The notes beneath the pieces were generated by a model, which ran no database searches, was not told the DNA's origin, and was given only the letters and a program-made list of their open reading frames with translations. 33,459 nt of DNA from Elusimicrobiota bacterium. Its GTDB lineage: Bacteria > Elusimicrobiota > Elusimicrobia > UBA1565 > UBA9628. Both the position numbers and the translations under genes were made by a program. Location of the stretch: NCBI GenBank assembly GCA_016207605.1, contig JACQPJ010000057.1, positions 1-33,459 on the forward strand, given 5' to 3'. Positions 1-33,459 of this stretch are shown here, in pieces (position 1 is the stretch's first letter; the number at the start of each line of letters is the position of its first letter).

Positions 1-120
1 CACCGGCTGATCAAGGCGACGTTGTTTCAAAAGCTGAGCCTCATCGACATCCTGAACCTCACGACGCGTCGGCTCAGAAAGATCAGAGACGGCGACCCCC
101 AATTATTGCTCGCCTTCTAA
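1..120 (+). CDS. C-terminal fragment of an unidentified protein (5' truncated by window edge)
   Basis: Frame 1 is open from base 1 to TAA at 118-120: HRLIKATLFQKLSLIDILNLTTRRLRKIRDGDPQLLLAF*. Not in the ORF track because it lacks a start. Confidence 0.5.
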   Translation, partial: HRLIKATLFQKLSLIDILNLTTRRLRKIRDGDPQLLLAF

Positions 121-156
121 GACTTTCTTGGGACAGCTCTGCTTTGGACCTATTTT

Positions 157-183
157 TTGACGCCGCCCGCGGCCTGCTATAAT
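157..183 (+). promoter_or_regulatory. Putative sigma70-type promoter: TTGACG ... extended -10 TGCTATAAT
   Basis: TTGACG 157-162, TGC 175-177, TATAAT 178-183 (15-nt spacer); 11 nt upstream of ATG 195. Confidence 0.6.
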
Positions 184-194
184 TTCGGCGGGAT

Positions 195-1055
195 ATGGCG
201 AGAGCGGCGGCGTTTGATCTGGAGGATTTCCTGGCGCGGTCGCGGGCGCTGGACTTGTCGGGCATCGACTGGAGCCGGGCGCGGGCCGAGCCGCTCTCGG
301 CGGCGGAGCGGCGGATACTGCCCTACTTCATCGACGTCGAGTCGTACACCATCGCCTACCTGCGGGCCCTGCTCAACACCGCGGCCATCCGCGACGCCGA
401 GATCTGCGACTTCCTGGGCTGCTGGCTCTACGAGGAGGCCTATCACGGCCGCGCGCTGGCGCGCTTTCTGCGCGAGGCGGGGCATCCGCTCGATCCGCGA
501 CGGCCCAAGAGCGTGGAGCGGCCGGCCCGCGCGTGGGAGGCCCTCCAGGACGCCGCGGCGTCCGCTTTGTCGCGGGCGTTTGCCCAGGATTTCGTGGCCG
601 TGCACATGACCTGGGGCGCGATCCAGGAGTTGTCCACTTTGAACGGCTACCGGCGGCTGGCGGAGCGGACCGAGAATTCGGCCCTGGCGGAGATCGTTCG
701 GCGCGTCATGCGCGACGAGTCGCGGCACTTCAGCTTCTACTATCACAAGGCCGAGGAGCGCCTTTCGCGCTCGCCGCGGGCGCAAAGGCTGACGGCGTTT
801 CTAGTCAAGCGATTCTGGAAGCCGGTTGGAGCCGGGATCATGCCGCAGGCCGAGATCGACTTCCTGGTCGGCTATCTTTTCTCCGGGCCGCGCGGCCTGG
901 AGGAGGTCCGGCACGTGGACCGCACGATCGCGCGCCTGCCGGGGATGGGGTGGTTCCGGGGCTTGGAGGACTACGTCTCGGCGGCACGGGACAGGCTAGG
1001 CCGCGATCCTGCGGACGCGGCACAGATGCGTCAAGGAAAGGCTCATAGCATCTAG
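195..1055 (+). CDS. Ferritin-like di-iron protein (acyl-ACP desaturase / AurF-like superfamily)
   Basis: 286 aa; helical motifs CWLYEEAYHGRAL and RDESRHFSFYY resemble paired E..EExxH / DExRH di-iron ligands. Confidence 0.6.
   Translation: MARAAAFDLEDFLARSRALDLSGIDWSRARAEPLSAAERRILPYFIDVESYTIAYLRALLNTAAIRDAEICDFLGCWLYEEAYHGRALARFLREAGHPLDPRRPKSVERPARAWEALQDAAASALSRAFAQDFVAVHMTWGAIQELSTLNGYRRLAERTENSALAEIVRRVMRDESRHFSFYYHKAEERLSRSPRAQRLTAFLVKRFWKPVGAGIMPQAEIDFLVGYLFSGPRGLEEVRHVDRTIARLPGMGWFRGLEDYVSAARDRLGRDPADAAQMRQGKAHSI
1018..1055. repeat. Direct repeat copy 1 (38 bp)
   Basis: cggcacagatgcgtcaaggaaaggctcatagcatctag; matches 1074-1111 with one mismatch; contains inverted repeat AGATGC/GCATCT. 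Confidence 0.9.
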
Positions 1056-1073
1056 GCCTCGACCCTTCGGGCT

Positions 1074-1111
1074 CGGCACAGATGCGTCAAGGAAAGTCTC
1101 ATAGCATCTAG
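1074..1111. repeat. Direct repeat copy 2 (38 bp)
   Basis: cggcacagatgcgtcaaggaaagtctcatagcatctag; 56-bp offset from copy 1. Confidence 0.9.
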
Positions 1112-1782
1112 CAGCGGGCCAGAACGGCCGCGATCAGGAGCGCCGGCAGGAAGTTGCCCAGCCGGATCTTGGCCAGGCCCAGCACGTTGAGGCCGATGGC
1201 GAAGATCAGCAGGCCGCCGGCCGCGCTTAGGCCGTCCACGACGACGGGCGTCATCCAGGCGCCTAGGCGACCTGCGCAGAGCGTCAGCGTCCCCTGGTAG
1301 AGCAGGACCGAGACCGCCGAGAGCAGGACGCCGGAGCCCAGGCTGGCGGCGGCGGCCAGCGAGGAGATGCCGTCGAGGGCGGCTTTGGCCAGAAGGATGG
1401 AGGAATTCCCTTTTAGGCCGTCCTCGACCGAGCCGATGATCGCCATCGGGCCGACGCAGAACCAGAGGCTCGTGGTGATGAAGCCGGCGGCGAAATTGCC
1501 CTTGTCCTTCTGAGGGACCCAGGCTTGGAGGCGGGCGCCGAAGCGCTCCAGCCGGCCCTCGACGTCGCAGAGCTCGCCGATCAAGCCCCCGAGAGTCATG
1601 GCCGCGAGCAGGACGAGAAAGTTCCCGGCCTTGAGCGCCATCTGCAGCCCCATGATGAGGACGCAGAGCCCGACGGCCTGGAGCAGGATGGATTGGAAGC
1701 GCGGGCTGAACTGCCGGCGGGCCAGCAGGCCGGCCCCCCCTCCAATGAGGATGGCCGCGGCGTTGACGAGAGTTCCCGTCAT
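1108..1782 (-). CDS. DUF554-family membrane protein
   Basis: 224 aa from ATG at 1782: MTGTLVNAAAILIGGGAGLLARRQFS...LGGLIGELCDVEGRLERFG...FITTSLWFCVGPMAIIGSVEDGL; typical DUF554 motifs, multiple TM helices. Confidence 0.85.
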   Translation of the reverse strand: MTGTLVNAAAILIGGGAGLLARRQFSPRFQSILLQAVGLCVLIMGLQMALKAGNFLVLLAAMTLGGLIGELCDVEGRLERFGARLQAWVPQKDKGNFAAGFITTSLWFCVGPMAIIGSVEDGLKGNSSILLAKAALDGISSLAAAASLGSGVLLSAVSVLLYQGTLTLCAGRLGAWMTPVVVDGLSAAGGLLIFAIGLNVLGLAKIRLGNFLPALLIAAVLARC

Positions 1783-1790
1783 GGGCGTCC

Positions 1791-2879
1791 TCAGTCCTTG
1801 GAGGGGCGGCGCGACCGAAAGCCGGCGCGCTTGACCAGGGCCTCGCGTTCGGCCAAGACCAGGTCCTCGCGGGCCATCTCGCGCACAAGCTCCTCGAAGC
1901 TCACGCGCGGCTTCCAGCCCAGGATGCGCCGCGCCTTGGCGGCGTCCCCCAGGAGGGACTCGACCTCGGTAGGGCGAAAGTAGCGCGGGTCCACGGCGAT
2001 GAGCGCGCGTCCGGTGCGGGGGTCGACGCCGCGCTCGCCGACGCCGCGGCCGCGCCAGGCCAGCGGCAGGCCGAGCTCCCGCGCGGCGGCCGTCACGAAC
2101 TCGCGTACCGAGCGCTGGCGGCCGGTGGCCGCGACGTAATCGGCAGGATGGTCCTGCTGGAGCATGAGCCACATCATCTCCACGTAGTCGCGGGCGTGGC
2201 CCCAGTCGCGCTTGGCGTCCAGGTTGCCGAGCCAGACGGTCTCCTCGAGGCCCAGCTTGATGCGGGCCAAGCCCCGGGTGATCTTGCGGGTCACGAAGGT
2301 CTCGCCGCGGCGCGGGGACTCGTGGTTGAAGAGGATGCCGTTGCAGGCGTAGAGGCCGTAGGCCTCGCGGTAATTGACGGTGATCCAGTAGGCGTAGAGC
2401 TTGGCCGCGCCGTAGGGGGAGCGCGGGTAGAAGGGCGTGGCCTCGCTCTGCGGCATCTCGACGACCTTGCCGAAGAGCTCGGAGGTGGAGGCCTGATAGA
2501 AGCGCGTCGCCTTGCCCAGGCCCAGCGTGCGGATGGCCTCCAGCAGGCGCAGGGTGCCGACGGCGTCGGTGTTGGCCGTGTACTCGGGCTCCTCGAAGCT
2601 CACGGCGACGTGGCTCTGCGCGGCGAGATTGTAGATCTCTTGGGGACGAACCTTGCCGACCACGTGGAGCAGGCTGGAGGAGTCCGTCATGTCCCCGTGG
2701 TGCAGGATGAAGCGGCGGCGCTTCTCGTGCGGGTCCTGGTAGAGATGGTCGATGCGGTCGGTGTTGTAGAGGGAGGTCCGGCGCTTGAGGCCGTGGACCT
2801 CGTAGCCCTTGGCCAGCAGGAATTCGGCCAGGTAGGACCCGTCCTGGCCGGTGATGCCGGTGATCAGCGCCTTTTTCAT
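1791..2879 (-). CDS. gmd: GDP-mannose 4,6-dehydratase
   Basis: [36 protein letters not shown]...[12 protein letters not shown]...[14 protein letters not shown]; classic GMD motifs. Confidence 0.95.
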
Positions 2880-2922
2880 CGCTAGGATTCAAGCATAACC
2901 CGGGAGCGCTTGTCCCGGACCG

Positions 2923-3324
2923 TCAACGGGCGGCAGGCAGGAAGTAGGTCGCGCCGGGCGTCAGCGCCGCGGGCGGGGCGGCCGCGGAGGCCACCGTCAC
3001 GCTCCCGGAGGAGACGAGAAGCCAGGGGATCGCGGGAGGCCGCGGGGAGACGGAGAAGAGGAAGACGGCTCCCGTCTCGGCCGTCACCGTCGCGCGGTCG
3101 ATGACGAATTCGGCGGGGCCGGCGTGCACCTCCACGGATGCGTCCGGCACGATGGGAAGAGCCGGATCTCCGGAGGTGACCGTCACCGGCGCGCTCCAGC
3201 CGGAGACCCGGTAGGAAGCGCCGGAGGTCCGGGGGCACAGGGCCCGTGTGCAGGGCCTAGGCGCGGCGCAGCCCGCCAGGACGGCCGCGACGGCGCCGGC
3301 GGCGGTCGCGCGGGCGTGCCGCAT
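2923..3324 (-). CDS. Small putative lipoprotein
   Basis: From ATG at 3324: MRHARATAAGAVAAVLAGCAAP..., signal peptide with lipobox LAGC; start overlaps the stop of the upstream transglycosylase. Confidence 0.55.
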   Translation of the reverse strand: MRHARATAAGAVAAVLAGCAAPRPCTRALCPRTSGASYRVSGWSAPVTVTSGDPALPIVPDASVEVHAGPAEFVIDRATVTAETGAVFLFSVSPRPPAIPWLLVSSGSVTVASAAAPPAALTPGATYFLPAAR

Positions 3325-4202
3325 CAATTCATGATGCCGGACGGGGCCACCGTCTCGGCGAAGGACGGGAGGGCGAGGGCGATCGGGCCGGGGCGGCGCA
3401 GATCGGTGACCTTGGAGCGGTAGAACAGCAGCACCTTGCGCACGTAGGACCGCGTCGAGCGGTACCAGCGGGATCGCGTCAGGAACCTGGGGCCGGCGTG
3501 ATAGGCGGCCACGACGCGCTGGATCACCCAGTGAGGGGCGTCCGTGTAGCGCACGCCGCGCAGATGGAAGCGGCGCCAGGCCCTCTTGAGAAGGTATTGA
3601 AGATAAGCGGTTCCGGCCTTTACCCCCATCTCCGGGTCGTAGAGGGAGTCGGCGGGGACGCCCATCCAGCCGGACGTGGCCGGCATCACCTGCATGAGTC
3701 CCCGTGCGCCGACCGGGGAGGTGGCCTTGCTGCGGAACTCGGATTCGGCGGCCATGATGGACTTGACCAGCCGTGCGTCGACGTGGTAGAAGCGCGCGTA
3801 CTTCAAGATCAGTTCGTCCCAGCGGTCGGTCCAGCGGGGATTGGCCAGAAGGCGGCGAAAGGTCCGGCGATAGGCGGGGCTGGCCTCGGGGACCGGGACG
3901 ACGAGCTCCTGATGGAGCGTTGCCGCGGAGGGGCGGACGCTCACGGCCTCCAGCGGCGCCGGCTCGCGTCGCGCGCGCGCGGGCGCGATCACGGCGGGCT
4001 TCGGGCCGGGCACGGCGCCGGCGCGCGCGCGCGCGGCGTCAAAAATCTGGTTCAGGCGCCCCGCGGGGGCCGCGGCGCCCGCCGGAAACGCCATCGCAAG
4101 CAGCTTCCCTCCGTGCGTCGCCAGCGGGGAGCGCGGCTCCTGGGCCCGAACCGGCAGGGCCAGCATCAGCATGACTGGGATCAAAGCAGTAAGTTGGCGC
4201 AT
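3324..4202 (-). CDS. Lytic murein transglycosylase (SLT domain)
   Basis: Signal peptide; VKSIMAAESEFRSKATSPVGARGLMQVMPAT...GTAYLQYLL...VVAAYHAGP: SLT catalytic motifs. Confidence 0.9.
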   Translation of the reverse strand: MRQLTALIPVMLMLALPVRAQEPRSPLATHGGKLLAMAFPAGAAAPAGRLNQIFDAARARAGAVPGPKPAVIAPARARREPAPLEAVSVRPSAATLHQELVVPVPEASPAYRRTFRRLLANPRWTDRWDELILKYARFYHVDARLVKSIMAAESEFRSKATSPVGARGLMQVMPATSGWMGVPADSLYDPEMGVKAGTAYLQYLLKRAWRRFHLRGVRYTDAPHWVIQRVVAAYHAGPRFLTRSRWYRSTRSYVRKVLLFYRSKVTDLRRPGPIALALPSFAETVAPSGIMN

Positions 4203-4208
4203 CCTTTT

Positions 4209-4238
4209 ATGATTGCAAACTTATAAAAACTTTGTCCA
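4209..4238 (-). promoter_or_regulatory. Putative promoter for the transglycosylase gene
   Basis: On - strand: TGGACA (4238-4233), 18-nt spacer, TGC-AATCAT (4217-4209), then AAAAGG and ATG at 4202. Confidence 0.5.
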
Positions 4239-4277
4239 GGATTTTTTTGCGCCTGGAAGGCGACCGCGGTCTCAGAT

Positions 4278-4286
4278 TGATATGAT
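4278..4286 (+). promoter_or_regulatory. Extended -10 promoter element TGATATGAT
   Basis: TATGAT at 4281-4286 ends 6 nt before GTG start 4293; no SD. Confidence 0.5.
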
Positions 4287-4292
4287 GGTTTC

Positions 4293-5237
4293 GTGGCGGA
4301 GAAGGTCATGGTCATCGGCGGCACGGGGCTGGTGGGCAACGCCCTGCTTCGCGCCTGGAAGTCCCGGGGCGCGGAGGTCGCGGCGGCCACGTATCATTGC
4401 CACGCCAGCGGGGGCTTCCTTCAGCTCGACATCCAGGACGCGGCGCGGACGCGCGCGCTTCTGCGGGAGCATCGGCCCGCGATTGTCGCCGTCCCCGCGG
4501 CCAACCCGTACGTGGACTACTGCCAGACGCACCCGGAGGAGACTCGCCGGGTCAACGTGGCTGGAACCTTGAACGTCGCTCGGGCCTGCTCGGAGATCGG
4601 CGCCCGGATGATCTTTTATTCCAGCGATTACGTGTTCGACGGGGCCAAAGGCTCCTATATAGAGGAAGACGCGCCCTGCCCCATCAACGAGTACGGCCGC
4701 CAGAAGGCGGATGCCGAGGCCGGGGTCTTGGCCGCCGATCCCCGCAACCTGGTCGTGCGCACCTCGGGCGCCTACGGCTGGCAATGGGAGCCCAAGAACT
4801 TTGTCCTGCAGATCCGGGCCCGTCTGTCCAAAGGCGAGGAGATGCGCGTAGCCGAGGAGGTGCGCTACCATCCCACGTACGTCGAGAACCTGGCCGAGGT
4901 CACGGTCGCCCTGGCCGAGGCGGGAGCGCGGGGAATATTCCATGTCGTGGGCTCCGAGGAGATCGCTCGCTGCGATTTCGCGGCGCGCGTCGCTGCGGTC
5001 TTCGGCTTGGACGGCCGCCTGATCAAGCCGGTGCCGGCCGCGGAGCTGGGCTCCCCTACCCCACGCCCCAAACAGAGCAGCCTGTGCACGGACCGGGTCC
5101 GCGCCGCCATCGGTCTCCCCCTCTTAGACGTGCCGCGGGGCCTGGCCGCGATGCGCGCGATGGAAGGCTCCTGGTGCGAATACGCCAAGGCTTTGCCCGA
5201 CCCGGCCGCCAAGGTAGCGCCGGGCCGGGGAATTTGA
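4293..5237 (+). CDS. RmlD/dTDP-4-dehydrorhamnose reductase-family SDR oxidoreductase
   Basis: GTG start; VMVIGGTGLVGNALL Rossmann motif, YSSDYVFDG, YGRQKADAE (YxxxK), RTSGAYGW. Confidence 0.8.
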   Translation: MAEKVMVIGGTGLVGNALLRAWKSRGAEVAAATYHCHASGGFLQLDIQDAARTRALLREHRPAIVAVPAANPYVDYCQTHPEETRRVNVAGTLNVARACSEIGARMIFYSSDYVFDGAKGSYIEEDAPCPINEYGRQKADAEAGVLAADPRNLVVRTSGAYGWQWEPKNFVLQIRARLSKGEEMRVAEEVRYHPTYVENLAEVTVALAEAGARGIFHVVGSEEIARCDFAARVAAVFGLDGRLIKPVPAAELGSPTPRPKQSSLCTDRVRAAIGLPLLDVPRGLAAMRAMEGSWCEYAKALPDPAAKVAPGRGI

Positions 5238-5243
5238 TATCAT
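5235..5243 (+). promoter_or_regulatory. Extended -10 element TGATATCAT upstream of rpsB
   Basis: TGA-TATCAT about 40 nt before rpsB ATG; an SD-like ggagg lies between. Confidence 0.5.
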
Positions 5244-5282
5244 CACCCGTCCGCACATTTCCCGGAGGATAGACACCCGCTC

Positions 5283-6089
5283 ATGATCAACGTCTCAATG
5301 AAAGCCATGCTGGAGGCCGGCGTCCATTTCGGCCATCAGACCCGCCGCTGGAACCCGAAGATGTCCCGCTTTATTTTCGGCGAGCGCAACAGCATCCACA
5401 TCATCGATCTTCAGAAGACCGTCAAGGAGCTCAAGAAGGTCGGCCAGTGGGTCCGGGACCAGGCGGCCTTGGGCAAGAGATTCCTGTTCGTCGGCACCAA
5501 AAAGCAGGCCCAGGAGGTCCTCCGTGCGGAAGCGGAGCGCTGCGGCGCCGCCTACGTGTCCGAGAAGTGGCTCGGCGGAGCGCTCACCAATTTCGCGACC
5601 CTGCGCCGCTCGGTCAAGCGCCTGGAGGAGCTGGAGAAGTGGCAGGCGGACGGCATCTTCGCGGTTCTCCCCAAGAAGGAGGTCTCCCGCCTCAACAAGG
5701 AGATGGCCAAGCTTCAGAAGAACCTGTCCGGCCTGCGCGGCCTGGACGCCCTGCCCGACGTGATGTTCGTGATCGACCCCGTCGAGGAGGACCTGGCCGT
5801 GCAGGAGGCGCGCAAGCTGGCCATCCCGATCGTCGCCATCTGCGACACCGACTGCGACCCGGACATGATCGACCACCCCATCCCGGGCAACGACGACGCC
5901 GCGCGCTCGATCAAGCTCTTCTGCGGGCTCGTCGCCGACGCCGTGCTGGAAGGCACGCAGGCGCGCCAGGCCCAGGCCAACGCCCAGTCGGTCGAGGGCG
6001 CCGAGCAGGAGATGCTGGCCGAGGGCGGCCAGGAGCCGGAGGCCGTCGCCGCTGCGGTCGAAGAGCCCCAGCCGCAGGCCGAGGCGTGA
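5283..6089 (+). CDS. rpsB: 30S ribosomal protein S2
   Basis: [41 protein letters not shown]...; SD ggagg upstream. Confidence 0.98.
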
Positions 6090-6091
6090 TC

Positions 6092-7671
<1,580 letters not shown>

Positions 7672-7678
7672 TCCCCCC

Positions 7679-8251
7679 ATGCCCGTCCACGAAGCCGCCC
7701 ACGCCGTGATCTCGCGCATGGAGGAGGCCATGAAGGAGCGCCTGGCCAAGATGGCCAAGGACCTCTCCGTCATGCGCACCGGACGCGCCAACCCCATGGT
7801 GCTGGAATCGGTCAAGGTCGAGTACTACGGCCAGATGGTGCCCTTGAAGCAGGTCGCGGCGGTCTCCGTGCCCGAGGCGCGGGTCATGGAGGTCCGCCCT
7901 TGGGATCCGGGCGTTCTCACCGATCTGGAGAAGGCGCTTCAGAAGGCGGATCTGGGCGCCATGCCCCAGAATGACGGCAAGCTCCTGCGCTTGGCCCTGC
8001 CCGCGATGACCGAGGAGCGGCGCAGGGATTTGGTGAAGGTCCTGCGCAAGCTGGGCGAGGAGTTTCGCATCGCCGTGCGCAACGAGCGCCAGGACGCCGT
8101 CGGCAAGGTCAAGAAATCCTTCCAGGCCAAGGAGATCACGGAGGATGACCTCCGCGGCTTCGAGGCCCGCATCCAGAAGATCACCGACTCCTTCGTGCGG
8201 CAGGTGGACGAGCAGGTCGCCGCCAAGGAGAAGGAAATCCTGACGGTCTGA
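7679..8251 (+). CDS. frr: Ribosome recycling factor
   Basis: RTGRANPMVLESVKVEYYGQMVPLKQVAAVSVPEAR; 190 aa. Confidence 0.97.
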   Translation: MPVHEAAHAVISRMEEAMKERLAKMAKDLSVMRTGRANPMVLESVKVEYYGQMVPLKQVAAVSVPEARVMEVRPWDPGVLTDLEKALQKADLGAMPQNDGKLLRLALPAMTEERRRDLVKVLRKLGEEFRIAVRNERQDAVGKVKKSFQAKEITEDDLRGFEARIQKITDSFVRQVDEQVAAKEKEILTV

Positions 8252-8253
8252 CG

Positions 8254-8964
8254 GTGCCGCTCGACTCCGCGCGCGTTCCCCGCCATGTCGCCGTCATCAT
8301 GGACGGCAACGGCCGCTGGGCCGCCCAACGGGGCCTGCCGCGCGTCGCGGGGCACAAGGCCGGCGTGGAGTCCGTTCGCGCGATCGTGCGCGCCGCCGGC
8401 GAGCTGGGAATCCAGGCCCTGACGCTCTACTCCTTCTCGACCGAGAATTGGCTGCGTCCGGCCGCGGAGGTCGGCGAGCTCATGAAGCTTCTTTCATGGG
8501 CTCTCGATAAGGAGACGCTGGAGCTCGACAAGAGCAACGTCCGCCTCGACGCCATCGGGCGTCTGGACGCTCTGCCCAAAACCGTGCAAAAAGAATTGCA
8601 CGCCGCCGTCGAGCGCCTGCAGGAAAACACGGGACTGCGCCTGATCCTGGCCCTCAACTACGGCGGCCGCCAGGAGATCGTCGACGCCGCCAACAAAGCG
8701 ATCGCCTCCGGAACCAGGACGCTTAACGAGGAAGCAATCGCTAAAAACCTCTACACCGCGGACCTCCCCGAGTTGGACCTCATGATCCGCACTTCAGGCG
8801 AGATGCGCATCTCGAACTTTCTTCTTTGGCAGGCCGCTTACGCTGAGCTCCACGTGACCCCCGTCCTCTGGCCCGACTTCCGCAAGGAACACCTGATCGC
8901 CGCCCTCGAGGACTTCCAAAGCCGTGACCGCCGTTTCGGCGGCCTGTCCACTTCGAAGTCTTAA
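8254..8964 (+). CDS. uppS: Isoprenyl (undecaprenyl diphosphate) synthase
   Basis: HVAVIMDGNGRWAAQRGLPRVAGHKAG...LYSFSTENW...LDLMIRTSGEMRISNFLLWQAAYAEL. Confidence 0.97.
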   Translation: MPLDSARVPRHVAVIMDGNGRWAAQRGLPRVAGHKAGVESVRAIVRAAGELGIQALTLYSFSTENWLRPAAEVGELMKLLSWALDKETLELDKSNVRLDAIGRLDALPKTVQKELHAAVERLQENTGLRLILALNYGGRQEIVDAANKAIASGTRTLNEEAIAKNLYTADLPELDLMIRTSGEMRISNFLLWQAAYAELHVTPVLWPDFRKEHLIAALEDFQSRDRRFGGLSTSKS

Positions 8965-8988
8965 CGGCGCGGCGTCCGCAGCGTCTTT

Positions 8989-8996
8989 TGTAGAAT
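8989..8996 (+). promoter_or_regulatory. Putative -10 element (TG)TAGAAT upstream of cdsA
   Basis: TAGAAT 8991-8996 ends 6 nt before GTG start 9003; the TG is directly adjacent rather than TGn; no clear -35. Confidence 0.4.
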
Positions 8997-9002
8997 AGCG
9001 GC

Positions 9003-9788
9003 GTGCTGCTTCCGCGGATCCTGACGGCGCTGGTTGGAATCCCCCTTCTTTTATATTTGGTCCATGCCGGCGGGCTGGCGTTTTCCGTGTTCGCGACCGG
9101 TTTGGCCGCCCTCTGTTGCTACGAGTACGCGCTGATCCTGCGCCTGGGCGGGCGGCCGATCCAGTCCGCGCCGGCCGTCCTGATCGGGGCGGCGCTGGCG
9201 GCCTGCGCGGCCTTCGGCGGGCCGACGGACTTCGTCTTGACGGCGGGGGTGGCCCTGGTCGCGCTTGTCGAGATGGTCCGGAGTGTTCGCTCGCTCGACC
9301 GCGCGGCGCTGACCCTCTTCGGCGCGGCGTTCGCGGGCTGGATGCCCGCGCACTTGGCCAAGATTCGCGACCTGCGGCCGCACGGGGAGGCCTTCCTGCT
9401 CATGACGTTCGCCGCCGTCTGGAGCATGGACACGGCGGCCTACGCGGCGGGCCGCGGCTTCGGGCGGCGTCCCCTGGCTCCCGCGCTCTCGCCCAAGAAG
9501 ACCTGGGAGGGCGCGGCCGCGGGCTTCCTTGCGGCGATCGCGGTTTCTGTTGCGTTTCAGCATTGGGGACTGCGCGACGCCCTTTCTCCCGCGCGGGCCC
9601 TCCTGTTGGGGGCCGTGATCGGGATCGCGGGCCAGTTGGCCGATCTGGCCGAGTCCATGGTCAAGCGCGACGCCGGGGTCAAGGACTCCGGCGCCCTTTT
9701 GCCCGGACACGGGGGCGTCCTGGATCGTTTCGACTCCTACATCTTCTGCGCGCCCGCGGTCTACTATTACGTCTTGAATCTCCCATGA
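9003..9788 (+). CDS. cdsA: Phosphatidate cytidylyltransferase
   Basis: Multi-TM; SMDTAAYAAGRGFGRRPLAPALSPKKTWEGAAAG...ESMVKRDAGVKDSGALLPGHGGVLDRFDS signature. Confidence 0.96.
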   Translation: MLLPRILTALVGIPLLLYLVHAGGLAFSVFATGLAALCCYEYALILRLGGRPIQSAPAVLIGAALAACAAFGGPTDFVLTAGVALVALVEMVRSVRSLDRAALTLFGAAFAGWMPAHLAKIRDLRPHGEAFLLMTFAAVWSMDTAAYAAGRGFGRRPLAPALSPKKTWEGAAAGFLAAIAVSVAFQHWGLRDALSPARALLLGAVIGIAGQLADLAESMVKRDAGVKDSGALLPGHGGVLDRFDSYIFCAPAVYYYVLNLP

Positions 9789-10957
9789 GACGGGTCGCCA
9801 TCCTCGGCTCGACGGGCTCCATCGGCGTCAACGCTCTCAACGTCGCGCGCGAGCTGCCGGAGGAGCTTCGGGTCGTCGCCCTGGCCGCGCACTCCAACGT
9901 CGAGCTCCTGGCCCGGCAGGCGGCCGAGTTCGGCGCCAAGGCCGTGGCCATGTTCGAGCCGAAGGCCGCCGAGGACCTCAAGCGCCGCCTCGACGGCGGA
10001 GTCGAACATTTCGCCTCCGGGGTCGAGGGTCTCTGCGCGCTGGCGTCGCATCCCGACGTCGACGTGGTCCTCACGAGCCTGGTCGGCGGGGTCGGCTTCG
10101 CTCCCCTGCTGGCCGCGGTGCGCGCCGGCAAGACCGTGGCGCTGGCCAACAAGGAGCCCAAGGTCATGGCCGCGGCGCAGTTCATGCGCGAGGCCGAGCG
10201 CTGGCAGGCCCGGATCATCCCGGTCGACAGCGAGCCTTCGGCAATCTTCCAGTGCGTTCAGGGCCTCCACCCCGATCCTCGCGCGGCCGCTCCCTTGAAG
10301 ACCATCCGGCGCGTGATCTTGACCGCCTCGGGCGGCGCCTTCGGCAAGTACAAGGGCGACCTATCCGCGGTCACGCCGGAGCAGGCCCTCAGGCACCCGA
10401 CCTGGAAGATGGGCCGCAAGATCACCGTGGACTGCGCCACGCTGATGAACAAGGGCTTCGAGCTCATCGAGATCATGAACCTCTTCGGCCTCCGGCGCGA
10501 CCAGGTGGAGATCGTCATCCATCCCCAGTCGATCTTCCATTCCGGCGTCGAGTTCTCCGACGGGTCGGTGCTGGCGCAGATGGGAGAGCCCGACATGAGG
10601 CTGCCGATCCAGTACGGCATGACCTTCCCGCGGCGCGCCGGGCGCGTCGTGGAGCCGCTGGACCTGGTCAAGGCCGGATCGCTGGAGTTCAAGGCGCCGG
10701 ATTTCGAGCGCTTCCCCTGCCTGGCATTGGCGCGCGAGGCCGCGGGCAAGGGCGGCGGCGCCCCCGCGGTCCTCAGCGCGGCCGACGAGGTCGCCGTGGA
10801 GGCATTCCTGGCCGGCCGCATCAAGTTCACCGACATCGCGCGCGTGGTGGAGCGCGCGCTGGCGGCTTATGAAGTCTCCGGCGGACTGCCCAGCTTCGCG
10901 GAGGTCGTTGAGATCGACGCCTGGGCGCGCCGCAAAGCCGAGGAGGCCTGCCGATGA
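9785..10957 (+). CDS. dxr: 1-deoxy-D-xylulose-5-phosphate reductoisomerase
   Basis: Within ORF 9116..10957 from ATG 9785: MRRVAILGSTGSIGVNALNV...PVDSEPSAIFQC...HPQSIFHSGVEFSDGS. Confidence 0.97.
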   Translation: MRRVAILGSTGSIGVNALNVARELPEELRVVALAAHSNVELLARQAAEFGAKAVAMFEPKAAEDLKRRLDGGVEHFASGVEGLCALASHPDVDVVLTSLVGGVGFAPLLAAVRAGKTVALANKEPKVMAAAQFMREAERWQARIIPVDSEPSAIFQCVQGLHPDPRAAAPLKTIRRVILTASGGAFGKYKGDLSAVTPEQALRHPTWKMGRKITVDCATLMNKGFELIEIMNLFGLRRDQVEIVIHPQSIFHSGVEFSDGSVLAQMGEPDMRLPIQYGMTFPRRAGRVVEPLDLVKAGSLEFKAPDFERFPCLALAREAAGKGGGAPAVLSAADEVAVEAFLAGRIKFTDIARVVERALAAYEVSGGLPSFAEVVEIDAWARRKAEEACR

Positions 10958-12051
10958 ACGTCCTGCTGTCCTGGCTGCACACGATCGCGGCCAACGCCTT
11001 TGCCCTGGGCCTGGTCATCTTCCTGCACGAGCTGGGCCATTTCCTCGCCTGCCGGCGCCTGGGCGTGCGCGTCGAGAAGTTCTCCTTCGGCTTCGGGCCG
11101 GAGTTGTTGGGCGTCACGGGCGCGGGGGGCACGCGCTTCTCCCTGCGCGCCGTGCCCTTCGGGGGCTTCGTCAAGCCCGCGGGCGAGGACCCCGTCGAGG
11201 GCGCCTCGGCCAAGCCCGACGAATACTTCGGGCAGAGCTGGTCCCGGCGCCTTGTCATCGTCTACGCGGGTCCGGCCATGAACTACGCGCTCGCCTTCCT
11301 GCTCTACACGGGCCTGGTCTGGACCAAGGGCCTGCCGCAGGCCTCGAAGGAGACGGTGATCGGCAACATGGTCTCCGGATTTCCCGCGGAGAGGGCCGGC
11401 CTGCGGCTGGACGATCGCGTGCTGGCTTTTGACGGGCGGCCGCTGGCGGGCTGGGACGATCTGGCCTCCTCCATCCACCGCGCCCCGGAGCGCGAGGTGA
11501 GCCTGACCGTCCGGCGCGGGGGCGAGACCTTCGACCTGCGCCTCACCCCGCGGCGCGACGAGAGCGGCGTCCGGGGCGTGGTGGGGATCATGCCCAAGGC
11601 GGAGTACCGGCCCATCAGCCTTGCCGGCGCGATCGTCGAGGGCGGCCGCCTCTGCTGGACCCAGACCCGGCAGACCGTGACGGTGATCGCGGGCAAGCTT
11701 CGTGCGCGCCAGCGTCCGGACCTCGCGGGCCCCGTGGGCATCTTTCAGATGGTCGCGCGCGCCGCGCGCGCGGGCTGGGAGGATTTTTTGTTTTTGATCG
11801 GGTTCATTTCCGTGGCCATCGGCTTCTTCAACCTGCTTCCCCTCCCCCTCCTCGACGGCGGCCACGGCGCCTTTTACGTGTGGGAAGGCATCGCCGGCCG
11901 GCGCCTCTCCGATAAGGCGATGGAGCGGGCGAACACGCTCGGGTTGGCCTTCCTGGTTTCCCTGCTGGCCTTCGCCACTTACAACGACGTCCTGCGCATC
12001 CGCGCCGAGCGCGCGGTCCGCGCCAGGCCCCCGGTCGAGGCGGCGCCGTGA
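10954..12051 (+). CDS. rseP: RIP site-2 zinc metalloprotease (RseP/RasP-like)
   Basis: VIFLHELGHFLACRRLGVRVEKFSFGFG, one evident PDZ-like region, NLLPLPLLDGGH. Confidence 0.93.
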   Translation: MNVLLSWLHTIAANAFALGLVIFLHELGHFLACRRLGVRVEKFSFGFGPELLGVTGAGGTRFSLRAVPFGGFVKPAGEDPVEGASAKPDEYFGQSWSRRLVIVYAGPAMNYALAFLLYTGLVWTKGLPQASKETVIGNMVSGFPAERAGLRLDDRVLAFDGRPLAGWDDLASSIHRAPEREVSLTVRRGGETFDLRLTPRRDESGVRGVVGIMPKAEYRPISLAGAIVEGGRLCWTQTRQTVTVIAGKLRARQRPDLAGPVGIFQMVARAARAGWEDFLFLIGFISVAIGFFNLLPLPLLDGGHGAFYVWEGIAGRRLSDKAMERANTLGLAFLVSLLAFATYNDVLRIRAERAVRARPPVEAAP

Positions 12052-13799
12052 GCGTCAAGTATTCCCGCGCCCTGATCCCGACCCTGCGGGAGGCTCCCGC
12101 GGACGCCGACAACGTCTCGGCCAAGCTCATGCAGCGCGCGGGCCTCATCCGCAAGACCGCGTCGGGCATCTACGACTGGCTGCCCCTGGGCCTGCGCGTC
12201 CTGCGCAAGGTCGAGCGCGTGGTGCGCCAGGAGATGGACGGCATCGGCGGGCAGGAGGTGAGCCTGCCGGTGGTCCAGCCCAAGGCGCTCTGGGAGGAGA
12301 CCAAGCGCTGGGGAGTCTACGGCAAGGAGCTTCTGCGCTTCAAGGACCGCAAGGACGCGGAGTTCTGTTTCGCGCCCACGGCCGAGGAGGTCGTCACCGA
12401 CCTGGTGCGCCGTGAGGTGCGCTCCTGGCGCCAGCTTCCGGTCATGCTCTACCAGATCGGCCTGAAGTTCCGCGACGAGATCCGCCCCCGCTTCGGCGTC
12501 ATGCGCGCGCGGGAGTTCCTGATGAAGGACGCCTACTCCTTCCACGCCGACGAGGCCGATGCTTCGGCCTACTACAAGATCATCTTCGAGGCCTACCGGC
12601 GCGTCTTCGCGCGCTGCGGCCTGCGCTTCAAGCCCGTGGAGGCCCAGTCCGGCGCCATCGGCGGCTCTTACTCCCACGAGTTCATGGTCCTGGCCGAGAC
12701 CGGCGAGGAGACCGTGGTCTCCTGCCTGAAATGCGACTACGCCGCCAATCTCGAGCGCGCCGAGGTCAAGGACGCTTTCCAAGCGCCCGCTCCCGCGGCG
12801 TTCAAGCCCGTCGTTGAGTTCGACACCCGGGGCAGGACCTCCGTGGCCGACGTCGCCGCGCTCGTGAAGCGCCCGCTGGCCGATTTCCTCAAGACCCAGC
12901 TCTACATGATCGACGGCAAGTCCCCCGTCATCGCCCTGCTGCGCGGCGACCACGAGCTCCATGAGGCCAAGCTCGCCGCCGTCGTGGGCTCCCCCGCCCT
13001 CTACCGCGCCACCGAGGCTCAATACCAGCAGGTCATGGCCTGCAAGGTCGGCTTCGGAGGCCCCCAGAATCACTCCGGCGTGCCCATCTACTGCGACTAC
13101 GCCGCCCGCGGCGTGCTCAACGGCGTCACCGGCGCGAACAAGGACGGCCTCCACGCTGACAATTTCAATCTCGCTCGCGATCTGCCCGACATCAAAGGTT
13201 TTTTCGACCTGCGCGCCGCCTCCCCCGAGGATCCTTGCCCCCGCTGCGGCGCCAAAACCGAGTTCGTCAAGGGCATCGAGGTCGGCCACACCTTCAAGCT
13301 CGGCACGAAATACTCCGCGGCCATGAAGGCCGAATACCTCGACAAGCTCCAAAAGCCCCAGGTCATGGTCATGGGCTGCTACGGCATCGGCGTCTCCCGC
13401 GTCGTGGCCGCGGCTATCGAGCAGTCCCACGACCAGGACGGCATCCTTTGGCCGGCGGAGATCGCCCCCTACCGTTGCGCCGTCGTCATTTTAGACGAAG
13501 CCGACGACGCCCGCGTGCGCCCCGCCGCCGACGCCCTGGTCCAATCCCTGGAGGCCGCCGGCCTCGACGTCCTCGAAGACGACCGCGAAGCCAAGCCCGG
13601 CGTCAAGTTCAAGGACATAGACCTTATCGGCATCCCCTTCCGCTTCGTCCTCAGCCGCAAGACCCTCGACTCCAACGAGGTCGAGTTCAAGCGCCGCGGC
13701 TCTCCCAACGCCGAACGCTGGCCCATCACGGAGGTTTCTGCCCGCCTTTCCGCCACGCTCAGTACCCCCACAAAAAAAGACAGACTCCAGAGTCAGTAA
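12048..13799 (+). CDS. proS: Prolyl-tRNA synthetase (bacterial type)
   Basis: 583 aa; class II motifs: RKTASGIYDWLPLGLRVLRKVE, FRDEIRPRFGVMRAREFLMKDAYSFH, GCYGIGVSRVVAAAIEQ. Confidence 0.97.
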   Translation: MSVKYSRALIPTLREAPADADNVSAKLMQRAGLIRKTASGIYDWLPLGLRVLRKVERVVRQEMDGIGGQEVSLPVVQPKALWEETKRWGVYGKELLRFKDRKDAEFCFAPTAEEVVTDLVRREVRSWRQLPVMLYQIGLKFRDEIRPRFGVMRAREFLMKDAYSFHADEADASAYYKIIFEAYRRVFARCGLRFKPVEAQSGAIGGSYSHEFMVLAETGEETVVSCLKCDYAANLERAEVKDAFQAPAPAAFKPVVEFDTRGRTSVADVAALVKRPLADFLKTQLYMIDGKSPVIALLRGDHELHEAKLAAVVGSPALYRATEAQYQQVMACKVGFGGPQNHSGVPIYCDYAARGVLNGVTGANKDGLHADNFNLARDLPDIKGFFDLRAASPEDPCPRCGAKTEFVKGIEVGHTFKLGTKYSAAMKAEYLDKLQKPQVMVMGCYGIGVSRVVAAAIEQSHDQDGILWPAEIAPYRCAVVILDEADDARVRPAADALVQSLEAAGLDVLEDDREAKPGVKFKDIDLIGIPFRFVLSRKTLDSNEVEFKRRGSPNAERWPITEVSARLSATLSTPTKKDRLQSQ

Positions 13800-13802
13800 A
13801 AT

Positions 13803-14594
13803 TTGGATAAAGACGCGATCGAGCTCTATGATGCCATCGGCCGCGGCTATACGGCCGTACGACGCCCCGATCCTCGCCTGGCCGAGCGGCTGACACAAAT
13901 TCTCGATCTGCCGGCGCAAAACCGACTCCTCGACGTGGGCGCCGGAGCGGGCGCGTACACAAACCTTCTCGCCGAGCGCGGATACCATATGACCGCGCTG
14001 GAACCGTCCCAGGTCATGCGTTCGCAAGCGATGCCGCATCGTGATATCGTCTGGGTCGAGGGGCATGCCGAAGCTCTGCCTTTCGATGACGGCGCTTTCG
14101 ACGGCGCGATCTGCACCCACGCCTTCCATCATTTCGCCGACAGGGCCAAGGCCGCCGCCGAGATGGCGCGCGTTACGGGAGGCGGGCCCATCGTCTTGTT
14201 CACCTTCGATCCTGCCGCCGCCCGGGGTTTTTGGCTTTTCGATTATTTCCCGGACGTTTTATTGCTGGACCAAAAGCTGTTTCCGCCCATCAAAGAACTC
14301 GCGGCGCTCCTGCGTGCCGCGACCCATCTCGCGGTTTCCGTTGAGCCTTTCCCGCTTCCTAAAAATTTATCCGATTTGTTCACGGCCGCGGCCTGGGATC
14401 GTCCCGCCCTCTATCTCGATCCGCGCGTCCGCGCCGGCATGTCCACCTTCGCGCGCGCCTATCAATCTTGCATAGCCCAAGGGGTGGAGCGGCTCCGGTT
14501 GGAACTGGAGTCCGGCCTGTGGCATCGCAAGTACGGTCGCCTGTTGGAACAAGAGACGTGCGGCGCCGGCTCCTGTTTTGTGCGCCTCGGCTGA
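13803..14594 (+). CDS. Class I SAM-dependent methyltransferase
   Basis: TTG start assumed; LLDVGAGAGAYTNLLAERGY...VEGHAEALPFDDGAFDGAICTHAFHHF. Confidence 0.8.
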   Translation: MDKDAIELYDAIGRGYTAVRRPDPRLAERLTQILDLPAQNRLLDVGAGAGAYTNLLAERGYHMTALEPSQVMRSQAMPHRDIVWVEGHAEALPFDDGAFDGAICTHAFHHFADRAKAAAEMARVTGGGPIVLFTFDPAAARGFWLFDYFPDVLLLDQKLFPPIKELAALLRAATHLAVSVEPFPLPKNLSDLFTAAAWDRPALYLDPRVRAGMSTFARAYQSCIAQGVERLRLELESGLWHRKYGRLLEQETCGAGSCFVRLG

Positions 14595-14621
14595 AAATAC
14601 TGGCTCCGGAGATGGTTGGCG

Positions 14622-14630
14622 TGCTATAAT
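14622..14630 (+). promoter_or_regulatory. Extended -10 promoter TGCTATAAT for the rimP-nusA-infB leader
   Basis: TGC 14622-14624 + TATAAT 14625-14630, about 97 nt before rimP ATG. Confidence 0.65.
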
Positions 14631-14656
14631 GACATCGCTCCGCTCTTAGGGGAGAG

Positions 14657-14680
14657 ACTTTTTCCTTCGTAAGGGAAAGT
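14657..14680 (+). promoter_or_regulatory. Candidate antiterminator hairpin in rimP leader
   Basis: ACTTTTTCCTT-CGT-AAGGGAAAGT: 10-bp stem with one bulged U and a G-U pair; its 3' arm AAAGT is shared with the terminator 5' arm. Confidence 0.55.
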
Positions 14681-14706
14681 GGCTGCCGCTTGGAGCCACT
14701 TTTTTT
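14676..14706 (+). terminator. Intrinsic terminator (attenuator) upstream of rimP
   Basis: AAAGTGGCT (14676-14684) / AGCCACTTT (14694-14702), perfect 9-bp stem; T-run at 14700-14706. Confidence 0.8.
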
Positions 14707-14727
14707 GTTGATAAAACAAGGATAAAA

Positions 14728-15192
14728 ATGGACGCGCGCGAGATCGAGACGCTGGTGACGCCCCTCGTCGAGCAGGAGGGCGGGGAGCTCGTCGATCTCC
14801 AATGGAGGCGCGAGGGTGCGCGCTGGGTCCTGCGGCTGTTTTTGGACAAGCCGGGCGGAATCACGCTGGACGACTGTGAGTACTTCTCGGATCGGGTGGG
14901 GGCGCTGCTGGACGAGGCGGGCAAGATCGAGCAGTCCTACGTGCTGGAGATCTCCTCCCCGGGATTGGATCGGATCATCAAGAAAGACAAGGATTTCGAG
15001 CGCTTCGCGGGCAAGGCCGTTAAGTTGCGTCTCAAGCTCGCCGACGACGGGCAAAGGCGTTTCGCGGGGACGCTGGAAGGACTGAGCGGCGGGACGGTGC
15101 TGGTCCGGATTGGAGCGGATTTAAAAGAATTTGAGCGTGGAAATGTCGACGAGGTGCGCCTTGACGACGCGGCGGCTTTGGAACAGGAGTAA
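14728..15192 (+). CDS. rimP: Ribosome maturation factor RimP
   Basis: VLRLFLDKPGGITLDDCEYFSDRVGALLDE...YVLEISSPGLDRIIKKDKDFERFAGK. Confidence 0.95.
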   Translation: MDAREIETLVTPLVEQEGGELVDLQWRREGARWVLRLFLDKPGGITLDDCEYFSDRVGALLDEAGKIEQSYVLEISSPGLDRIIKKDKDFERFAGKAVKLRLKLADDGQRRFAGTLEGLSGGTVLVRIGADLKEFERGNVDEVRLDDAAALEQE

Positions 15193-15195
15193 GCC

Positions 15196-16488
15196 ATGGT
15201 CAAGTCCGAATTGATGGCGGCGCTGGAGCAGATCGCCCGGGAGAAGAACATCCCGGTCGAGGAGATCCTGTCGATGATCGAGGGCGCGGTGGTGTCCTCC
15301 CTGCGCAAGCACGTGGGGGCGGACGCCGACATCCGCGCGACCATCGACCGGGAGACGGGGGCCTTCTCGGCGGTCGTCGCCAAGAAAGTGGCCGACCCGG
15401 TGACGATCCCGGACCTGGAGATGACCCTGGACGAGGCGCGGCGCCACAAGAAAGGGGCTCAAATCGGCGACGAGATCGTCTACCCCGTTCCCGCGGCGGA
15501 TTTCGCGCGCATCGCGGCCCAGACCGCCAAGCAGCTGCTCAGCCAGCGGGTGCGCGAGGTGGAGCGCGACCAGCTTTACGAGGAGTTCAAGCCCAAGGAA
15601 GGGGAGATCGTCACGGGCTCCGTGCACCGCTTTTTGGACCGCAACATCATCGTGGACCTGGGCAAGACCGAGGCCGTCCTGCCCCTGCGCGAGCAGATCC
15701 GGCGCGAGCGCTACGGCATCGGCTCCAACGTGCGCGCCGCGATCCTGCGCGTGGACAAGGCCCAGCGCGGCCCGGCCGTCGTCCTCTCGCGCGCCGCCGA
15801 CGTGTTCCTCCAGCGCCTCATGGAGCAGGAGATCCCCGAGGTGGCCGACAAGACCGTCGAGATCGTCAAGATCGTGCGCGACCCGGGCTTCCGCGCCAAG
15901 GTGGTGGTCAAGTCCAACGACCCCAAGGTGGATCCCATCGGCGCCTGCGTGGGCCTGCGTGGCTCGCGCATCCGCTCCATCATGAACGAAGTGGCCGGGG
16001 AGCGCATCGACTTGATCCCCTACGCCGCGGAGCCCGAGGCCGCGCTGGCCAACTCCCTGGCCCCGGCCAAGGTCGCCTCCGTGCGCTTGACGGACCCGGT
16101 CAACCGCGCGGCGGAGATCCTGGTCGCGGAGGAGCAGCTGGCCCTGGCGATCGGCAAGGACGGGCAGAACGTGCGCATGGCCCAAAAGCTGACGGGCTGG
16201 ACCCTCGAGGTCAAGTCCCAGGCGCAGCAGCGGGCCGAGCGCCAGGCCGTCCGCGGCCCCGCGGCCGCGGCCCTCTCCGCGCTGGAGGGCGTGGGCCCCA
16301 AGACGCTGGAGACCTTGGCCGAGGCGGGCGTAACGGACATCGCGCGCCTGGCCGCCTCCCGCGTCGAGGATTTGACCGCGCTGGCGGGCATCGGCGAGAA
16401 GACCGCGGCCAAGATCATCGCCTCGGCCCGCGCCGCCTTGGAGTCCGGCCCGGCCGCTTCCCCGTCGTCGGAAGGCCCCGCGGCCTAA
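15196..16488 (+). CDS. nusA: Transcription termination/antitermination protein NusA
   Basis: S1 and KH regions: DPVGACVGLRGSRI-type motif (DPIGACVGLRGSRIRSIMNEVAGERIDLI), AIGKDGQNVRMAQKLTGW; C-terminal HhH. Confidence 0.97.
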   Translation: MVKSELMAALEQIAREKNIPVEEILSMIEGAVVSSLRKHVGADADIRATIDRETGAFSAVVAKKVADPVTIPDLEMTLDEARRHKKGAQIGDEIVYPVPAADFARIAAQTAKQLLSQRVREVERDQLYEEFKPKEGEIVTGSVHRFLDRNIIVDLGKTEAVLPLREQIRRERYGIGSNVRAAILRVDKAQRGPAVVLSRAADVFLQRLMEQEIPEVADKTVEIVKIVRDPGFRAKVVVKSNDPKVDPIGACVGLRGSRIRSIMNEVAGERIDLIPYAAEPEAALANSLAPAKVASVRLTDPVNRAAEILVAEEQLALAIGKDGQNVRMAQKLTGWTLEVKSQAQQRAERQAVRGPAAAALSALEGVGPKTLETLAEAGVTDIARLAASRVEDLTALAGIGEKTAAKIIASARAALESGPAASPSSEGPAA

Positions 16489-16490
16489 AA

Positions 16491-16499
16491 TGCTATCAT
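16491..16499 (+). promoter_or_regulatory. Extended -10 element TGCTATCAT between nusA and infB
   Basis: TGC-TATCAT 23 nt before infB ATG 16523. Confidence 0.4.
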
Positions 16500-16522
16500 C
16501 AAGTTTCTAGCGTCTCGCGATC

Positions 16523-18934
16523 ATGGATAAAAAGACCGTCAAGAAGCCGGCGGGCAAAAAAGACGACGCGGCCAAGAAGGACGCCCCCAAGAAAAAGGCC
16601 GCGGCGGACAAGCTGCGCGCCAGGAGGCCGGCCAAGCCGGACGTGGAGGGCGTGGTCAAGACCGCGGCGGCGGTGCGCACCAAGCAGGAGGAGGGCTCCA
16701 TCGCGCCGGAGAGCGCCCGCCTTGTCTCCGCGTTCGATCTTTTCAAGAAGCGCAAGGTCTCCACGTCCGCTCCGACGGTGACGCGCCTGGCGGCCGGCTC
16801 TTCCCTGCCCAAGCCTCCCGCGCCCAAGGCGCCGGAGCCGCCGGCCGCCGCCAAGCCCACCCTCCCCCTCCCGGCGGTCGCGCCTGCGGCCAAGCCTGCC
16901 CCCGCACTCCCGCCAAAGCCGGCCGTCCCGTCCGCTTCCGTCAGGGCCTCCGCGCCCGCGGCGCCCGCGCCCGCCAAGCCGACGTTGCCCGCCGCTCCCG
17001 CTCGGCCCGCGCCGCAGCGTCCCGGCTCAGGTCCGTCGCGCCCCGGGCAGCGCCCCGGACAATTTCATCATCGCCCGGCCGGTCCCAAGCCGCATCCCAA
17101 GGCCAAGGCCGCCCCCGCCCCGGCGCCGCCGGCGGAGGCTCCCGCCGCGAAGTCCGCCCTGAAAAAGATCCAGGTCTCCTCCATGATCACGGTCCGCGAG
17201 CTCGCGGAGAAGATGGAGGTCAAGAACAACGACGTGATCAAGAAGCTCATGAGCCTGGGCATCTTCGCGACGATCAACCAGCGCCTGGAGGCCGACGCGG
17301 CGCAGCTCGTGGCCGCGGACTTCGGCTTCGAGCTCGCGGTCGTGGCGATGTACAAGGAAGAGGAGCTGGCGGTCAAGAAGAGCGAGGCGGAGGATCCCGC
17401 CCGCCTCAAGCCCCGCCCGCCCGTGGTCACCATCATGGGTCACGTGGACCACGGCAAGACCTCACTGCTCGACGCCATCCGTTCGACGCGCGTGGCCGAG
17501 GGCGAGGCCGGCGGCATCACCCAGCACATCGGGGCCTACAAGGTGGCCACGGAGAAGGGCGAGATCGTCTTTCTCGACACCCCCGGCCACGCCGCCTTCA
17601 CCGCGCTGCGCGCGCGCGGCGCCAAGGTCACCGACGTCGTGGTGCTCGTGGTCTCGGCCACCGACGGGGTCATGCCCCAGACCATCGAGGCCATCGATCA
17701 CGCCAAGGCCGCCGGCGTGCCCATCGTCGCGGCGGTCAACAAGATCGACCTGCCCGGGGCCAACCCGCAGAAGATCCGCCAGGAGCTGGCCGGCCACGGC
17801 CTTCAGGCCGAGGAGTGGGGCGGCAAGACCATCTTCGTGGACGTCTCGGCCAAGAAGCGCCTGAACCTGGACAAGCTGCTGGAGAGCCTCCTTCTGCAGG
17901 CCGAGATCCTGGAGCTCAAGGCCAACCCGGACCGCCTGGCCTACGGCGCCATCCTGGAGGCGCGCATGGACCCCAAGCGCGGGGCCGTGGCCACCGTTCT
18001 CGTCCAGGCCGGCACGCTCAAGGTCGGCGACGCCTTCGTCGCGGGCTTGTCCCACGGCAAGGTCAAGGCTCTCGTCGACGATCGCGGGGCCCGCATCGAC
18101 TCGGCCGGGCCCTCGACGCCGGTCGAGGTCCTCGGCCTCATGGGCTCGCCCCAGGCCGGCGACGCCTTCACCGCGGTCGAAAACGAAAAGGCCGCGCGCG
18201 ACATCGCCGAGAAGCGCGGCCTCATCCATCGCGAGCAGACCTTGGCCCACCAGAAGCACATGACGCTGGTGGGCCTGCGTTCCGCGCTCAACGCGGGACA
18301 GTCCAAGGCCAAGGACCTCAACATCCTGCTCAAGGCCGACGTGCAGGGTTCCCTGCAGGCCCTGCGCGACTCCCTGGAGGGCCTGTCCACGAGCGAGTGC
18401 CGCGTGCGCATCATCCACGCCGGCGTCGGCAACGCCAGCGAGTCGGACGTCCTGCTGGCTTCCGCCTCCGACGCGGTCACGCTCCTCTTCCACGCCGATG
18501 CGGAGCCGCGCGCCCAGGAGATCGCGACCCGCGAGGGCGTCGAGCTGCGCCGCTACGAGATCATCTACGAGCTCATCGAAGACGTCAAGGCCGCGCTCGA
18601 GGGCCTGCTCGCGCCCGAGATCGTGGACGTCGTCGTCGGCAAGGGAGAGGTCAAGCAGCTCTTCAAGGTCAAGGCCGGCACGGTCGCGGGCTGCGCGGTG
18701 CGCGACGGCAAGGTCGCGCGCGGCTCCTTGATCCGCGTCGTGCGCGGCGGCCAAGCCGTCCACGAGGGCCGGGTCACGACCCTCAAGCGCTTCAAGGACG
18801 ACGTCAAGGAAGTCGAGAAGGGGATGGACTGCGGCATCGCCATCGAGGGCTTCGACGGCTTCCAGCCGGGAGACCTTCTCGAGTTTTACGTCAAAGAGAC
18901 CCGGGTCCGGCGTCTGAGCCAGTCGCCCCGCTGA
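16523..18934 (+). CDS. infB: Translation initiation factor IF-2
   Basis: K/A/P-rich N-terminus, IF2_N-like region, G1 [26 protein letters not shown]. Confidence 0.98.
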
Positions 18935-18961
18935 CGCGGGGCCGCGCAGGAGGGCCGCCTC

Positions 18962-19312
18962 ATGTTCGACCGCGCCGAACGCCTCAAAGAACTCTACAAG
19001 CGGCTCGTCAACGAGCTCCTGCGGGAGGTCAAGGACCCCGGCCTGGCGGGCTTCCTCACCGTGACCGACCTGGAGCTCTCCGCGGACCGCAAAACGGCGG
19101 TCGTGCACTACTCCATCCTCGGCTCGGATGCGGAGCGCGCGCGCGCGGCCAAGGCCCTGGAGCGCGCCGCGCCCTACCTGCGCGGCCTGCTGCGCAAGCG
19201 CGCCGCCGTTAAGATCGTGCCCCAGCTCGTCTTCTCCTACGACGACACCCCCCGCCAGGCCGCGCGCATCGACGCCCTCCTTCACCGCTTGGAAAAGGAG
19301 CGCGGCGGATGA
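18962..19312 (+). CDS. rbfA: 30S ribosome-binding factor A
   Basis: FDRAERLKELYKRLVNELLREVKDPGLAGFLTVTDLELSADRKTAVVHYS; follows infB. Confidence 0.93.
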   Translation: MFDRAERLKELYKRLVNELLREVKDPGLAGFLTVTDLELSADRKTAVVHYSILGSDAERARAAKALERAAPYLRGLLRKRAAVKIVPQLVFSYDDTPRQAARIDALLHRLEKERGG

Positions 19313-20040
19313 CGCGGGCCCCGGCGGGAATGCTCCTGGTCGAAAAGCCCGCCGGCTGGACCTCCCACGACGTCGTCGCGGTCTTGCGCCGCAGCCTTCC
19401 GCGCGGCGCTAAGGCCGGCCACACCGGCACCCTCGACCCGCTGGCCACGGGCCTTCTCGTCATCCTGGTCGGTCCCTGCACGCGCCTGCAGTCGCGCCTA
19501 CAGGGCTTCGACAAGGTCTATTCCGGCACGATCCGCCTGGGCGAGCGCACGGACACGGGCGACGTCACGGGCAAGGTCCTCGAGCGCCGCGAGGTGCCCG
19601 CTCTGAGCCTGGAGCGCCTGGGCGAGGAACTGCGCGCTTTGGAGGGCGTCTTTGAGGCTCCCGCTCCGGCCTATTCCGCGGTCAAGCACAAGGGCAAGGC
19701 CCTCTACCATTACGCGCGGGCGGGCCTGGAGGTACCGGTCAAGCCCCGCCATGCCATGCTCCGCTCCTGGGAGGCGCTCTCCTGGGCGCCGCCGGAGCTC
19801 TCCCACCGGCTGGCCTGCTCCAGCGGCACCTACGTGCGCTCCCTGGCCGAGGCCCTGGGCGAGCGCCTGGGCTGCGGAGCTACGGTCTCCAGCCTGCGGC
19901 GCGAGGCCGTGGGCCCGTTCCACGCGGCCGACGCGCTGGCGCTGGACGCCCTGCGCGCGATGCCGGCGGAGGAGCTGGACGCGTGTCTGGCGGCCTCTCG
20001 GCCGGCGCTCGACGCCGCGCTGGGCGCCGCAGCCGCGTGA
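19309..20040 (+). CDS. truB: tRNA pseudouridine(55) synthase
   Basis: GMLLVEKPAGWTSHDVVAVLRR...KAGHTGTLDPLATGLLVILVG. Confidence 0.96.
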   Translation: MTRAPAGMLLVEKPAGWTSHDVVAVLRRSLPRGAKAGHTGTLDPLATGLLVILVGPCTRLQSRLQGFDKVYSGTIRLGERTDTGDVTGKVLERREVPALSLERLGEELRALEGVFEAPAPAYSAVKHKGKALYHYARAGLEVPVKPRHAMLRSWEALSWAPPELSHRLACSSGTYVRSLAEALGERLGCGATVSSLRREAVGPFHAADALALDALRAMPAEELDACLAASRPALDAALGAAAA

Positions 20041-20420
20041 GGAGCCTTCGCGGCCGCGTCGTGCGCGGCGAAGGCCTGGGCCGCAAGCTGGGATTTCCCA
20101 CCGCGAACCTTGCGCTGCCCCCTGGCGCCCGTCCCCCCCGCGGCGTCTGGCGCGTGCGCGTCTCGGGAAGCGCGCTCGGCGAGCGCCTCGGCGCCTGCAA
20201 CGTCGGCGTGCGCCCCACCCTTGGCGGCCGCCGCCTGGTCGTGGAGGTTCATATTCCCGGTTTCGGCGGGAACCTCTACGGCCGTTTTCTGACGCTCGTT
20301 TTCTTGTCTAAAATCCGCCCCGAGCGCCGTTTCTCCTCCTTAGCCGCCCTCAAGGCCCAAATCCGCCGCGACGTCTCTTCCCTGAAAGGGAAGTCCGAGC
20401 GCGTCCCAGAGCGAGCATGA
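20037..20420 (+). CDS. Riboflavin kinase domain protein (C-terminal RibF-like domain only)
   Basis: GTG start overlapping truB stop (GTGA): RSLRGRVVRGEGLGRKLGFPTANLALP...LGACNVGVRPTLGGRRLVVEVHIPGFGGNLYGRFL. No FMN adenylyltransferase domain upstream. Confidence 0.85.
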   Translation: MRSLRGRVVRGEGLGRKLGFPTANLALPPGARPPRGVWRVRVSGSALGERLGACNVGVRPTLGGRRLVVEVHIPGFGGNLYGRFLTLVFLSKIRPERRFSSLAALKAQIRRDVSSLKGKSERVPERA

Positions 20421-20426
20421 TACAAT
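20418..20426 (+). promoter_or_regulatory. Extended -10 element TGATACAAT
   Basis: TACAAT 20421-20426 ends exactly 6 nt before ATG 20433. Confidence 0.45.
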
Positions 20427-20432
20427 CTGACT

Positions 20433-20480
20433 ATGACCGAGCTTAAGCGGAGAAATGACCGATCGAGGCGGCGCAGATAA
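20433..20480 (+). CDS. Possible leaderless Arg-rich mini-ORF (15 aa)
   Basis: ATG ACC GAG CTT AAG CGG AGA AAT GAC CGA TCG AGG CGG CGC AGA TAA = [15 protein letters not shown]; 6 nt after TGATACAAT. Confidence 0.25.
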   Translation: MTELKRRNDRSRRRR

Positions 20481-20637
20481 AGCACTCATGTCCCAATTCA
20501 ACGCGGGCGGCAATCGTCTCGGCCGGGTTTTGGCGCTCCTGGTCCTGATCGCGGCGGCCGTCGGCGTCCGGCGCCTCGCCTACGGCGTCCGTTCCTGCCC
20601 GCTGGTCGGCCGCTCCTGCTGCAGCGGTTCTAAATAA
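20455..20637 (+). CDS. Small single-TM protein with C-terminal Cys motif (CPLVGRSCC)
   Basis: 60 aa: [60 protein letters not shown]; hydrophobic helix; possible SD ggag; alternative start ATG 20488. Confidence 0.45.
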
Positions 20638-21832
20638 ACGCCGCGACGGCGTCGCCGACGATCCGGAAGGCGGCCTCGGCCTGAGCCTTGGTCAAAATGA
20701 GCGGCGGAGCCAGGCGCACGGTGCGCTCGTGGGTGTCCTTGGCGAGCAGGCCGCGGCGCATGAGGTCTTCCACGAGCGGACGGACGGGGACCGAGAATTC
20801 CAGGGCGAGCATGAGGCCGCGGCCGCGGACTTCCTTGAGCTTGGGATGGCGCAGGGTTTTTAGGCGGCCGAGCAGGTAGGCGCCAGTCCGCGCTGCTTTT
20901 TGGGGCAGCTTCTCGCCAACGATTACGTTTAAGGCGGCCTCGCCGATCGCGCAGGCCAGCGGGTTCCCCCCGAAAGTCGAGCCGTGCGTCCCGGGGGTCA
21001 GCAGATTTAAGACCTCGTCGGAGCCGCAGACCGCGGACACGGGATACAGGCCGCCCGAAAGGGCCTTGCCGAGGATGTAGAGGTCCGGAACGACGCCTTC
21101 GTGTTGGCAGGCGAACATCTTTCCGGTGCGGCCCAGGCCGGTCTGGATCTCGTCGGCGCACATCAGGACGCGGTGTCGGGAGCAGATGTCTCGGACCGCC
21201 TTGAGCCAGCCGTCGGGCGGCAGGACGACGCCGCCCTCGCCTTGGATCGGCTCGAAAAGAAAAGCGACCGCGTTTGGGCCGATCGCGCGCTCCAGGGCCG
21301 AGGCGTCGCCGAAGGGGACGCTTATAAAGCCGGGCGTGGCGGGACCGAAACCCTCGCGGGAGCCGGGGTCCGAGGAGAAGCCGACGATGGTGGTGGTGCG
21401 GCCGTGGAAGTTGCCCTCGCAGACGACGATCTCGGCGCGGTCGGGCGCGACGGCCTTGACTCGGTATCCCCACAGGCGCATGGCTTTGATGGCGGTCTCG
21501 ACGGCCTCCGCTCCCGAGTTCATCGGGAGGGCGCGCTCCATGCCCGTCAGGGCGCAGAGCTTTTTTAGGAACGGCCCAAGCCGGTCGTTGTGGAAGGCCC
21601 GGGAGGGCAGCGCCAGCCGCCCGAGCTGGGCCTTGGCCGCCGCGACGATCCGGGGATGGCCGTGCCCCTGGTTGACGGCCGAGTAGGCGGAAAGGAAGTC
21701 GAAGTAGCGCCGTCCCTCCGCGTCCCAGACGAAAGGGCCCCTGCCGCGGGAGAGGACGACGGGCAAGGGATGGTAATTGGGGGCGCAATACCTTTCGACG
21801 AGGGCGATCGAGCGCGAGGTTGCAGGGGGCAT
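20630..21832 (-). CDS. rocD: Ornithine aminotransferase (class III aminotransferase)
   Basis: [38 protein letters not shown]...[12 protein letters not shown]...[16 protein letters not shown]...[13 protein letters not shown]...[13 protein letters not shown]. Confidence 0.92.
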
Positions 21833-21850
21833 GTTTCGGCGCCTCCCGGC

Positions 21851-22348
21851 TCACGTTCCGACGCGCCGGTTGAGCTGGGCCAGGCGCTCGACGACGGGCT
21901 GAACGTCGAAGAAGCGTTTCTCGAAATGGAGCAGGGTGGCGTCGTCGATGGGCAGGCGCAGCTGGTAGCGGGGCTCGTCGGGGCTGCGCTCGAACTGGGT
22001 GCCGTAGACTTGCGGCAGGCCCAGTGCCATGAGCAGGCGGTCGAGGCTGGCGGCGGCCAGCCAGCGGGAGGGCCGGTGCCCGTTGACGGCGGCCATGACC
22101 GCGAGGCGGTGAGCCAGAAGGAACTCCTTGGGCTCGGCGCCGTGCTGGAACAGGACGGCGGCGCGGTAGAGGTCGTTGGGGGTGTTGACCTGCCCCTGGC
22201 CGATGAGCTCCAAGGCCTCCCGGCGGCGCTCCAGGTCGCGGCGGGAGAGATCCGCCAGGGCCTGGGGCGAGTCGTAGACCCTCTCGCGCTCCTTTTGATC
22301 CGCGCGGAAGATCTCCTCGAGCTTCAGGTTGTCGGTTTCGGGGGGCAT
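21851..22348 (-). CDS. Conserved hypothetical protein, DUF6624-like
   Basis: 165 aa; pattern NDLYRAAVLFQHGAEPKEFLLAHRLAVMAAVNGHRPSRWLAAASLDRLLMALGLPQVYGTQF resembles DUF6624-type proteins. Confidence 0.55.
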   Translation of the reverse strand: MPPETDNLKLEEIFRADQKERERVYDSPQALADLSRRDLERRREALELIGQGQVNTPNDLYRAAVLFQHGAEPKEFLLAHRLAVMAAVNGHRPSRWLAAASLDRLLMALGLPQVYGTQFERSPDEPRYQLRLPIDDATLLHFEKRFFDVQPVVERLAQLNRRVGT

Positions 22349-22351
22349 GGG

Positions 22352-22891
22352 CTACCTCTGGATCTGGACGTGGCCGATGGAGCGGCGCGGGCGGAGCGCG
22401 CGCGACAGCGAGACGGCGCCCTCCCTCACCATCAGCGTGCTCACCACGATCACGCTGGAGAGGAACAGCGACGCGGCCAGGTTGCCCCGGCGCAGCTCGT
22501 TGCCCATCTCCAGACGGCGCATGAAGCGCAGGAAGAGGCGCAGGGTCAGCGAGATGGTGATCAGGGCCAGCAGGAGCGAGGCCGCCAGGTGGGCCGCGAT
22601 CAGCCCGGCCAGCGCCGCCCAACCGGGTCCCTCGCCGGCGGGCGCGAACACGTCCATCTGGAGCATGCGCAGGGCGGAGTCGGCGCCGACGAGAAGGAAC
22701 TGCGCCGCGCAGAAGAGGATGACCGCAGCCAATAGTCCGGCGGCGACGTTGTTTTTCTTCATCTCCGCCTCGATATCGAAGTCGGCGTTGGCCCGGACGA
22801 AGACGCGGTAGGTGACGTAGACCAGGGGCACGGCGAGGCCGGCCATCAGCAGGCAGTGGAACAAGCCGATCAGGGCACGCGTCGCGATCAT
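22352..22891 (-). CDS. DUF350-like multi-TM membrane protein
   Basis: From ATG at 22891: two-repeat layout with DFDIEAEMKKNNVAAGLLAAVILFCAAQFL and NELRRGNLAASLFLSSVIVVSTLMV. Confidence 0.6.
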   Translation of the reverse strand: MIATRALIGLFHCLLMAGLAVPLVYVTYRVFVRANADFDIEAEMKKNNVAAGLLAAVILFCAAQFLLVGADSALRMLQMDVFAPAGEGPGWAALAGLIAAHLAASLLLALITISLTLRLFLRFMRRLEMGNELRRGNLAASLFLSSVIVVSTLMVREGAVSLSRALRPRRSIGHVQIQR

Positions 22892-22902
22892 GGGGGATTC
22901 TC

Positions 22903-23871
22903 CTAAAAGAACGGATCGATCCGATAGCCTTCCGGCGCGTCGAGCAAAGCGGCGGTCGCGTCGGCGACGCGCCCGGGAGGAATCTGGGCGGGCCCCGCAG
23001 GCTCCAAGAGCACGTATTGGAGGTCGTCGTATTCGACGTAGAGGTCGCCCCTCTCCGGAATCTGCAGCACGGCCATCAGGTAGTGCCCCGGCACCGCCAG
23101 GCCGATCATGCGCATCTGGGGCCAGTTGGAGAGGATGGAGGCCAGCAGGCCGGTCTTCGTGTCGCAGTCCCCCCACCCCAGCAGGAGGGCGGTCAGCGGC
23201 AGCAGGATGCCGCCGGTGTGCTTGCCCTTGTAGACCGCGTCCGGTTCGCGGTAGCGCACGGAGGTCTGCACGAGGGAGAGGGCCGCTCCAATGGTGTCCG
23301 CGGAACGGTAGCGCCGGCGCGCGGCGGCCTGGTCGATGGCGAGGGCCACGGGCTTGAGATGGGGGCCGCTGAAGCGCACGATGCGGGGCATGTCCGCGCG
23401 CGTCACCCCCCCCGCCTCGAGCCGGAAGCCGCGCCGCCCCAGGTAGGCGCGCAGGTCGCGGTCATGGGCCCGCTCGGCGTCGGCGAGGAGAGCGTCCCGT
23501 TGAGCCGACGTCCGGGCGCGCAGGGCGGCCGCGCGAGCCCGGTCGCGCCGACGGAGCAGGGCCTCGACCTCCTCGCTGCGGTAGCCGAAGGCGTCGTTGT
23601 AGCGGCGGAAATCCTTCTCCGGGATGCGATAGGAGACCGTCAGGCGGTCGCGATTAAAATTGACGAAGCCGTAGTGGACGGAGCGTTCCGTCGCGGTCTT
23701 GCGCACGCTCTGGTAGGGGGCTCCCCCGGCGCCGGCCGCTTGCCCAAACAAGGCGACGCCGTCCGCGGTCGGCACGGCCAGGAGGGCCTCCCACGCCGCG
23801 CCCAGACGGACGGCGGCGGCCAAAGAGAGGGCAAGGGCGGGCCCGGCCCAGCGCGGCAGGGGCCAAGACAT
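22903..23871 (-). CDS. Transglutaminase-like (cysteine peptidase fold) protein
   Basis: 322 aa, N-terminal signal/TM segment; GWGDCDTKTGLLASIL (Cys), AVPGHYLMAV (His), VLLEPAGPAQIPPG; layout resembles transglutaminase-like core. Confidence 0.6.
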   Translation of the reverse strand: MSWPLPRWAGPALALSLAAAVRLGAAWEALLAVPTADGVALFGQAAGAGGAPYQSVRKTATERSVHYGFVNFNRDRLTVSYRIPEKDFRRYNDAFGYRSEEVEALLRRRDRARAAALRARTSAQRDALLADAERAHDRDLRAYLGRRGFRLEAGGVTRADMPRIVRFSGPHLKPVALAIDQAAARRRYRSADTIGAALSLVQTSVRYREPDAVYKGKHTGGILLPLTALLLGWGDCDTKTGLLASILSNWPQMRMIGLAVPGHYLMAVLQIPERGDLYVEYDDLQYVLLEPAGPAQIPPGRVADATAALLDAPEGYRIDPFF

Positions 23872-23877
23872 GATCTT

Positions 23878-23886
23878 ATCGTAGCA
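23878..23886 (-). promoter_or_regulatory. Extended -10 element TGCTACGAT upstream of the transglutaminase-like gene
   Basis: On - strand: nuoN TAA, then TGC-TACGAT, AAGATC (6 nt), ATG 23871; no SD. Confidence 0.45.
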
Positions 23887-25296
23887 TTACGGCAGCAGCC
23901 GGGCCGAGGCGCGCACGCCGGCGATGAGGGGCTCCGGGTGGACTCCCAGCAGGAGCACGCCGGCCACGGCCGCGGCCAGGCTGCCGTACACGTAAGGTCC
24001 GACGGCCAGCGCGGCGGGCTCTCCCTTCGCCTCCCGCAGGAACATGCGCTGGGCGATGCGGAAGTAGTAGTAGACGGAGGCCACGCTGTTGAGGACGCCG
24101 ATCACGGCCAAGGCATACTGGCCGGACTCGACGGCCGCGGCGAAGATGTAGAGCTTGCCGATGAAGCCCGCCAAGGGAGGAATCCCGGCCAGCGAGAGAA
24201 GACAGAAAGCCATGGCCAAGGAAAGGCCAAGCGAGCGCTTGGCCAGGCCGTTGAAGGCGTCCAGGCCGTAGCCGCCCTCCCGGCCCACGGCCTGGACCAC
24301 GGCGAAGCAGCCGACGTTCATGGCCGCGTAGACGAAGGAGTAGAACATCGCGCCTTGGAGCCCGAGCGGCGTTCCCACGGCCAAGCCGATCATCAGGTAG
24401 CCGGCCTGGGCGATTGAGGAGTAGGCGAGCAGGCGCTTGACGTCGTTCTGGAAGAAGGCGGTGAAGTTGCCGATGGTCATCGTGAGCGCCGCCAGCAGGC
24501 CCAGGAGCGCCTGGAGCCCGTAGCGGCCGGCCGGGAAAAAAGCTCCGTAAACGCGCAGCAGCAGGGCGAACGTCGCGATCTTCGGCGCGATCGACAGGAA
24601 GGCGGTCACCGGCGTGGGCGCCCCCTCGTAGGCGTCGGGGACCCAGAAGTGCATGGGGGCCAGCGATGCCTTGAAGCCGAAGCCGAGCAGGATTAGCAGG
24701 AGCGAGAGAATGAGCAGGGGGTCGGGCGGCGCGCCCGCGTCGAGGCGCGTGGTGCCCGCGGCGCCGTAATAGAGGGAGATGCCGTAGACCATGACGGCCG
24801 AGGCGAAGGCGCCGAAGAGGAAGTACTTCATGGCGCCCTCGTTGGACTTGGGATGGGAGCGCTCGAAGCCGGCGAGGATGAAGGAGGAGAGAGAGACGAG
24901 CTCCAGGGAGATGAAGATCAGGAGCAGGTCGTGGGCGGCCGTGAGAAGCATGAGGCCGGACACGGAGAGGAGCATCAGCGCCGAGAAGCTCCCGGCTTGG
25001 CGCCGGGGCAGGTCGCGGTAGTCGAGGCTCAGCAGCAGGCAGAGCATCGCGGCGAGCACGGTCGCCGTCTGGAAGAACTGGGAGAACGGGTCGACCGTCC
25101 ACAGCGTCCCCCGGCCGAGGGCGGCTGGGTCGCCCAGGCCCCGGACCAGCAGGCACAGGACGCCCGCGCAGGAGATCCAGGCGAGGTGCGCGAGCCAGCG
25201 CTCCCGCCCTCGGGGCAGGAGCATGTCCGCCAGCAGGATCAGCAGCGCCAAGCCCGCGAGGGCGAGGGCGGGCGTCAGCAGGGACAGGTTGAGCAT
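23887..25296 (-). CDS. nuoN: NADH-quinone oxidoreductase subunit N
   Basis: Multi-TM; SSFILAGFERSHPKSNEGAMKYFLFGAFASAVMVYGISLYYG; LLAYSSIAQAGYLMIGL. Confidence 0.95.
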   Translation of the reverse strand: MLNLSLLTPALALAGLALLILLADMLLPRGRERWLAHLAWISCAGVLCLLVRGLGDPAALGRGTLWTVDPFSQFFQTATVLAAMLCLLLSLDYRDLPRRQAGSFSALMLLSVSGLMLLTAAHDLLLIFISLELVSLSSFILAGFERSHPKSNEGAMKYFLFGAFASAVMVYGISLYYGAAGTTRLDAGAPPDPLLILSLLLILLGFGFKASLAPMHFWVPDAYEGAPTPVTAFLSIAPKIATFALLLRVYGAFFPAGRYGLQALLGLLAALTMTIGNFTAFFQNDVKRLLAYSSIAQAGYLMIGLAVGTPLGLQGAMFYSFVYAAMNVGCFAVVQAVGREGGYGLDAFNGLAKRSLGLSLAMAFCLLSLAGIPPLAGFIGKLYIFAAAVESGQYALAVIGVLNSVASVYYYFRIAQRMFLREAKGEPAALAVGPYVYGSLAAAVAGVLLLGVHPEPLIAGVRASARLLP

Positions 25297-25297
25297 C

Positions 25298-26746
25298 TCA
25301 CTGTCCCAGCATGCGCGCGAGGGTCGCGTTCATGAGGTCCAAGGGCCACTTGGGATAGACGCCGAACCAGATCATCAGCGCGGCCAGGGGCAGGACCGAG
25401 ACGAGCTCCCGGGTCGTCATGTCCTGCAGGCCCGCCCACTTCTCGTTGAGGGCCCCCAGGAAGACCTTCTGGATCATGCGCAGGAAAAAGGCGGCCGTCG
25501 CGATCACGCCGAGGACCGAGATGACGGTCTGCCACTTCCAGGATGGGAAAGCGCCGAGGAAACACAGGAACTCCCCCACGAAGCCCGAGAGCCCCGGCAG
25601 TCCTAGGGAGGCGAAGCTGGCGAGCATCATCAGCCCCGCGTAGACCGGCAGCTTGAGCGCCAAGCCCCCGAAGGCCGAAAGGTCACGCGTGTGGGCGCGG
25701 TCGTAGATCACGCCGACCAGGAGGAAGAGGGCCCCGGTGATGACGCCGTGGTTGATCATCTGGAGGACGGCGCCGGCGAAGCCGGCGGCCGACATCCCGG
25801 CGATGCCCAGCAGGCAGTAGCCCATATGGTTGACCGAGGAGTAGGCCACCATCTTCTTCATGTCGGTCTGCGCCATCGCGCAGAGAGCGCCGTAGACGAT
25901 GTTGACGACCGCGATCAGGACCAAGGCCGGGAGGAACCAGCGGAACCCGGCGGGAACGATCTGGTAGCAGAGCCGCAACAGGCCGTAGACGCCCATCTTG
26001 AGCAGGACGGCGGCCAGGATCACCGAGATCGGGGTCGGGGCCTCCACGTGCGCCAGCGGCAGCCAGGTGTGGAACGGGAAGGCCGGGATCTTGATCGCCA
26101 CCCCGAAGTAGAGGCCCAGGAAGACCAGGCTCTGGAAGCGGGGATCCCACCCGGCCTGCGCCCGCATCAGCTCGAGGATGTCGAAGGTGTGCGGGACAGC
26201 GCGGAAATACAGGGCCAGGATGGCCAGGAGCATGAACACGGAGCCCGACAGCGTGTACAGGAAGAACTTGATGGCGGCAAACTCCTTGCGCGGCCCTCCC
26301 CAGATGCCGATGAGAAAGTACATGGGGACCAGCGTGAGCTCCCAGAAGACGTAGAAGAGCACCAGGTCGAGGGCGCAGAACACCCCGAGCATGCCGACCT
26401 CGAGCAGGAGGAACCAAAAGAAGTACTCCTTGAGGCGCGTCTTGATCCCGAGGGAGCCGATGAGCGCGATGAAGCTCATGAGGGTCGTCAGGAGAACCAG
26501 GGGCAGGGAGAGTCCGTCGACGCCGAGGAAGTACTGGATGTTGAGCGAGGGGATCCAGGCGCAGCGCTCCACGAACTGCATCGCCGCCGAGCCGCCGTCG
26601 AAAGGGGCGAGCAGCGCGATGGAGGCGAGCAGAGAGACGCCCGCCGCGGCGAAGCTCACGGCCTGGATGGCCCTCTCCTTTTCCTTGGGGAGCATCAAGA
26701 CGATCAGGGCTCCGGCCAGCGGCGCCCAGGTGATCAGACTCAGCAT
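25298..26746 (-). CDS. nuoM: NADH-quinone oxidoreductase subunit M
   Basis: IQYFLGVDGLSLPLVLLTTLMSF...FYVFWELTLVPMYFLIGIWG...KKMVAYSSVNHMGYCLLGI. Confidence 0.96.
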   Translation of the reverse strand: MLSLITWAPLAGALIVLMLPKEKERAIQAVSFAAAGVSLLASIALLAPFDGGSAAMQFVERCAWIPSLNIQYFLGVDGLSLPLVLLTTLMSFIALIGSLGIKTRLKEYFFWFLLLEVGMLGVFCALDLVLFYVFWELTLVPMYFLIGIWGGPRKEFAAIKFFLYTLSGSVFMLLAILALYFRAVPHTFDILELMRAQAGWDPRFQSLVFLGLYFGVAIKIPAFPFHTWLPLAHVEAPTPISVILAAVLLKMGVYGLLRLCYQIVPAGFRWFLPALVLIAVVNIVYGALCAMAQTDMKKMVAYSSVNHMGYCLLGIAGMSAAGFAGAVLQMINHGVITGALFLLVGVIYDRAHTRDLSAFGGLALKLPVYAGLMMLASFASLGLPGLSGFVGEFLCFLGAFPSWKWQTVISVLGVIATAAFFLRMIQKVFLGALNEKWAGLQDMTTRELVSVLPLAALMIWFGVYPKWPLDLMNATLARMLGQ

Positions 26747-26758
26747 GTCGTTTTCTCC

Positions 26759-28822
26759 TCAGAGCATCAAGAGCATGGCCGCGGCCAGGCCGAAAACGGC
26801 CGCGTACGCCAGATAGACCTGAACTTGTCCGTCCACGACGAGCGCCCGCAGGCCCGCCCCCAGGTCGGCGGCCAGCCCGCCTACTCCGTCGACGGCGGAG
26901 TCGACGAGGTGCACGTCCAAAGCGTTGCCGATCTCGGCGAAGACGCGCGTGAGCAGTCCCCAGCCGTCCACGAAGACGCGGTCGATGACGTTGGCGTCGA
27001 TCCAGAACGCCAGGGCCGCGACCCGGTCGCTGAGCGCCGCCAGCGCGAGGAAGACGTCGTCGAGATACCAGCGCCGGTCCAGCAGGGCGAAGGCGGGACG
27101 CAGCCGCGACTTCAGCAAGTCCGCGATCGGGTAGGTTGGCCCGCGGTACAGCAGGAAGGCGAGGCCGATGGCGCCCAAGACCAGGGCGACCACCGCCGAG
27201 GCCAGAGGCGCGGGCATCTCGGCCTCCTGATGATGGATGGGATGGGCATGATCGGCGGGATGGGCGCGCGCCGCTTCCGGGGCCGCGCTTTGCTCCGGGC
27301 GGGGGGCGGCCTGAGCCGTCTCCGCCGCGGGATGGGCGGCGACGGGCTTGGGCAGCAGGCGCTCGACCAGATGTCCGCGGGACAGCCCGAACCCGGAGAA
27401 GACGGCCAGCAGGGCCAGGACGAGCAGCGGGGCGGTGATCAAGCCCGGCGACTCGTGGGCGTGATGATGGCGGTCGTGGTCGCGGCCCTCCCCCCAGAAG
27501 GTGAGAAAGAAAAGGCGGAACATGTAGAACGCCGTCATGAGGGCGGTGAAGGCGAGCAGGCCGAACATGAGCCGGTTGTGCTCCCAGACCGCCCCCAGGA
27601 TCATGTCCTTGGAGTAGTAGCCGGAGAAGCCCGGCACCCCGGCGATCGCCAGCACCGCGGCGAGCATGGTCAGGAAGGTGACGGGCATCTTCTTGGACAG
27701 GCCCCCCATGAGGCGCATGTCGTTGGTATGCACGGCGTGAATGATCGAGCCCGCCCCGAGGAAGAGAAGAGCCTTGAAGAACGCGTGCGTCGTGAGGTGG
27801 AAGAGGCCGGCCGTGAAGCCGCCGACGCCCAGGGCGCACATCATGAAACCGAGCTGGGAGATGGTCGAGAAGGCCAGCACGCGCTTGATGTCGTAGCTGA
27901 CCAGGGCCATGGCCGCCGCCAGGAAGGCGGTGAGCAGGCCCAGCCAGGCGGCGGCCTCCATGGCGACGGGAGAGGCGAGGAAGACGAAGTAGGTCTTGGC
28001 CACCAGCAGGATGCCGGCCGCCACCATGGTGGCGGCGTGAATGAGCGCCGAGCCGGGGGTGGGGCCCTCCATGGCGTCCGGAAGCCAGATGAAGAGCGGG
28101 GCCTGGGCGGACTTGCCCGCGGCGCCCAGGAGCAGGCCCAGCGCGGCGGCGGTCGCGACCGCCGCCGGCATGTAGCCGTGCTCGAAGAAGAGGCGAATCT
28201 GGCTGAGCTGGAAGGAGCCGGTCTTGGCGTAGAGGAGAAGCAGGGCGACGTAGAGCCCGGAGTCGCCAAGCTTGGTCGTCATGAAGGCCTTTTTCTGCGC
28301 TTCGCACGGCCCCGGGCGCTCGAACCAGAAACCGATGAGGAGGTAGGAGCACAGTCCCATGAGCTCCCAGCAGGCGAAAGTGACGAGGAGGTTGCTCGAG
28401 ACGACCAAGCCGAGCATCGCGGCGGTGAAGAAGGACACGAAGGCGAAGTAGCGCTTGTAGCGCGGGTCGCCGTGCATGTAGGAGACGGAGTAGACCTGGA
28501 CCATCAGGCTGACCAGGGAGACGACCACCAGGAGCACCGCGGCGGGCGCGTCGATGAGAACGCCCACGGGCATGGCGTAGATGAAGGATTTGCCCCCCAG
28601 CGTGGTCGCGAAGGAGAACCATTCCCAGTTCCGCTCGTAGGGCAGGGCCAGCGCTCCGGAGGCAGCGCCTTGGAAGATGGTCCAGGACAGCCCAAGGCAG
28701 ACGGCCATCGCGCCGATGGCGACCCAGGGCATCGGCGAGTGAGGGTCCTCCTTTCCCCCGAAGAGAACGAGCAGGGAGGCCGCGAGCGGGATGAGAGGAA
28801 TGAGGTAGGCGTGCTCGATCAT
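26759..28822 (-). CDS. nuoL: NADH-quinone oxidoreductase subunit L
   Basis: YSVSYMHGDPRYKRYFAFVSFFTAAMLGLVVSSNLLVTFACWELMGLCSYLLIGFW...LIHAATMVAAGILLV. Confidence 0.96.
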   Translation of the reverse strand: MIEHAYLIPLIPLAASLLVLFGGKEDPHSPMPWVAIGAMAVCLGLSWTIFQGAASGALALPYERNWEWFSFATTLGGKSFIYAMPVGVLIDAPAAVLLVVVSLVSLMVQVYSVSYMHGDPRYKRYFAFVSFFTAAMLGLVVSSNLLVTFACWELMGLCSYLLIGFWFERPGPCEAQKKAFMTTKLGDSGLYVALLLLYAKTGSFQLSQIRLFFEHGYMPAAVATAAALGLLLGAAGKSAQAPLFIWLPDAMEGPTPGSALIHAATMVAAGILLVAKTYFVFLASPVAMEAAAWLGLLTAFLAAAMALVSYDIKRVLAFSTISQLGFMMCALGVGGFTAGLFHLTTHAFFKALLFLGAGSIIHAVHTNDMRLMGGLSKKMPVTFLTMLAAVLAIAGVPGFSGYYSKDMILGAVWEHNRLMFGLLAFTALMTAFYMFRLFFLTFWGEGRDHDRHHHAHESPGLITAPLLVLALLAVFSGFGLSRGHLVERLLPKPVAAHPAAETAQAAPRPEQSAAPEAARAHPADHAHPIHHQEAEMPAPLASAVVALVLGAIGLAFLLYRGPTYPIADLLKSRLRPAFALLDRRWYLDDVFLALAALSDRVAALAFWIDANVIDRVFVDGWGLLTRVFAEIGNALDVHLVDSAVDGVGGLAADLGAGLRALVVDGQVQVYLAYAAVFGLAAAMLLML

Positions 28823-28823
28823 A

Positions 28824-29129
28824 TTAGCCCTTGAGGAGGTTGTAGTCCTCGACGTAGACCGTGCCGGCGCCGCGGTAGATGGCCAGCAGGAGGGCCAGGC
28901 CCACGACGACCTCCGCCGCGGCGACCGTGATCGTGAAGAGCGCCAGGGTCTGTCCCGCGACGCCTCCCGGATGGAGGAATCGATCGAAGGCGGCCAGGTT
29001 GAGGTTGGCGGCGTTGAACATGAGCTCGATGGACATCAGGATGCCGATGATGTTGCGCCGCGTCAGCGCCCCGAACAGGCCCACGAGGAAGAGGAGAGCG
29101 GCCACGGCGAGGTAGTGGGCCAGCGTCAC
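28824..29129 (-). CDS. nuoK: NADH-quinone oxidoreductase subunit K
   Basis: GTG start at 29129 within ORF 28824..29222: VTLAHYLAVAALLFLVGLFGALTRRNIIGILMSIELMFNAANLNLAAF; overlaps nuoJ stop. Confidence 0.93.
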   Translation of the reverse strand: MTLAHYLAVAALLFLVGLFGALTRRNIIGILMSIELMFNAANLNLAAFDRFLHPGGVAGQTLALFTITVAAAEVVVGLALLLAIYRGAGTVYVEDYNLLKG

Positions 29130-29626
29130 GGGTTTTCCTCCCCGCCGGAGCGGCAGAAAAAGACAGCGCCGATCAAGGCCGCCAGGAGCGCGAGGGAGAC
29201 CAGCTCGAAGGGCAGGAGGCAATCGCCCAGCATGAGTCGTCCGATGGCGCGCGTGCCGGGCGCGGGAGGCTCCAAGGCGACGATGCCCTCGAAAAAAGCC
29301 GCGACCTTGAACAGGCCCGCGCCCGCGACGACGCAGACGAGCAGGGCCGTGGGCCAGAGGTCGTTGACCTGGCGCAGGTGCAGGTCGGAGGCGCGGCCCA
29401 GAAGCATGACGGCGAAGAGGATGAGAACCGCGATGCCGCTCACATAGACCATGATCTGGGCGGCGAAAAGGAAGTCCGCCCCCAGGCTCGCGAAGAGGCC
29501 CGCCACGCCGGCCAAGGACAGGCCCAGGAACAAGGAGGAGTGCACGGTGTTGCGCAGCGTCACCACGGCCAGCGCCGAGAGAAGCACTAGTCCGGCCAAG
29601 GACCAGAAAACAATAGCCTCAAGCAT
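29126..29626 (-). CDS. nuoJ: NADH-quinone oxidoreductase subunit J
   Basis: From ATG 29626: MLEAIVFWSLAGLVLLSALAVVTLRNTVHSSLFLGLSLAGVAGLFASLGADFLFAAQIMVYVSGIAVLILFAVML. Confidence 0.93.
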   Translation of the reverse strand: MLEAIVFWSLAGLVLLSALAVVTLRNTVHSSLFLGLSLAGVAGLFASLGADFLFAAQIMVYVSGIAVLILFAVMLLGRASDLHLRQVNDLWPTALLVCVVAGAGLFKVAAFFEGIVALEPPAPGTRAIGRLMLGDCLLPFELVSLALLAALIGAVFFCRSGGEENP

Positions 29627-29628
29627 CG

Positions 29629-30141
29629 TCAATTCCGGCGGGGCGCGACGTCGTGGATGCTCACTTGGCCCTCCGGGTCCTTGAAGTCCCCCGCCTGGCG
29701 GTCGAAGTAGCGGCCGATGAACGGGAAGGAGGCCTTCCAGCAGCGCACCATCTCGTCGCGCTTGGTGAAGACCACCTCGTAGTCCAGGGAATGCCAGACG
29801 GACTTGGGCTTGGTCGGGCAGGCCTCCTCGCAGAGGCGGCAGAAGTTGCACTTGCCGAAATCGATGGAGTACCAGGCGACCTTGGCGACCTTCTTGCCGG
29901 CCTCGTTGGTCGCGTTCTCGAGCTGGATGCAGTTGGACGGGCAGGCCTTGACGCAGAGATTGCACGAAATGCACGTCGCGGCGTCGAACAGCAGCGCTCC
30001 CCGAAATTTCTCGAAGGGAAGCAGCTTCTCATCCGGATAGTGCACCGTCACCGCGGGCTTGAACAGGTAGCCGAGCGTGATTCCGTGTCCCTGCACGAGC
30101 GCCTTGGCGTCGCGGAAGATGCGGGAGAAATAGCCGATCAT
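29629..30141 (-). CDS. nuoI: NADH-quinone oxidoreductase subunit I
   Basis: Two 4Fe-4S motifs CISCNLCVKACPSNCI and CNFCRLCEEACPTKP. Confidence 0.95.
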   Translation of the reverse strand: MIGYFSRIFRDAKALVQGHGITLGYLFKPAVTVHYPDEKLLPFEKFRGALLFDAATCISCNLCVKACPSNCIQLENATNEAGKKVAKVAWYSIDFGKCNFCRLCEEACPTKPKSVWHSLDYEVVFTKRDEMVRCWKASFPFIGRYFDRQAGDFKDPEGQVSIHDVAPRRN

Positions 30142-30148
30142 GAAGTCC

Positions 30149-31495
30149 TCATCGGAGCCGGAACGCCAGGTAGAGGCCCGCGATCGCGATGTTGGCGAAG
30201 CTCCAGGGCAGCAGGAACTTCCACGTAAAGTCCATCAGCTGATCCACGCGCATGCGCGGCAGGGTCCAGCGCACCCACAGAAAGACGAACATCATGAGCA
30301 TGGCCTTGCCCAGCATCCACAGCCAGCTGGGGACCAACGTAAAGGGCGTCCAGGGCAGCGGCGAGGCGCCGCCGCCAAGGAAGAAGGTCGCCAGCAGGAA
30401 GGATCCTAGAAGGACGTAGCCGTATTCGGTCAGGAAGAAGATGGACCACTTCATGCCCGAGTACTCGGTGTGGAAGCCGCTGACGAGCTCCGATTCGGCC
30501 TCGGGGATGTCGAAGGGCACGCGGTTGGTCTCGGCGATGGAGGCGATGAGGAAGATCAGGAAGGCGATCTGGCCCACGACCGGGTAGAACGCAAACCAAC
30601 GGGGCACCACCCCCCACCAGTAGCCTTCCTGCGCCCGAGCGATGACCGCGAGGTCCAGCGAGCCGGCGAACATCAGCACGGGGACCACGGAGAAGCCCCG
30701 CGGCAGCTCATAGCTCACGATCTGGGCGGCGGCGCGCAGCCCGCCCAGTAGGGAGTATTTGTTGCCCGAGGCCCAGCCCGCCATCACCACGCCGATCACC
30801 GAGATCCCGGCGAAGGCGAAGATGTAGAGCGTCCCGACGTCGAGGGACGCGGCCGCGAGCTCCCGGCCGAAGAGCACCGGCGCGAAGGCGATCACGCAGG
30901 GGATCACGACGATGGCGGGAGCCAAGGCATGCACCGGCGCGTCGGCGGCCGCCGGCGTGACGTCCTCCTTAAGCAGGAGCTTGATGCCGTCGATGGCGGT
31001 CTGCAGCCAGCCGTGGAAGCCGCCGGCGTAGGTCGGGCCGACGCGCGACTGGATGTGCGCGGAGATCTTGCGCTCCCACCAGATCGCCCACAGGCCGTTG
31101 AGCAGGATCACATGCAGAACGATCAGCACCTTGATCAAGGTCCAGGCGAGGTCGGCCGCGGGCGGGGCGAAGCCCGCGGCGGCGGCCCGGGAGGCGACCA
31201 GCGCGTACAGCGCGTCCCCCCACGGCGCGAGTTCGCCGATCAGCGCGCCGAGCAGCCCCCCGCCGAGCAGAATCCCGGCCAGCATCAGGGCGCCGTTGCG
31301 GTAGCCTTGGCGCGACCACTTGGAGTCGAAGATGGGCTGCGGCCAAGTCGCGAAGCGGTCGGTTAGCAGGCGGCCCGAGGCCGCGTTGAGCTTGGGCTCG
31401 GGCAGGGGAGCCTTGGGCGCGGGTGCCGGCTTGGCCGCGGGCGCGGCCGCCGGAATGGGCGCGGCGGGCGTCGGCGCCTGCGGGGCGTCGCTCAT
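30149..31495 (-). CDS. nuoH: NADH-quinone oxidoreductase subunit H with Pro/Ala-rich N-terminal extension
   Basis: From ATG 31495 within ORF 30149..32290; WERKISAHIQSRVGPTYAGGFHGWLQTAIDGIKLLLKED, ETNRVPFDIPEAESELVSGFHTEYSGMKW. Confidence 0.95.
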   Translation of the reverse strand: MSDAPQAPTPAAPIPAAAPAAKPAPAPKAPLPEPKLNAASGRLLTDRFATWPQPIFDSKWSRQGYRNGALMLAGILLGGGLLGALIGELAPWGDALYALVASRAAAAGFAPPAADLAWTLIKVLIVLHVILLNGLWAIWWERKISAHIQSRVGPTYAGGFHGWLQTAIDGIKLLLKEDVTPAAADAPVHALAPAIVVIPCVIAFAPVLFGRELAAASLDVGTLYIFAFAGISVIGVVMAGWASGNKYSLLGGLRAAAQIVSYELPRGFSVVPVLMFAGSLDLAVIARAQEGYWWGVVPRWFAFYPVVGQIAFLIFLIASIAETNRVPFDIPEAESELVSGFHTEYSGMKWSIFFLTEYGYVLLGSFLLATFFLGGGASPLPWTPFTLVPSWLWMLGKAMLMMFVFLWVRWTLPRMRVDQLMDFTWKFLLPWSFANIAIAGLYLAFRLR

Positions 31496-32616
31496 CGGTC
31501 CACCTCTCCCAGGACGATGTCGATGGAGCCCAGCACGGCGATCACGTCGGCGACCTTCATGCCCGCCAGCTTTTCCTCCAGCATGGCGAGATTGACGAAG
31601 GACGGCGCGCGCACATGCATGCGGTACGGGGAAATCCCGCCGTCGGAAACCAGATATATGCCGAGATCCCCGCGCGAGCCTTCGACGTGGGCGTAGACCT
31701 CTCCGGCCGCGGGCTTGGGAACCTTGGCCACGCCCGGCGCCAGGATCGGCCCCTCGGGGAGCCGGGCCAGGGCCTGCTCGATGATGCGGATCGACTGGCG
31801 CATCTCGCGCACGCGGCAGACGTAACGGTCCCAGCAGGAGCCCTCTTGGCCGAGAGGCACCTCGAAGTCGTAGCTCTCGTAGCCGGAGTAGGGGTCGTGC
31901 TTGCGCACGTCGTAGTTCACGCCCGAGCCGCGCAAATTGGGGCCGGAGAGGCCCCAGTTCACGGCTTCGGCCGCGCTCACGAGCCCAACCCCCCGCGTGC
32001 GGGCCATGAAGATGGGGTTGTAGGTGAGGAGGGTATCGTATTCGTCGAGGCGCGGCTTGAAGTACTCCAGGAACTCCTTGGCCCTGGTGAGCCAGTCCGC
32101 GGAGACGTCCATGCCCACGCCGCCGAGGCGGATGTAGTTGTAGGTCAGCCGCGCGCCGCAGAGCATCTCGAAGAGGTCGAGGATCATCTCGCGTTCGCGG
32201 AAGGCGTACAGGAAGGGCGTGAAGGCGCCGACGTCGATGCCGTAGGTCCCGAAGAAAAGGAGGTGGCTGGCGCAGCGGTTGAGCTCGCACGTCATGACGC
32301 GCAGGGCGTCGGCGCGCGCAGGGGCCTTCACGCCCATGAGCTTCTCGGCCGCCAGGCAGAAGACCAGGTTGTTGGGCATGGCCGAGACGTAGTCCCAGCG
32401 GTCGGTGAGCACCACGCAGTGGTGGTAGCCGCGGACCTCGGCGAGCTTCTCCGTGCCCCGGTGTAGGTAGCCGATGTCGGGCACGGCCTTGACGATGAGC
32501 TCGCCTTCGAGCGTGAGGCCCAGGCGCAGCACGCCGTGCGTGGACGGGTGCTGAGGCCCCAGGTTGATGAAGAGCTGATCCGACTTGAGCGAGGGGAGCG
32601 CCGCGGCGTCACTCAT
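31492..32616 (-). CDS. nuoD: NADH-quinone oxidoreductase subunit D
   Basis: [23 protein letters not shown]...[15 protein letters not shown]...[16 protein letters not shown]. Confidence 0.97.
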
Positions 32617-33175
32617 CGAAGCGGTCCTTGACGTGGGCGTAGTCCTTGCGCAGCGGATGGCCCGAGGTGAACTCGGGGGTGAGGATCTTGGTCAGGTTGG
32701 GATGGCCTTCGTAGCGCACGCCGAGCAGGTCGTAGGTCTCGCGCTCCTGCCAATCCGCGGCCTTGAACAAGCCGGTCAGGCTGGGGACCGAGGGGCTGTC
32801 GCGCTGAAGCTCCAGCTTGACGATCACGCGCTGTTTTTCTTTCAAAGAAACAAACGACCAGAGCAGGTCCAGGACCGGCCGGTACGGAAAGCCGGCGGCG
32901 GCGGAAGGCTCGATCTGCGGCGTGGCGCCTTCGGGCAGGAACGGGTTGAAGTTGGGCTGGCTGATGTAGCCCTTCATGTCCGTTGGGCCCAGATAGTCGG
33001 TGCCGGTGAGCATGTCCAGGTAATCAAAGCTATTTTCTTTCAACCACGAAGACAACGGCAGGAGATCGTCCTTGGAGGAGAGACGAACGGTGAGATAATC
33101 TTTGACTTGAATTTGGGCTTTTTGGACCTGGGGGAACTGGCCCTGAATCTTGGCGAATAATTCGTCCTGGGTCAT
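32609..33175 (-). CDS. nuoC: NADH-quinone oxidoreductase subunit C
   Basis: [13 protein letters not shown]...[43 protein letters not shown]. Confidence 0.93.
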
Positions 33176-33459
33176 ATGGAGACGTTGATATCCCGGCTGC
33201 CTTTTTCCTGAGCCGGGGTCATCAAGCCCTGCCTGCTCAAAGACATCTTTTTGATCTTCTCTTGCAGCTTCATCACGGCGAACTGCAATGCCTCCGGCCG
33301 CGGCGGGCAGCCGGCGATGTACACGTCCACGGGCACGATGCGGTCTACGCCCTTGAGGACGGAGTAGGAGTCGTAGTACGGTCCCCCGCAGTTGGCGCAG
33401 GAGCCCATCGAGATGACGAAGCGCGGCTCGGGCATCTGGTGGTAGATCTGGATGATCGG
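33172..33459 (-). CDS. nuoB: NADH-quinone oxidoreductase subunit B (5' truncated by window edge)
   Basis: Frame open to window end: [58 protein letters not shown]. Confidence 0.95.

Follow-up and report, generated by a model that had tools for sequence, protein, structure and literature searches.

The rimP-nusA-infB operon of Elusimicrobiota is preceded by a short leader that is probably a compact, phylum-specific version of the rimP-leader attenuator, in which the terminator itself would serve as the sensor, most likely of NusA. The leader is ordinary in kind, as a rimP-leader attenuator, and phylum-specific in form. Among predicted transcription attenuators the rimP-leader has been described as the most widespread (Naville and Gautheret 2010, PMC2965389), and the leaders described here extend it to Elusimicrobiota.

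The rimP operon and its leader

The leader was analyzed in a window of 33,459 nucleotides (the whole stretch of DNA under study, to which all coordinates refer) from a draft Elusimicrobiota genome of 1.4 Mb that is 75% complete. The nearest relatives of the NusA protein encoded in the window are from Elusimicrobiota, with no more than 82% identity. By Pfam domains, the gene order in the window is proS, a methyltransferase gene, and then rimP-nusA-infB-rbfA-truB, which is the usual rimP-nusA-infB operon. In E. coli, metY precedes rimP, whereas no tRNA was found within the Elusimicrobiota window. The features of the leader and operon are as follows.

14622..14630, + strand: extended -10 promoter element TGCTATAAT, from the sequence; no recognisable -35 in the window
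14638..14654, + strand: weak hairpin P1, replacing the stronger, genus-specific CGCCTCCC...GGGGGGCG of relatives
14657..14680, + strand: hairpin A of the first-pass annotation, private to the window genome and probably not functional
14676..14706, + strand: rimP-leader intrinsic terminator AAAGTGGCT...AGCCACTTT plus T7, from sequence, folding, conservation and a covariance model
14718..14722, + strand: likely Shine-Dalgarno sequence AAGGA of rimP, read from the sequence and lying outside the terminator
14728..15192, + strand: rimP, with its ATG at 14728 (Pfam RimP_N and RimP C-terminal domain)
15196..16488, + strand: nusA (Pfam NusA_N, S1, KH, HHH)
16523..18934, + strand: infB (Pfam IF-2, GTP_EFTU)
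18962..19312, + strand: rbfA (Pfam RBFA)
19309..20040, + strand: truB (Pfam TruB_N)

The first-pass annotation, which had been made from this DNA alone, had located TGCTATAAT, hairpin A, the terminator arms, the T7 run and the rimP ATG, and all of these positions are as it claimed.

A conserved terminator directly upstream of rimP

The arms of the predicted terminator lie at 14676-14684 and 14694-14702, with the T7 run at 14700-14706, and its core has a folding energy of -14.3 kcal/mol. Relative to dinucleotide shuffles the whole leader has a more stable predicted fold (z -2.7), mainly owing to this terminator. A generic terminator scan missed the element because the scan allows loops of up to 8 nt and the loop here has 9 nt.

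The promoter-proximal intrinsic terminator that the first-pass annotation had predicted ahead of rimP-nusA-infB is borne out by comparison with relatives. The sample consisted of 119 distinct rimP upstream regions, taken from 97 relatives and 75 named loci and including a few from other phyla, and a G[TC]G[GA]C...G[CT]C[AG]C stem followed by a T-run precedes rimP in 102 of them. The core is GTGGC in 57 of these, GCGAC in 36 (mainly the Elusimicrobiales-type GCGACTTG...CAAGTCGC), GCGGC in 8 and of another type in 1. About 14% of the 119 regions are without the core, and some of these carry other hairpins. Among 48 aligned sequences of the GTGGC type, the four G-C core pairs are invariant (48/48), and the outer stem pairs change mostly from A-U to G-U and three times to G-C, with 96% of the cells paired. 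The loop beside the GTGGC core is also biased (n=57), with G at position 6 in 44 sequences and at position 9 in 45, and mostly A or C at positions 7-8.

The motif is specific for the rimP leader, as judged by searches with the covariance model R1 in which the best first-look candidates were scored. R1 scores 44.3 bits at the window terminator, its only match in that genome. At least 63 of 97 whole relative genomes, many of whose sites had been used in training the model, have exactly one match each, and 60 of these 63 matches are at rimP, as assigned by comparing match positions with the positions from a RimP search (in one genome, G065, some 265 nt separate the match from the RimP domain that follows). 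The three matches away from rimP are weak, with E above 0.004. Since R1 was trained on many of these sites and the scoring took in the best first-look candidates, held-out genomes provide the fair test, and in all five of these (G221, G238, G266, G271 and G290) R1 matches directly upstream of rimP. In a wider sample of 248 genomes, at least 28 match at E <=0.001, the lower rate being due to the stricter cut, the candidate limit and the inclusion of orders with the GCGAC core.

The promoter and its distance from the terminator

The extended -10 element proposed in the first-pass annotation is likewise conserved. All 17 of 17 genus members and 85 of 102 phylum leaders have a TG-extended -10, and because both this element and the terminator are so widely conserved, neither is a matter of chance. 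The best -35 in the window matches at 2/6 positions, whereas 80 of the 102 leaders have one that matches at 4/6 or more, and a sigma-70 scan with an obligatory -35 missed the putative window promoter TGCTATAAT.

The distance from the -10 box to the terminator core was estimated by consensus matching, with starts that are predicted rather than mapped. Measured from the end of the box, it is 36-48 nt in the leaders of the genus. Of the 85 leaders from outside the genus, 84 fall between 7 and 31 nt, and the median there is 18 nt. Assuming that transcription starts about 7 nt past the -10 box, the hairpin in these non-genus leaders would begin at about +1 to +24. Because the two elements are usually so close, an antiterminator or aptamer would have hardly any space, or none at all, outside the genus, and a conserved mechanism therefore cannot depend on an antiterminator. 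The near absence of any leader before the terminator instead points to a sensor that acts on the terminator or on the polymerase, most plausibly NusA. With these minimal natural leaders, which could hardly accommodate an aptamer or antiterminator, NusA sensing by the terminator alone becomes directly testable.

In the rimP upstream regions L153, L138, L160, L145 and L120, the predicted terminator hairpin begins only 4-9 nt after the -10 box, and a terminated RNA would be little beyond the hairpin itself.

Relation to known rimP leaders

Across the rimP-leaders surveyed by Naville and Gautheret, the terminator alone is conserved and most species have no antiterminator (PMC2965389). The Elusimicrobiota leaders share with this general attenuator a short, conserved intrinsic terminator just ahead of rimP-nusA-infB, located between the predicted promoter and the rimP start, with a G-rich 5' arm, a C-rich 3' arm, a T-run, no conserved or otherwise visible antiterminator structure, and near specificity for rimP. 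They differ in that the predicted transcription start outside the genus lies almost on the hairpin, and in the core itself. The published GGGc...gCCC stem motif was not found; its place is taken by the related GTGGC...GCCAC, or by GCGACTTG...CAAGTCGC in Elusimicrobiales, and we call the Elusimicrobiota form a variant because its core is related to the published motif but differs from it. Comparison beyond the phylum covered individual loci from Nitrospirae and Bacteroidales, together with E. coli, and a Nitrospirae rimP leader gives a weak R1 match at the right place, GTGGGCTGA...CGGCCCAC, which by its sequence links the GTGGC form to the published motif.

The rimP leader of Rfam (RF01770), which covers the gammaproteobacterial form only, likewise lies before rimP and has a terminator with a T-run, and its second upstream hairpin has a parallel within the genus, but it differs from the Elusimicrobiota leader in sequence and in the upstream hairpin. 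At its gathering score RF01770 matched the E. coli control but none of 38 genomes of the family, and searches with Rfam at E values up to 10 gave no match at rimP. A literature search found no study of a rimP-leader attenuator in Elusimicrobiota.

The closest mechanistic precedent comes from the nusA operon of B. subtilis, which also has an intrinsic terminator in the leader of an operon encoding NusA and in which, as summarized in a 2025 review (PMC12288461, citing Mondal et al. 2016), NusA autoregulates through that terminator. At about 180 nt (PMC2965389), the leader of B. subtilis is longer than that of the window, which has about 90 nt, and those of the relatives are shorter still; the NusA dependence demonstrated there is, in Elusimicrobiota, what we infer by analogy. 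NusA was also proposed as the ligand of the rimP-leader on the basis of older evidence that it represses the operon, and a precedent for NusA autoregulation in E. coli is cited in the same paper (PMC2965389).

A model for attenuation, and its alternatives

In the best reading of these leaders, RNA polymerase would begin transcription some 7 nt past the extended -10 box and would soon reach the one conserved intrinsic terminator. Some of the transcripts would end at the T-run as short RNAs, of about 70 nt in the window and in most relatives of about 35-60 nt. The remainder would read through into rimP-nusA-infB-rbfA-truB. NusA would most likely increase hairpin formation, pausing and termination, so that plentiful NusA would lower the expression of its own operon, and neither an antiterminator hairpin nor an aptamer would be needed. 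The autoregulation by NusA that the first-pass annotation had suggested is thus likely, given the B. subtilis and E. coli precedents, but the two-hairpin switch through which it was supposed to operate is not supported (see below). The sensor could also be a factor other than NusA, such as NusG or RimP, or the terminator could be a fixed brake only, and sequence conservation alone is no proof of regulated read-through.

A more specific version of this model can be offered as a tentative possibility. The Elusimicrobiota attenuator may consist of a promoter and an intrinsic terminator that starts almost at the first transcribed nucleotide, with the conserved loop beside the core (GUGGC-U-G-M-M-G, where M is A or C) providing a sequence-specific site for NusA, or for another factor, on a polymerase that is barely past the promoter. 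If true, this would be a minimal natural NusA sensor.

The stem and T7 run resemble a strong terminator, and only about 30 nt separate the end of the methyltransferase gene from the promoter, as might be expected if the element were a constitutive brake or insulator that imposes a fixed drop in operon output and blocks read-through from the methyltransferase gene but senses nothing. However, a pure insulator would be expected upstream of the promoter, and the terminator lies between promoter and gene both here and in the aligned relatives. Furthermore, an invariant core with a biased loop, found essentially at rimP only, is not what would be expected of an ordinary terminator, and we regard the constitutive explanation as unlikely.

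Less likely again is that hairpin P1, which is of the CCC...GGG type, forms a tandem element with the terminator. Such a tandem has been proposed for the rimP leader in Gammaproteobacteria, where a CCCg...cGGG hairpin lies ahead of the GGGc...gCCC terminator (PMC2965389), an arrangement seen in E. coli. A strong P1, CGCCTCCC...GGGGGGCG, is indeed predicted between promoter and terminator in 8 of 17 genus leaders (z below -2), and in these eight it is followed by a T-rich stretch. That stretch is nonetheless absent in five genus members, and P1 is weak in the window, where it folds no better than shuffles (z -0.1). In addition, the duplex energies of the leader, P1 included, with the 5' arm of the terminator are no better than those of shuffles (mean z +0.63), and a pairing of the P1 5' arm with that arm was rejected on these grounds.

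The proposed two-hairpin switch

The first-pass annotation had proposed that hairpin A is an antiterminator that competes with the terminator, the two being mutually exclusive by virtue of a shared AAAGT. The overlap is present. In several congeners the same terminator arm can take part in a weak hairpin of a different kind (-7.0 kcal/mol in G013 and -5.5 in G005), and others form nothing there.

Folding upholds the terminator but gives little to hairpin A. Hairpin A can form, at -5.9 kcal/mol and with one bulge or G-U pairs, which leaves it some 8 kcal/mol short of the terminator core. When the leader is folded through the T-run, the key pair of hairpin A has a probability of 0.009, and a structure made to contain the hairpin loses about 3 kcal/mol. 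The two hairpins are not strictly exclusive, because GUGGCU/AGCCAC and a trimmed hairpin A can be present together in one structure, at -25.3 compared with -25.8 kcal/mol. When growing prefixes of the leader are folded, hairpin A appears early and is displaced as the 3' arm of the terminator emerges, which is expected of any weak upstream hairpin.

A lack of conservation in relatives had been named beforehand as one result that would refute the proposal, and this is what is seen for hairpin A but not for the terminator. In the genus alignment the window carries a stretch of about 7 nt more than all 16 congeners, and this stretch supplies the loop of hairpin A together with a large part of its 3' arm. 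In a pattern search of 19 genus genomes, hairpin A was found upstream of rimP in the window genome only and in none of the 18 others; G007 has one unrelated match with three mismatches elsewhere, at a locus with no RimP-encoding open reading frame. Pairing of the window leader with the 5' arm of the terminator is equalled by 21% of shuffled leaders, and across the genus such pairing falls below that of shuffles (mean z +0.70). Most non-genus leaders have no room for hairpin A, and no conserved pairing that excludes the terminator was found in the rimP leaders compared. Because it is absent in congeners and pairs no better than shuffles, hairpin A is best read as a private chance feature, and as a conserved antiterminator it was rejected. 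The two-hairpin switch is the least likely of the explanations considered here, very improbable in our view, and the idea of competing hairpins can be set aside.

The extra bases of the window leader lie at approximately 14668-14674, around an inverted repeat CCTT-CGT-AAGG.

Other hairpins before rimP

Several groups of relatives depart from the GTGGC form. In L059-L100, L128, L141 and L155, which are mostly from Elusimicrobiales, the core is GCGACTTG, a GNAA-type loop and CAAGTCGC, and many of these leaders have a near-consensus -35. The sister genus g6 (L025, L030, L031, L108 and L115) has no GTGGC core, and alternative pairings among CGAGC, GCTCG and CGAGC precede the T-run; these were considered as a switch and rejected, the alternative pairing being no better than shuffles. 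In family f5, short GGTGCC-loop-GGCACC hairpins replace the GTGGC core before rimP in L015, L110 and L140, and L125, also from f5, carries a hairpin that differs again.
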